A stretch of DNA of 64,000 nt from Acidobacteriota bacterium. Its GTDB lineage: Bacteria > Acidobacteriota > Terriglobia > Terriglobales > Acidobacteriaceae. The position numbers and the translations under genes are program-made. Numbering within the stretch: position 1 is the stretch's first letter; every line of letters begins with the position of its first letter. The notes under the pieces were generated by a model that was not told where the DNA came from, made no database searches, and was given only the letters and a program-made list of their open reading frames with translations. The stretch lies in NCBI GenBank assembly GCA_003225495.1, contig QIAJ01000128.1, positions 10,674-74,673 of the forward strand. Direction: 5' to 3'. Below, in pieces: positions 1 to 64,000 of this stretch.

Positions 1-113
1 TCAAACTGCTCCTTGATCTCCGCCGCCATGGCTTTAGGCAACCGCTGAAATTTCTCGTCCGCCGTCGGTGCGGGACGGCGTGGCGGTGCTAGCGAATCTA
101 TGTCGGAACTCAT
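1..113 (-). CDS. N-terminus of unknown CDS running off the left edge (MSSDIDSLAPPRRPAPTADEKFQRLPKAMAAEIKEQF...)
   Basis: Open frame from ATG at 113 (minus) to the window edge; no family recognised. Confidence 0.4.
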   Translation of the reverse strand, partial: MSSDIDSLAPPRRPAPTADEKFQRLPKAMAAEIKEQF

Positions 114-244
114 GACTAAGATTCTACTCTGGGTCTGATAGCCCGTCTGCTAACTCCCGCAAGAACGTATAAAGCCGCTTTGGGTCGCTGTTGGATGGGA
201 ATTAACGTCTTGAGAAGAAAGCGGAAGTGGTCGTCGCTACCTGA

Positions 245-283
245 TTAGCAAACCGCCGCATTCGGCCACTCTGCCACCTCTCC
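245..283 (-). pseudogene. Truncated tRNA-Ser(GCU) 5' half
   Basis: Reverse complement GGAGAGGTGGCAGAGTGGCCGAATGCGGCGGTTTGCTAA has a 7-nt acceptor arm, D-arm and GCU anticodon loop; tRNA similarity ends after the loop and no T-arm follows. Confidence 0.7.
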
Positions 284-422
284 GCTGCGGGAGTTTTTAG
301 TTTAACACCGAAGGTTGCGTTCGCATCCAGGCCGAGGAAGCGAACTTCTCCCGGACGGCCTTAGGAATACAGAACGCCTAGAAATCCGGTTGCTTCCGTC
401 GATGCCTCGGATATCCTAGGGC

Positions 423-1604
423 GTGCATCCTCCTTCCGAACCCAGTTCGGTTTTGATAGCGCAATCCACGGATGACAGAAATCGCCGGTGGCTGATTGTG
501 GCTGGACAGATCGCTTTTCTGCCCACCGGCATGCTGACAACGCTGCTGTGGCCGATGCTGCCGATCTTGAGCGCGCGCTGGGGGTTGACGTACGAACAAT
601 CAGGGAATCTGTTTCCCATTCAGTTCCTGGCACAACTGGCGGGCGTTCAACTTTCCGGAGTACTGCTCTCGCGAGCCGGATTTCGTTCCGCATTTCTTTC
701 TGGATTGTTGCTGATGGCGGCTGGAGTGGGCACGCTCTATCTTGGATCGCCCTGGATGGGACGTGTGTCAGTGGCGGTATACGGCCTGGGACTCGGCCTG
801 ATCATTCCAACCGACAACCTGATGATTGCAGAAGTCAGCACCGGTTCACGCTCGGCCGCGGTAAGCCTGCTGAATTTCTTCTGGGGACTGGGAGCAGTTA
901 TTTGTTCCTTGCTGGTGGCATGGGCACAAGCGCATCACTTGCTGCTAGTGCTTCTGGAATCGATTGCTGCATTTCTCTTGCTGATGGCCGTGGTAGTTCG
1001 CGGACTGCCCTTTCCCACCGCCCGAAAATCCACCGATCCACCGGTTCGATGGCGCGAGATTGCGCGCAATCCTGCTACATGGCTATTTGCCTGCGTCTTT
1101 TTTCTTTACCCTGGCACGGAGACCGCCGTCGGCGGATGGATTGGCTCTTATGCAGCAAAAATGGGTTCGCACGGAGCGAGTATCGGCGCCATGATGCCTG
1201 CGCTCTTTCTGGCCGCTCTCACTGCTGGCCGAGGAGCAGGCGGTGCGGTGCTGCATTATGTGTCCGAGCGGCAGATTCTTCGTGTGGGATATGGGATGGG
1301 AGCGGCCGGCATCGCAGTCCTGCTGTGGTTTCCGACGCTGCAAGGAGTGATCGCCAGCGCGATCATCACCGGCCTGGCGTTTGCCACTTTGTATCCTGTA
1401 ACGGTCGCGCGGCTTTCGCAGCGGTTTGGCGTAGAAGCACGGAGTGTCGGTTCGATCATGTTTTCGATCGCTGCCATTGGGCCAGCCGCCTTGCCGTGGC
1501 TGGTGGGGATCATCTCGCAGTCTGCGGGCAGCCTCCGCGCTGGACTCGTAGTGCCACTTGTCGCGACGGTAGTTCTTTTTTTGATTCACCTCAAGGATTG
1601 GTAG
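423..1604 (+). CDS. MFS transporter
   Basis: 393 aa, many hydrophobic helices, sugar-MFS-like; GTG start. Confidence 0.85.
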   Translation: MHPPSEPSSVLIAQSTDDRNRRWLIVAGQIAFLPTGMLTTLLWPMLPILSARWGLTYEQSGNLFPIQFLAQLAGVQLSGVLLSRAGFRSAFLSGLLLMAAGVGTLYLGSPWMGRVSVAVYGLGLGLIIPTDNLMIAEVSTGSRSAAVSLLNFFWGLGAVICSLLVAWAQAHHLLLVLLESIAAFLLLMAVVVRGLPFPTARKSTDPPVRWREIARNPATWLFACVFFLYPGTETAVGGWIGSYAAKMGSHGASIGAMMPALFLAALTAGRGAGGAVLHYVSERQILRVGYGMGAAGIAVLLWFPTLQGVIASAIITGLAFATLYPVTVARLSQRFGVEARSVGSIMFSIAAIGPAALPWLVGIISQSAGSLRAGLVVPLVATVVLFLIHLKDW

Positions 1605-1629
1605 ACGCGGTTGCCGCGTCTCTATTTTT
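1603..1629 (+). terminator. Rho-independent terminator-like hairpin after the MFS gene
   Basis: AGACGCGG-TTG-CCGCGTCT followed by CTATTTTTA. Confidence 0.65.
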
Positions 1630-1638
1630 ACTTTGCGA

Positions 1639-2919
1639 TTAGCTGCGAGCAGCGTTGGCGCGCTTTTTTCGCGTTACTTGCAGGGTTGTGTTCGACGCCA
1701 GTTCAACCCGGTTGCGTCCGTTGTGCTTGGCACGGTAGAGAGCTTGATCGGCGGCATGGATGACTTGCTCCGGCTGCCGGTAGCGCGTGCTCGGTTCGGC
1801 CACTCCGATGCTTACGGTGACCGACAAATCACCCGCCGGCTGCATGAGCACTGCGCCCGCTTTCTTTCTCCCCGGCTTTCTGCGCTCCGGTTCGCCCGAG
1901 CGAGCTTCGTTTCTTCGCTCTGAGCCTCGAAACCGGAATAGGGAAGTCTGAATTGTCTGACGAAGCGCATCGAGATGTTCCAATGCGTCCCTCGCGGACG
2001 CGTTGCGGAACAGGATGGCAAACTCCTCTCCTCCGCAACGAAAGGCTTGACCGCCGCCGCCCACTTCACCCAATCGTGACGCAACCATACGCAGCACCTG
2101 GTCACCGGTATCGTGCCCGTAGGTGTCGTTGAAAGTCTTGAAGTGGTCAATGTCCACGATGGCGATGGCGTATCGCTCATCGAGTGAGAGCAACGCTTCG
2201 TTGAAAGCGCGCCGCCCCCGAATGCCGGTCAGTTCGTCGTGATAAGCGAGGACGTAAGAAGTTTCAATGAGCGAGGCCGCCAGGATCAGCGCGGCAGCCG
2301 CCACATCGGCGTCCGCTGCTTTGCCGACCGGCGCGAAATCGAGCCACAGGAATACGGCTGCCAGCGACCAGAGAAAACCCGTCTCAATCGGCTTTCGCGT
2401 CTGGATGAAGCGCACCAGCAGCACCACTGCCGCAGCCAGAAAACTGACGAGCGTCCAAACAGGAAGAGTATTCGCGCTCGCCGGAGACGAAACGACGCGG
2501 CTGTTTTCCGGCCTGCACAACACCGCCACCGCTACCGATTGCAGAAACAACATCCCAAATCGGGGCGCGATGCCGGCAATAGTCAGCCCGCGCTCCCGCA
2601 TGAAGGCGAGTGCGATGTAGTTGAGCGGGATCAGCAGCGCGGCGAGAATCGCCGCTGTGCGGCCCGGTCCCGTATGGATTTTTCCGAGAGAAAAGAATTC
2701 GACGGCGCGGTGCGCCAGCAGCAGCACCACCAACGAGAACAGCACGCGGCTGGAATTAAATCGCCATGCCAGCGCCACTCCAGCAGCGAACACGGCAAAA
2801 TAGTAAAAGCCAAGCGAAGGCGCGACCCGCCCCAGCAGAGAGCTGTTGACGAGCGCCGCCGACACAGCCAGCAGCAGGCCCCCCGGCACCAGCCAAACCT
2901 TCCAGATGTTTCCCGTCAC
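1639..2919 (-). CDS. Membrane-anchored diguanylate cyclase (GGDEF domain)
   Basis: N-terminal TM helices; IVDIDHFKTFNDTYGHDTGDQVL and FRCGGEEFAIL motifs. Confidence 0.92.
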   Translation of the reverse strand: MTGNIWKVWLVPGGLLLAVSAALVNSSLLGRVAPSLGFYYFAVFAAGVALAWRFNSSRVLFSLVVLLLAHRAVEFFSLGKIHTGPGRTAAILAALLIPLNYIALAFMRERGLTIAGIAPRFGMLFLQSVAVAVLCRPENSRVVSSPASANTLPVWTLVSFLAAAVVLLVRFIQTRKPIETGFLWSLAAVFLWLDFAPVGKAADADVAAAALILAASLIETSYVLAYHDELTGIRGRRAFNEALLSLDERYAIAIVDIDHFKTFNDTYGHDTGDQVLRMVASRLGEVGGGGQAFRCGGEEFAILFRNASARDALEHLDALRQTIQTSLFRFRGSERRNEARSGEPERRKPGRKKAGAVLMQPAGDLSVTVSIGVAEPSTRYRQPEQVIHAADQALYRAKHNGRNRVELASNTTLQVTRKKRANAARS

Positions 2920-3107
2920 TCAGACCTCGGCGCGCAGGACTGCATTCTTGTCCCAGAATACGGTACCCGGCGAGGTCGACAGGGTTAGTTTCAGGGTGCG
3001 GGCCGATCGAGCAGCCGCACCGCGTGATGCATGGTCAAATTTCCTCAAGGGACGAAATTCTCTGCAAGAGGCCCTCCTTTCTACGTTCCACATTGAAGGA
3101 GTGTCCA

Positions 3108-3590
3108 ATGCAACGAGAAAAGCAAAGAGGTTTCTCATTGATCGAATTGTTGATCGTGGTAGCCATCATTCTGATCATTGCCTCCATTGCCATTCCGAAT
3201 CTGCTCGCCGCGCGTCGGCAGGCCCATGAAGCGGCCGCCGCTGGCGCGATTCGAGCCATCAATACCGCGCAGATCTCGTATAGTTCCAACTATCCAACCG
3301 TCGGCTTCGCGAGTACGCTGGCCGCGCTCGGCGGAACGAATTGTGCGCCCCCCTCTCCCTCCAGCGCTTGCCTGATTGATAACCAGATTGCCTCGGGAAC
3401 CAAGAACGGCTACACCTTCACGTTAGCCGGAGTCAGCGGGACCCCGGCCGCCACCTACCAGATCATCGCGTCCCCGACCGTGCCTAATCAGACAGGCGTG
3501 CGGTATTTCTGTTCTTTTCCCGATGGCGTACTACGCGTTTCAATGTCACCCATCAACACATGCGACGGTAGTCTCAGTCCTCTCCAGTGA
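3108..3590 (+). CDS. Type IV pilin / prepilin-like protein
   Basis: Prepilin motif QRG-FSLIELLIVVAIILIIASIAIPNLLAARR. Confidence 0.9.
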   Translation: MQREKQRGFSLIELLIVVAIILIIASIAIPNLLAARRQAHEAAAAGAIRAINTAQISYSSNYPTVGFASTLAALGGTNCAPPSPSSACLIDNQIASGTKNGYTFTLAGVSGTPAATYQIIASPTVPNQTGVRYFCSFPDGVLRVSMSPINTCDGSLSPLQ

Positions 3591-3643
3591 AGTGAATACC
3601 GGCCCTGCTACACAAGCCGCGGCAGTGGTAGTCTTCCCTGTTC

Positions 3644-5671
3644 ATGGCCAGAGCGCATTCCGAAATCCGAATTGCGATTGATACTGGAGGAACTTTCACC
3701 GACTGTGTGTGGGTAGAGCGCGGCGACTTGAAGACGCTGAAAGTGTTCTCGACTCCAGACGATCCCTCGCGCGCCATCGTTGAAGCACTGCGCAAAATCG
3801 GAGTGAGCGAAGAATTCACTCTTCTTCACGGAACGACTGTCGGGACAAACGCCCTGCTGCAGAGAAAGGGAGCGCGCGTAGCGCTGATCACGACTTCAGG
3901 TTTCGAGGACGCGATCGAAATCGGCCGCCAGGCGCGTCCTCGCCTCTATGACTTTTTTTTCGACCGAGTGCCTCCGTTGGTGCCGCGCGACCTGCGGTTC
4001 AGCGTAGGGGAGAGAACCGGAGCGGATGGAATAGCGCTGGAACTTCCCTCCGACGAAGAACTAGCTACCCTGCGCGCAACAGTTGAAGATGCAGAGCCCG
4101 AGGCAATTGCTATCTCTCTCCTGTTCTCATTCGCAAATCCCAAGAACGAGGAGTCGGTTGCCGCAGCCCTCGCCGGAATGGGCAAACCGCTTTCCATCTC
4201 GCACAAGATTCTGCCCGAGTTCCGCGAATATGAGCGCACCAGCACGGTCGTCGTGAATGCCTATCTCCAGCCGCTCATGCAAAACTACCTGGAAAGAATC
4301 GGGGATCGCGCCCGCAGTTTAAGCAATGCGCCGCGTAATGCGCACAAAGCGCCGCGCATCTTCGTGATGCAATCCAGCGGAGGAATTACTGCGCTTGAAG
4401 CAGCCGCCCGAGAGCCGGTGCGGACCGTGCTATCCGGACCTGCTGGCGGACTGGTCGGCGCCGCAGCCGTGGCCGTGCGCAGTGGATTTCCGCGCGTGTT
4501 GTCCTTCGATATGGGAGGCACTTCGACGGACGTCGCGCTCGTTGAGGGCGACGCGCGCCCAGGCAGCCAGGCCGAGGTGGCTGGATTCCCGGTGGGCGTG
4601 CCGATGCTCGACATTCACACTGTGGGCGCGGGAGGCGGTTCCCTGGCACGCTTCGACGCCGGGGGCGCGCTCCGCGTCGGACCCGAATCGGCTGGCGCCG
4701 ATCCCGGTCCAATCTGCTATGGCCGCGGCTTACAGCCGACAGTAACCGATGCAAATCTGATTTTGGGAAGGCTGCGGCCCGATCGCTTTCTGGGCGGCGA
4801 TTTCACCCTGGATGTCGACCGCACGCGAAGGCTTACCGCCGATTGGCTAAAGAAACAGAAGTCGCGTCTTACCCTGGAGCAATTCGCCTCCGGTGTATTG
4901 CAAGTCGTGAATGCCAAGATGGAGCGAGCGTTGCGCGTGGTTTCGATCGAGCGTGGATACGATCCCCGCGACTTCGCCCTCGTCGCCTTTGGTGGAGCAG
5001 GAGGCCTGCACGCCTGCGAACTGGCAGAAGCTCTCTCGATTCCAACCGTAATTGTTCCTGCTCATCCGGGGGCGCTGTCGGCGTTTGGAATCCTGGCCAG
5101 CGATGCCGTCAAGGACTTCTCGCGCACATTGCTTTGGAGCCTCACCGGCCAACATTCGCGCGCCGAATTAGAGAAAGAGTTTCGGAAACTCGAAGCCGCC
5201 GCCCGAAAAGAGTTTCGGGAAGAGAGGTGGGCGGGCACGTTACTCTTCGAGCGTACTCTCGACCTCCGTTATCGCGGACAGGGGTACGAATTGAACGTTC
5301 CGGCGACCGACGATTCGGCCAGGCGATTCCACCAGGAACATCAGCGCCGCTACGGATATCACCATCGCGGAAAAGACATTGAACTGGTGACGGTACGTTT
5401 GCGCGGGAGAGTAAAGGCACGAGAGATGCAGGTTGCGAAGGCTGCACCAAAGCCTCCCATATTAAGTCGAGCAAGGCCAGTTGAGATGGCGAAAGTGATT
5501 TTTCAAGGCAGAAGTGTAGCGACACCAGTCTATGAACGCTCAGATCTCAGTCCAGGGCGTTCGCTGAAAAGCCCGGCCATCATCACTGAGTACACCGCGA
5601 CGACAGTGATCCCGCCGGGAGCAAAATTCAAAGTGGATCGAGCGGGGAATTTGTTGATCACGATCAACTGA
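3644..5671 (+). CDS. Hydantoinase/oxoprolinase family protein (HyuA-like)
   Basis: IAIDTGGTFTDCVWV, HGTTVGTNALLQRKG, SGPAGGLVGAA, DMGGTSTDVAL motifs. Confidence 0.93.
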   Translation: MARAHSEIRIAIDTGGTFTDCVWVERGDLKTLKVFSTPDDPSRAIVEALRKIGVSEEFTLLHGTTVGTNALLQRKGARVALITTSGFEDAIEIGRQARPRLYDFFFDRVPPLVPRDLRFSVGERTGADGIALELPSDEELATLRATVEDAEPEAIAISLLFSFANPKNEESVAAALAGMGKPLSISHKILPEFREYERTSTVVVNAYLQPLMQNYLERIGDRARSLSNAPRNAHKAPRIFVMQSSGGITALEAAAREPVRTVLSGPAGGLVGAAAVAVRSGFPRVLSFDMGGTSTDVALVEGDARPGSQAEVAGFPVGVPMLDIHTVGAGGGSLARFDAGGALRVGPESAGADPGPICYGRGLQPTVTDANLILGRLRPDRFLGGDFTLDVDRTRRLTADWLKKQKSRLTLEQFASGVLQVVNAKMERALRVVSIERGYDPRDFALVAFGGAGGLHACELAEALSIPTVIVPAHPGALSAFGILASDAVKDFSRTLLWSLTGQHSRAELEKEFRKLEAAARKEFREERWAGTLLFERTLDLRYRGQGYELNVPATDDSARRFHQEHQRRYGYHHRGKDIELVTVRLRGRVKAREMQVAKAAPKPPILSRARPVEMAKVIFQGRSVATPVYERSDLSPGRSLKSPAIITEYTATTVIPPGAKFKVDRAGNLLITIN

Positions 5672-5700
5672 GATCAGGTTCGCTTTTCGCGCAGCCGCGA

Positions 5701-6072
5701 TCAGCCTTCACTCGCAGCCGCCAGCATCCAGAATGCCAGCGCCGCCGCCGAAGACGCCGGCGCATACCAGCGTAATGAACCCGGCCGCCAGATTCCTCCA
5801 ACTCCAAAAACGATTCCGATCCTGGAAAACGTCAACCCCATTCGATACATTCTTGAGAGCAGCGGGTCGGAATGCGGGAAGCGGTGAGTTTGGGCATAGA
5901 TTATTGCCGCAATGGCAAGGGACGCGGATGCCGTTGCAAGAACAATGCCGACAAGCGAGAAGAATGACGCGACAGTTCGCGATTTGGGCTGACGAAACCA
6001 TTGCGCCCAACCGCAAATCAGAAGCACGGGCGAAACCAGATAGCCGAGCGCAGCCAGGATGATCAGTGACAT
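5701..6072 (-). CDS. Hypothetical membrane protein
   Basis: 123 aa with several hydrophobic segments. Confidence 0.55.
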   Translation of the reverse strand: MSLIILAALGYLVSPVLLICGWAQWFRQPKSRTVASFFSLVGIVLATASASLAIAAIIYAQTHRFPHSDPLLSRMYRMGLTFSRIGIVFGVGGIWRPGSLRWYAPASSAAALAFWMLAAASEG

Positions 6073-6104
6073 TGGATGGGCTTCTCTGCGAATGAGCCCG
6101 AATT

Positions 6105-6311
6105 CTAAATCTCTTCGGCGCTATCGAGGTCGCTGGATTTCGCATCTTCGAGCGCCATGTCCTTGAGTTCGCTGGATTCAAAGACCTCGCCGCATTCCTT
6201 GCATTCGACGTATTCGGCGTCTTCGTCGCGGGACACAATCTGAACCTGAGGATGCTTGCACAGCTCCCGGCGGGTCTTGGCGGGGGACTGAGGAGGGTGG
6301 CTTGTCGTCAT
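6105..6311 (-). CDS. Small acidic CxxC-containing protein
   Basis: 68 aa with CKEC and an upstream Cys/His (RRELCKHPQ). Confidence 0.5.
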   Translation of the reverse strand: MTTSHPPQSPAKTRRELCKHPQVQIVSRDEDAEYVECKECGEVFESSELKDMALEDAKSSDLDSAEEI

Positions 6312-6509
6312 AGATTCCGGGCTTCCCCTGGCGTTCGGAGGGGCTCTTCTATTCTTGGGCCGGGAAACGGTCGTATTTTAGAACGCTCATTCAGGATGTC
6401 AAGTACCCAGCGACCAGGACCTCGTTTGCTTCAAGACCGGCGGCCGCTAAACTATTCAGTCATCGAAAGTTGCCGTCCAATTCAAGATAGGCCCGTTCCC
6501 TGATTGGCC

Positions 6510-6538
6510 TTGCGGGAAGTTTCACTGAGCGCTAAAAT
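6510..6538 (+). promoter_or_regulatory. Candidate sigma70-type promoter for the isc operon
   Basis: TTGCGG (6510-6515), 17-nt spacer, TAAAAT (6533-6538). Confidence 0.5.
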
Positions 6539-6544
6539 AGAAAT

Positions 6545-6586
6545 GCGACCAAATCAGTCGGCAATCTATCCGACCTTATTGGTCGG
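6545..6586 (+). promoter_or_regulatory. Tandem Rrf2/IscR-like operators
   Basis: GCGACCAAATCAGTCGG and perfect palindrome CCGACC-TTATT-GGTCGG just upstream of the regulator ATG (6596). Confidence 0.65.
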
Positions 6587-6595
6587 CATTCGTTT

Positions 6596-7048
6596 ATGCT
6601 GAAGCTGACCAAAAAAGCTGACTACGGCCTAATGGCGATGAAGCACCTCGCCGAGCGCGCTCCCAAGGGTTCCTGCAGCGCGAAGGACGTGGCGGAGGCC
6701 TACGGAATTCCCCAGGAAGCCCTGGCGAAAATCCTGCAAAGGCTGGCGAAAGCCGGACTGCTCCGGTCGCAACACGGAATTAACGGCGGTTACATGCTGG
6801 CGCGTGATCCGAATACGATTTCGGCGTTTGAAGTAATTCAGGCGATTGACGGGCCGTTGTTCATTACGTCGTGTGTCACGGTCCGCGGTGAGTGTGACCA
6901 GACCGACCGCTGTACCATTCGCGAGCCACTGCGCAAAGTGAATGAAAGCATCGAGCAGGTGTTGAAGAGAATCAAAATTTCTCATATGCGCGAAGAGCCG
7001 GAAATCATTGAGATCAAAAAACCGGCGGAGCTGGTAACGATTGTTTAA
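6596..7048 (+). CDS. iscR: Rrf2-family Fe-S regulator
   Basis: MLKLTKKADYGLMAMKHLA; SCVTVRGECDQTDRC three-Cys motif; first gene of the isc operon. Confidence 0.9.
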   Translation: MLKLTKKADYGLMAMKHLAERAPKGSCSAKDVAEAYGIPQEALAKILQRLAKAGLLRSQHGINGGYMLARDPNTISAFEVIQAIDGPLFITSCVTVRGECDQTDRCTIREPLRKVNESIEQVLKRIKISHMREEPEIIEIKKPAELVTIV

Positions 7049-7095
7049 GAGTAGCTCCGGCGTGAAGCCGGCAATGTTTGAGGAGAACAGAAATC

Positions 7096-8385
7096 ATGAG
7101 CACGGATGTAAAGACTCCGCCCCCAGCCAGCCAGGCAACTGAGCAGCGCCCCTCCGCGAACGGAATCAAGCTGCCGATCTACATGGATAATCACGCGACC
7201 ACGCAGCTTGACCCGCGCGTGCTCGAAGAGATGCTGCCCTATTTCATGGAGAAGTTCGGCAACGCGGCCAGCCGCAATCATCCATTCGGATGGGCCGCTG
7301 AGGAAGCCGTCGAGTTGTCGCGCGAGCGCATCGCCAAGCTGATTGGGGCCACTGCGAAAGAAATTATTTTCACCTCCGGCGCAACCGAGAGCGACAACCT
7401 CGCCATTAAGGGCGTCGCCGAGATGTACCGCGAGAAGGGCAACCACATCATCACCGCGGTCACCGAGCACAAGGCCGTGCTCGATACCTGCAAGCACCTC
7501 GAGAAGGGCGGCTTCCGCGTTACCTACATGCCCGTTCAAAAGGACGGACTGGTCGATCTCGAAGACCTGAAGCGCGCAATGGACGACAAAACGATCCTGG
7601 TAACGATCATGGCCGCCAACAACGAGATCGGCGTAGTCCAGCCGCTGGCTGAAATCGGCAAACTCTGCCGCGAGCGCGGAGTGATCTTCCACACCGATGC
7701 GGTGCAGGCCATCGGCAAGATTCCCGTCGACGTCAACAAGATGAACATCGACGTCGCATCAATTACCGGACACAAGCTCTACGGTCCTAAAGGCGTGGGC
7801 GCGCTCTACGTTCGACGAAAGAATCCACGCGTACAACTGGTCCCACTCATCGACGGCGGCGGCCACGAACGCGGGATGCGTTCCGGTACGCTCAATGTTC
7901 CCGGCATTGTCGGCCTCGGCAAGGCTTGTGAAATTGCAATGCAGGACATGCCGCAGGAATCGGTCAAGATTTCCGGGCTGCGCGACCGGCTGCGCGACAA
8001 AATCATGGGCCGCCTGGACGAAACATATATCAATGGTTCGATGGAACAACGCCTTCCCGGCAACCTGAACATCAGCTTTGCCTACGTTGAAGGGGAGTCG
8101 CTGCTGATGGGAATCAACGACATCGCAGTTTCCAGCGGTTCGGCATGCACCTCCGCGACGCTGGAACCATCTTATGTATTGAAGGCTCTGGGCACGGGCG
8201 ACGACCTGGCGCACAGTTCGATCCGTTTCGGCATCGGCCGCTTTAACACCGAAGCCGAAGTCGATTACGTCGCGGATCGGGTCATCGAAACGGTCGAACG
8301 ACTGCGCGAACTTTCGCCCCTTTATGAGATGGCGAAAGAAGGCGTCGATCTGAAGAGTGTGAAGTGGGCAGGAGAAGCGCATTAA
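7096..8385 (+). CDS. iscS: Cysteine desulfurase
   Basis: [50 protein letters not shown]. Confidence 0.96.
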
Positions 8386-8434
8386 AAAATTTGTTTGAGA
8401 TTTTCAGATCCGAGATTGAAGTAAGGAGACAGCA

Positions 8435-8851
8435 ATGTCCTATAGCGATAAAGTCATTGACCACTACAACCATCCACGCAACGTGGGATCGATGGACAAG
8501 TCCAGCGCTGACGTAGGCACGGGACTGGTCGGCGCGCCCGAATGCGGCGATGTCATGAAGTTACAGATCAAGGTCAATCCTGAAACCAGCGTGATCGAAG
8601 ACGCGAAGTTCAAGACCTTCGGCTGCGGCTCGGCCATCGCATCTTCCTCCCTCGCCACTGAATGGGTGAAGGGCAAGACCATCGACGAAGCCCTGGCGAT
8701 CAAGAACACCGAGATCGTCAAGGAACTCGCGCTGCCGCCAGTGAAAATCCACTGCTCGGTGCTGGCGGAAGACGCCATTCGCGCGGCCATCGGCGACTGG
8801 AAGAAAAAGCAGGAAGCCACGAAGCCGGTAGCGGTTCAGGCCGCGCATTAA
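8435..8851 (+). CDS. iscU: Fe-S scaffold protein
   Basis: YNHPRNVGSMDK, GAPECGDVMKLQ, FKTFGCGSAIASSS, KIHCSVLAEDAIRAAI. Confidence 0.96.
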   Translation: MSYSDKVIDHYNHPRNVGSMDKSSADVGTGLVGAPECGDVMKLQIKVNPETSVIEDAKFKTFGCGSAIASSSLATEWVKGKTIDEALAIKNTEIVKELALPPVKIHCSVLAEDAIRAAIGDWKKKQEATKPVAVQAAH

Positions 8852-8943
8852 ATCGGCCGTGGGTTTACAAGCTTCGAGCGAACGCCCGCTTTGAGTTCGA
8901 TGTTTGGCTTGCTCGTAGCTCGCGGCTTGTAGCTCGAAGCTTT

Positions 8944-9318
8944 ATGGAACAAGCAACCCAATCCGCGCCGTCCCAGGCTCCCGTCAAGGGTATCCAGATC
9001 ACCGACAAGGCGATCTCAAAGGTGCGCTTGGCGATGGAGAAGGAAGGTGTCTCTATCGAGCAGGGCGGACTTCGTCTGGGCGTGCAGGGCGGCGGATGCT
9101 CGGGCTTGAGTTACAACATCCGTTTCGATACGCAGCCGCGCGAGCGCGATCGAGTTTTTCAGTTCGGCGGTGTGCGCGTGTTCGTGGATCCGAAGTCGTT
9201 CATCTATCTGCACGGGATGGTTCTGGATTACCAGGAAACCCTCATGCAGCAGGGTTTCGTGTTCGTGAATCCGAACTCGACAAAATCCTGCGGCTGCGGC
9301 ACGTCTTTCTCAGCCTAG
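8944..9318 (+). CDS. iscA: A-type Fe-S carrier
   Basis: GGCSGLSYNI and SCGCGTSF motifs. Confidence 0.94.
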   Translation: MEQATQSAPSQAPVKGIQITDKAISKVRLAMEKEGVSIEQGGLRLGVQGGGCSGLSYNIRFDTQPRERDRVFQFGGVRVFVDPKSFIYLHGMVLDYQETLMQQGFVFVNPNSTKSCGCGTSFSA

Positions 9319-9391
9319 CTGCTGTTGTGGGGCACGGGCCTTCGAACCGTGCGGGCCGGTCAGAAAACCCGGTTCCACACCGAAATTCTGT

Positions 9392-10138
9392 ATGGCAAGC
9401 ACAGAGTCCAAATCGTCGTTGATCATGCCTGGGGAGGAAACCTCGACCTGTTGGTCGTGCGGCACCATGCGCGCCGTCCACTTCTGCAGCGCATGCGGGA
9501 AAGTGCAACCGCCCGTTCCAGTAGATTACTTCGCATTTTTCGGTTTTCCCAAGAAGCTGAACCTGGATACAGCTGCGCTGCAGAAAGAGTTCTATGCTCT
9601 CAGCCGCCGCCTTCATCCGGACATGTCCGCGCAAGCTGACGGCCAGGAGCGGGAGTGGAGTTTGGAGCAGAGTTCGCTCCTTAACGACGCATATCGAACG
9701 CTGAAAGATCCCATCAAGCGCACGCAATATCTCCTGCGACTGGAAGGCGTGGAGCTCGAGGAACAATCAAAGCAGGCCACCGACAAGGCCCGTGCCTCCG
9801 GCGAATTGAAGAAGCAGGTCGTGCCGCCGGATCTTCTAGAAGAGATGTTTGAGTTGAACATCCAACTGGAAGAGTTGCGCGCGCAGAAGAACTTGGGCGA
9901 AGACGATCCGGCACTGCTTGAAGAAATCGGCAAGGCAAAACTTTCGCTGGAACAAAACCACGACGCCCTGCTGGCCGAACTGAAATCAGATTGGTCCAGG
10001 TGGGATAAAGCGATCGACAAGGTTGATGATCAGGAACGCCTTAAAATCCGCGACCACATGGTTGACGTTCTGAACCGCAGAAATTATGTAAGGAATCTAG
10101 TGCGAGATGTGAACGAAGCAATGGAAAGCCGCCCTTAG
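9392..10138 (+). CDS. hscB: Fe-S co-chaperone HscB with N-terminal tetracysteine domain
   Basis: J-domain YFAFFGFPKKLNLD...LHPD plus CWSC/CSAC upstream. Confidence 0.93.
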   Translation: MASTESKSSLIMPGEETSTCWSCGTMRAVHFCSACGKVQPPVPVDYFAFFGFPKKLNLDTAALQKEFYALSRRLHPDMSAQADGQEREWSLEQSSLLNDAYRTLKDPIKRTQYLLRLEGVELEEQSKQATDKARASGELKKQVVPPDLLEEMFELNIQLEELRAQKNLGEDDPALLEEIGKAKLSLEQNHDALLAELKSDWSRWDKAIDKVDDQERLKIRDHMVDVLNRRNYVRNLVRDVNEAMESRP

Positions 10139-10172
10139 CAACTAGTGCTTAGCAAGAAATGCTGAACTTCAA

Positions 10173-12074
10173 ATGGCCACTGACTACATCGTCGGTATCG
10201 ACCTCGGCACCACGAACTCTCTGGTGGCCTACATGCAGGGGGATTCGCCTGTCGTGATTCCGGGCGAGGATGGTCTGAGTCTGGTGCCGTCCGTGGTTGC
10301 TCTCGACGAAAAGAATCAGATTATCGTCGGGAATGCCGCGCGCAAGTATCTGATCGAAACTCCAGAGCGCGCAGTCTACTCCGTCAAACGTCTGATGGGA
10401 CGCGGCGTCGAAGATATCCAGCAGGAGTTGAAGTTTTTCCCATTCCGTCTCGCCGACGATATGCAGGCGGGGGAAGTGCTTCGCATCAAAGTCGGCGATC
10501 GCACCTATACGCCGCCGGAAATTTCCGCGCACATACTTCGCCAGTTGAAGCGCAACGCCGAACGTTTCTTCGGCGGACCCGTCACTAGGGCAGTCGTCAC
10601 AGTCCCCGCATATTTTAACGACGCGCAGCGCCAGGCGACGAAAGACGCCGGGCGCATCGCCGGCCTCGATGTACTGCGTCTCGTTAACGAGCCAACGGCA
10701 GCTTCACTTGCCTACGGTCTCGACAAGAAGAAAAACGGCATCATCGCGGTCTACGACCTGGGCGGTGGCACGTTCGATATTTCGATTCTCAAGCTGCACG
10801 ATGGCATCTTCGAAGTTATTGCGACCAATGGCGACACACACCTCGGCGGCGACGATATCGACAACCTTCTGATCATGATCGCGCTCGACGATATTCAAGG
10901 CGACTTGAAGCTCGATGTCCGGCGCAATGGCGAAGCGGTTGCCCGCATTCGCAAGGCGGTCATCGAAGCGAAGATTGCGCTTTCATCGCAGCCCTTCACA
11001 AAACTCGACGTTGAATTGCCAGGCGGGCAGCGCTACCAGCGCGAGATCACGCGCGAAGCATTTGAAGAGTTGATCGCCCCAGTCATCCAGCGAACGGTTG
11101 CTCCCAGCACGCAGGCACTGAAAGATTCCGGCCTCAAGCCTGAGCAGATCGACGAAGTCGTGCTCGTCGGCGGATCGACCCGAATTCCGAAAGTCCGGCA
11201 ACTGGTGGAGAAATTATTCGGCCGCACTCCCCACATCGATTTGAATCCTGATGAAGTCGTGGCCCTGGGCGCCGCCGTGCAGGCTCACATTCTCGGCGGT
11301 GGATCAGACATCACGAAAGAAATGCTGCTGCTCGACGTGACCCCTCTTTCTCTCGGAATCGAAGTGGCGGGCGGCGTGACTGACAAAATCATTCTGCGCA
11401 ATTCGACTGTGCCAGCATCGGCCACGCAACACTACACCACCCAGGTAGACGGCCAAACAAACGTCGCCATCCACGTTCTCCAGGGCGAGCGCGAACTCGC
11501 GCGGGATTGCCGGTCGCTGGCCCGTTTTGACCTTAAGGGCATCCCGCCCATGGTTGCAGGGATTCCGCGCATCGAAGTCAAATTTCTGATCGACGCGAAT
11601 GGCATTCTGCAAGTGTCGGCGCGCGAGCAGCGTAGCGGACAGGAAGCTCAAATCGAAGTGCAACCCAGTTACGGCCTGACCGACGAGCAAGTCGAAAGCA
11701 TGCTGCTGGAGTCTTACGACTACGCCGAAGAAGATTTTCGTCAGCGGCAAGTGATTGAAGCCCGGCATGAAGCGGAGACTATTCTCGGAGCATTGGCTAA
11801 GGGCAAGAAGAATCAGGCATGGCGCAATCTGTCGAGCGATGAGCGCCGCCACATCGAAACTCTCGAACGCGCACTCGTGACCGTCAAAGAGGGCGGCGAT
11901 TATCACGCAATCCGCAAGGGTATCGACGTGCTGAATGAAGCCACCACGCACCTCGCTGAAATGATGATGGACACCGCGGTTTCGACCGCGCTCAAGGGCA
12001 AGACAATGGACGAATCCGACCTCGGCGAAGGACCGCAGACGGGTCACCCGGTGGGAAAAGCAGAATTTGAGTAG
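10173..12074 (+). CDS. hscA: Hsp70-class Fe-S chaperone HscA
   Basis: [45 protein letters not shown]. Confidence 0.95.
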
Positions 12075-12083
12075 AACGTGTAG

Positions 12084-12107
12084 GTCGGACACTCCTGTCC
12101 GACGCTT
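12084..12107 (+). repeat. REP-like / hairpin sequence between hscA and fdx
   Basis: GTCGGAC-ACTCCT-GTCCGAC then GCTTTTG. Confidence 0.6.
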
Positions 12108-12159
12108 TTGTATTTGCAGTTGTGCTTGCTGTTAGCCAATATAATTTTCAGGAGCAGCG

Positions 12160-12573
12160 ATGTCGGAAACAAAAACACAAGGTTCTGGAGCCGCGACGGT
12201 GGATGCGCCCGGCGAAAACACGGTCGAAGTCACATTTCTTCCCGAGGGCAAAACCGTAACATTCGAACACGGCAAGTTGCCCTATAAAGATCACGGCAAG
12301 GAGGAGTCTCTTCTCGACGTGGCCCTGAACTTCGGCGTGCACCTCGACCATGCTTGCGGCGGAAATTGTGCCTGCACAACCTGCCACATTTGGGTAAAGG
12401 AAGGCGCCGAGCTGATCTCCGAGATGGACGACGACGAAGCCGACAAACTCGACATGGCCGCCGACCTGCAATTAAACTCGCGTCTCGGATGCCAGGCTGT
12501 GATCAACAAGCCAGGAAAAGTTGTAGTCGAGATACCGGCCTGGAATCGAAACTACGTTTCAGAGACACATTGA
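12160..12573 (+). CDS. fdx: ISC-type 2Fe-2S ferredoxin
   Basis: HACGGNCACTTCHIWV; RLGCQAVI. Confidence 0.95.
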   Translation: MSETKTQGSGAATVDAPGENTVEVTFLPEGKTVTFEHGKLPYKDHGKEESLLDVALNFGVHLDHACGGNCACTTCHIWVKEGAELISEMDDDEADKLDMAADLQLNSRLGCQAVINKPGKVVVEIPAWNRNYVSETH

Positions 12574-12643
12574 AAGGCCGTTGGCGCGAGCATTTGGCAC
12601 TTTGCTTTTTCGGGCCTGAGCCGCTTTCCAAAGGAGCTCCTGC

Positions 12644-12865
12644 ATGCCGAAAGAACTCAGCTGGGAGAATGCCGAGGACATCGGCATTCTGTTATCGGAA
12701 GCCTATCCGGACCTCGATCCGCTCACTGTACGCTTCACGGACCTGCACAAGCACGTCATCGCGCTGCCTGACTTCAAGGATGATCCGAAGAAATCGAACG
12801 AGGGAAAACTCGAAGCCATCCAGATGGCTTGGCACACCGAGTTTCTGGACCGCACGCAAGGCTGA
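12644..12865 (+). CDS. iscX: IscX
   Basis: LSWENAEDIGILLSEAYPDLDPLTVRFTDLHKHVIALPDF. Confidence 0.94.
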   Translation: MPKELSWENAEDIGILLSEAYPDLDPLTVRFTDLHKHVIALPDFKDDPKKSNEGKLEAIQMAWHTEFLDRTQG

Positions 12866-13137
12866 AGTGACCGCCGACCATAAAAGCCTTCCGGCAATTT
12901 ACTTCGCATGTTGTTTATCAATGTTTCTGTGTACTTCCGACTCCCTATCTAACAAACTTTTTACCTTTCCGTGACATCTACCCAACAGAGGCCGACTAGC
13001 CTCCAACTCAAGGCACTGCAAGACGAAGTGCAAACAGCCTTTCGCTTTCTGCGAAGCCGGGGACGATCATTACGCTCTGGTCGTGGCTTCATTGCGAAAG
13101 TACGTCCGCAGGTGCCGTAATAGAAATCCTCCTGGAA

Positions 13138-13167
13138 GGCACGGCACAACACCGTGCCCTTTTTTTG
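13138..13167 (+). terminator. Rho-independent terminator
   Basis: GGCACGG-CACAACA-CCGTGCC then CTTTTTTTG. Confidence 0.7.
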
Positions 13168-13671
13168 CGAATTTCCTCTGACACTTTGGGAGGGAACCTG
13201 GCCGCTCTAGCATCGTCACGACTCGTGAAGCGATGGCGGCAACCAAAAAATCAACTGAAAAATCGAAATACGGAGAACGGATCTGACGACAACGGCCTGG
13301 CGTTTTACGATCAAACAACGGACATACCGGGCTTGCTTTGACTGTGGACGGGAATTCGAGCTGCCGGAATCTTAATCTCGTATGTGAGCTATCTTGCTCA
13401 GACGCACAACTCCGCGGCTGTCATTATCTATTCTCCTGAGTGTGTCGAGGGAGCGGCGAATGCTGATTCGTTGCTCTCATTCTGAGGTCGCCAATCAAGT
13501 CCCTTCGAGCGGCCACATCCAGCCAATCGGCATTTCTTCATCCGTGTGAACACCGCCAAAACTTGCGGCCCGCACGATTCGACACTACAAGCTCTTGAAC
13601 ATTCAAGCAGGGCGACACCTTCAGGCAAGTGAGAGGGACTAGCCCGCGACACAAGGAAGAAGGTCAAAAGT

Positions 13672-13860
13672 ATGCCTTTAATTGAGTTGGTGGAAGTTCT
13701 GATCGTGGTAGGTCTGCTTCTATGGCTGGTAAATCGGTTCATCCCCATGCAGGGATCCGTCAAGTCAATCTTGAACGGCGTAGTGGTAATTGCAGTCGTT
13801 CTCTGGATACTGAATGTTTTTGGTCTCTTTCACTCTCTATCGCGCCTTCGCGTCGGTTAA
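13672..13860 (+). CDS. Thivi_2564-like small membrane protein
   Basis: 62 aa MPLIELVEVLIVVGLLLWLVNRFIPMQGSVKSILNGVVVIAVVLWIL. Confidence 0.75.
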   Translation: MPLIELVEVLIVVGLLLWLVNRFIPMQGSVKSILNGVVVIAVVLWILNVFGLFHSLSRLRVG

Positions 13861-13945
13861 AGGGATTTTCACAAAAACTTACTTAGAGCTGAGAGTTCAA
13901 CCCCAATTGGCAAGGTCACATACAGTAATCACTTAAGGAGACGCC

Positions 13946-15571
13946 TTGAATAATAAGTTTCTGTTAGCCGCCGCACTCACCGTCAGTTTTAGCGCATTCG
14001 CGCAGACCAATTCAGAAACGCCCAAAGTCATCGAGCCGATGGCCTCGACACCCACGTTCCGAGTAAGCGTTGTTAGTCGCAGCGTGGAGGCCGTCAATTA
14101 CCAGCATCGCGGCGGCGCCACAAAGTTGGACTTTGCCGGAACGGACCTGATGCCTAGTGCCAATGGCCAGGCCAAAGTAGAGAGCAAAAAAGGCTACATC
14201 GAAATCGAGGTGGAATTTGGCAATCTGGAAAAGCCCACAACTTTCGGCAACGAGTACCTGACCTACATTCTTTGGGCAATCTCGCCGGAAGGCCGCGCCA
14301 TCAATCTCGGCGAAATATTGGTAGGCGACAACCGCCGCAGCAAAGTGGACGTCACCACTGACTTGCAAGCCTTTGCACTGCTCGTCACGGCCGAACCTTA
14401 TTATGCGGTGCGCGAACCCAGCAACGTCGTCGTGATCGAAAATGTCGTTCGCGCCGACACCAAGGGCACCACCGAATCGTTGAGTGCCAAACATGACTTC
14501 CTGGCACGCGGTGGCTACATCCCCACCGGATATACCTTCGACCCCATAATCCTCAATACCAAGTTACCCTTGGAATTCTTTGAAGCGAGAAATGCCCTGC
14601 GCATCGCCCAATCCGAGGGCGCCGAGAAATATGCCAGCGACAGCTATCAACATGCCGTCAAGCTCATGAACGATGCCGATGAAATGGCAACCAGAAAGAA
14701 CATTGACCGCAAACCATTGATCGCAATCGCGCGGGAAGCCGTCCAGACGGCTGAAGATGCTCGCGCCATTGCAGTCAAGAAAATGGACGATGAGCGTCTT
14801 GCGAACGAACGTCAGGCTTCCACCGACGCGCAGGCAAATTCGCAGAGACAGGCGGATGACGCAACGCGACAGAAAGAGCTAGCCCAATCCGATGCAGCGA
14901 AAGCCGAAACGGCGAAGACTCAGGCGGAGCTGGATGCAGCCAAGGCCCGGACCGAAGCTACGGATGCGCAATCTGCGGCAGCAAGAGCGAAAGCAGAAAT
15001 GGCAGAAAGTCAGGCTGCTTCTGCCAACGCACTTGCTTCGGCCCAGGCAGATGCGGAAAAGTCCCGCTTAGCTGCGCAAGTAGCGCAGACGAGCGTCCAA
15101 CAGGCGGAAGCTGATAAAGCCGCGATGCGCGCACGATTGTCAGAACAATTAAACACCATCCTTCAGACTCGCGACAGCGCGCGCGGTCTGATCGTCAGCA
15201 TGTCCGATGTCTTGTTTGACATCGGGAAATATTCTTTGAAGCCAGGGGCACGCGAGAAACTGGCGAAGGTTGCCGGAATTCTGCTCGCCTACCCCGGACT
15301 CGACATTGAAGTTGGCGGTTACACGGACAATGTGGGCGGCGACCAGATGAATCAAACGCTGTCCGAGAACCGTGCCGGTTCGGTGCGTGACTATCTTGTG
15401 AATCAGGGTGTCGCCACGAATTCGGTGTCAGCCAAAGGCTTTGGCAACACGTTGCCGGTAGCCACGAACGATAACTCCGCCGGCCGACAGCAAAACCGGA
15501 GAGTGGAGCTCCTGGTGTCCGGCGAAGCAATCGGCAACCCCGTCAACGCAACAACCGGAAGCTTGCGCTAG
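13946..15571 (+). CDS. OmpA-family protein with Ala-rich coiled region
   Basis: Signal peptide; C-terminal DIEVGGYTDNVGGDQMNQTLSENRAGSVRDYLVNQGV...NRRVEL. Confidence 0.9.
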   Translation: MNNKFLLAAALTVSFSAFAQTNSETPKVIEPMASTPTFRVSVVSRSVEAVNYQHRGGATKLDFAGTDLMPSANGQAKVESKKGYIEIEVEFGNLEKPTTFGNEYLTYILWAISPEGRAINLGEILVGDNRRSKVDVTTDLQAFALLVTAEPYYAVREPSNVVVIENVVRADTKGTTESLSAKHDFLARGGYIPTGYTFDPIILNTKLPLEFFEARNALRIAQSEGAEKYASDSYQHAVKLMNDADEMATRKNIDRKPLIAIAREAVQTAEDARAIAVKKMDDERLANERQASTDAQANSQRQADDATRQKELAQSDAAKAETAKTQAELDAAKARTEATDAQSAAARAKAEMAESQAASANALASAQADAEKSRLAAQVAQTSVQQAEADKAAMRARLSEQLNTILQTRDSARGLIVSMSDVLFDIGKYSLKPGAREKLAKVAGILLAYPGLDIEVGGYTDNVGGDQMNQTLSENRAGSVRDYLVNQGVATNSVSAKGFGNTLPVATNDNSAGRQQNRRVELLVSGEAIGNPVNATTGSLR

Positions 15572-15609
15572 AAATTAAGACTCGAAATGAGTACCAACGG
15601 AGGTACACC

Positions 15610-16392
15610 TTGAAAGTAATCGGATTCGTCAGCACAGCAGTTCTCTCTTTGACTCTCGGAGTCACGGCTACAGCCTACGCACAAGGCGAGCAGCACGCCG
15701 ACAAGCAAGATCGTCCACGACAACAGCAGGACAAGCCCCAACAAGCCAGGCACGACGAAGGTAAGCCGACCGCCCAGCATGCTCAGGCGCGTCCGGACCA
15801 AGGCAAACACGAGGAACACGCTCAGCAATCGCAGAGACAAAATCAGAATCGATCGCAAGAGCAGGCGCAGCAACAGAAACAGCAGGACCAAAACAAACAC
15901 GAACAGCATGCACAGCAACAGCAGCAAGCTCGAACCATAGAGCGAAACCACGCGCAGCAACAACAAGAACAAACAGCCCAAAGGCACGCTCAACAACAAC
16001 ACAATCAACTGCCACAGCGAACACCAGAACGGCAACGTATTGAACACACCGCCTGGCAACAGCATCGCTCACAGCACTGGGATTCCGATCATCGCACGTG
16101 GCAGCAACGCGGCGGGTACAACGGCTATCGCATTCCTGATGCGCGCTTCCGCGGATATTTGGGCCGTGACCACGGATTCCGTATCTCCGGGCTTCCGTTC
16201 CTGGTTGTAGGCGGATATCCCCGCTTCCAATACAGCGGCTATTGGTTCAGCCCTATTGACCCCTGGCCTGAATACTGGGCGACTGACTGGTACGACACCG
16301 ACGACGTGTATGTCATGTACCTCGACAACGGGTACTACATGTACAACCGAAGATACCCGAGTACAGGGATTGCGATTCGCATCTCTCTGTAA
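15610..16392 (+). CDS. Secreted Q/H-rich low-complexity protein with aromatic C-terminal region
   Basis: Signal peptide MKVIGFVSTAVLSLTLGVTATAYAQ; Q/H/R-rich tract; Tyr/Trp-rich C-terminus. Confidence 0.75.
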   Translation: MKVIGFVSTAVLSLTLGVTATAYAQGEQHADKQDRPRQQQDKPQQARHDEGKPTAQHAQARPDQGKHEEHAQQSQRQNQNRSQEQAQQQKQQDQNKHEQHAQQQQQARTIERNHAQQQQEQTAQRHAQQQHNQLPQRTPERQRIEHTAWQQHRSQHWDSDHRTWQQRGGYNGYRIPDARFRGYLGRDHGFRISGLPFLVVGGYPRFQYSGYWFSPIDPWPEYWATDWYDTDDVYVMYLDNGYYMYNRRYPSTGIAIRISL

Positions 16393-16403
16393 TCGATCTG
16401 CTG

Positions 16404-16428
16404 GGTGCAGCCTCCGAGAGGTTGCACC
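16404..16428 (+). terminator. Stem-loop between the Q/H-rich gene and the DUF3309-like gene
   Basis: GGTGCAGCCT-CCGAG-AGGTTGCACC; no strong U tract. Confidence 0.4.
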
Positions 16429-16459
16429 CTAATAATTGCTGGTTGACGAGGATCAAAAC

Positions 16460-16615
16460 ATGCTTGGAACTCTCTTGGTCGTAGTTCTGGTTCTGGCACT
16501 TCTAGGCGTAATTCCGCGCTGGTCGCATAGTCGACATTGGGGTTATGGCCCGAGCAGTGGGGTAGGGCTGGCTCTCTTCATTGTTGTCATTCTGCTCGTT
16601 CTCGATCGGATTTAA
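16460..16615 (+). CDS. DUF3309-like small membrane protein (51 aa)
   Basis: Translated by hand: MLGTLLVVVLVLALLGVIPRWSHSRHWGYGPSSGVGLALFIVVILLVLDRI; below the size cut-off of the supplied ORF list. Confidence 0.85.
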   Translation: MLGTLLVVVLVLALLGVIPRWSHSRHWGYGPSSGVGLALFIVVILLVLDRI

Positions 16616-16639
16616 TCCAGCGCGAAGAGCCAAATAACG

Positions 16640-16673
16640 GCAGGCGCTCATACCAACAAGAGTGCCTGCTTTT
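16640..16673 (+). terminator. Rho-independent terminator
   Basis: GCAGGCGCTC-ATACCAACAA-GAGTGCCTGC then TTTTC. Confidence 0.75.
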
Positions 16674-16941
16674 CTGGGTCTCGATGCTCCCACGCCGGAA
16701 GATGCTTTCTTATTGCGGCGCGCGTTCGGTGACTGTCGAGCGAGCCTCTCAGCCAGCGAACCCTGAACCTGAAAATCCGGCACACGGGCTGATGGGCCGT
16801 CGGTCATCTATCACGGAGACGCCTTCTTCATGCAAGGTGCCTGCGTAAGTTTTGGCCACCGGTGCGCTTAATACCGCGCCGGAAGCAAGTGGTCGGAATT
16901 TGGTAGTCAGTTGGTAGTCACTTACTGTAAATCGCAGAAAT

Positions 16942-16969
16942 TAAAGTACTGGCGGAGAGGGAGGGATTC
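16942..16969. repeat. att site, left (28-bp direct repeat, displaced tRNA-Ser 3' end)
   Basis: TAAAGTACTGGCGGAGAGGGAGGGATTC identical to 49460-49487. Confidence 0.93.
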
Positions 16970-17318
16970 TATTAACGCCGTTATCTGCAAGTCTCGATCA
17001 ATACTACACTTCGGTGATAATACCCTCTGTTTGAGCGGCCTACAAGCGAATCCGAACTCAGGCTAGGGTTTCTATAGTTCCCCCAATTCACTGTGGTTCC
17101 CAGGAAAACGGTATCACCGGTATCAGTGCTTGAACGCAACGGATCAGTCGGACCAATCAAAGTAAGAAGTCAACCGGCGCGAAGTTACGGTAAGCACCAA
17201 CCATAGCCCAAGTTGGGCGGGTCGGCTGCATTCTCTTCCCTGTCCTACATTACCTATTTAAGGGAGGGGCAATACTCCGCGGTGTCAGTATAATTGGCGG
17301 GCCTGAGGGGGCAGCCGA

Positions 17319-17510
17319 ATGAACTACAAAGACGTTATTAAGGAAATTGATGGTCAGATCAAGCAGCTGGCGGAAGCACGACGAGTACTCGCCGGTCTGA
17401 ACATCCGTGGCAGTGGTAAAGGAGCTAGGAAGATAAGTGCGGCCGGTCGTAGACGTATTGCAGCCGCTCAACGCAAACGTTGGGCAAAGGTCAGAGCGAG
17501 CAAGAAGTGA
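17319..17510 (+). CDS. Small highly basic protein, putative DNA-binding
   Basis: 63 aa ending RKISAAGRRRIAAAQRKRWAKVRASKK. Confidence 0.65.
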   Translation: MNYKDVIKEIDGQIKQLAEARRVLAGLNIRGSGKGARKISAAGRRRIAAAQRKRWAKVRASKK

Positions 17511-17919
17511 GTTAAGTCTCAACGCTAGATGTCGAAGGACGCGGCAATCTTTCCCGAAACCACCGGAGAAGATTTAGCTTATAGCCGCCCCATCTCAATT
17601 CTGCTCAAACGGCGGCGCGCACTCGCTGTTGCTACTTCATCCAAGGGCGACCACGGCCATTTTCCTCTAACCTCTAATATTCCTTTGTCTATCCTTGGCA
17701 TCTTGGCTATTGACATCGTTCAGCCCACACCTTACAGTTGCGACACTTCAGCAAGTTGGCCCATCGAAAATCTGTGCCTGTTCAGTCTTGGGTCCCTCTT
17801 CGCTGCTTCCCTGTAAAGACTAGGTACTGCTCTCCTCTGGAGCGCGGCGAGGAATTGCTTGCCCGACACATTTGTCGGCAGATGCCTGGACTTGCGTTTA
17901 CGGGGAACAGGGGTGAAGG

Positions 17920-19227
17920 ATGGACTGCTTCCAACGTTTAATCGGTATTTGGCTTTGTTGTACATCCATACTCATTAGTCGGGCAGCCGCAGATACAGTC
18001 ATCGCTCTCGACGATGTAACCAATAGCGTCGTCGTTCGACTCAGCGCTTCATCCACGAGCGCTCGTGTTGGGACTCTGCAGCCCGGAGAACAAGCAGATC
18101 TGATTGGTTCAGTTCCGAACTGGCATCATGTCAAGCTAGCAAGCGGAACCCTTGGCTTCGTCTCGAAGCGCTGGACCCGGGTCATTGCAACCTCAACGCC
18201 GCCGGCCGGCGGCGCAGGTAAAACGAACTACACAATCGACGTTGTGGACGTAGGAACGGGCCTGGCGGTGCTTGTTCGCGGTCCGGATTTCACTTTGGTG
18301 TATGACGGCGGGTCCAATGACGATCTTGGCAGAGGGTCCGACAATCGTTTTCTCGCCTATATTCGGTCCGTCGCGCCGACACTCACCACGATTGATCAGC
18401 TCGTTCTCAGCCATCCGCATCGTGACCACGTTGAGCTTCTGCCGGATCTGTTTGCAGCCTATCAAGTGCGTCAAGTCTGGGATTCTGGGCGCGTCAATGA
18501 TATCTGTGGGTACCGGGCCTTTATTACTGCCGTACACGACGAAACCGGTGTTCAGTACCATGACGCGCTGCAGGGCACAGGAACGCAGACGTTCTCATTC
18601 AAGGCAACGACCTGTTACGGAACAGCATTGCCTGCACAGGACGTGCATTTGCCTGTCTCAAGTCGTATCGATAACCTTCCGGTCACTCTGGGCCAGAATG
18701 CGACGATGACAATTCTCCACGCCGACGGTGCAGACTATCCGAGTCCCAACCAAAATAGCCTCGTAGTCCGTCTCGACCTTGGCAACACCCGAATCCTACT
18801 AATGGGGGACGCGGAGGCGGGGGGCCGCCAGAATCCGTCAATGCAGCCGACGACGGACTCTATCGAAGGTCAACTCCTCGCCTGCTGTGTAGCCGATCTT
18901 ATGGCGCGTGTAATGGTTGTCGGACACCATGGCAGCAAGACTTCCTCGCGCCGGGCGCTTCTGAACGCGGTGAACGCGTCGTATTACATCGTTTCTTCTG
19001 GCCCGATGAAGTATGGAACGGTCACCCTCCCTGATCAGGAAGTCATCGATGAGCTCACATCTCGGGGCCAGGTTTTCAGAACAGATGTAAATGACCCTGC
19101 TTGCGCCCTGAATCCGGCAAAAATCGGCCCCGATTCGGATGGGAAAGCAGGCGGCTGCGACAACGTTCAAATCACCATATCTGATACGGATCAGATTCAG
19201 GTTGCTATGCGGCACGACCACGATTAG
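17920..19227 (+). CDS. Exported SH3-domain + ComEC/Rec2-like MBL-fold hydrolase
   Basis: N-terminal signal-like segment, SH3-like VVVRLSASSTSARVGTLQPGEQADLIG...WHHVKL, MBL motif LSHPHRDHVE, later VVGHHGSKTSS. Confidence 0.85.
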   Translation: MDCFQRLIGIWLCCTSILISRAAADTVIALDDVTNSVVVRLSASSTSARVGTLQPGEQADLIGSVPNWHHVKLASGTLGFVSKRWTRVIATSTPPAGGAGKTNYTIDVVDVGTGLAVLVRGPDFTLVYDGGSNDDLGRGSDNRFLAYIRSVAPTLTTIDQLVLSHPHRDHVELLPDLFAAYQVRQVWDSGRVNDICGYRAFITAVHDETGVQYHDALQGTGTQTFSFKATTCYGTALPAQDVHLPVSSRIDNLPVTLGQNATMTILHADGADYPSPNQNSLVVRLDLGNTRILLMGDAEAGGRQNPSMQPTTDSIEGQLLACCVADLMARVMVVGHHGSKTSSRRALLNAVNASYYIVSSGPMKYGTVTLPDQEVIDELTSRGQVFRTDVNDPACALNPAKIGPDSDGKAGGCDNVQITISDTDQIQVAMRHDHD

Positions 19228-19478
19228 TCAGGCGGCCCCAAAAACCTTCCACCCGTTTTCGGAGGCACCGTCGGGCAGCGGAGATCCAAAATGGAGATCC
19301 CGATCGAGAAAGTAATTCCGAATGAACACACTCATTCCTCCAGGCGCCGGATTACAACTCACCAAGGCATTCAACATCAACAATCGGTGAGACATTCTTG
19401 GCAAGTCGGTTCCGCTCGGGCGTCACAGCGGTCGACGACGAAGATCGCGGTCAACACCTTAAAACGAGGAGGTCTATC

Positions 19479-22298
19479 TTGAAGACCCGAATTTTCCGAG
19501 CGAGGGCAGGCACTGGGATACTCATGCAGGCGATGAGAATTAGGAAGCTTGCATTCATGTCGTTTCTTCTGGCCGCGGTCTGTTGGGCGCAAAACTTTGA
19601 CATCGTCACCAGGTCTACTCCACAGCCAGGAGTGGATCAGATCCGTATTGATCGGCCGAATCCGACCAAACGATCAGTCGATTACCGACAGATTACGTTT
19701 CAGCCTGACGATGATGTGACCATTGCAGCGGGCGGTTGCGTTCAGTCGGGGGGGACCGGGTCGACGTGGCACCGTTACGTGAACCCTTCGGGAGGAGATG
19801 CAGACAAGCTATATCACGGGCTGATTACGATCCCGTTTGCGACAGGTTCGCTCGAACGCATCCAGAAATACCAGAATAAGCGGGTACACGTCGCCCCTAA
19901 CGCGCAGCCGGGAACGCTTCATTTGCAGTTGGGATTCGAAGACAATAATTACTCCGACAACGGATACTACCGCCACGACGACGGACCCGATGACCAGTGT
20001 AAAGGTGCGACTGGCGGTCCTGCCTGGGTCGTGCTGGTTGTACGTCACAAAGTTGGGTCAGGACCGGTAACGAGCGGTGTGCGCGACTGGGATTTAAATG
20101 TCACGAAGTTTGACGACAATGGGATTCCGTTAAATCCAGACTGGCACCACCCCTTTCCAAATCCCGATACCTGCCGCTGGCCATGGAACGACCCCTCCAG
20201 TGAACCGGATTGCGTGAGTACGGGCCAAATTACGAACACGGATGAACACTACACCTGCGAAGCCTGGTACCACGGTAGCGATCACGGACTTGGTGGACAT
20301 GCCAATTGGACGGCAGCGACTTTTTCGGGACAGGTTTATTGGGATGGTCATTCCAATTCCGTCTCTGACGACGACGATTACGCTATGAACGTCTATACCC
20401 CGGGTCAGGCCATTGCGACGGCCGGAAGGATTGATGGCGTTCACGTCGAGTTCAGCAGCGACGAAACCGTGGACGTGCTCGTGGATGAGTTCAAGCTGCC
20501 GAAGTGGGCAGCGCTCCGCAAGGCGGTCGACGATGGGGACAGCGCGGCACAAAGGTTTATAGGTGGGTCTGAAATTATCGTAACCGGACTACTGGGCGTT
20601 GACTTCATCCACACTCCGGGTGCGGAGTCTCATCCAGCGTGGGCGATTGCGTGGCACGCCAACAGCGATTTTGCGGACGACACGTGGTCGTTTTTCGTGC
20701 GGGGCTGGGGTAACGAGGGTTATTGCAGTGGCGACCAACACTATATCTCGTATCTTGGAAATCAATATACGTTCCGATTTAAGTGGCCGGCCGGCGCTAC
20801 GGCTGGAGTTGTCAAGAGCGGCACAACATTCCTTACCAATGCGTCCAATGTGGGTGCGGCCACGGTTTCTTTCGTGCCGAATGAAGCAGTGTTGCTGACA
20901 TTTCACGATCTGCCAGATCCAGCTGTGCAAGGACTTGTCGCGGGCGAGTTGCACGTGAGTTGGACTGGCACGCCTTCGGCACCTAGGGCCTCCGGTGGAG
21001 AATCGCGCCAGCCGGCAGCGGCCCCGGAATCGCTTATCGACGAAGAACTCGCGGGGCTCACCCCGGCGCAGCGCGCGATATACACAGCCAATGCTCCGGC
21101 AAAGACCCGTGCCCCCGAGAAGCCAGTGGTCAAGATGCGTTGGCAACCTGGCCCGCCGCCGGACAAGGTCCGGGTTAATCAACATCCTCAGGTCCGCTCT
21201 GCGCCCGATGCGACAGCGGCGGCGCATAAGAACGCGCAAATCGAGGCGCTCAAGAAGGCAGGAGGCAAGGTTCCGGTTCCTCCACACCCGCAGCACCATC
21301 CCCCCGGGTTACACCCAACGCCAGGAGCGGGGTCGCCTCCGCCCGCAACCACTGGGGAGGAGTTCCCGTTCAATTTGGTCTGGGACTCCCTTGCGCCAGG
21401 CGGCTTTCCCCTCAACCCGCGTTGGAAGTGGCAGGTGGATCACGAGGGTTCGCCGAACCCATCGATTTGCCACTACTTCTCGAATGGCGACGGCGATCCC
21501 AGCTACGCCGATTGTACTAACCAAACCCACGAGGAGAACCTCCCAGAGGACTTCAACGGATGGTGGTGTCGCGCCAAGAACTGGGTCGGCGAAGGCTTCC
21601 CAGGCCATCTCAATTGGTTCGCTTCTACGTACCAAGGACAGGCGAGTTGGACCGATAGCAATGCAGACGACGACTACAATGTCGCGCTCGTGTCGAGCGG
21701 CGCACTTGGGGTCATGGCAGGTAGGGTAGACCTGCACACCGAGTTCGATGCCGATGAGATGGACATCGAGGACTTCGTCGGTCCGTGGTGGAATGCCATC
21801 TATGAGGACCTTTTTGCAGGTGAGAATGCTACGTCTCGTAAAGATAAGTTCCACTTAGCGTATTGGATCAACCCCGACCGCGGGGAACTGTTTTTCGCAC
21901 GTAAGGTTGTGCTCGTGGAGGGCGAAACGGAACGCGCGCTTTTGAACGCGTTTAGAATCCCTTACCTCGTAGTGCACGATGAAGACCCTGTCACTGCGTG
22001 CCCTGAACCGTTGCCAGAGGATTGGAATGCAGACAAACACCGCGAACAGCAAAGGACATTTGCGCTGAATGCCACGATTGCCGAGCTAATCGATCCTGAA
22101 CTAGGCTCCGTCAATGTTTTGTCACCCAAATTCGAGAATGTCGCAGGAGTGCCAAGAAGGCAGGGAGAGAAGAAGGGTAAGCCAATTGCTGCTTTGGATC
22201 ACTTCGTAAATACTAAAGTCGGAGACATTCCCCATTTGATTTTGCAGATCATTGATGCTGCCTACGGGACAAGCAGTCAAGACAAGTTTACTAAATAA
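19479..22298 (+). CDS. Chimeric ORF: exported duplicated-domain protein fused in frame to OLD-family TOPRIM remnant
   Basis: GAGGAGG then TTG start (ORF extends to 19398); signal-like MRIRKLAFMSFLLAAVCWAQ; two related W/D-rich units; C-terminus INPDRGELFFARKVVLVEGETE...VVHDEDP...RRQGEKKGKPIAALDHF. Confidence 0.75.
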   Translation: MKTRIFRARAGTGILMQAMRIRKLAFMSFLLAAVCWAQNFDIVTRSTPQPGVDQIRIDRPNPTKRSVDYRQITFQPDDDVTIAAGGCVQSGGTGSTWHRYVNPSGGDADKLYHGLITIPFATGSLERIQKYQNKRVHVAPNAQPGTLHLQLGFEDNNYSDNGYYRHDDGPDDQCKGATGGPAWVVLVVRHKVGSGPVTSGVRDWDLNVTKFDDNGIPLNPDWHHPFPNPDTCRWPWNDPSSEPDCVSTGQITNTDEHYTCEAWYHGSDHGLGGHANWTAATFSGQVYWDGHSNSVSDDDDYAMNVYTPGQAIATAGRIDGVHVEFSSDETVDVLVDEFKLPKWAALRKAVDDGDSAAQRFIGGSEIIVTGLLGVDFIHTPGAESHPAWAIAWHANSDFADDTWSFFVRGWGNEGYCSGDQHYISYLGNQYTFRFKWPAGATAGVVKSGTTFLTNASNVGAATVSFVPNEAVLLTFHDLPDPAVQGLVAGELHVSWTGTPSAPRASGGESRQPAAAPESLIDEELAGLTPAQRAIYTANAPAKTRAPEKPVVKMRWQPGPPPDKVRVNQHPQVRSAPDATAAAHKNAQIEALKKAGGKVPVPPHPQHHPPGLHPTPGAGSPPPATTGEEFPFNLVWDSLAPGGFPLNPRWKWQVDHEGSPNPSICHYFSNGDGDPSYADCTNQTHEENLPEDFNGWWCRAKNWVGEGFPGHLNWFASTYQGQASWTDSNADDDYNVALVSSGALGVMAGRVDLHTEFDADEMDIEDFVGPWWNAIYEDLFAGENATSRKDKFHLAYWINPDRGELFFARKVVLVEGETERALLNAFRIPYLVVHDEDPVTACPEPLPEDWNADKHREQQRTFALNATIAELIDPELGSVNVLSPKFENVAGVPRRQGEKKGKPIAALDHFVNTKVGDIPHLILQIIDAAYGTSSQDKFTK

Positions 22299-22519
22299 AG
22301 GATTCCACGACTCACTATTCTGCCGGTACGGCGCATTGCAGACAAGACCGGTGTTTCCATTGAGAAAATTTTCGGCCATGGTCTGGCGCTCTGTCTTCAG
22401 ATGACCAGATTTTCCGATCGTAGGCGGCCCTCATCCACATGGGCGTCTTACATCTTTCCGCTATTTTTTCGCTTCACAGGAATTGCCGTAGAATCATCAA
22501 TCGACGATGGAGGTCACAG

Positions 22520-22981
22520 ATGCACAAAGTCTTAGAGTTCATAGGCCAGAGGTGGTTTCCGCTGAATGGCCTGGTGAGCTCCATTGTCGCCGTATTTCTA
22601 TTCTGGTTTTGGCACTGGCGCAGAAATCACCGGACGCCGAAATTTCGCAATTCGGGAGATACGGCTAATGCAAACCCTCGACTGGACGGTCGAGGTCGCA
22701 GAGAGCGGAAGGACAGGCCGGTCGCATGGGGTACTATTCGAATTTGGAACCCGTCCGATGACTCCATTGTGATAGAACCTACACGTTTGCTCCACAAAAT
22801 CTTTTTCAAGCGTACCTCGAAGCCCGATCGCTACTTGGACACCATTGAGCTTGGACCAAAGGAAGACGCAGAATTTCAAATCGAAATCTTGGAAGAGGTT
22901 GCCCCGGATTTCCGTCCTCTTTCGGTTCAATTTGTAAGCACCAACTGCTGGTTGAAGTTCACCGTCACTTTTGAGTTCTGA
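22520..22981 (+). CDS. Hypothetical protein with N-terminal membrane anchor
   Basis: MHKVLEFIGQRWFPLNGLVSSIVAVFLFWFWHWRRN; middle may contain compensating frameshifts. Confidence 0.5.
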   Translation: MHKVLEFIGQRWFPLNGLVSSIVAVFLFWFWHWRRNHRTPKFRNSGDTANANPRLDGRGRRERKDRPVAWGTIRIWNPSDDSIVIEPTRLLHKIFFKRTSKPDRYLDTIELGPKEDAEFQIEILEEVAPDFRPLSVQFVSTNCWLKFTVTFEF

Positions 22982-23470
22982 CGAAATGGCTGGTTTTCGT
23001 CGACTACCAACAGGTAATAAAAAACAGTGTCCATGCTAGGAGTAGCGGGTTCCGACCATTTTCGCGGGCGTGCGCGGCAAACCACTGCGCAACGGCGACG
23101 TCTACCAATCTTGCGAATTGCGGTCGCGAAAGGCCCTCTTACGAAGGCACCCTTTACAAGTCCCGATATATTGTCCTACATATCGGACACTTAGTAAGTA
23201 CACATATAAGTTATGACCGAGCACGGGCAGATATATTAAATGACTATATCCACCGTTGCAAGTCAACGTTGATTAACAAGTCCTCGACATAGAATTGACC
23301 TCTGTAGACTCCAGGCTGTACCTTCTAGGCAAATCTGGTCCATTTTGGCCAGATCAAACGAGAGCCCAACTGCTCCGCTGCCTCCATTGTCCTCCCCGGT
23401 GGATTGACGGACCATTGGAAGAGCCTTTCGGAAAAACCAACACCAGAATAATCCGATAACGGAGGAAAAC

Positions 23471-23842
23471 ATGCTCTCTGGATTAGGTTACGGCGCTCCA
23501 CGCTGGTTAGTCGAGGCACTTGGACAAAGCTGGCTACCAGAAATGATTCACGATTTACAAGGCATCCCTGGATTCGACCATGTACGCACGTATAAGAACC
23601 GCGTTGTGATTTCACAACCTTATGAGGCGACTGAGATGATAGGGAAGGTTCTGGCGGACCTTGCTGATCGAGGAATTCTCGCCCGATTGTGGGGGATCTC
23701 CCCGTACTTTTCAGGACACACGTTTTCAATTGTTATTTGGCGAGAACAGGACGCGGCTTGTGCGCGAGAGATCATGGAGAAAATGTTCAAATCCTTTTCC
23801 GAGGACAAATGTGAAGCTCCGGTGCACAAGGAGTGGGTCTGA
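23471..23842 (+). CDS. Hypothetical protein upstream of the prim-pol gene
   Basis: 123 aa; GGAGG SD; stop 2 nt before the next ATG (23845). Confidence 0.65.
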   Translation: MLSGLGYGAPRWLVEALGQSWLPEMIHDLQGIPGFDHVRTYKNRVVISQPYEATEMIGKVLADLADRGILARLWGISPYFSGHTFSIVIWREQDAACAREIMEKMFKSFSEDKCEAPVHKEWV

Positions 23843-23844
23843 AC

Positions 23845-25603
23845 ATGACAATAACCGAACTGCAGTCGCAAAAGCGGTGGGGGCTGTGGCCACTGGAGAC
23901 TGTGCACGGCAAACAGACCAACATTCCGTACCAACCCAATGGGCGCAAGGCGATGGCGAACAATCCAGACACTTGGCACATCTATGCGGAGTGCGCGCTT
24001 GTGGTCTCCCGGTTTTCCGGCGTTGGGCTGGCGCTGGGGAATGGCGTGTTCGGGTGTGGACATTGACAAGTGCTGCGATGCCGTCACGGGGAAGTTTACG
24101 CCGGAGTCACGCGAAATAGTAATTGGCCTGGACTCCTACAGCGAATACAGTCCAAGCGGGACGGGTGCCCACGTTTTTGGCCTGGGGGAGCTGCCCGGCG
24201 ACGGGAAGCCGATTGTTAGACCAATTCCCGGAGCGAAGCAGATTGAGATTAAGGCAAAGGGCTTCTATTTCACATACAGCGCTCGACATCTTAGCAAGAC
24301 CCCCGCGAGCCTGATGCCGCGTCAGACGGAACTTAACGCGCTGTGTAAACACGTTCTATCCATCACACAATCAAAGCGCAGCCTCGTTATTTCCGGCAAT
24401 GAGGAAGAGAAGTACCGGAAGCTCATGGCTGGGGATTTCAGCGATTACGCCGGTGACCTCAGCCGCGCCGACCTAGGGCTGCTCAACATCCTGGCGCGAC
24501 GGCTGAACAATGACATGTTCAAGATGGATGAAGCGTGGATCAAGTCCCCGTTGTACCGGGACAAGTTGGAGCGCACAGATTACCGCTCTGCCACGATCAT
24601 GAAAGCCATCAAGGGCGAGCCCGTCTTCACTAATGAGGATGAAGACGTAATGGAAGATGATGGCATTGATGAGTATGTGGTGGAAGCCTGTAGTAAAGAC
24701 CACGAAGGTTGGTTCCCGCTGGGTGATGTGTCGCTAGTAGGTGGGTCCTCAGGGACAGGGAAAACCTACTGGATGATGACACTCTTTGAGAAGGTTCGTC
24801 GGGGTGCCGACGTGTGGGGTCACACGGCGCAAGCTCGTGATTACCGGGTGCTCATGTTGGACCGTGGCGCGAAGGCCATGCGGCGAACATTGAATAGGCT
24901 GGGATTGCCCCCGGAAGCTAAGGAGCGGGTGATCCGTGTGACAAGCGCGCAGCAATTGGCTGGACCCGTCGCCGTGCTGACCGAAACCACCGAGCGGGAA
25001 CCAGGCGCGAAGGCTTGGTTTGTTGAGGGCTTGGACCTGTGGTTAAAGGAGGCCAACAAGATGAGCGAAGTCGCCCAAGTGCTGGACGAACTCCAGCGCC
25101 TTGCTACGCGGCGGAATGTAGCCATCATCGCCAGCGTGGGCTCAGCTAAAGAGAAGACTGCTGAGGGCCGCGACTCAGAGCGTTATCACGGTAGAGATAC
25201 CTTGTTCGGCAGCGTGGCCTGGGGCCGTAAGTCGGAAACAATAGTCCTGATCAGCAAAACGGACAATGACCCCCTCCATGATGACTGTCCTAGACAATAC
25301 TCAGTCCTCGTGCGCAATGGGAAGTCAGAACATTTCTGGATGGGGTTTAAGGATGGCGAGTTGCAAATTGTGGAGAGGCCGAGACCGAAAATAGGTAAAG
25401 GCCCTCCGAGCAAAGCCGGTCTATTAAAGCTCAACGTTTTCGCGAAGTTCAAACGTGGTGAGCGGATTCGCTACTCACCGGACATGGGAGCGTCACCGAA
25501 GACCTATTACGATTGGCTAAAGGTCGCGGTAGCCGAGGGCCTGATAGAGCACAGAGATGGTACGTACTGGATGCCTGACAGTGTGAGAGGTAGTACTACT
25601 TAG
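23845..25603 (+). pseudogene. Prim-pol (NrS-1 polymerase-like) + RecA-like ATPase replication protein, frameshifted near 24055
   Basis: Frame 1 ...GVGLALGNGVFG joins frame 2 VDIDKCCDA...IVIGLDSYSEYSPSGTGAHVFG; Walker A GGSSGTGKTYW downstream. Confidence 0.75.
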
Positions 25604-25907
25604 TAGTAGTAATAGTACCTAATGTCAGGGGCTAAATATGATTGTGGAGATCGAAAGGCAGCACCTGGCGTCACGACACCTCTCGGGTAGGGGATCAAAT
25701 TGTTGCGGGGGAATCGCTACCGAGCGCATAGCTTGAGAAGTATACACAGATTTAACTTTCAGCTATTACAGTTTGATTGCAAATAAAGGGGCTTAGGTGC
25801 GAGAGGGGTCGAATCGCGAAAGGGACGTGATTTCAGCACCCGTGGCATAGGTTTGCACGTCCATGGGCGATTAAAAAGCGAAAGTGTGACGATGTAGATC
25901 GTACCTA

Positions 25908-26159
25908 ATGGATCGCGACCTCAAATTCGAAAGGCGGCGCCAGCCCGGGACGGACCTCACGGGGCAACAGCTCGCGCTCGCCGATCGCATTGAACGTTTG
26001 GGACATGCTCTGAACGCCCGGCAACTCGCCTCCATCTTGGCTGTCTCGACGATCATCATTTACAAACTCGCCAAAGCAAATCGGATCCCATGCTTCCGGG
26101 TCGGCACATGCGTGAGGTTCGACCCCCGCGCAGTGGCGAATTGGCTTCGAAGACAGTAG
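25908..26159 (+). CDS. Excisionase/HTH-type DNA-binding protein
   Basis: LNARQLASILAVSTIIIYKLAKANRIPCFRVGTCVRFDPRAVANWLRRQ. Confidence 0.85.
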   Translation: MDRDLKFERRRQPGTDLTGQQLALADRIERLGHALNARQLASILAVSTIIIYKLAKANRIPCFRVGTCVRFDPRAVANWLRRQ

Positions 26160-26504
26160 GTGCTTTCGCCTGTCCTGGTCAGTGCCCATTTCCGATCATT
26201 ACTTCCCACAAGTCCGTTTCTGGACAGTTTCTGGTTAGCCGACAATTCGGGAGTTAACCAATCTCGGTCCATGCGGCGCCATAACATCAGGCCTACGCGC
26301 TCGCGACACTTTGGCAGGCGCATTACCGGACCACGTGGACTGAGTCGCTATTCCAAAGCCCCGCGACAAGGGAGTTCCCGAACCTGCGCTTAGAAAACTA
26401 ATTTCTTGTGTATGCCATAAAGCCGTTGCGGGCATTGTCTGAGCCGTGAGAGACGTGGCGGAGAATTTGCAGACCGCTGACGCGACGTAGAGAGAGTAGC
26501 CCCG

Positions 26505-28613
26505 TCAGTGGAAGTTCTTTACCACCATGATCCCTTCGTTGTGTTGGTCCACTTGCGAGTACACAACGGATTTTCGGTCGGGAGATACCGCCAAGCCCTC
26601 GGGCTCGCCATCGAGAGCAGAGATCGAAGTTCTTTTCCCGCTGGCAAAGTCCAAAAACTCCAGGATTGGTTTGGGTGAACTCCTGGAATTGACGAAATAC
26701 ATTCCTCCCGAAACCACGGCCCAATCCGACCACTTGGCCGCGTAAGAAGTGTCCAAAACTGCCACTTCCGTGCCGCCCTGGCTTGGGACCTTCCAAATCC
26801 CGGGAAGAATAAAGCCTTTTGTGTAATAAAGAAAACCGTCGTCTGCTTCCAGCGGTGCAAACCCGCCTTTCTTCGTCACCTGCACAGCAGACCCGCCGCG
26901 GAAGGGTACTTTCCAGACCTGAAAGTCTTTTCCCCCACCTCTTGAAGCGAAATATATCCACTGGCCATCCCGCGACCAGCTTGGTACCAGATTGTTGGCT
27001 CCGGGCACCGTCGTGATCTGCCGGGGCTCGCCGCCGGGAACTTCAACCACGTAGATTTCGCTGTGCTCTTTGGGGCGGAAGTCGAACGCCAGGAAACGGC
27101 TCTCTGGCGACCATCGCGGGGTGCCCGCCGAACCGGGCATTGAAGTAATCTGCGCAGGATCGGAGCCATCCCGGTTGCAGACCCAGATTTCCTGGTATCC
27201 AGAACGGTCGGAGTCGAATGCGATCTTGGTCCCATCCGGCGAGAACTGGGGATGAAGATCTGCCCCCTGCGCGGCAATCAGCACGGCTGCCTTCCCCTGC
27301 CCATGAGTGCGATCCTTCAGCGTCAGCTGCCAGATATGGTTGTTGACTATGCTGCGTGTGTAAGCCAAGCGATGAGACCTGATTGAAATCGCCGGAAAGT
27401 AAGCATTGGTGCTGGCTTCTGCCACCGCTCGTGGATCGCCTCCAGAAACAGACAGCCGCCACAGGCTCTGGAGTCCGGCACGCGCGGAGGAGAAAATCAG
27501 ATCCTTTCCATCGTCGGTCCAGACCGGAGCCCCGTAGATCTCGCGGTTATCAAAGGTGAGGCGCCTGGGAACCCCGCCCTCGATCGGCACCAGATACAAG
27601 TCATCCACTAGGCCCGGCCCGCTGGTTCTCACAAAAGCTATCCTCTTGCCATCCGGCGAGAACGCCGGGCCAGCGTCAAAGTGTTCCTCAGGCGGAGACG
27701 TCAGCCGGCGGGTGCTGTGGTCGGCAAGCGACAAGAGCGTGATGGCCGGCCGGCCCTCCGGGTTGACCTCGGAGAAAGCCAGCAGTTTGCCGTCCGGGGA
27801 CCAAGCCACTACCGGTTTCGTAACCGGGGCGCGGGCATAAAGCTTGTGCGGCGTGCCCCCCAGGGGCGACACCGTGTAGATGTCGAATCCTTCTTCGGAA
27901 TTGCGGGAGAAAGCCACCGCTTGACCATCCGGAGACCACGCCGGACAACAATCTCCCGGACCGTCCGTCAGATGCAGAAGTTTGTCTCCGCCGACCAACG
28001 CCGTGTAGAGACCATTTCCTTTATTATTAGAATCGTAATTCAGCGCGAATGTCACCTGACTGCCATCCGGTGAAAAACTGGGCCAGTTCTGGCTTCCGGT
28101 GATGCCGGTGAGGGGGACGATCTCCACCACAGGCACAGATTGTTTTGCCCGCGGAAAGAACCACCAGGCTGCAATACCCACGAGAACTAAAGCCGAGGCG
28201 AATAGCAAAAGGAAGAAGAGCCGTTCCCAGCGGATCGGTCGAAGAACTTCCCCGGGGCTTGCGGATGACGCAATCGGTGCTGGGGCCGCCTCAATGTTCC
28301 CGATAAAGCGATAACCCAGCCGGGGCAGAGTTTCAATGTAGCGCGGCGTGTCGGCGGAGTCGCCCAGCGCGTCGCGGACGCGCTTGACGGAATTGTTCAG
28401 CCCGTGGTCGAAATCCACAAAGGTGTCGCCGGGCCAAAGCGCCTGGCGTAACTCGTCCCGGGTCACCAGCTCTCCCGGCCGCTCCAGCAGCATTTGCAGG
28501 ATCTGGAACGATTGCTGGGGCAGTTTCACTCGCACCCCCTGCTTATGTAACTCCTGGGTGTGAAAGTCGGCGTCAAAGCCCCCGAAGCGCGCAATGGGAC
28601 CGGGCTTCTCCAT
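26505..28613 (-). CDS. CadC-like winged-helix regulator with TolB/PD40 beta-propeller
   Basis: Trans_reg_C-like LVTRDELRQALWPGDTFVDFDHGLNNSVKRVRDALGD; repeated SPDG/WSPDG. Confidence 0.9.
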   Translation of the reverse strand: MEKPGPIARFGGFDADFHTQELHKQGVRVKLPQQSFQILQMLLERPGELVTRDELRQALWPGDTFVDFDHGLNNSVKRVRDALGDSADTPRYIETLPRLGYRFIGNIEAAPAPIASSASPGEVLRPIRWERLFFLLLFASALVLVGIAAWWFFPRAKQSVPVVEIVPLTGITGSQNWPSFSPDGSQVTFALNYDSNNKGNGLYTALVGGDKLLHLTDGPGDCCPAWSPDGQAVAFSRNSEEGFDIYTVSPLGGTPHKLYARAPVTKPVVAWSPDGKLLAFSEVNPEGRPAITLLSLADHSTRRLTSPPEEHFDAGPAFSPDGKRIAFVRTSGPGLVDDLYLVPIEGGVPRRLTFDNREIYGAPVWTDDGKDLIFSSARAGLQSLWRLSVSGGDPRAVAEASTNAYFPAISIRSHRLAYTRSIVNNHIWQLTLKDRTHGQGKAAVLIAAQGADLHPQFSPDGTKIAFDSDRSGYQEIWVCNRDGSDPAQITSMPGSAGTPRWSPESRFLAFDFRPKEHSEIYVVEVPGGEPRQITTVPGANNLVPSWSRDGQWIYFASRGGGKDFQVWKVPFRGGSAVQVTKKGGFAPLEADDGFLYYTKGFILPGIWKVPSQGGTEVAVLDTSYAAKWSDWAVVSGGMYFVNSRSSPKPILEFLDFASGKRTSISALDGEPEGLAVSPDRKSVVYSQVDQHNEGIMVVKNFH

Positions 28614-28821
28614 CACATCTACATCCCTTCCCGCTTTGAGCCGCGAGTTTATCACGCTGCCCTGGAGGCTGGAAGTTGCTCTGTATTCACTTACTTGTCC
28701 TGTGGGAGCTACAAGTGCCTGCGATGGGAGGCGCCTGGGATTGAAGGAAAAGTGCTTTTCGACGAGAACAGGGCCAGCGCGGAGAAGTCGGGCCGCCAAA
28801 CTTTTTGAAGGAGTAAAGAGA

Positions 28822-29244
28822 ATGCCCACCAAAATCATTAACACCCTGACCGGATTGGTTCTACTGCTCGCAGTGGCGGCACCCCTCCACGCCGGTTCGA
28901 TCCTTAACCATGAGATGACGGTTTTCGTACCGTTTGGGTTCGTAGCAGGCGACAGGTCTTTGCCCCCTGGCGACTACTCGGTGCAAGTGAACCCGGAACG
29001 CGGCAGCGTCGTCCTGCACCAGGAAGGGCGGAGTCCACTGATACTCCTCACCAACCAGAGGGAATCCGCCAACAACCCATCTCGCGGCAAGCTTGTCTTC
29101 AAGCGATATGGGGCCAACTTCTTTCTGTCTGAGGTGTGGAACCAGGACAACGCCACGGGCCAAACGCTTACGCCGAGTGCCGCAGAAAAGGAGATGGCCC
29201 ACAAGAAGCAACCGGAGCAGATTCTCGTGGTACAGGCCCGCTAG
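28822..29244 (+). CDS. Exported hypothetical protein
   Basis: Signal peptide MPTKIINTLTGLVLLLAVAAPLHAG; divergent from 26505-28613. Confidence 0.75.
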   Translation: MPTKIINTLTGLVLLLAVAAPLHAGSILNHEMTVFVPFGFVAGDRSLPPGDYSVQVNPERGSVVLHQEGRSPLILLTNQRESANNPSRGKLVFKRYGANFFLSEVWNQDNATGQTLTPSAAEKEMAHKKQPEQILVVQAR

Positions 29245-29361
29245 AATCCTCGCCGGGCGCGCCCCTGCGAGCGATGCAGGACAGGGATGAGGATCGCCAG
29301 ACCGTCGAACCTTCATGCCGAAACCATAGTTTCACTCAGCCCCATATTTAAGGAGATCTAA

Positions 29362-29862
29362 ATGAAAAACAATTCGATCGCGAAAATTTTGATGAGCGCT
29401 GCTCCAACAATGATCGTTGGCTGCTTGCTGGCTTCAGGCGCTCCTGCCATGGCTCAGTCGGAGGACAGTGGTTCTCACAACGGCCTCCAGGGGGCCTGGC
29501 GCCTTCAGCTCACGGTCCGCGACTGTCAGACAGGCGCGGTGCTGCGGACCTTCCCGGCATTGGGCACCTTCGCCAAAGGGGGTACGCTAACCCTGACTAC
29601 CGCAGGCCAGCCCCCCTCGCTAAGCACTCCCTCCATGGGGATCTGGCGGCAGACGGGCCACCACACTTACAGCGCGGTGTCCGAGGCCTTCGTCTTTAGC
29701 CCCGCCGGAGACTGGATACAGACACACAGACTCACGCGGGCCATCCAAATCGGTGATGACACGGATGATTTCACCGATACAGTTGCGCTCCAAATCTTCG
29801 ACACCAACGGCAACCTGATTGTGACCGGCTGCGCCACCACCGTCGCGACTCGCTTCAAATGA
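29362..29862 (+). CDS. Exported hypothetical protein
   Basis: Signal peptide ending APAMAQ; AAGGAG upstream. Confidence 0.75.
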   Translation: MKNNSIAKILMSAAPTMIVGCLLASGAPAMAQSEDSGSHNGLQGAWRLQLTVRDCQTGAVLRTFPALGTFAKGGTLTLTTAGQPPSLSTPSMGIWRQTGHHTYSAVSEAFVFSPAGDWIQTHRLTRAIQIGDDTDDFTDTVALQIFDTNGNLIVTGCATTVATRFK

Positions 29863-30227
29863 CTGCGGTGAGAATTGGTCAGAGTGGACGCCAATGAGAG
29901 TCAATGCAGGGGCGAAGTGGTTCGCCCCTGCACCTTCCAGTAGCTCTAAGTAGGCAGCTACATTTGCTCGAACTCCAAAGAACTCAATGCCGCTGGCGAG
30001 GCCAGAATGGGCGCTTACGCCTCTGCCTGGAGCGTTTTGTGTCCGGATCACGGGCTAACCGGAAGTTTATTCCGGGCCAGAAGTCGGCTTGTGGGAATCT
30101 ACCCGCCCGATATTTGCAGGGAGAGCGCTTTCTCGGGACAATCTGGGGGCATTGCTTCCGAATGACCTTTAGTTGCTTGAGACTTGTAGAAGCACAATAG
30201 GCCCCCACGAAGGCTCTGAGCTTGGCT

Positions 30228-30882
30228 TTATTGCCCCGATGCAACGCTCGTCGGCCGTGAGCACAACTGAAATCCCACGAGGATGAACCAGATGACTTGC
30301 CCGAGCATAAACAACGGCCATGCCATGGACATCGAGGCGCAGGTGACCGATGCCGATAACTAGGATGGTGAGTAGGGCAACGATGCAGCCATAGATTGCG
30401 ACACCCTGGCCGGATCCTCGTTTCGCAGCGCAGAGACAGACCAGAGAATAATTGCCATCGAAGGGCCACAGAATAAATGCGCGCGAAGGCTTGATTGATC
30501 TGAAAAATGCCCTCGATCACAATTTGCCGCTGATGCTCGGTGGCAGGAACATCGAGCACCATGTGCTTCATTATTCCCGGAACGATGAATCCGCTGACCG
30601 CCGCGGCGATGACGACCGCGATGCACGCGAAGCCGTAGGTCACGATGGCAGCGAAGGAGAGCCGATCGGCGGCGGCCATGCGTCGGGCGAGGCCACAAGC
30701 ACCCAGGAACATTACTGGGACGCTGACCATTGCGATGGAGTGCGCGACACCGGAGACGATCGACAGATGCGCGACTTGGGCAATTGTTACCGAACCCGCC
30801 GCTGTCGGGTGGATAGCCATGGTGGAATGCCGCCCAGCGAACCGGCAATGAGAGCAATTCCAGCTTTACGATCGTCCGTCAT
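30228..30882 (-). pseudogene. Frameshifted multi-TM membrane protein
   Basis: MTDDRKAGIALIAGSLGG / TMAIHPTAAGSVTIAQVAHLS...INQAFARIYSVA / SMAIILWSVSALRNE / IYGCIVALLTILVIGIGH / MSMAWPLFMLGQVIWFILVGFQLC lie in different minus frames. Confidence 0.7.
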
Positions 30883-31309
30883 GGTTGACACTCTAGAAAT
30901 AATCTATCGCGTGTGAAAGCGTTATTTTCAGAAGTCCAGCGATACTGAACAACGGCGGCCAATATGTCCGGGATTGAGGGATATGAAAACAGGGACAATG
31001 AAGCACAAAGCCGCAAGGTCTCTTCCGAAAGCAGATCGTCGAATCCTGCGAACGCGAGGTACTTCAGAGATCGAGTAGGTGCAGCGATCTGCCCAGCTCA
31101 CTTCCGGCAGTCGTGGCGGGGTTTGGCCTCGCACCGCGGACAGACAAGGGTCATAGGACTGATGGGGATGAATTCTGGAAGTTTAAGCACGCATGAGCGC
31201 GCCCTGATCCGTGGACCAGGGCTCTCGATCTAGAAACACGTATAAGTAAATGAATGGAGGCGATGATGACCTACCGACCGGCCTCGGTCAATGGCTAGAA
31301 GACATCGTC

Positions 31310-31510
31310 CTAAGCCGCGCGTTCGCCCTCGCCTCGCTTGTCAACTGAGTGCACTCGAAGCAGATGAAGATCGAACATCGCCCGCAAGAGCTCTTTGTGT
31401 TTGAGATTGTTCCCTGAGAGTTTGAATTATACCCTCGGGCAGATCGAGCATGACGCAGTGAGGAAGTCATCATCAGGCTCGGACTCTATGACGAGCACCG
31501 GCTTTTCCAT
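31310..31510 (-). pseudogene. Small Cys-containing protein with in-frame TAA
   Basis: MEKPVLVIESEPDDDFLTASCSICPRV*FKLSGNNLKHKELLRAMFDLHLLRVHSVDKRGEGERAA*. Confidence 0.45.
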
Positions 31511-31649
31511 GTTTCAGTCTCCCCCAGAGCGGGTGGGGTGTGTGGAAACTATGCGACCCTCGGTTGACCTCTTCGACCTTGGTCCAAACAGCCCAGCTTC
31601 CGAGTAGCGGCCATTCGAACGGGACTCGACCCTGAAGTCCGGGGCCACA

Positions 31650-32762
31650 TCAATCGACGAGCGTTTTTTGAGTCAACCAATCTGCCATCCTGGCAACGTT
31701 GTCTTGGACATCGCCGCCAGCTGTAAAGTCAGCTAAGCGCGCTCTAATTCTACTGCAGTTCTCTATCACGAAAACCATTTTGGCGCACATATCCGCAGCG
31801 TCTTCATCCCGGTAAGTAACTACCCCCGCAGGCCGTCGCCCGTTCTCGCTGGCCACGACCGGCACTCCCAAAGCCAGTGCCTCTAGCACTGAGGCAGCCA
31901 CGCCATCACACGCGGGCGAGCGCAAGTAGGCTGAGCACCGCGTCAACAGCGTTAGGAATTCGTCGTGGGGGAGATTGCCGAGTAGTAGTAGCGAACGGCA
32001 TTCTTCGGCGGTCCAACTATCCACGAATGCGCGCGCCTGCGACAACTCTCGATCCGGGAAGCCCAACCAGATGAAGCCAGCATCGGAATATTTTCTCCGG
32101 AGTCGCTCCATCGCCTCCCGCACAACATCCAACCGATACTCCGAACGAAACGCGAGATAAGAAAAAAACACAGGTCCGTGCTGGGACAAGAACTTCTCGA
32201 CCTCCGCAGACAGATGGGATTGTGTGAATGTCAGATATTGCGGAGAGAATGCCGCAATGGCTGTGATTTTCTGTGACTTGATACCATAGCCTTCAATTGC
32301 GTGCTTGATCTCAGGACTATCACAAGCGATTTTGCTTGCACTCTGGAACAGCAGGCGGAACGCATGATGCAGCCTCCACGAATCGTGGCGGGGAAAATAG
32401 TCCTGTGAGAGCCCTCCGTGGAAGGTAAGAGCTACAGGGCGAAATGTAACTAGACCCATGATCGTGGCGATCAGGGCCAATAGGTAACCCTTTCTGGACG
32501 TGCCATTGACGTGGGCATTGAGATCGTATCCACGAAGAGTGAAGCTCACGATCTTCTTGAGATAATCCCACCCACCCTGGACATCAATATAGTCAGGACT
32601 CTTCACCATGCGGTTCTCGTTGATCTTGAGCACATGGCAAACTTGGCCACGGCGGCGCAGCTCGGCAGTGACGAGGCAAGTCTGTATCGCCCATCCGCAC
32701 ATAGGGGGCGGATAGTTGCCGATCACGAGGACTTTGACGGGTTTCAAACTACATTCGGCCAT
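31650..32762 (-). CDS. Glycosyltransferase (GT-B, GT4-like)
   Basis: VLVIGNYPPPMCG; CSAYLRSPACDGVAASVLEALALGVPVVASENG. Confidence 0.85.
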   Translation of the reverse strand: MAECSLKPVKVLVIGNYPPPMCGWAIQTCLVTAELRRRGQVCHVLKINENRMVKSPDYIDVQGGWDYLKKIVSFTLRGYDLNAHVNGTSRKGYLLALIATIMGLVTFRPVALTFHGGLSQDYFPRHDSWRLHHAFRLLFQSASKIACDSPEIKHAIEGYGIKSQKITAIAAFSPQYLTFTQSHLSAEVEKFLSQHGPVFFSYLAFRSEYRLDVVREAMERLRRKYSDAGFIWLGFPDRELSQARAFVDSWTAEECRSLLLLGNLPHDEFLTLLTRCSAYLRSPACDGVAASVLEALALGVPVVASENGRRPAGVVTYRDEDAADMCAKMVFVIENCSRIRARLADFTAGGDVQDNVARMADWLTQKTLVD

Positions 32763-32851
32763 TTTGATTCGGAGGTCATATGCAGTCTTTCTAAGGCTGC
32801 AATCTGCCGTGCTTCGGCCTCACTCCTTCCTAATAATCCAGTCTGTGAAGC

Positions 32852-33844
32852 TCAATCCCCCCCGATCACACCCGCGAGTGGCTCGGGATGAACCTGCGGG
32901 GGCACTATCGACCACACTGGGCGTCGAATCCTCGCGGTCATGAATGCTAGACGGGTCTTCTCCGCATAGATCCATAGGTGCCATCCCCAATGCGAAGCAA
33001 GCCAGTCTTCAATCGGCCTAGGGATTAGTGTCCCGATGCCCGGCAGCCAGTTCGGATTCCAGAACATTACTTCTGTTCGGACATCCTCGAATTTTCGGAA
33101 CAGTGTGCTGGCCGATTCTCTCGAAAACACTTGCGAAAGAGGATTGTCGGGTCCATCGGTATTTCGATTCAGCATGTTTTGCATGTCAAGGTAAGCATCT
33201 GGGTCCTGCCGAATAAGCTCCGCATGTCGCCGCAATTCCTCCTCCGGCTCTCGCCATATTTTGCGGGCCAGCTTGATTCCCAGCTCGGTTTTCAGCAGGT
33301 GTGCTCGCAGGCGACGGACGACACGCAGATTCACCTGATACTTAAACGAGTTGCGGTAATACAACATGATGACCGCCCGTCCACCGGGAGCGAGCACACG
33401 GTGTACCTCGCGAATGGTCCGGGGCGTATCTGGAGTGTGGTGAAGGACGCCATGGGAATACACAAGATCAAACGAGCCGTCTGCGAAAGGCAAGTTTTCA
33501 GCGTCTCCCTGCGTGAAATTTCCCTTCAGCGCTTCCAGTTGAAAACGCCTCTGCGTGATACTTACTGCCGCGTTCGTTAGGTCAACTGCAGTGTAACTTG
33601 CTCCGGCACGCGCGAAGCGCTCTGCTTCGCTGCCACATCCGCAACCAATTTCAAGCACCCGCAAGCCCCTGGTCTTCTCAAAACCTATCGCTCCCAGCAA
33701 ACGTGGGTGCACCCTGTACCTGTGCTCGTCAAGACTCCTGTAGAAGGCGCCAGTCCCGCGGGTCTCATTTGTAAACCATGAGTCACAGGGTGAGTTTTGC
33801 CAAAAGTTTCGAACTCGTTCTTTGACGTAGGACTGATCAACCAT
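32852..33844 (-). CDS. Class I SAM-dependent methyltransferase (ORF open to 34144)
   Basis: VLEIGCGCGSEAERFARAGA, DLVYSHGVLHHTPDT. Confidence 0.88.
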   Translation of the reverse strand: MVDQSYVKERVRNFWQNSPCDSWFTNETRGTGAFYRSLDEHRYRVHPRLLGAIGFEKTRGLRVLEIGCGCGSEAERFARAGASYTAVDLTNAAVSITQRRFQLEALKGNFTQGDAENLPFADGSFDLVYSHGVLHHTPDTPRTIREVHRVLAPGGRAVIMLYYRNSFKYQVNLRVVRRLRAHLLKTELGIKLARKIWREPEEELRRHAELIRQDPDAYLDMQNMLNRNTDGPDNPLSQVFSRESASTLFRKFEDVRTEVMFWNPNWLPGIGTLIPRPIEDWLASHWGWHLWIYAEKTRLAFMTARIRRPVWSIVPPQVHPEPLAGVIGGD

Positions 33845-34773
33845 GGATGTGGAGTTCGCACGGACCCCGGAGTCACTCGGAGTAGCTGCCTGGGACGTGG
33901 ACTGAAGGACACCAATTCCTGTAGTCAAATTTCGAGATCGCATAGGAATTCGGTTCCTGGAAGGCCTGAACAAGCTAGACACATTGATACGAGCGGGGCT
34001 TCCCTTCTTAGGGCTCAGTTCCCCTCCCTGCGACGACGAGACAATGCAAATCCTCTTCATGCGTTCCTCCGAAAACACGAAAGGCAAGGGCTGCAACGGA
34101 ATTCTTGTCCTTGTATGAGCGACGTTTAACAGAGGCGGACGCACACCAAATCGAGGAGCTTGACTTGTGCCGAACGGTGAACTGCAAGGGGCGCGAACCA
34201 GAGAGTAATGTGTAGTACAGATTGAGATTGCGAAGTAGAAATGGGAACCGCCGTTACTCTTACAGGGTGATGCCGTTGCAAGACACCGTCAACATCATCG
34301 GAAGGGTCTGGAGTGATGACTATGCTCGCAACCGACGCGATGATGACAATAACTAGACCGACTTTGGCTAGTTGGAGCATGTCGCAGGCTTTTTAGCACC
34401 GTCCACGGGAGTTGTCAACGGGCTTCACTTGGATTCCGGATGCGATTACTGAGTTTCCTGCCATTTTGTCGGAATCGCCAACGATTCTGATCTTGGAAGC
34501 GAGGGCAGCATAGCTAGATTTGAAAAACCCCGACCCCTATGAAGAGTAACTATCTGTAACTTATTGGAATTACAGCGACATGGCAATTGTCACACGGTGG
34601 TAGCCGCGGTTCCAACATCGCTCCAGAATGCGTTTTAAGTCGGCAAGAAAGAAGATGTCCGCGCACAATCCCAACGAGCAAATTAGCTTCTATCGAAGAG
34701 GCATTTCCGCAAATGGCAAGGTTGCAGCAGGAGCCTACAATTCCCTTGAGTCTTATAGCGCAACCTCTCACTA

Positions 34774-35007
34774 AGGATTCCGTCCATGGGACACAATCAA
34801 CCGCCACTGAATCGGGCCTATTCCCTGGCGGTGTTGATGGTGGGTTTGTGGCGGAAGTGGGTGAGTCTGCGCAATTGCTATTTCGTGACCGCAAGCATGG
34901 CAACGGTATATTCCGGGCCACGGTGCGGCCCTGCTTGGTTCGATCAACTGGTCGAATGCTTCAGCGACACTGGGAGTTAGAAATTCTGGGTATTTATACA
35001 GAGCCAT
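34774..35007 (-). CDS. Small zinc-ribbon-like protein
   Basis: PGIYRCHACGHEIAIAQTHPLPPQTHHQHRQGIGPIQWRLIV. Confidence 0.6.
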
Positions 35008-35689
35008 TACAACTCTCTTTCTGGGGAAGAGAGGGAAGACGAAAACGCTACTTTGAAGTCTTGCCGGATGCCAATTTCTTCTTCAGATCCTCGATCAGCT
35101 CCTCAATCAGTCCCGGATATCGCTATCGCTGCAATCCTTACTGGCCCTTTCCATCCTCATCAATCTCCCCTTGACCTTCGCTAGTTGTCCAGGTGAAAGC
35201 ATGACGGGTTCCCCTGTGAAATGACCTAGCGTTCCTTGGCTTTGGCGTCGTGTAGCTTAATCTCTGGTTTCTCAATGAAAAGATCCACACCAAAGCAATA
35301 AACTCTACGATGTTTCCAAAAATGCCGCCGATGGTGGCATTCGTAAAGACTAAATCAAGCCCACCCAACTGGGATAGTTGGTGTAAACAGGCGTGCACTC
35401 ATTGACCGGACTGGGCATGCCCTGGATCATCCCAGGCCTACGAAGTCCGGCTAGGAGAGAAGCTCGAAGCTCTTTTAGGATAAGGCCGGATGATTGCCAG
35501 CATTCCTGCAGCGTGATAACAGTCCCAGTCATCCAATCCCGCCGGGAGGATGAGGATGCATTACGTGCGCCAACGCTCCCAAACGGGAATTCATGCGAAG
35601 GGGAATCAATCAGCACACGCTGGAGAAAGTCTGTAGGAAAGAGCCGGTTGCGAGCATCCAGGCTGGATAAGGTCTTGAGAGTGCTTCAA

Positions 35690-35923
35690 CAATGGGAGGC
35701 CGATCAAGCAATTTCGCCCAAAACCAGTGGGCAACTCTCTGTTGCGCTTTTTATTGGTGGAGGCGGCGCAAGTCACGGTGCGCAGTGACCCGGAATGGCG
35801 CAACCGGTATTTTCATGTACTGGATGTGGCGCAAGGGATGGGATTACGAGCAGTTGAACAAGTTCGGTTCGCACGCGGGACAGCCCGGAAATCGCGATGG
35901 TGTGAAGTCGAACACCGAGTAAT
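35690..35923 (+). mobile_element. IS110-family transposase 3' remnant with internal deletion/frameshift
   Basis: VGNSLLRFLLVEAAQVTVRSDPEWRNRYFH, then other frame FMYWMWRKGWDYEQLNKFGSHAGQPGNRDGVK. Confidence 0.7.
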
Positions 35924-36720
35924 TGATTGGGCATCCCGCTCCTCCTTACGGGGAGTTCGAAGTAGTAGTCATGATCGCGGTTGTGACCGAAGAGATGCAT
36001 GGGTCGGACTGAATTCCTGACCTGAAAAACGATTACGAGCGGGCCTGGGTTGGGACGGCGCAAACCATCCACGAGAGCGAAATGGCGCACTCTTCGGAGT
36101 GCACGGACTCGTACGCTCAAAAAGAGCTTGACGGCGCCGACATTGTTAGAGATGCGATGTTACGCCAACAACGACGCAGGTAACCACAAGTACCCAGCCG
36201 TGGTCAGAATCCCTTGCGATCCGATTCTTTTTGCCAGTTGTCGGTCTTTCAAAACTTGCAATCGGTATTATCCCGACTCGCGGATTGCCGCACGCCGCAG
36301 GGCGCTCCCAACACCATCACATTCAGCAATTCCCCAATGGACGGCGAGCCGCCCTGCGCGGAGCCCGGCGCGGAGACTGAATCCCTTCCTCCGGCCCAAC
36401 CGGTTCTGGCGAAGGAGGTCAAGTTCGAGCCAGCGGAAACCCAATATTAGGAGAAATTTTCCTTCCCTTGGAGTCGCCCCCATTTGTTAAAGTTCGGGAT
36501 TCTCTACTAGTTTGGCAGAGATTTACTCGAGTAGTTGGTGCTAACGCTGATTTCGCCATTTGACAACCTACGTACATAATTCCGCTCAGTTGTGATGAAG
36601 TACGCGCTTCCTCGCTCGATAATTCCATGTTGGACACGTCCAGGGCCAGAGAACATGAATATCGACATCGCTGGCTGTTCCCTTTAGACTCTTTCTCCAA
36701 TCGGTGACATTGGTGAACAG

Positions 36721-37779
36721 ATGATTGGTCGGCTTCGAAGCAGCATTCTGATCGCGGCATGGGTATTCGTAGTGAGCGCCTCCTCGGTCTACGGGCAAGA
36801 CTCCGTGAACGGTGGGACAAGCCCGCGCGCCCCCGAAGAGACGGAATCTATTCCGATCTTCAGGGCAAGTACGCAACTGGTTCTAGTCGACGTTCTGGCT
36901 CTCGATCCTAAGAGTGGAATGCCCATCAACACGCTGCATCGCGATGACTTCCAACTTTCGGACGACGAGCATGCCGTTCCGCTGGCCGCGTTTGACAGCG
37001 GGGCGAGATACGACACGCGACCCGTGGCGCTCTGGCTGGTTGTCATCTGCAATTTGCCCGGTCATGGCCCGCATAGCACTCTCGCGTCCGGCTCGTTCGC
37101 CGGCAATGAGTCGCTGCTCCGTCCGGCGCTGGAGGATCTGGATAAGAACGATCGCGTGGGAGTGGCGCACTGGTGCGACGACGGAGTTGCTCAACTGGAT
37201 TTGCGGCCCACGAAGGACCGCGACGCGGCCATCACGACCTTGACTCAGGTCCTAAAGCCAGTGTCGAAAGACGTTGCCCGCGCTATCGACAACCGAAAGG
37301 GAGAACTCACGCTGCAACGGCTCGTCCGGTTGATCATCGAGGACGCTCACCAGTCGAACCCGCAGCCTCTCCCGGTGGTGGTCTTTCTCCACAGCGACCA
37401 CACGGGAATGCCGCTGTCAGAACTTAACCTGATCGCGAATGAATTTCTGGAGACATCCGGTATCACCTTTGGGATTAAAGACAAGGACGTGGACGAACCG
37501 TTCGAAGGAACGTTCCGCAACGGAGAGCAAGCGGCGGTACTGCACTATATGTGCGAAGCGATGGGCGGACAATACTACTCCGTGCCGAAAGGGATGTTCA
37601 GCGTGGCGCTGCAAAGTATCCTGTTGCAGCTTCACTTCCGTTACGAGCTTGGCTTCAAGCCTTCGGTACTCGACGGCAAAAGGCATAAATTGAAGGTAGA
37701 GTTTCAGGGCGCTGCCAGAGAGAAATACAAGTCGGTACGCTTGCGCTACCGGCAGGAATACATTCCCAGACAGAACTGA
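36721..37779 (+). CDS. VWFA-related domain protein (Acidobacterial type), exported
   Basis: Signal peptide; FRASTQLVLVDVLALDPKSG...L..DDFQLSDD; VWFA-like core. Confidence 0.8.
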   Translation: MIGRLRSSILIAAWVFVVSASSVYGQDSVNGGTSPRAPEETESIPIFRASTQLVLVDVLALDPKSGMPINTLHRDDFQLSDDEHAVPLAAFDSGARYDTRPVALWLVVICNLPGHGPHSTLASGSFAGNESLLRPALEDLDKNDRVGVAHWCDDGVAQLDLRPTKDRDAAITTLTQVLKPVSKDVARAIDNRKGELTLQRLVRLIIEDAHQSNPQPLPVVVFLHSDHTGMPLSELNLIANEFLETSGITFGIKDKDVDEPFEGTFRNGEQAAVLHYMCEAMGGQYYSVPKGMFSVALQSILLQLHFRYELGFKPSVLDGKRHKLKVEFQGAAREKYKSVRLRYRQEYIPRQN

Positions 37780-37858
37780 ACTCGCGCTAACTGCGGGTCA
37801 AGTAGTCGGCCAGTGACAGCGGGATGGCGAAGAAGAAGGCCGGCGTGAGTTCTGAACT

Positions 37859-39700
37859 CTATTGAATCTCGATCGAGACGAGGTCCCCATCTCCATCGGG
37901 GCGCTCCCGATAATTGATGGCGACGTTCTTGTTTTTCCAGTCGCAGGAAAATTGATCTGCCCCCATAACGATCGCGTGACTCGCGTCCCCCACGTGAAGT
38001 TTCAGCGACTTTGCGCCGACACTGACCGCGAGCAACGCTTCCGGGGATCCGGCGCAATCGACGCCCATCAGTTTTCCCTTGATAAACTTCACGGGCTTCG
38101 GCGCGGGTACGTTTGCCGGTTGGGTTGAGATCGGCGAGTCTGCGGCATCGTTTGTTCTGAGCGCAACTGTTGATTCGCGTGTTCGGAGCGGCACGCCTGA
38201 ATCGCGATTCTCGATCTGCATGGTATACGCCTGGGATTGCGCCTTATAGTTCTCCGCTTGCGCCAAGGCCTGATTGGCGCGCATGGACATCTCGCGATCA
38301 GCACTGCCGGCGAGGGTGCGGAATAACGCAATCGCCTCATCGCTTTTGCGATTTGTCATATACACATTCGCCAAGTTAAAGAGGTAGTGTTCATTTCTCG
38401 GAGACAGTACAATCGCTTTCTTGAGTGTTTCCAAGCCTTTTTCTGGTTCGCCGGAGACAGCCTGCGTGTATCCCAGCAGCGAAAAAGCGTCCGCCAGCGT
38501 TGGGTCGAGGTTGATCGCCGCCAGCAGCTCTTTTTTTATTTCCGCGGCGCGTGCGTCGTCGCCCGCGCGCTGCTGGCTCAGGAGCATAGCGTAGTAGTAA
38601 TGGACTCGCGGATCGGCAGTATTCAGTTGCGCGGCGCGGCGAAATTTTTCCGCCGCGTGTTCGAAATCGCGTAGCTGAAGATAGGCATAACCCGCTCCGC
38701 GCAAAGCGAAGGCGTTTTCCGGCTCTATTTTGAGTACGTCCTGAAACTCAGCAAGCGCCTGATCTTTGTGGTCGGGGGAGTGGGCGTGTATATCTGCCAA
38801 CGTGGCGCGTGCGTCGGTAACGCTCACAGGGGCTACCGTGAATTGCCCCGGTACAATCCCCACCGGGGTTGGTACGCGATAAAACATGTTCCTGCCGCTG
38901 GTAAAGTAACCGTACAGCGCCTTATCAAATTGCGCCGCGGACATTCCGAATGCTTCCTGGATGGCCTGCTCCACGGGCTTTTTCTGATTTTGCAGAGCAT
39001 CGAAATAAACGGCCAGCTTCGGAATAAGCTGATTGTCATAGAGATAATGCACCGCCAATCCGGACTCGGCATAAAATGTGGTTCGGCGGTCACCGGTTTC
39101 GTTATAAGTCTTGGAATGTTGCTGCACTCGAAACAGGTCCGCAACCTTCACCATTCCCAGTTGCTGCAGGATCTGAAAAGTCTGGTTCGGGATATTTCCG
39201 ACGCGAGCTTCCTTGTTGTCAACTTCGATATTCGAAAAGTACTCAGCAAAGCCTTCCTCGAACCACGGATCGAGGGGAGCCGACATAGTGCCATTCATCA
39301 ACTGATGCGCGTACTCGTGGAAGACAACCCTCCACGGGTCCTCGACCGACATATCGAGCATGATGAAGCTGCGATCCTGCCCACCCTGGAACAACCCCGC
39401 TAGTTCCGTGGGTTTTCCGTTGAACATCGGCGCGACTTGCCGCATTTCCTTGGTGCTCCGGAATGCGACGATTTGTAGAGGAACGGGTAAGTTTACGTGG
39501 GCGGTAGTCATCAATGCGCCGAACACCGCACGCATCTGTTCAAAATGCAGCGCAACATCGCGGCCGCGTTTTTCGCCGGCGTCGGTAATTACCGAGAAAT
39601 GCGGCGAGCGCACTTCGACCCATTGTGGATCAGCTGCGAAACTCAGACATGACAAAAGTGGCAGGGAAAAAAGCGCGATGCGGGCGAGAAGTGGGCGCAC
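37859..39700 (-). CDS. Exported gluzincin-like peptidase (HEYAH) with TPR region
   Basis: VVFHEYAHQLMN, DPWFEEGFAEYFS; TPR-like repeats. Confidence 0.85.
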   Translation of the reverse strand: MRPLLARIALFSLPLLSCLSFAADPQWVEVRSPHFSVITDAGEKRGRDVALHFEQMRAVFGALMTTAHVNLPVPLQIVAFRSTKEMRQVAPMFNGKPTELAGLFQGGQDRSFIMLDMSVEDPWRVVFHEYAHQLMNGTMSAPLDPWFEEGFAEYFSNIEVDNKEARVGNIPNQTFQILQQLGMVKVADLFRVQQHSKTYNETGDRRTTFYAESGLAVHYLYDNQLIPKLAVYFDALQNQKKPVEQAIQEAFGMSAAQFDKALYGYFTSGRNMFYRVPTPVGIVPGQFTVAPVSVTDARATLADIHAHSPDHKDQALAEFQDVLKIEPENAFALRGAGYAYLQLRDFEHAAEKFRRAAQLNTADPRVHYYYAMLLSQQRAGDDARAAEIKKELLAAINLDPTLADAFSLLGYTQAVSGEPEKGLETLKKAIVLSPRNEHYLFNLANVYMTNRKSDEAIALFRTLAGSADREMSMRANQALAQAENYKAQSQAYTMQIENRDSGVPLRTRESTVALRTNDAADSPISTQPANVPAPKPVKFIKGKLMGVDCAGSPEALLAVSVGAKSLKLHVGDASHAIVMGADQFSCDWKNKNVAINYRERPDGDGDLVSIEIQ

Positions 39701-39703
39701 GAT

Positions 39704-40024
39704 TCACTCCGTGACCAAGCATCGTACCTTAGAACAGTGGGGTCTAGGAATAACTATGTTGGAGGTCGAGTTATATGATTGCCGTACAATGCTCGTACCA
39801 GACTTGGGTACCACTCGGGCTATGCACAGAGCGAGGCCACAAGCGACTCTCAGGGCAATCCAGAACCATTTCTCGATAACAATCGTAGGTTCCGCCTCAA
39901 CTGGAACGTCCATAATCCGAGCGTGAACATGCCCGCAGTTGCAGCAAATTGCAGCATGGCGAGGATTTGCGGTTCCGCAGTTGTTGCAGAAAACTACCTG
40001 GTTGGGAGTCTCCGTCGCACTCAT
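39704..40024 (-). CDS. Zinc-ribbon protein with TM segment
   Basis: VFCNNCGTANPRHAAICCNCGHV. Confidence 0.6.
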   Translation of the reverse strand: MSATETPNQVVFCNNCGTANPRHAAICCNCGHVHARIMDVPVEAEPTIVIEKWFWIALRVACGLALCIARVVPKSGTSIVRQSYNSTSNIVIPRPHCSKVRCLVTE

Positions 40025-40313
40025 CGCGTTTCCTGTCGCACTTTACGCTGAAGCGGGCGGAACGTCTAGTCAAGACAACTGGCGTAATCGGCGATTACAC
40101 CAACTGAGAGTACCCTCGCCGTTCCCACTCCCCGAGCCGTTTCCACGCGTTAACCAACTGGTAATCAGCCTGTTTACTAACTTGATAGAGATGCGAATTC
40201 TTCCCGCTAAGTTCTAACCCCCCAATCGGTTTGAACCCTCCTCTTCTTGCGCCAGTAAGACCAAAGGAGTGCGGACAACCTTCGTCGCGCATCCGGGGCA
40301 TATCTAAATCGGC

Positions 40314-40416
40314 ATCTCCGGATTGTTAGCGGCGGCCGGAAGGACACCGTTTCGGGGTGGGCACCTGTGTCCGATTTGATCCGCGTGCTGTGGCGAACTG
40401 ATTGCGCAGGCAGTGA
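40314..40416 (+). pseudogene. Degenerate second excisionase/HTH copy
   Basis: ISGLLAAAGRTPFR (frameshift) GVGTCVRFDPRAVAN*LRRQ* vs intact CFRVGTCVRFDPRAVANWLRRQ. Confidence 0.8.
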
Positions 40417-40445
40417 GAGCCGTTGCACTTCTTTAAAACGGATTG

Positions 40446-41768
40446 TCAACTCCTCTTTGGTTGTTGTGCCAGGCGAGCCAATCCAGTGATGCCAAGGACA
40501 ATCGACACGACACCTAGGATATTGACCACGGGATCACCGACGTATCCAGGATCCAGGACGCCGCATTTGATGCAAAAGGTTCCTCCAGGTGGTATCAGCA
40601 AGCCTCCGATGAGTATCATCCAAGCCCACGCCAAATATGGGTACCACCAGAATCTGTCTTGACGTCTGATAATTGCGCGCAGGTTCGGCATGACCCCAAT
40701 GTGATCGGTGCTCGGGTTGGCGCTGGCGGTATTCACGCTCGTGTTACTCAGTAATGCGCGCAAGACATCCGGCGAATAGCGACTCCCAAAGCGACTGACG
40801 CCCCGCGACTGCAAGATCAGCGCCGCTCCGGTGACAATAGGAGAGGCCCCGGAAGTGCCTCCGAAAGTGGACGTATAGAGATTGGTGGCAGTGCCGGTCC
40901 ATCCATCGCCGCTGGTGTCTATATTCTGGCCCCAAGCGTAGCAATCAATGCGACTGCCATAGTTCGAGAACGAAAGTCTCTGGTGCGGCACGGTAGAGCT
41001 CGCAGCACCGACCATGATGGCGCCCGAGTCGTGAAAATCGGAGCTATTGCGATTCAGGATTTTCTTTCCGCTAACGTCCTGGAATGCATCCAGATCGACG
41101 GAGCCATTCGCCCCCGCCTCGACGACGATGATCCCCTGAGAAGTCGCAAACTGAATGGCATCGAAGACGGCTTGCTCGACCTCGACGGGAACAAACCCCG
41201 ACGCAGTGGAATAGCTGGTTTGCGCTTCCAGCAGCAACACGTCGCCATAGCTCATTGCGCCCACCGCGCTCAGGATGGCCTCAGCCGTGTTATAAGTGGC
41301 TGCCGTACGCCACTGCGACACGACCCGCGGGATAGCCCTAGGGGCGATACCGATACCACCCAGCGTGTTGTCAACTGCTACTACTTCACCAAGCACCGCA
41401 GTACCATGGCCATGGTAAGCCCGGCTCACGCCTGAGACGATTGTGATGTTGGCGGCGGCGAGATCCTCGTGATTGAGAGTCCAGCCTTGCACGAGGTCGA
41501 CGAATCCGATTCCGCCTCCGTCGACGCGTCCCGATGCCCAGCGCGCGTCAATACCGGTCGGGGCTGCGTCCTGATAACCCTGATTTGCGTTGCGCGGGTC
41601 GTCTGATGGATCGACAGGCGGTGGCACGGGGCCGCCTTCAACGTATGCCGTCTCCACATTCGGACACGCACGGACGGTTCTGGCTACATTCTCAAGGTCC
41701 AGCCTTATCCCCTCGACGGGCGCATATTGCCCGCCAGAATGCCACGTCTCAACACTCTTGGGTGGCAT
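40446..41768 (-). CDS. S8 (subtilisin-like) serine peptidase with C-terminal TM helices
   Basis: GFVDLVQGW (Asp), YHGHGTAV (His), GGTSGASPIV (Ser). Confidence 0.85.
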   Translation of the reverse strand: MPPKSVETWHSGGQYAPVEGIRLDLENVARTVRACPNVETAYVEGGPVPPPVDPSDDPRNANQGYQDAAPTGIDARWASGRVDGGGIGFVDLVQGWTLNHEDLAAANITIVSGVSRAYHGHGTAVLGEVVAVDNTLGGIGIAPRAIPRVVSQWRTAATYNTAEAILSAVGAMSYGDVLLLEAQTSYSTASGFVPVEVEQAVFDAIQFATSQGIIVVEAGANGSVDLDAFQDVSGKKILNRNSSDFHDSGAIMVGAASSTVPHQRLSFSNYGSRIDCYAWGQNIDTSGDGWTGTATNLYTSTFGGTSGASPIVTGAALILQSRGVSRFGSRYSPDVLRALLSNTSVNTASANPSTDHIGVMPNLRAIIRRQDRFWWYPYLAWAWMILIGGLLIPPGGTFCIKCGVLDPGYVGDPVVNILGVVSIVLGITGLARLAQQPKRS

Positions 41769-42030
41769 CGAGCCAGCCCCACGGCTGTATTCGGAGAAAA
41801 TTCAGCCTCTCCTCGCCAACATATCGACTTCGGCCATTGCATTCAAGCATCGGCGTGCCACGTTGCTATGCAGGCAACATTCGTAAGGGTCGATTCCGTC
41901 CGCATCCGAGGCATTGGCAGGCGCTGGCGAAAATGGCTGGAATAGTAGTTGGTTCTTCAAGTCGTACCCAAGTTCTTTAGTTGGTGTAATGGCAGTTTTT
42001 CACCAACTTGAGAATTGGGAGGGACCCGCG

Positions 42031-42954
42031 TCAATTGTGCTTGATGAATGTGCCGGGCTTGCCTGTCAGATCGTTGTACAGCGTTTCGATGAAGGCATCG
42101 GCAGAGATGAACTGGCCCGACCAGTCCTTCCATGCCGCCAGGACTTTCTCCTTTTTGAGCTGGTCGAGGGTCTTTCCCTGCTTTATACCTTGCTCGACCA
42201 CAGCCAGAGTTTCCTTGAGCATCTTCACGTAGGCGCGGACGTCGTCCAGATTCGAAATCGGACCGTGACCAGGGATAACTTTTACATCGGGAGGGAGCTT
42301 GGGGATGATCTCATCGAGAGCAACGATCAAGCCGCGCACGCTGCCGCCACCGCCGAGGTCGATGAAAGGGAAGCCGATCACCAGGAAGTCATCGCCCATG
42401 TGCACAACGTTGGACTTGGGGAAGAAGATGACACTGTCTCCGTCGGTGTGGCCTGCATGAAGATGCATAACCTGAATATCTTCTCCATTCAAATGGAGTG
42501 TAACGTTGTGGTCGAAGGTGAAGATAGGCAACGCGGCCTTGGGCTGAGGCTTCGCGGGAAACTCGATTGAGGCCAGATTACCGGCGATGCCGCCTTCCTC
42601 AAGGCGCTTGCGGACGTTGTCGTGGGCGATGATGGGCGCCTGTTTCTGGAAGAATTCGTTTGAGTCGGTATGGTCCCCGTGGTAGTGGGTGTTGATGATG
42701 AAGCGAATCGGCTTGTCCGTGATGCCTCTTAGGGCTGCTTGGATCTTCTCGGCCAAGGGAGCGTACTGGTCGTCCACGACGACGATTCCATCTTCTCCCA
42801 CGGAAGCACCGATGTTGCCGCCTTCACCCTCTAGCATGTAGACATTGCCGGCGACCTTGGTGACCTTGATCTGAACTTTGCTGAAGTCCTGATCCTGGGC
42901 TGAAGAGAACGCGGCGGCCAGCACGGCGGCGAGGAGAAGTCCGGGCTTCGACAT
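42031..42954 (-). CDS. Exported MBL-fold metallo-hydrolase
   Basis: Signal peptide MSKPGLLLAAVLAAAFSSAQ; NTHYHGDHTDSN. Confidence 0.9.
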   Translation of the reverse strand: MSKPGLLLAAVLAAAFSSAQDQDFSKVQIKVTKVAGNVYMLEGEGGNIGASVGEDGIVVVDDQYAPLAEKIQAALRGITDKPIRFIINTHYHGDHTDSNEFFQKQAPIIAHDNVRKRLEEGGIAGNLASIEFPAKPQPKAALPIFTFDHNVTLHLNGEDIQVMHLHAGHTDGDSVIFFPKSNVVHMGDDFLVIGFPFIDLGGGGSVRGLIVALDEIIPKLPPDVKVIPGHGPISNLDDVRAYVKMLKETLAVVEQGIKQGKTLDQLKKEKVLAAWKDWSGQFISADAFIETLYNDLTGKPGTFIKHN

Positions 42955-43024
42955 GAGTGCTTCACTCCGGGGAAAGAAATTGTGCGGGCATTGTACTGCC
43001 GCGGACTTGGACGATCCAAGCCAG

Positions 43025-45895
43025 TTACGGGATCGGAATGCGGTAGATATTCCGGTGTGGCACCTCGCGGTCGGAGGCATATAGAAATTCGTCGGGACCC
43101 GGACGGGCCAGTTCATTGATTACTTTGACCCCACCCAATGCGGTTAAATCCTTTTCTGTCTTGATACCGGTCACAGGCAGTTTAGGAAAGCTCTCGCGAT
43201 GGGGCAACGGAATAACAAAGGTCTGGAAAGCACCGGAATGACCGCTGCCTCCTGGTAATCCGACATACATGGATTTTCCATCCAAGCTCCATCGCACAAT
43301 GCACAGGCCCTGACATAAGAGCTTCGTGGAGCCATCTTCGATGCTGTACGCCACCACGGCGCGGGTCAATTCCGCACCCCCGACAGGCACCTGGACTACC
43401 ACCCACCTGCCGTCGGCTGAAACGGTCTGCAGAAAAATTACGGGATCGGGCATCACTTTCTTGCGTTCTCCACCGTCCAGCGGACGACGGTAAAGATAGG
43501 TGTGACCATTTTCCTCCGCCTGAAAAAAGACCTGACTCTCAGGTCCGAAAAGCGGCCGACTCTCAGGCGAATTGGACCCTAAGCGCCGCGGCGAGGAGCG
43601 GCGGTCGAGTGCGGCGGTCCACAGATGGAGTTCACCATGCGCATCCCAGGAATCGAAGACGATTTGTTTGCCGTCGGCTGAGACGTCAAACGATTGGATG
43701 AAAATCCCCGGCACGGGCCGGTCAATTTGTCCGGAAGGCAGATCCGCCGACCACAATTCCTCGGCGTCCTTGGGATCATGGCGCCCCAAGAAATACAGTT
43801 TCTTGCCATCCGGCGAAAAGATTGCCCGTGAATTTCCCTGGTCCATCGGCAGACGTGCCGAGCCTTCGAATGGCACTTGCCGGTCGCCGGTTTTGTCGTG
43901 CACCCAGACAGTACCTGTGGGGAGGCCTACCGAAGTCAACAACGACCGTCCGTCCGGCGCGACCGCGATGCCTTCCTGATCCGTGGGTGCAAAGGTAAGT
44001 TGCTCCGGCTCTCCTTCAGGGAACCTCTGACGCCAGAGGTGAAAACCAGACTTCCAATTGGTGGCGCTGAAAAACATCCAGTTGCCATCAGGGGACCAGC
44101 CCCCGTAACTGCAAACGTAACCCGGGGGACCCGCAACTCTGACCGGGGTGCTGCCATCAAACGGAACTAAGCGGCAGGGCATATCGCCGCCAAGTCCCAT
44201 CTCGGATGCGATCAGGACCCACTTATGATCGGGCGAAAGGTAGGAGTGGTGTGCCATGCCCTGATATTGGGCGGGGACGTAAATGTCGCGCTTCTCCGCG
44301 CGGCTCTCGGTCGCGGTCACGACTGCCATGTGAACGCCACTCTTGATCTCCGAGAAAAGAATATGCCGATCGTCTTCCCAGGTAAGCCCAGAAGCATTGG
44401 GTAACATCAACTGGGCTTTGCCGCCCAGCACGGGTACAACCCAGGTATCCCAGGTGGGCACCACCGAGTAAGCAATACGCGAGCCATCGGGCGAAAACAC
44501 GGGAGTTGCCTTGATGGCCCCGTCGTGGGTCAGTTGAACCGGTTCACCTTGTGGGAGCAGCTTGAGATAGAGGTCCCCAGTGGTGACGAAGGTGTCCGGG
44601 CCGCGCAGAAATGCGAGCATTCGTCCGTCCGGCGACAAGGCCGGAGACACGGCTGAATCGGGGAAGTTCGTTACCTGTTCCCACTCCTGCGCTGGGTGCG
44701 CGCCGGTCTGGCCGCGGTAACGGATGTAGGCGGCAGCCATGGAGAGCGCAAGCAGCGCCGCGACGCCCCAGACCACGTAGCGACGCCTAGTTGAAGCGTT
44801 TCGTCTTGAGGGAGAGGGTCCACGGCCGCTAGCTCGGGAGCTGGGCACGTCGGAGATCGCTTCCAATGCGAAAGCCACATCGCGAACGGAGTGGAATCGT
44901 TCGTCAGGGTTTTTCTCCAGGCAGCGTTGCACCACTCGATCGAAGGCGGGCGGAACGGCGGGATTGGTTTCCGTCAAAGGCGTTGGATCGTGGTTCAATA
45001 TGGCATCGATCGTATCGGCTGTGGTCTCTCCCTGAAACGCTCTCTTACCCGAAAGCATTTCGTAGACGACCGCACCGGCCGCAAAGATGTCGGAGCGCTG
45101 GTCAACTGCCAGACCGCGCACTTGCTCTGGTGGCATGTATCCGATGGTGCCCATCATCACTCCGGCGGTCGTATCTTTTGTCAGGGTTCGCGCATGGGGA
45201 GAGGCGGCCTGCGAATCGACTAGTTTGGCCAAGCCGAAATCGAGAATCTTCAGGTGTCCATCTTTGGTCAGAAAAAGATTCTCGGGCTTGAGGTCGCGAT
45301 GGATAATGCCCTTATCGTGCGCGGCTGCCAGACCCCTGGCCATCTGCAAGGCGAGGTCCACAGCCCTGCGCATGGGCAGTGGTCCCCTCCTCAGACATTG
45401 CCGGAGAGTCTCACCCTCCAGTAGTTCCGATACAACGTAGGAGATGCCCTCTTCCGTTGTACCTACGTCATAGATGGCGAGAATATTGGGATGGTTAAGA
45501 GCCGCCGCCGCCCGGCCTTCCTGCTCGAAGCGACGCAAGCGTTCCGGATCTTCAGAAAAGAGGTGTGGCAGGACCTTAACCGCAACATCACGGCTAAGTC
45601 GTGGATCGTGGCCACGGTAGACCTCGCCCATTCCGCCTGCGCCCAGCAGCGATTGGACTTCGTAGTGTCCCAGCTTCGTTCCAGACGAGAGGGGAACGCG
45701 CGGCCTCGACGATTGCAAGAGGTTGGAGCAGGAGTTGTCGCCCGAGGAAAGCATCGAATCCACTTCCTGCCGCAATGAGTCTTCGCCGGAACAAACGCGG
45801 TCAAGGAATTCGGCACGCTGTTCGGTGGGAAGCTCTAGAGCCTCGTAGAGCACGCCCTTCATCCTTTGCCAGCGCTCTGGAGTCATGCTGGTCAT
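43025..45895 (-). CDS. Ser/Thr protein kinase with PD40 beta-propeller
   Basis: LLGAGGMGEVYRGHD, IIHRDLKPENLFL, DFGLAKL; repeated SPDG motifs. Confidence 0.95.
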   Translation of the reverse strand: MTSMTPERWQRMKGVLYEALELPTEQRAEFLDRVCSGEDSLRQEVDSMLSSGDNSCSNLLQSSRPRVPLSSGTKLGHYEVQSLLGAGGMGEVYRGHDPRLSRDVAVKVLPHLFSEDPERLRRFEQEGRAAAALNHPNILAIYDVGTTEEGISYVVSELLEGETLRQCLRRGPLPMRRAVDLALQMARGLAAAHDKGIIHRDLKPENLFLTKDGHLKILDFGLAKLVDSQAASPHARTLTKDTTAGVMMGTIGYMPPEQVRGLAVDQRSDIFAAGAVVYEMLSGKRAFQGETTADTIDAILNHDPTPLTETNPAVPPAFDRVVQRCLEKNPDERFHSVRDVAFALEAISDVPSSRASGRGPSPSRRNASTRRRYVVWGVAALLALSMAAAYIRYRGQTGAHPAQEWEQVTNFPDSAVSPALSPDGRMLAFLRGPDTFVTTGDLYLKLLPQGEPVQLTHDGAIKATPVFSPDGSRIAYSVVPTWDTWVVPVLGGKAQLMLPNASGLTWEDDRHILFSEIKSGVHMAVVTATESRAEKRDIYVPAQYQGMAHHSYLSPDHKWVLIASEMGLGGDMPCRLVPFDGSTPVRVAGPPGYVCSYGGWSPDGNWMFFSATNWKSGFHLWRQRFPEGEPEQLTFAPTDQEGIAVAPDGRSLLTSVGLPTGTVWVHDKTGDRQVPFEGSARLPMDQGNSRAIFSPDGKKLYFLGRHDPKDAEELWSADLPSGQIDRPVPGIFIQSFDVSADGKQIVFDSWDAHGELHLWTAALDRRSSPRRLGSNSPESRPLFGPESQVFFQAEENGHTYLYRRPLDGGERKKVMPDPVIFLQTVSADGRWVVVQVPVGGAELTRAVVAYSIEDGSTKLLCQGLCIVRWSLDGKSMYVGLPGGSGHSGAFQTFVIPLPHRESFPKLPVTGIKTEKDLTALGGVKVINELARPGPDEFLYASDREVPHRNIYRIPIP

Positions 45896-46458
45896 GCGCG
45901 GCTCATCTGTTTGTTCAGCCAGAGGCGCGCCGTCGTCCAGTCTCGCTTGACGGTAGCCGGCGAGACGCCCAGAAACTGCGAAGTCTCCTCGATCGACAGT
46001 CCTCCGAAAAAGCGCAGCTCCACGATCCGGCCCTGTTGCGGGTCCAGCCGAGAGAGCTCGTTCAGGGCATCGTCGAGCGCGACCAGGCTGATCTCTCGGG
46101 CCCCGGGTAGAGCGGTGGCTTCGTCCAGCACGACTTTGAGACCGCCATCGCGTTTCGCCGCGCGATGGCCGCGAGCGTAGTCCACGAGTATCTGACGCAT
46201 CAATTGAGCCGAGACGGCAAAGAAATCAGATCGCCTCTCGAAATACACCTTTTCTCGTTTGGTCAGGCGTACATAGGCTTCATGCACGAGGGCGGTGCTC
46301 TGGAGAGTGTGTCCGGGACGTTCCTTGCGCAGGCACTGGTGCGCCAGGCGGCGCAGATCGGCATAGACCAGCGGCATCAGGGCTTGCAGCGCTTCGGAGT
46401 CACCCGCTTGCCACTTACCCAGTAGCTCACTGACAGGCTTGGTTGAAAGACGAGACAC
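45892..46458 (-). CDS. ECF-family RNA polymerase sigma factor
   Basis: ADLRRLAHQCLRKERPGHTLQSTALVHEAYVRL; LRFFGGLSIEETSQFLGVSPATVKRDW; 4-bp ATGA overlap with the kinase. Confidence 0.93.
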   Translation of the reverse strand: MSRLSTKPVSELLGKWQAGDSEALQALMPLVYADLRRLAHQCLRKERPGHTLQSTALVHEAYVRLTKREKVYFERRSDFFAVSAQLMRQILVDYARGHRAAKRDGGLKVVLDEATALPGAREISLVALDDALNELSRLDPQQGRIVELRFFGGLSIEETSQFLGVSPATVKRDWTTARLWLNKQMSRA

Positions 46459-46694
46459 TTTCCTACTCTCGAGTGCGGCAGGGGAAAGCCGAGTTGCGAC
46501 TCAAGATATCCCCGAGCCGGAACAAAGTCAACCTATTGAAAAGACAACCTTTTGTTAAGGAAGTATTGGAGCGCAGTAACTCGAAACAAGAAATTGTTCC
46601 ATGGCATGAGCCAAACGCGGCCGAAATCTCGCTGAGACAAGATGAGAGCGAACCACATCGGGAGCAGTTGGTCCCAACTCACTCGGAGGACAAT

Positions 46695-47183
46695 ATGCGA
46701 TTCACCAAGATTAACAAAGCAATCTCAATTCTCGCTGCGATAGCGTTCCTAGTCGCTGGAGCCGCCGCTCAGAAGAACAGTAAACGCCTGACTTGCCAAT
46801 CCGTTGGCGGAATGCTGATGACGAACCTGGGAGCGATCGACGCCAGCACCACGATGGGGCCGGTTACGGGCGACTTGAAGGGGTCGGTTAGCAGCACCGT
46901 CGTGAGCACCGAGGTCATCGGGAATAACCTCGTATTCCACATCCAGCATCACTGGGTCACCGAATCGGGAGACACGCTCTCCTTTGACCAGGCGACCGCC
47001 ACCTCGACAGCAGTGGCCCCCGGCCTCTACGCGATCATCACCTACCCCGTTCACCTCAGCGGTGGGACCGGCAAGTTCGCCCAAGTAACTGGAGATTTCA
47101 CCAACATCGGGGAGGTTGACCTGAACACCGGTCAGATCGTACTGCGCTACTCCGGGCAGCTTTGTTCCCCGAAAGGTAACTAG
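46695..47183 (+). CDS. Exported hypothetical protein
   Basis: Signal peptide MRFTKINKAISILAAIAFLVAGAAAQ; good SD. Confidence 0.75.
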   Translation: MRFTKINKAISILAAIAFLVAGAAAQKNSKRLTCQSVGGMLMTNLGAIDASTTMGPVTGDLKGSVSSTVVSTEVIGNNLVFHIQHHWVTESGDTLSFDQATATSTAVAPGLYAIITYPVHLSGGTGKFAQVTGDFTNIGEVDLNTGQIVLRYSGQLCSPKGN

Positions 47184-47260
47184 TCCGCTGCCCGGCGGCT
47201 CGTGGAGGACAGTGGAGGCAAAAGAGTGTTTGTAAGGATTTTTGGAGATAGGAGAAGAAG

Positions 47261-47746
47261 ATGAAAACCAATTTGAAGCGCGCCGCTATGGTGTTACTCG
47301 TGATAGCCGGCCTGGCAGCTCTTACCGGCAGCAAGGCATTCAAGCTGCATGCGAACCCCCAAGTCTGCACGACCGCGATTTTGCACGGCGGATACGGAGC
47401 CGGCACCACTGGCCTGATCAACACTTCCGGCGATCCCAATGACATCCGGATCAAGACCTTTGTGCCCTTCGCAGAAGCGGTCTATTTTTTGTTCGACGGT
47501 CACGGAAACCTCTCTGGCTCTTCCACGGCGGATTTCGGCGGCTCGGCGTTTCCCGTCACCTTTACCGGCACTTACGCGGTCAATGGCAATTGCACTGGCA
47601 GTCTCACAGTGGACGCCGGCGCAAGCGGCATCGTGCACCGCGATCTCGTGATTGTTGACGCCGGCAAAGAAGTAGAGTTTGTGAGCACTGATTCCGGCGT
47701 AGTAATCGCTGGGTATATGAAGAAGCAGCGCGTGGACGGGGAATAG
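47261..47746 (+). CDS. Exported hypothetical protein
   Basis: Hydrophobic N-terminus; 161 aa. Confidence 0.7.
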   Translation: MKTNLKRAAMVLLVIAGLAALTGSKAFKLHANPQVCTTAILHGGYGAGTTGLINTSGDPNDIRIKTFVPFAEAVYFLFDGHGNLSGSSTADFGGSAFPVTFTGTYAVNGNCTGSLTVDAGASGIVHRDLVIVDAGKEVEFVSTDSGVVIAGYMKKQRVDGE

Positions 47747-47860
47747 GTTGGTCGCGGCTAGATCGTTCGGCGTTCTAGTACGCCAAACTTTCAGAGGGTT
47801 CCTGCGCATGGAGCTAACGCCAAACTGGCCTTCGAACACGCCCCAACAGAACGCCGACAA

Positions 47861-49375
47861 CTACACCATACTTAACTTGACTGCAAACCCTCTCAACTTG
47901 CCATGTTGCGAGGCAAAAATCTCGTTCACCTTATTACGCACATGCTGGCTGCGAGACGGCTTCAAATACCGCATGGTCGATTCCATGTCCGAGTGACCGA
48001 GCCACTGCTGAACCGTGCGAAGATCGACCCCCGCCCAGAGGCATCGGGTTGCGAACGTAGCCCTGAATTTGTGTAGCCAGAAATTGTATTTATCCAGCTT
48101 CCCACCCTCGGCGACCGCCTTCAGACTATCTAGGAAATCGAGCTTGGGATTGCACCCGGAGGTCGGAAAGACGAGGCTACACCGCTTGTCAGACTTCGCT
48201 TTCCACGCCTTCAGACTCTTCACCAGCTTTGAAGGAATGGGAATCTCCCGCTCCTTGTACGCCTTCGGTGTCCACCCTCGGTCCGGCTTGTGGCTCACAC
48301 GAACGGTGCCAGCAGTGAGGTTGACGTCCGACCAGTACGCATACATGACTTCCTGCTCACGCATTCCTGTCATCAGGAAGAATTCATACCAGAGCCGTTC
48401 TTCGGAGTCACACGCCGCGAACAATTTATCCAGTTCCTCATCCTCGTAGATCTCTGGTTCTTCTTCGGTGTACCGCGGCCAATCGTTCTTGCTGGCCAGA
48501 CCGCGAATCCCTTGCGCTTTCAGAAACGTCATCACGTTCTCATACTTGTTGTACACGCTGCGTGGTGCCTGGTCTTTCTCGTCACGCAGGAACGCGGAGA
48601 ACTTCAGCAGGTCCTTCCGATCGATCTCTTCGAGATTGAGCTTGTGGCAGGATTCTACGAAGTACGAAAGGGCTGTCGAATATGCGGCAAGAGTCTTCGG
48701 TTTCTTTGTGAGCTTGGTTTCGTCAAGAAACTCTGTGACGGCTGCGGCTACCGATCGGTGCCCGTTGTGACCGTTTTCAGGCATCACAGAAACGCCGTTG
48801 TTCACTGCGTTCAACTCGGCTTCTTTGCGCTGGCGTCGGGCGCTGGCGTCGGCCGAGTCTTTGCCCACCGACAGACGCACTCGTTTTGCGCCTTCGCGCC
48901 ACTCAAGGTAATAGGCCCCTTCCAGATGTCTCTCTTCTTTTCCATCCACCAGCACGACATCGGGCTTAACTCGGCCGTTTGCGGACTGAGCGACGGGGCA
49001 GTAACGCATGCCATTCCCGGTCTGAACCCGCTTCGTGAGATTGACGGAATATCCGCCCGACCGCATAACGAACCGCTTCTGATTTTCTCGACGCGTGACA
49101 TATTCGAGATTTGAAGCGGCATTGTTGGTATAGTCGCCGTCCTTGTGCGTTGTCTCGTGCGCGGCCGGGCAGTCGCCTAGAAACGAAGCGGCGACCAATC
49201 CATGAACGGTACACTTTCGCTGGAATCCGTCGCTCGACAGGGTGACGTAGAGTCTCCCGTTTTTCATTCGGGTGGGCTGAAGAATTTTGCTGGTGTGGAT
49301 GTTGCGAACGTGTCCTTGGTCCGAAACCTGATAAATGCCGTCGTATCCAGAGACATCGCGCCATTGATCGGCCAT
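47861..49375 (-). CDS. Tyrosine recombinase/integrase with N-terminal NUMOD4/HNH-like domain
   Basis: N-term WRDVSGYDGIYQVSDQGHVRN...VHGLVAASFLGD...THKDGDYTNNAASNLEYVTRREN; C-term MTGMREQE, HKFRATFATR, WLGHSDMESTMRYL. Confidence 0.92.
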   Translation of the reverse strand: MADQWRDVSGYDGIYQVSDQGHVRNIHTSKILQPTRMKNGRLYVTLSSDGFQRKCTVHGLVAASFLGDCPAAHETTHKDGDYTNNAASNLEYVTRRENQKRFVMRSGGYSVNLTKRVQTGNGMRYCPVAQSANGRVKPDVVLVDGKEERHLEGAYYLEWREGAKRVRLSVGKDSADASARRQRKEAELNAVNNGVSVMPENGHNGHRSVAAAVTEFLDETKLTKKPKTLAAYSTALSYFVESCHKLNLEEIDRKDLLKFSAFLRDEKDQAPRSVYNKYENVMTFLKAQGIRGLASKNDWPRYTEEEPEIYEDEELDKLFAACDSEERLWYEFFLMTGMREQEVMYAYWSDVNLTAGTVRVSHKPDRGWTPKAYKEREIPIPSKLVKSLKAWKAKSDKRCSLVFPTSGCNPKLDFLDSLKAVAEGGKLDKYNFWLHKFRATFATRCLWAGVDLRTVQQWLGHSDMESTMRYLKPSRSQHVRNKVNEIFASQHGKLRGFAVKLSMV

Positions 49376-49459
49376 ACCGCACTGCTCCTGTGACGGGGAT
49401 TAAAAGGTATACCCCGTGGACTCAGTGTAGGTATCACCGACTTGCAAGTACTAGATAAC

Positions 49460-49487
49460 TAAAGTACTGGCGGAGAGGGAGGGATTC
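49460..49487. repeat. att site, right (28-bp direct repeat within tRNA-Ser 3' end)
   Basis: Identical to 16942-16969. Confidence 0.93.
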
Positions 49488-49557
49488 GAACCCCCGATAC
49501 CCTTTCAGGTATGCCGGTTTTCAAGACCGGAGCCATCAACCACTCGGCCACCTCTCC
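49468..49557 (-). tRNA. tRNA-Ser(UGA), CCA encoded
   Basis: GGAGAGGTGGCCGAGTGGTTGATGGCTCCGGTCTTGAAAACCGGCATACCTGAAAGGGTATCGGGGGTTCGAATCCCTCCCTCTCCGCCA. Confidence 0.96.
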
Positions 49558-49642
49558 GGTAATTACAGTTTTACTACAATCTCCGAATTCGCGAGAAAAA
49601 CCACGTGGCCTTTCGCGGGCCGGGGCGGCCGCATCAGCTGGT

Positions 49643-50695
49643 TCATTTCGTCCCATTGGGATACACCAGAATCTTGCTCGCTTCGCCTGTTTTCAGGCGC
49701 GCCATGGCCTTCGAAAAATCTTTCATCGGAATCCGGTCGGTAATGACGGGATGCAGATCGAGTTTGCCGCTTTTCAGAAGAGCCGTCATCTGGTACCAGG
49801 TCTGGTACATACGGCGCCCGTTGATGCCCTGGATCGTCAGGCCTTTGAAAATAATGTCTTCGGAGAAGTTGAGCGGAATGGGCTTGCTGGTGAGGCCCAG
49901 AAGAGAGATGCGTCCGCCGCGCCGGACGATGTCGAAGGCCGTTCGGATCGCATCGGGATGGCCCGCCATCTCGAGAACTACGTCGACTCCCAATCCGCCT
50001 GTTCGCTCGTTGACGATCTTGCGAACCTCCTCTTTCGAGGGGTCGAGCACGACGTCGGCGTGCATTTTTGTAGCGAGCTTGCGCCGATGTTCATTGACTT
50101 CTATAGCGAAGACAGTAGTTGCGCCCACCGCGCGGGCTACCGCAATCGAGAATAGGCCGATCGGTCCGCATCCGGTGACCGCGACGGTCTTGGCGGCAAT
50201 CTCGCCGGCAAGAACCGAGTGCACCGCATTGCCGAGAGGATCGAGAATCGAGGCGTACTCCTGAGGAATAGCCGGATCGAGTTTCCAGATATTCGACTCG
50301 GGAATCACCACGTATTCCGCGAAGGCGCCGTCGGCGTCGACTCCGATGATCTTCACGTTCTGACAGATATGGGCATCGCCAGTCCGGCATTGCAGACATT
50401 TGCCGCAGGCAACATGCATTTCGGCGGAAACAAAATCGCCTTCTTTCACACTCGTGACTTCATCGCCGAAGGCGACGACTTCGCCACAGAATTCGTGGCC
50501 CGGAATCAGCGGCGGATGGATGCGTCCCTGGGCCCAGCGGTCCCACTCGTAAATATGCAGGTCGGTGCCGCAGATGGAGGCGACTTTGACTTTGACCAGG
50601 ACATCGTTGCGTCCGTAGCTGGGAACTGTAACTTCGCGAATCTCCGCGCCCGGCGCGGCTTCCGGCTTCACCACCGCGAGCATGGTATCGGGCAT
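49643..50695 (-). CDS. tdh: L-threonine 3-dehydrogenase
   Basis: Zn-ADH: SICGTDLHIYEWDRWAQGRI, GHEFCGEVVAFG, CGKCLQCRTGDAHICQN. Confidence 0.93.
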   Translation of the reverse strand: MPDTMLAVVKPEAAPGAEIREVTVPSYGRNDVLVKVKVASICGTDLHIYEWDRWAQGRIHPPLIPGHEFCGEVVAFGDEVTSVKEGDFVSAEMHVACGKCLQCRTGDAHICQNVKIIGVDADGAFAEYVVIPESNIWKLDPAIPQEYASILDPLGNAVHSVLAGEIAAKTVAVTGCGPIGLFSIAVARAVGATTVFAIEVNEHRRKLATKMHADVVLDPSKEEVRKIVNERTGGLGVDVVLEMAGHPDAIRTAFDIVRRGGRISLLGLTSKPIPLNFSEDIIFKGLTIQGINGRRMYQTWYQMTALLKSGKLDLHPVITDRIPMKDFSKAMARLKTGEASKILVYPNGTK

Positions 50696-50852
50696 GGAGT
50701 CTCCCTTTTAAAGAAAGGAATTATCAGTACAAACGGGTTATTTTAACACTCGGAGTAGAATGGCTTGATCCCTTGAATCTTTTATTGCGATGCGAATGCA
50801 GTATCGATATTACGGCCCTTATCATTGAACCGCTAGTGGCAGAATCACAGAA

Positions 50853-51410
50853 TCAAGTCTTGTATGTGCCGCGAGAAAATCCCTTCTGATTTCCGGAGTT
50901 GAACTCTTCGGACTTGCCACGCGGAATGCTCAACGTCTTCCAACCGGATGAACGCAGATGTTTGGACAGGAAAACAATTTGTCCAGTGTGCTGGGCATAG
51001 TGGGCGAGGGCCCGGTTCAGCGCCTGCATCACGGTGTGCGGCTCCTTTCGGATGGTAATCGTGCGCGAGACGTCTTCGGGCTTGAGGGAGTCGAGGGTCG
51101 AGAGAATGCGTGACCAACCTTCCTCCCACCAGCGCATAACCTCTTCGCGGGTGGTATCGGTAGACATTTCGAACTCTTTATCGCGGAAGCGGTCAGGCTT
51201 CTCTCCGTCGGTGGTCAGGAAGTCGGTGAATCGGGAGCGCGCATTTCCTGCAATGTGCTTCACGATGATGGCTACCGAATTCGATTCGGGGTCTATGGTG
51301 GCGAAGAATTCCTCGTCATCGAGTTGGGACATGGCGGTTTCCGCCATCCGCTTGTGGCCGCGCAACTGGCGGCGGATTTCGTTGAGATACAGGTAAGCGA
51401 ACCCTGTCAT
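50853..51410 (-). CDS. DinB-like / DUF1572 protein
   Basis: 185 aa; AIIVKHIAGNARSRFTDFLTTDGEK; LAHYAQHTGQIVFLSKHL. Confidence 0.8.
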   Translation of the reverse strand: MTGFAYLYLNEIRRQLRGHKRMAETAMSQLDDEEFFATIDPESNSVAIIVKHIAGNARSRFTDFLTTDGEKPDRFRDKEFEMSTDTTREEVMRWWEEGWSRILSTLDSLKPEDVSRTITIRKEPHTVMQALNRALAHYAQHTGQIVFLSKHLRSSGWKTLSIPRGKSEEFNSGNQKGFSRGTYKT

Positions 51411-51702
51411 ACGGACTCCAAAATTGCAGAAGCAAGACTATAGATTGATGAAATGATTCGCGGTTTCTTATTTTTTCTACAATCGGCGGTGCGGGCCGCT
51501 TCGATTTATGCTTGTACTAACCCGCAAACGCAGCAGTTCTTACTTCCTCAAAAGAGACCTCAGGCCGGATCCGCTTCGTTCCGACCCTCGTTTTCAGGAC
51601 CTCAAACGCCGCGTGGAATTTCTGCAACAATTTCCCGGGCCAATTCGGCACTGACTGCAGCTCCGATGATTTCACTCTGCAATCTGACTTCTCACCCTGT
51701 AA

Positions 51703-52350
51703 TTAGACATCGCACGCAACTCGAAAGCCATAGTCAGCGTACTTGAAATCCGGAGAGATGCTTGAACGTGTGGCGCAGCGCGAAATCTTGATGTGGTGAC
51801 GCCACGATCCCCCGCGAGATGAGCGGCGCCCACCCGTTTCCGGCCCCCGCGGATTCCGCTCGGGCGAGACTGCGTAGTAGTCCGGCGCGTACCAGTCACT
51901 GCACCACTCGTGGACGTTGTCGCACATGTTGAAGAGTCCGAATTCATTAGGAGCAGCACGGCCGACCGGGTCGGGACCGGTCTTCCAGCGGTCGGCATAA
52001 TCGGGGAGTGTTTCGGGCGGGTTGTCGCCCCACGGAAACAGAGCGCCTTCGCGGTCTCCGCGCGCGGCACGTTCCTATTCGGCTTCCGTAGGAAGCCGGA
52101 ATCGGCGCCTGGTTTCTGCGCTGAGCCACTCGCAGTAGCGGACCGCCTCGAACCATGAGATTCCTACGACCGGTTGTTCGGGATGATTGAAATTGGGGTC
52201 GTTCCAGAAAGCTGGCGGAAGGGATTTCGTGTCGCGAAGAAAGCGGATGCAGTCAGCGTTGGTAACTTGGCAGGCGGCGAACAGGAAGTTGTCCACCCAT
52301 ACGCGGTGGACTGGTTGCTCATTGTCCTGGCCGACATTCGAGCCCATCAA
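51703..52350 (-). pseudogene. SUMF1/formylglycine-generating-enzyme-type protein with in-frame TAG
   Basis: ...RRFRLPTEAE*ERAARGDREGALFPWGDN...NMCDNVHEWCSDWY...SSRGGSWRH in one frame. Confidence 0.85.
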
Positions 52351-52537
52351 GAAGGAGCCAGCGGGAATCGAGAGGGTACTGGGAAGAGCCCTGCGGATTG
52401 GGAGAGAAGGTTTGCTGCCTGCACGAGTTTGTACCTCGGCTAAAGCCTGAATTCAAAACTGTTCATATCGCAGCGACAAAGTCCTGTGCCCCAGCTACAC
52501 CCACAAAATCTACGCGCCTGGGAATGCCCGCTCATCA

Positions 52538-53221
52538 TTATTTCGCAGCGTGATTATTCCGCAGCGTGCGGACTACGTCTTCAATTCTATTTTCCTGAAA
52601 GAGGCGGATGGCGGCGACTCCGGCGGCGCCCGCTTCGAGACACGAGATCGCGTTCTCAAGAGTAACCCCGCCCAGCGCCAGGACCGGGATCCTTACCTGG
52701 CACGCTTCGCCGAGAGCGGCCAGGCCTGCAGCAGCAGTTCTCACTTTTTCGAAAACCGGGGCGAAGAGCGCGAAGTCGGCGTTTTCGGATTCGGCGCGCA
52801 GGACATCTTCTGTTGTGTGACAGGCCACTGTGATTACCGGCTGCCTGCGGGCGAGGGCGCCAGCGCCACACAGGGTCCAGATTTGCCGGACTTCCGCGGG
52901 CGAGATGTCATTCGAAGGCAGGTGGACGCCCGCGGCGCCGACCGCAAGGCTGATATCAGTGCGGGAGTTGATGAGAAGACTGGTCGTTAGTCGCTGGTCG
53001 CTGGTCACCGCCTGTCCAGCTTCATGAAGCACGCGAACAGCCTCGCGTGCCAGTCCTTCCAATTCGCGCGCAGTGAGATCTTTTTCCCTGAGCTGGATGT
53101 AATCCACTCCGGCTTGCGCGGCTTCGGCGATTTTGGCGAGCAGAGCGCGTCGGCGGGCGGCTTCGTCGCCACGGAATTGAGACCGGTCGGTGATGTAGTA
53201 GAGCAGACAGCGGGGAGCCAT
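52538..53221 (-). CDS. thiE: Thiamine-phosphate synthase
   Basis: YYITDRSQF, GVDYIQLREKDL, VHLPSNDISPAEVR, PVLALGGVTLENA. Confidence 0.9.
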   Translation of the reverse strand: MAPRCLLYYITDRSQFRGDEAARRRALLAKIAEAAQAGVDYIQLREKDLTARELEGLAREAVRVLHEAGQAVTSDQRLTTSLLINSRTDISLAVGAAGVHLPSNDISPAEVRQIWTLCGAGALARRQPVITVACHTTEDVLRAESENADFALFAPVFEKVRTAAAGLAALGEACQVRIPVLALGGVTLENAISCLEAGAAGVAAIRLFQENRIEDVVRTLRNNHAAK

Positions 53222-53288
53222 CAGGAGCCAGCGTACTACGGCGGAAGCCAAGCCTACGAGGATACGCGGGCTAGAGCGCGGGCCGCAC

Positions 53289-54176
53289 TTACGGCCTGGT
53301 TTTGGCGATTTCGGGCGCGGCGGCTTCACCGGTGCGTTTCGGCTGTTGCGGTCCGAGGTGGTATTTGGTGAGATTTTCCTTCAGGAACTCGAAACCTTCT
53401 TCAGGAGAGTCAACGATCTTCAACAAGTTAAGGTCCTCGGGCGAGATGACCCCCGCATCAGCCATGGCTTCGAAGTTGATGATCTTGTTCCAGTACTTGC
53501 TTCCGTAAATGACAACAAAGATTTTCTTGGCCAGCTTTTCCGTCTGCGCAAGCGTCATGATTTCGAACAGCTCGTCAAGAGTCCCGAAACCACCAGGGAA
53601 AATCACCAGCGCTTTCGCCAGATAAGCGAACCAGAACTTCCTCATGAAAAAGTAATGGAACTCGAAGTTGAGTGCGGGCGTGATGTAAGGATTGGGGTTC
53701 TGCTCGAACGGCAGATTGATGTTCAGGCCGATCGTCTTGCCCCCGGCTTCCTGCGCCCCCAGGTTGGCGCCTTCCATGATCCCGGGACCACCGCCGGTGG
53801 TCACCACGAAACGGTGGCGCTTGGCCGGAATCTGACTGGACCATTCGGTGAGCATGTACGCAAGGCGGCGGGCGTCTTCGTAGTAGCGCGCCATGTCCAC
53901 ACCAGCCTGAGCGCGCTTCATATAAGCAGCCTGCTGCGCGGCTGCCGCCCCGGTGCGATTTCCCCGCACTTCGGTCAGCCGATCGCCGGCGTTCTGCAAG
54001 TTCTGGAAACGGGCCGATCCGAAGAAGACGACCGTATCCTGGATCTGCTCGCGGCGGAAGCGGGCAAGCGGCTCGATATACTCGGACAGAATGCGCAAAA
54101 CCCGCCCGTCGGGACTCTTCAGGAACTGCTCGTTCTCGTAGGCGAGAGGGGCGGGCTGAAGTATTTTCTTATCCAT
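53289..54176 (-). CDS. LOG-family (TIGR00730-like) Rossmann-fold protein
   Basis: VTTGGGPGIMEGANLGAQEAGG; FPGGFGTLDELFE. Confidence 0.92.
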   Translation of the reverse strand: MDKKILQPAPLAYENEQFLKSPDGRVLRILSEYIEPLARFRREQIQDTVVFFGSARFQNLQNAGDRLTEVRGNRTGAAAAQQAAYMKRAQAGVDMARYYEDARRLAYMLTEWSSQIPAKRHRFVVTTGGGPGIMEGANLGAQEAGGKTIGLNINLPFEQNPNPYITPALNFEFHYFFMRKFWFAYLAKALVIFPGGFGTLDELFEIMTLAQTEKLAKKIFVVIYGSKYWNKIINFEAMADAGVISPEDLNLLKIVDSPEEGFEFLKENLTKYHLGPQQPKRTGEAAAPEIAKTRP

Positions 54177-54296
54177 AAAGTCGTTCGCTACTCGTGGTCG
54201 TTCGCGCTCTCATTCAAGTTTGCAGGTTTTTCATCATCGGATCGTTTGCAGCAGTCGAGGGAGCCAACGACAAACGACCGTCGACCGACGACGCTT

Positions 54297-54665
54297 TCAT
54301 CCATCTTCCCGATACTGAATAGCCTCCCAGAAGCCGATCCAGACGTTGAGCACGCCCAGACCCGTGCAGACCCCGCGGACGAAGCCGGTGGCAAAGATGG
54401 CGCGCAGCGTGGGATAGGGCAAAAGCAGATGGTTGTCGCCCCACTCCGGACGCCAGGGCAGGATCATCAGCATGACCCCGATGGTGGCGCACAGAAAGAC
54501 GAACATCAGCACTCCCAACCGCAGCAGCCAGATGCGCACTGCTGACCGCGGTCCACGGGAAGCGGCTCCCTGAACGGCCTGGGGCTCCGGTGGATGAGAT
54601 CGCGGCTGAAGTTCCGGCAAGTCAGTGGAACTGCGTGCCAGGGGCAACTTGGGGTCGGAGATCAT
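54297..54665 (-). CDS. Hypothetical membrane protein
   Basis: 122 aa with TM segments. Confidence 0.6.
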   Translation of the reverse strand: MISDPKLPLARSSTDLPELQPRSHPPEPQAVQGAASRGPRSAVRIWLLRLGVLMFVFLCATIGVMLMILPWRPEWGDNHLLLPYPTLRAIFATGFVRGVCTGLGVLNVWIGFWEAIQYREDG

Positions 54666-54736
54666 CGAATGCGTTCTGATGTGGGTGAGAGACCCGAGGG
54701 CATCCCCGAAGCAAGATTGCGCCCCACTGCTGCATT

Positions 54737-57700
54737 CTACGACTTCAGGGCCTGAATGCGCTCGCCAACGTCCCGATAATCGATGTTTCCGCCGTAGACG
54801 GCCGTGAAATGGCGTAAGGCGGCTGGTTTGTCCCGGGCCGCTTCGCAGGCGGAGCCGAGTTCGTAATGGATCGCGAGCCGGGCTTCTTGATCAAGTCCCG
54901 GTATGGTGAGCGCCTTTTCAAACCAGCGAATGGCAGCGTCCGGAACGCCTTTGTCGAGAAAGCACTGGGCGAGCCACGTGTAAGTCTGAACGATCTGAAC
55001 GAACGAATGTCCACGCTCGATGGAGTTGCAGACCTTCTGCAGTTCCGCTATGGCTTCGTCGAGCAAGCCCATTTCGCGGAAGGCGACTCCGAGGTTGTAA
55101 TGCGTCTCCGGATCTTCATCGGCAGTGGCTACGTCCTCTTCGAGTTCTTGCTTGAGTTCGCCGAACATTTCGGACAGATCCACGCTCTGTTGGGGATGCA
55201 TCGCCTCGGCGCCAGCACCAAGCGGGCGGACGGCAGTCGGGGCGTAGCTAAGTGTGGCTGCGCTTCCGGCTGCGGCTGCGCTCGCCGAAGCTGCTGCCGC
55301 CGGCATTACCTGCGGAGCCAAAGGAACTGGTGCTTGCGCTACCGGTTGGCGCTCGGGCGCGCGCCGCGGCGCCGGTGCGACGGTTGTGGGCGGCTCAGGA
55401 GCAGCTTTGGGCTTCGACGGCGCCGTTTGGGGCCACGCGGGTATGGCTTGCGTCGGAGCGGGCGCTGGTGGAGCGGCTTCGACTTCGGGAAAAGAGTCAC
55501 CCAGCGATTTTTCCAGGTCGGACACAAACGAAGACAGGTCGTCGGCCTCAACCATCTCGGACGCGGCTTGAACCACTTCGGCGACTGGTTCCTGAGCGGG
55601 GACGGCATGGTCGTACCCTGACAGCTGTTCCACGGGCGTCTCAGGCTGGGCAGCAAGCTCCGATTCCACTTCAATTTCGAAATCCTGAGAATCGGATGGG
55701 GAAGTCCCGGCGATATCGGGTACAGGCTCCGCCTCGGCAGCCTTGCTTCCAGCAGCTTTGATCTGGAGATGGACCGCATCGATGATGCTGCGATCGTTGG
55801 TCAGAGATTTGAGGCGGGCGAAAGCAGCCTGCGCCTGGTCCCGCATGAAGTGCTCAAGGTAGAAGCGGATTTCTTCGACGACTTCTGCAATTTCTGAAGC
55901 GCGATCTTCGGCATTGAAAGCGCGAGCGGGCTCCTCGGCATGCGTCTCGGACGGGGGAGTCGCAACCGAAGATTCCGAATCAGCCCACTCGGAAGACAGG
56001 TCTTCGGCGGGTTGAAGTGCGTCGGGAACCACCTGCACGGAAAATTCTTCCTGCGGCGGCTCAATCTGTTCCGTAGTAAAACCGTACTCGGCGGCAGCCG
56101 GAGACGGTGCGGCTGGCCAAGGCGCGGTTGAAGCGGTGGCCGCCGCAACAGCAGCGGGTATCGCCTTTGCAGCTGCTGGAACTGCTTTTGGCGGAGGCGC
56201 AGCTGCGGCGCGCTCTTCGTACCGAACAGCCAATTCTCCGTAGCGCACTGCTTCGTCAGGGAATCCGGCGTCGTGATAAGCGGTCTCGAGAGTCCGGCAG
56301 CAGACTGCAGCTTCCGTGAAACGCAAATTGCGAGTGTGCAGCGCCGCCAGACGCTGGTTCAGTCGGACGTCGCTGGGCGCCTGTGGCAAAGCTCCCAACA
56401 GCGGTACGATGGCTTTGTCCGGCAAATTGTAGGAAAGGAACAGATCCGCATCCGTGATGGCTGAACGCACAGCGATGGCAATATCGTCTGGGTAAGACTG
56501 GTCCACAGGGGGCGCAGTCGCTTCCAATTCCTCGACGATCACGGCGCCCTCTTCGGCGGTAATGAGCCGGGTCGTGGGGGATGCTTCTTCCATGTGCGCC
56601 AGAACCTGCTGGTAATTCTGCATGTGCAGCGTGTTCTGAGGCTCGAGCGTGGCCAGCATCTTGTAGAGATCACGGGCTCGGGGGAAGTCTCCGGTCTTGA
56701 CCGAGGCGTGGGCTAGAAGTTCGGTGACTTCGCCGACGTGCGTGCTTTCTCCCGCCTTGTTGAGAAGCTTGAGAAGACCATCCAGCGCGCCGACATCGTC
56801 GCGCACATGCGAGATCATCGTGTGCAGGCTGGAGAGCAACTTGGTGGAATCAGCGGCCAGCAGGCGATCGGCGTGCTGTACGTAAACTTCGAGAGCCAGT
56901 TGATACTGCCCCGCGTGCGAGCAACCTTCGGCCAGGAGGAACAAGCCTTCGGGGTCGTTGTGCACCGACAGCAGTTTGTCAGCGAGAGGCGCTGCCTGCT
57001 GCAGTTTGCCAGTCTGAAGATAAGCCTTGAGCAGATCGCGCAGACCTTCAGGATGAGAATCGAGATCGGGCGCCTTCTCGAGGAACTGAATTGCTTTCTT
57101 GGGATCGTCGGCTTCGAGGGCCGCGCGTCCGCGGAGCAGCAGTACATAACTGTTTCCGGGATCGAGTACCAGCATGCGCTGGAGGATCTCCTCGGAGGTG
57201 GCGAGCGATCCTCGCGAGCGCGCGGATTCTGCGGCCGCGCTGAAAATTTCCCAGGCTTCGGTCTTCTTGCCCAGCTTGACGTAAACCTCGGCCAGCTTGA
57301 CGCGCATCGCGACGTTTTCCGGGTCCATTTCCAGGACTTTCTGGAATAAACGAATCGCCTGCTCGAAGTCGCCATTCTTCATGAAGTCTTCGGCGACCTG
57401 CAGATATTGCGCGCGCGCGTCGTTGAAGAGCCCTTGCTGGGTGTAAAGTTCGGCCAGTTTCAAAGATCCATCGACGCTTGGATGGATCTTGGTGATCTTC
57501 TTGTACATCGCGATGCCCTTGACCGTGAAACCTTGCGCGGCATAGGCATCGCCAACACTCTTAAAACATTCAATGGCTTTGGCAGTATCGCCGAGACGGG
57601 CGTACAAGTCCCCCACCGTGTTGTTCACGGTAAGGTCTTTGGGATCGTTTTTAAGAATCTTCTCGTACTCGGAAATGGCGTTCTGAATCTTGCCCTGCTG

Positions 57701-57760
57701 GACAAACTTTTCCGCCGTACCGAGAAGCTTCTGTTTGTTGAAGCCGAAACCAAACGCCAT
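54737..57760 (-). CDS. Large TPR-repeat protein
   Basis: 1007 aa; many TPR units at both ends with P/A-rich linkers. Confidence 0.9.
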   Translation of the reverse strand: MAFGFGFNKQKLLGTAEKFVQQGKIQNAISEYEKILKNDPKDLTVNNTVGDLYARLGDTAKAIECFKSVGDAYAAQGFTVKGIAMYKKITKIHPSVDGSLKLAELYTQQGLFNDARAQYLQVAEDFMKNGDFEQAIRLFQKVLEMDPENVAMRVKLAEVYVKLGKKTEAWEIFSAAAESARSRGSLATSEEILQRMLVLDPGNSYVLLLRGRAALEADDPKKAIQFLEKAPDLDSHPEGLRDLLKAYLQTGKLQQAAPLADKLLSVHNDPEGLFLLAEGCSHAGQYQLALEVYVQHADRLLAADSTKLLSSLHTMISHVRDDVGALDGLLKLLNKAGESTHVGEVTELLAHASVKTGDFPRARDLYKMLATLEPQNTLHMQNYQQVLAHMEEASPTTRLITAEEGAVIVEELEATAPPVDQSYPDDIAIAVRSAITDADLFLSYNLPDKAIVPLLGALPQAPSDVRLNQRLAALHTRNLRFTEAAVCCRTLETAYHDAGFPDEAVRYGELAVRYEERAAAAPPPKAVPAAAKAIPAAVAAATASTAPWPAAPSPAAAEYGFTTEQIEPPQEEFSVQVVPDALQPAEDLSSEWADSESSVATPPSETHAEEPARAFNAEDRASEIAEVVEEIRFYLEHFMRDQAQAAFARLKSLTNDRSIIDAVHLQIKAAGSKAAEAEPVPDIAGTSPSDSQDFEIEVESELAAQPETPVEQLSGYDHAVPAQEPVAEVVQAASEMVEADDLSSFVSDLEKSLGDSFPEVEAAPPAPAPTQAIPAWPQTAPSKPKAAPEPPTTVAPAPRRAPERQPVAQAPVPLAPQVMPAAAASASAAAAGSAATLSYAPTAVRPLGAGAEAMHPQQSVDLSEMFGELKQELEEDVATADEDPETHYNLGVAFREMGLLDEAIAELQKVCNSIERGHSFVQIVQTYTWLAQCFLDKGVPDAAIRWFEKALTIPGLDQEARLAIHYELGSACEAARDKPAALRHFTAVYGGNIDYRDVGERIQALKS

Positions 57761-58042
57761 ATAAGTGCGGACTCCAGCCTTGATTCCCGCTGAACGCCCA
57801 CCAATCGTCGGAGCGTTGCTGAACGGGTCCCAACTTCACCGGGCATTCCCGGGTGAAACACCTGCCGCCGTCCCGAAACCTGGTCGCGACAAAGCTCATT
57901 GTAAGGCTGGGCCGGAAGAACCGTATGGTTACCAAGGATTACCAAAGGGGAGTGTACGAGTGGGGCGGAACGGGAATTGGGGTTCGAGAACCAGATTAAG
58001 GGGGAAAATTCGTCCAGGCACGATCAGAAACCCGAGGTCGAA

Positions 58043-58471
58043 CTATTCACGGCTTCTTGACTCCGCCCAGCGCCGTCGCACTCCCGCCAAGAACTTTTCC
58101 TTGTCCTCTCGCATTAGGCGGACCAGCGCTTGATTACCGGTCTCTTCATGGTCGGCGGCCCAGAGCACCATCTCGGTCATCACCGGAGCGAGAGCAATAC
58201 CTTTTTCGGTAAGGAGGTAAATCCGCTTGCGGCCGTCGGTCGGGTCGGGTTCGGTGGTGATGACTCCGTAGGAGATCAGTTTTCGCAGACGATCGGCCAG
58301 GATATTCGTGGCGATTCTCTCGTATGAATCGAGGAATTCCTTGAAGGTGCGCGATCCACGCAACATCATGTCGCGAATAATCAACAGTGACCAGCGATCT
58401 CCCAGCATCTCGATGGAAGCATTCAGCGGACAGCCGGACCGGCGCGCCGGTCCTGGCTTTTTTCTGGTCAC
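58043..58471 (-). CDS. HxlR-family transcriptional regulator
   Basis: CPLNASIEMLGDRWSLLIIRDMMLRGSRTFKEF. Confidence 0.93.
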   Translation of the reverse strand: MTRKKPGPARRSGCPLNASIEMLGDRWSLLIIRDMMLRGSRTFKEFLDSYERIATNILADRLRKLISYGVITTEPDPTDGRKRIYLLTEKGIALAPVMTEMVLWAADHEETGNQALVRLMREDKEKFLAGVRRRWAESRSRE

Positions 58472-58714
58472 ATTTTTATTCTAGCATATCACTTGCATTT
58501 TGCAAGTGAAGTATTGCATACTCTCCCGTGAAATTGAATTCTCTGGAAGGGCGAGGTTTTGAAAGGAAGTGTCGCGTACAGTGGATGTTTCGAAAAATTT
58601 GGCATCCATGTCGATACGGCTGTTGCTCATTCGTCGTGAAAGTAGAGCGGGGTAAGCCGGCAGTTCCGGCAGACGGGCTCGCTTCTCATTTATTGACATC
58701 CGGAGGAAACGCTC

Positions 58715-59122
58715 ATGCAAACAACGAACCATGGTGCTCCTGCTTCAACCAAGAAACTCTGGGCTGGACGTATTCTCAGCGGTCTCGCAATTCTATTCCT
58801 GTTGATGGACGGCATCATAAAATTGGTCAATCCGGCTCCGGTCGTCAAGGGAATGATTCGCTTGGGATATCCTCTGAACCTGACGGCTACCATTGGAATC
58901 ATTCTCCTCACGTGTGTGGTGATTCATGCGATTCCACAGACGTCGATACTGGGAGCGATCCTGCTGACTGGCTATCTTGGTGGCGCGGTCGCGAGCCAAC
59001 TCCGTGTTGGCGAACCATTGTTCAGTAATGTGCTGTTCCCGATCTATATGGCCGCGTTCATCTGGGGAGGGCTGTATCTGCGGGATGACAGGTTACGCGC
59101 GCTCGTTTCGTTTCGAAGATAG
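58715..59122 (+). CDS. DoxX-family protein
   Basis: ILSGLAILFLLMDGIIKLVNP; four TM helices. Confidence 0.85.
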   Translation: MQTTNHGAPASTKKLWAGRILSGLAILFLLMDGIIKLVNPAPVVKGMIRLGYPLNLTATIGIILLTCVVIHAIPQTSILGAILLTGYLGGAVASQLRVGEPLFSNVLFPIYMAAFIWGGLYLRDDRLRALVSFRR

Positions 59123-59173
59123 TCGTTTCACAAACTTAGCGGTCTATCACAAATTCTTAATCGAGGAGAGTTC

Positions 59174-59776
59174 ATGAAGAAAGTTTTATCGCTGCTGTGC
59201 ACGCTATTGTTGATGGGAGTCGCATCATTTGGTCAGACGCTGACGCAGGCGGATCGGGATAAAGGCATAAAGTATCTCGAACAGACTCGCGACGCAATTG
59301 TTACGGCAACCACGGGACTGTCGGATGGCCAGATGAAGTTCAAGCCGGCTCCAGACCGCTGGTCGGTGGCGGAGACGCTCGAACACATTGCCTTGGCTGA
59401 AGATTTCCTTTACCAGAATGTGACCGACAAAATCATGAAATCCCCCGCGGGAGCTGCCGACCGCGACACCGCAAAAGCGGATGCCATGGTTCTGGCAATG
59501 ATTCCAGATCGCAGTCATAAAGCACAGGCGCCGCCTCCGCTGGTGCCGACCGGACGCTGGAGTCCGTCTGAGACGCTTGCGCATTTCCAAAAGAGCCGGA
59601 CTCAGACGATCGCGTTTCTGCAAACAACGCCTGACTTGCGGGAACACGTTGCGGAAAGTCCGCTCGGCCAGCCGTTGGATGCTTACGAATGGCTGCTATT
59701 CGTGGCTGCTCACAGCGATCGGCATACAAAACAAATCCTTGAAGTGAAGGCGGATCCGAACTTTCCTAAGAAATAA
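59174..59776 (+). CDS. Exported DinB-family protein
   Basis: Signal peptide; PAPDRWSVAETLEHIALAEDFL; LLFVAAHSDRHTKQI. Confidence 0.85.
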   Translation: MKKVLSLLCTLLLMGVASFGQTLTQADRDKGIKYLEQTRDAIVTATTGLSDGQMKFKPAPDRWSVAETLEHIALAEDFLYQNVTDKIMKSPAGAADRDTAKADAMVLAMIPDRSHKAQAPPPLVPTGRWSPSETLAHFQKSRTQTIAFLQTTPDLREHVAESPLGQPLDAYEWLLFVAAHSDRHTKQILEVKADPNFPKK

Positions 59777-59900
59777 GGGCGCATCTAGAAGGGGATGTCG
59801 AATTTGAAGTAGTCTGATCGTCTACACATAGGCGGCCCGGAGAAACGCCGAAAACTCAACTCATAAACAGCTGATTAAAAGAAAATAAGGAGACTTAAAT

Positions 59901-60371
59901 ATGCAAACCGAAAAAGCACCGACGCACGAACAAGCAAAACTCCACCTGCAAATTTATGAAATGCGTCGTGAGGCGCGGCTGCGCCAAGGACGGGACTGGT
60001 ACTTCAAAAACTACCATCCACAGAACATCGATGAAGCCATGCGCATTGCCGCGCCCGGCACCGAAGCTGGCGCCTTCGTGGGAATGGTACTCAGTTATTG
60101 GGAGCAAGCCTGCGCTTTACTCAACTATGGACTGCTGCACGAAGACCTCTTCTTTGAGACGAACGGGGAATTTTTCGGAGTCTGGGAACTCGCTAAGACT
60201 GTTGTGCCGCAAGCTCGGGATCGGTGGGCGTACAAAGGACACCTCGCCCACATGGAAAAGGCTGCGCAGCGCTATGAGACCTGGATAGAAGGCCGGTCAC
60301 CGGGTCATATAGCCGCGATGCGCGGATTTATGAAACAGATGCTTGATCAGCAGGCTGCCAAGGCAGCCTGA
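59901..60371 (+). CDS. Conserved-looking hypothetical protein
   Basis: 156 aa, AAGGAG SD. Confidence 0.7.
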
Positions 60372-60472
60372 TTGAGCTGACCCGGAGTGAGCCTGGATTC
60401 GGCCGCCGCGATAGCGGCTCCGATAAGCGGGCTCACTTCTCAATTCTTTCAAAATTCAACAGGAGATGCGGG

Positions 60473-61645
60473 ATGAGCAAAGTACGAGTACTCGTCGGGA
60501 CGCGCAAGGGCGCATTCATTCTAGAGTCAGACGGCAAGCGTGAAAAATGGGAAATCAGCGGGCCTCATTTTGCAGGCTGGGAGATGTATCACTTAAAGGG
60601 ATCGCCAGCCGATCCGAATCGCATTTACGCCTCGCAGACCAGCGGATGGTTCGGGCAGATCGTTCAACGCTCCGACGATGGCGGAAAGAACTGGCACCAG
60701 CCCGGAACGCCCGCTGGAGAGTCCGCGGCGCCCGGCCCGCCGAAAGGTGAGAGCAACAAGTTCGCATATGACGATGCCGCTCGGCCGCTGACAACGCATC
60801 AGTGGTACGACGGCACGCAGCATCCCTGGGAGTTCAAACGGGTCTGGCACCTGGAACCGTCGCTGTCCGATCCGGAGACCGTCTATGCGGGCGTGGAAGA
60901 CGCGGCGATTTTCCGGTCTACCGATGGCGGACAGAACTGGAAGGAACTGCCCGGGCTTCGCGGCCATGGCACCGGGCCGAAGTGGCAGCCCGGGGCGGGC
61001 GGTATGTGTCTGCACACCATTATTCTTGATCCGAGCAATCCACAGCGGATGTATATTGCAATTTCCGCAGCAGGCGCTTTCCGCACCGATGATGGTGGCA
61101 AGAACTGGAAACCGATCAACCGCGGCCTGAAGTCGCAGTACATTCCTGATCCGAACGCGGAGGTAGGACACTGCGTTCATCACATCGCGATGAACCCGAA
61201 ACGACCAGGGGTGCTGTTCATGCAGAAGCACTGGGACGTGATGCGAAGCGACGATGCCGGCGATAACTGGAAAGAAGTCAGCGGAAACTTGCCGACCGAC
61301 TTCGGATTTGTGATCGATGTGCATTCGCACGAGCCGGAGACGATTTATGTCGTCCCGATCAAGAGCGACTCGGAACACTACGTGCATGAGGGCAAGCTGC
61401 GCGTTTACCGCAGCCGTAGCGGCGGAAACGAATGGGAGGCGCTGACCAAAGGCCTTCCGCAGAAAGACTGCTACGTGAACGTTCTCCGCGACGCCATGGC
61501 GGTCGACACGCTCGACAAGTGCGGTGTGTATTTTGGCACCACCGGCGGGCAGGTGTACGCGTCGAATGATGCGGGCGATAGCTGGAATCCGATCGTGCGA
61601 GACTTGCCGGCAGTGCTCTCGGTTGAGGTGCAGACGCTGGCGTAA
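60473..61645 (+). CDS. Sialidase-like beta-propeller with Asp-box repeats
   Basis: Repeated S/T-x-D-x-G-x-x-W: [36 protein letters not shown]. Confidence 0.88.
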
Positions 61646-61667
61646 GGGGACGGGTAGAAGAACATAG

Positions 61668-63368
61668 ATGCGTCGCCGGAAATTAATACTGCCTCTTTTC
61701 TTTATTGCCACTATGGCTTTGCCTTCCCGGAGCCAGCAAACGGCTGTCGATAAGGAAGGGCATCAATGGTGGCAGCACGCTGTCTTCTACGAGCTTTATC
61801 CGCGCAGCTTTGCGGATAGCAATAATGACGGGATCGGCGACATTCCAGGCGTCACGTCCAAGCTTGAGTACCTGCGCTGGCTGGGAGTCGATGCGATCTG
61901 GATTGCGCCGATGTTTCCGTCGCCGCATGTCGATTGGGGTTACGACGTGTCGGACTACTACAACGTCGATCCTGATTACGGCACGCTCCAGAACATGGAT
62001 GAGTTGCTCGCGAAGGCGAAGCAGCAGGATATTCGCGTGCTGCTCGACTTCGTCCTAACCTACACGTCGGATCAGAACAAGTGGTTTCAGGAGGCGAAGT
62101 CGTCGCGTTCCAATCCAAAGCGGGACTGGTACATCTGGCGCGATGGGAAGGGGCCGGGACAGCCGCCGAATAATTGGACTTCGCTCTTCGGCGGGTCGGC
62201 ATGGAAGTTCGATCCCGCCAGCGACCAGTGGTACTACCACTATTTCTATCCTCCCCAGCCCAATTTGAACTGGCGCAATCCCGAAGTTGAAAAAAATCTC
62301 TTCGATGTAACCCGCTGGTGGTACAAGCGCGGGGTGGCGGGATTTCGACTGGATGCGGTTGATGTCATGTATGTCGATTCGCAGTTCCGCGATAACCCTG
62401 TGGTGGGGACGGACAAGAATGCATTCGGCGATCCCGTCGAACGCGAAATCTATGACAAGAATCAGCCCGAACTGCATGGCGTGCTGCGGCGTCTGCGCAA
62501 GATAGCGGACGAAAATAACGCGGTCCTGATTGGCGAGACGTGGACGAGCGACATTGACCAGCTCCGAAAATATTATGGAGAACATAACGACGAAGTGAAC
62601 ATGCCCATGGACTTCATGTTCACGACCATCAACAAACTTTCGCCGGCGGATTTCCGCAAACAAATCCAGTGGGTCGACGGCTCCGGCGGCTGGCCGGTAT
62701 ACGTGCTGAGCAACCACGACATCCGCCGAGTCTACGACCGCTATGGCGACGGTCAACACAATGACCAGATCGCAAAACTGATGGCCTCGCTTTACCTGAC
62801 CCTTCGCGGCACACCGGTGATGTATTACGGCGAGGAAATTGGCATGGAGAATAACGATCCCAAGCGCCCGGAAGATGTGAAGGACTCGATGGGCAAGGCA
62901 GGCTGGCCTAAAGAAAAAGGCCGCGATGGCGAGCGCACGCCGATGCAGTGGAATGCGAAAGCCAATGCCGGATTCAGCGCTGTGGCTCCGTGGTTGCCGG
63001 TCGGAGCGCGTTACAAAAGCTATAACGTCGACATCCAGAAGAAGGATCCGAATTCGATTTTAAATTACTACCGGCTATTGCTCTCTCTTCGGCATACCAA
63101 CGCGGCTCTTCTGGAGGGCAAATATATCGCGTTGAATGAAGACGACCCCAACGTGCTTGCTTATGCACGCATCTACCAGACAAAAACGGTGCTCGTCGTC
63201 CTGAACATGAGCGGCGTCTTACAGAAAGTGCGCCTCGACCTTGCGTCGAAAGATATTCACGCCCATCCCGCGAAGACGTTGCTGTCATCGTTCGCCGCCC
63301 CGAAACAGGTCGATGTCGACGAGATTTCGGTGGAACCATTCGGGGCGTGGGTAGGAGAAATTCAATAA
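61668..63368 (+). CDS. GH13 alpha-amylase/alpha-glucosidase family enzyme, exported
   Basis: [59 protein letters not shown]. Confidence 0.95.
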
Positions 63369-63369
63369 C

Positions 63370-63666
63370 ATGATCCGCGTCATACTGCCACAACATCTAC
63401 GGACGCTGGCGCACGTTGGCAGCGAAGTGCAGATTGACGTCGAAGGCCAGCCCACCCTTCGCTTGGTGCTGGATACTCTCGAAGCACGCTATCCAATGCT
63501 GCGCGGCACGATCCGCGATCACGGCACGCAACAGCGACGGCCATTTTTGCGGTTCTTTGCCTGCGAAGAGGACCTGTCTCATGAATCGCCGGACGCACCA
63601 CTGCCGGAGGCTGTCGTGTCGGGGAAGGAACCGCTGGTCGTTCTAGGGGCGATTGCGGGCGGGTGA
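63370..63666 (+). CDS. MoaD/ThiS family protein
   Basis: 98 aa ubiquitin-like MoaD signature ending ...GAIAGG. Confidence 0.8.
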
Positions 63667-63703
63667 GCAGCCACGTTTCCAGCAGGAAACTGCGTGCTAA
63701 CAT

Positions 63704-63940
63704 TTGACTGTGTCCATCACCGATACAAGTTCCCGGGCGCACGCTGTCCAGTTCGAGGTTTTGCGGGGGATGCCGGGGGAAAAACGTCTGCTCATGGCAC
63801 TTGAAATGAGCCTGTTTGCTCGCGAGCTGGCCAAGGAGGGAATTCGGCGAGATCATCCAGAGTGGGCAGAAACACAGGTAGCGCGAGAACTCTTGAGGCT
63901 GGCATTCTTGCCGGAGCCACTGCCAGCGCAGCTGCTATGA
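63704..63940 (+). CDS. Small hypothetical protein
   Basis: 78 aa, MALEMSLFARELAKEGIRRDHPEWAETQVARELLRLAF. Confidence 0.7.
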   Translation: MTVSITDTSSRAHAVQFEVLRGMPGEKRLLMALEMSLFARELAKEGIRRDHPEWAETQVARELLRLAFLPEPLPAQLL

Positions 63941-64000
63941 GTGTTCAAGCGTTGAGATTCAGATTCGCTCTAGATGGCTGCTTCCAGCAAAGTCATTCCC

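What the first reader, a model, noticed from the sequence alone, without database searches (positions are those of the whole stretch)
19479..22298. In-frame chimera of an exported repeat protein and an OLD-family TOPRIM remnant
The N-terminal ~800 aa carry a signal-like segment and two related W/D-rich units (WDLNVTKFDDNGIPLNPDWHHPF... and VWDSLAPGGFPLNPRWKWQV...; GHANWTAATFSGQVYWDGHSNSVSDDDDYAMNVYTPG vs GHLNWFASTYQGQASWTDSNADDDYNVALVSSG). The second unit then switches at ~21795-21850 into INPDRGELFFARKVVLVEGETE...YLVVHDEDP...RRQGEKKGKPIAALDHF, typical of OLD ATPase/TOPRIM nucleases. There is no ATPase domain. The spacing between the VEGETE Glu and the DEDP motif is only ~20 aa, shorter than I expect, so the TOPRIM seems internally deleted. 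An exported protein with a cytosolic nuclease tail makes no compartment sense unless the tail is repurposed or debris.
Basis: partly seen in the sequence, partly recalled or inferred. Interest (0 to 1): 0.75.

Follow-up and report, generated by a model that had tools for sequence, protein, structure and literature searches.

The report
Exported protein fused to nuclease debris
A gene for a secreted protein in a bacterium has been spliced, in frame, onto the broken last third of an unrelated anti-phage DNA-cutting enzyme, most likely an accident of recombination inside a mobile stretch of DNA rather than a new kind of weapon.

Summary
One open frame (19479 or 19536 to 22298) encodes three joined parts. 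(1) A nearly complete exported protein with a signal peptide, whose relatives elsewhere are 557-750 aa, carry a single W/D unit and have no OLD tail. (2) A second W/D unit, closer to a paralog on contig C125 of the same genome (43%) than to unit 1 (38%). (3) The last ~166 codons of an OLD-family ATPase-nuclease, 55% and 48% identical to the intact proteins L013 and L014, with exactly 32 residues missing between VEGETE and NAFRIPYLVVHDEDP. The deletion removes TOPRIM beta-2, its invariant glycine and helix 2; the catalytic Glu, DxD, helical-domain Glu and Lys remain. The ATPase is absent, and no other relative of this OLD protein was found in the genome. GC drops from 0.60 to 0.49 at the join. 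The gene lies in a likely tRNA-Ser genomic island (exact 28-bp direct repeat at 16942 and 49460, integrase beside the tRNA). Best reading: in-frame fusion debris from illegitimate recombination; the exported part may still work, the nuclease part almost certainly does not. A mis-join in the assembly is not excluded without reads. Interest is low to moderate.

The parts
19479..22298 (+). whole mosaic open reading frame (TTG start with GAGGAGG; alternative ATG at 19536)
19536..19598 (+). signal peptide MRIRKLAFMSFLLAAVCWAQ
   Evidence: read directly from the translation; relatives also start with signal-like segments
19641..20048 (+). N-terminal exported domain, about 135 aa, 43-51% identical to six relatives, no Pfam or PDB relative found
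20085..20981 (+). W/D unit 1 and its native downstream part, homologous along its length to the exported family
20982..21311 (+). native C-terminal region of copy 1, low complexity and rich in P, K and A; aligns weakly to the C-end of the C125 paralog up to about residue 580; then a Pro-rich linker
21312..21794 (+). W/D unit 2, truncated, 43% identical to the C125 paralog of the same genome and 38% to unit 1
21793..21804 (+). fusion junction (WWNA / YEDLF), about 4 codons of uncertainty; GC falls from 0.60 to 0.49
21798..22295 (+). OLD-family C-terminal remnant (TOPRIM pieces plus helical domain) reaching the OLD C-terminus
21936..21947 (+). site of the 32-residue internal TOPRIM deletion (ERALL / NAF)
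16942..16969 (-). left copy of an exact 28-bp repeat (tRNA-Ser 3' end plus 8 nt), putative att site
49460..49487 (-). right copy of the repeat, the 3' end of tRNA-Ser(TGA) 49468-49557, putative att site
47861..49375 (-). tyrosine integrase with NUMOD4 and HNH_3 domains at its N-terminus, next to the tRNA

Best explanation
The ORF is a product of illegitimate recombination inside a tRNA-Ser-associated genomic island. A gene for an uncharacterised exported protein gained a second, paralog-derived W/D unit and was broken inside that unit and joined in frame to the 3' third of an OLD-family defence nuclease gene. The OLD part had, or later took, a 96-bp in-frame deletion in its TOPRIM core. Copy 1 of the exported protein is nearly complete and can plausibly still be secreted and do whatever that family does. 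The OLD-derived C-terminus is a passenger without the ATPase and without an intact TOPRIM sheet, exported away from any DNA substrate, and not a working nuclease. Shown: domain make-up, homology of both partners, the deletion, the compositional step, and the lack of another relative of this OLD protein in the genome. Inferred: the recombination route, the order of events, the island's activity, export, and loss of nuclease function.
For: Relatives of the exported protein with a complete reading frame (L004 620 aa, L005 630, L006 750, L007 589, L024 557, L027 687, C125 738) end without an OLD tail and have one W/D unit. The tail aligns to intact 600+ aa OLD ATPase-nucleases with a clean 32-aa gap. 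No other relative of the OLD protein was found in the genome and no close relative in 200 family or 396 phylum genomes. GC and GC3 step down at the junction, 0.604/0.717 to 0.490/0.518. An exact 28-bp direct repeat brackets 32.5 kb that holds the gene and an integrase; homology to genus relatives stops at about 16.62 kb on the left and resumes at 49.46 kb on the right.
Against: Three joins in a row keep the frame (about 1 in 27 by chance if no selection acts), and the tail keeps 76 of the 107 columns that are identical in L013 and L014 with no stop, so decay is either recent or resisted. The metal ligands are retained. The empty site of the island was not seen: in the relative checked with long contigs (G194) the two flanks lie on different contigs.
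Confidence: 0.72

Rival explanations
1. Assembly artefact: two unrelated sequences of the metagenome-assembled genome were wrongly joined near 21.8 kb, making a fusion that does not exist in the cell.
For: The genome is a 261-contig assembly, 91.6% complete with 2.57% contamination; GC shifts at the join; no second genome shows the fusion.
Against: The two copies of an exact 28-bp att-like repeat, which includes 8 nt of this tRNA's downstream flank, lie on either side of the join, in the same orientation, on one contig. The join is in frame, and no other part of the genome shares sequence with it that could have misled the assembler. A mis-join at 21.8 kb does not explain the separate 32-aa TOPRIM deletion.
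Confidence: 0.15
2. A repurposed effector: the OLD-derived tail has been kept as a compact metal-binding or nucleic-acid-binding module on a secreted protein.
For: The reading frame is kept to the OLD C-terminus; E47, E51, D67, D69, E119 and K132/K134 of A1 are retained, corresponding by position to Bp OLD E400, E404, D455, D457, E508 and K562 (PMC6755086; the correspondence is my reading, not a computed alignment). The deletion joins the first half of helix 1 to the end of helix 2, which could leave a short beta-alpha-beta link.
Against: Beta-2 and the invariant Gly are gone; the ATPase is gone; only one instance is known; the predicted model has no TOPRIM sheet (mean pLDDT 43.6), though the alignment was only three sequences deep and no intact control was run, so this is weak.
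Confidence: 0.08
3. A naturally modular exported family in which C-terminal domains are exchanged, and the OLD-like tail is one of many normal C-terminal modules.
For: The N-terminal domain occurs in a 1154-aa protein with a different C-terminal part (L025/L029), so the family does swap domains.
Against: None of the other members carries a nuclease-like tail, and the OLD piece is a fragment that begins outside any domain boundary and ends where an OLD gene ends.
Confidence: 0.05

Closest known systems
OLD-family ATPase-TOPRIM nucleases (Thermus scotoductus OLD, PDB 6p74; Class 2 OLD, PDB 6nk8; GajA)
   Same: The C-terminal 166 codons align at 55% and 48% identity with intact OLD proteins L013 and L014; catalytic acidic residues and Lys present
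   Different: No ABC ATPase domain, 32 residues of the TOPRIM core missing, attached to an exported protein
Uncharacterised exported protein family (e.g. G171, G135, G107, own contig C125; partial matches in Eleftheria terrae and Gemmatirosa plasmid records)
   Same: N-terminal domain, W/D unit and downstream part homologous at roughly 30-51% identity
   Different: Has a second truncated unit and an OLD tail in place of the native C-terminus
tRNA-associated genomic islands with tyrosine integrase
   Same: Integrase beside tRNA-Ser and an exact 28-bp direct repeat of the tRNA 3' end 32.5 kb away
   Different: Empty site not found in relatives; the integrase carries a NUMOD4-HNH N-terminus

Membership tests
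OLD-family nuclease | N-terminal ABC-type ATPase domain | tested here: not met
   No Pfam ATPase family in the ORF; no ATPase part of the relative L013 found elsewhere in the genome
OLD-family nuclease | TOPRIM core with invariant Glu, Gly after beta-2, and DxD | tested here: not met
   Glu and DxD present, Gly and beta-2 deleted; PF20469 matches positions 1-21 of 67 only
OLD-family nuclease | C-terminal helical domain with Glu and catalytic Lys | tested here: met
   FE at 118-119 and KGK at 132-134 conserved in A1, mapped by position to E508 and K562 of Bp OLD (PMC6755086)
OLD-family nuclease | Metal-dependent DNA cleavage | not testable with these tools
   needs protein
Uncharacterised exported W/D family | Signal peptide, N-terminal GC(V/A)Q(S/T)GG...DNGY...HD(D/N)G domain and one W/D unit with its downstream part | tested here: met
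   signal peptide judged by eye
tRNA-integrated genomic island | integrase, tRNA target and flanking direct repeat | tested here: met
tRNA-integrated genomic island | empty site in a relative | tested here: inconclusive
   homology stops at 16.62 kb and resumes at 49.46 kb, but the two flanks were not found next to each other in relatives

The most novel reading that the evidence does not exclude
The fusion is a real, expressed and secreted protein in which a minimal TOPRIM relic, with one beta-alpha unit removed but all metal ligands kept, acts as an extracellular metal- or nucleic-acid-binding module.
Probability: 0.05. Interest if true: 0.7.

Novelty: new member of a known kind. Interest (0 to 1): 0.22.

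Why it matters
If real, it is a clear example of how mobile islands join unrelated cargo genes, here a secreted protein and a defence nuclease, into open fused frames, and a caution that automatic annotation could label a secreted protein as an OLD nuclease. It says little new about OLD mechanism unless the shortened TOPRIM is shown to fold.

Tried and rejected
AlphaFold of the tail with three sequences (mean pLDDT 43.6) and of the exported part alone (32.1) were too poor for fold searches, so none was run. The idea that the N-terminal domain resembles LecA-like sugar-binding domains (from memory) was tested with a 7-sequence profile against PDB and by Pfam scans and found no support. Viral-contig scans failed each time because the machine gave no answer, so viral contigs were not examined. 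Phage records gave no match for either part. Plasmid records gave only weak OLD hits (Fusobacterium, Ilyobacter) and partial hits to the exported part (Eleftheria, Gemmatirosa). The metallo-beta-lactamase gene next door is not conserved in the genus and did not help. The search for an empty island site in genus relatives was inconclusive. A literature search for in-frame fusions in genomic islands gave nothing relevant.

Full report
Observation. The frame 19398-22298 is open and translates to an exported-type N-terminus followed by two W/D-rich units and a TOPRIM-like end. A GAGGAGG motif lies 6 nt before the TTG at 19479; an in-frame ATG that opens directly on a signal peptide (MRIRKLAFMSFLLAAVCWAQ) is at 19536. 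Pfam finds only OLD-like_TOPRIM, profile positions 1-21 of 67, above the curated cut-off. PADLOC GajA and Old models agree. The tail's frame has no internal stop while the other two frames hold 8 and 13.

The OLD part. Two intact relatives were found in 85,462 species genomes: L013 (Bacillota MAG) and L014 (Bipolaricaulota MAG). They are full-length ATPase-TOPRIM proteins. The closest solved relative of L013 by sequence is the Thermus scotoductus OLD protein 6p74 (organism name from my knowledge). Alignment A1 shows that the window tail equals their last ~190 residues, from the DLFEGEN motif to the C-terminus, at 55% and 48% identity, minus 32 consecutive residues. What is missing is the end of helix 1, strand beta-2, the invariant glycine after it (IDCG) and most of helix 2 (secondary structure assigned by reading the TOPRIM pattern). 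What remains includes VEGETE, HDEDP, FE and KKGK, which by position correspond to Bp OLD E400/E404, D455/D457, E508 and K562 (PMC6755086). No other relative of this protein was found in the genome, and no close one in 200 family or 396 phylum genomes.

The exported part. Relatives occur sporadically in the same bacterial family and once more in the same genome on contig C125. Those with a complete frame are 557-750 aa (a further N-terminal-domain relative is 1154 aa), have one W/D unit and end without an OLD tail. Their neighbourhoods differ. Unit 2 of the window is closer to the C125 paralog (43%, E = 5e-23) than to unit 1 (38%, E = 3e-11), so it is not a simple recent tandem copy. Homology of unit 2 to the family continues to the WW motif and stops there, which sets the OLD junction at 21793-21804. 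GC and third-position GC fall at that point, from 0.604 and 0.717 to 0.490 and 0.518, and the low-GC stretch continues downstream to about 23.8 kb. The family has no Pfam, NCBIfam, PHROGs or PDB relative.

Setting. An exact 28-bp direct repeat made of the last 20 nt of tRNA-Ser(TGA) and 8 nt beyond it lies at 16942-16969 and 49460-49487 (none expected by chance), with a tyrosine integrase beside the tRNA. In genus relatives, homology on the left ends at about 16.62 kb and on the right starts at 49.46 kb in most. The fused gene thus sits in an accessory 32.5-kb segment that is very likely a genomic island, close to its far end, together with a primase-like gene and a small HTH gene. The two flanks were not found adjacent in the relatives checked, so an empty site was not seen.

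Mechanism. The simplest account is illegitimate recombination inside an island that carried both kinds of cargo. In L013 the OLD gene is nested among BREX genes by PADLOC and in L014 between frames that look like type I restriction subunits, so this OLD type is defence cargo. The resulting protein would be exported with a nuclease fragment that has neither ATPase nor a complete TOPRIM sheet and no DNA to act on. Three in-frame joins in a row have a chance of about 1 in 27 without selection, which is not strong evidence for function. Retention of 76 of 107 OLD-conserved columns fits a recent event as well as constraint.

Limits. Reads were not available, so a mis-join at 21.8 kb stays possible. 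Against it stand the paired att-like repeats on one contig across the join and the absence of any shared sequence elsewhere in the genome that would mislead an assembler. Structure predictions were too poor to use, and viral contigs could not be searched.

Noticed in passing
window 47861-49375 (-): Tyrosine integrase with NUMOD4 and HNH_3 homing-endonuclease-like domains fused at its N-terminus (Pfam), next to tRNA-Ser: an unusual combination.
   Followed up: partly
L013 1366-7856: An OLD ATPase-nuclease gene lies between two open frames that match the first and second halves of one BREX PglX profile (positions 1-657 and 665-1303 of PDLC02527), as if inserted into a split pglX.
   Followed up: partly
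L014 6-5196: An OLD gene lies between frames that look like a type I restriction HsdM and HsdS (judged by eye from the translations).
   Followed up: no
own genome C125 12499-12601 (L030): A 104-bp, 88% identical copy of part of the window's primase-like gene (24149-24252) lies about 4 kb downstream of the exported paralog, so both exported genes sit near pieces of the same primase.
   Followed up: no
window 17920-19227: ComEC-like metallo-beta-lactamase with an SH3-like domain and a signal-like N-terminus directly upstream of the fused gene; not conserved in the genus.
   Followed up: partly
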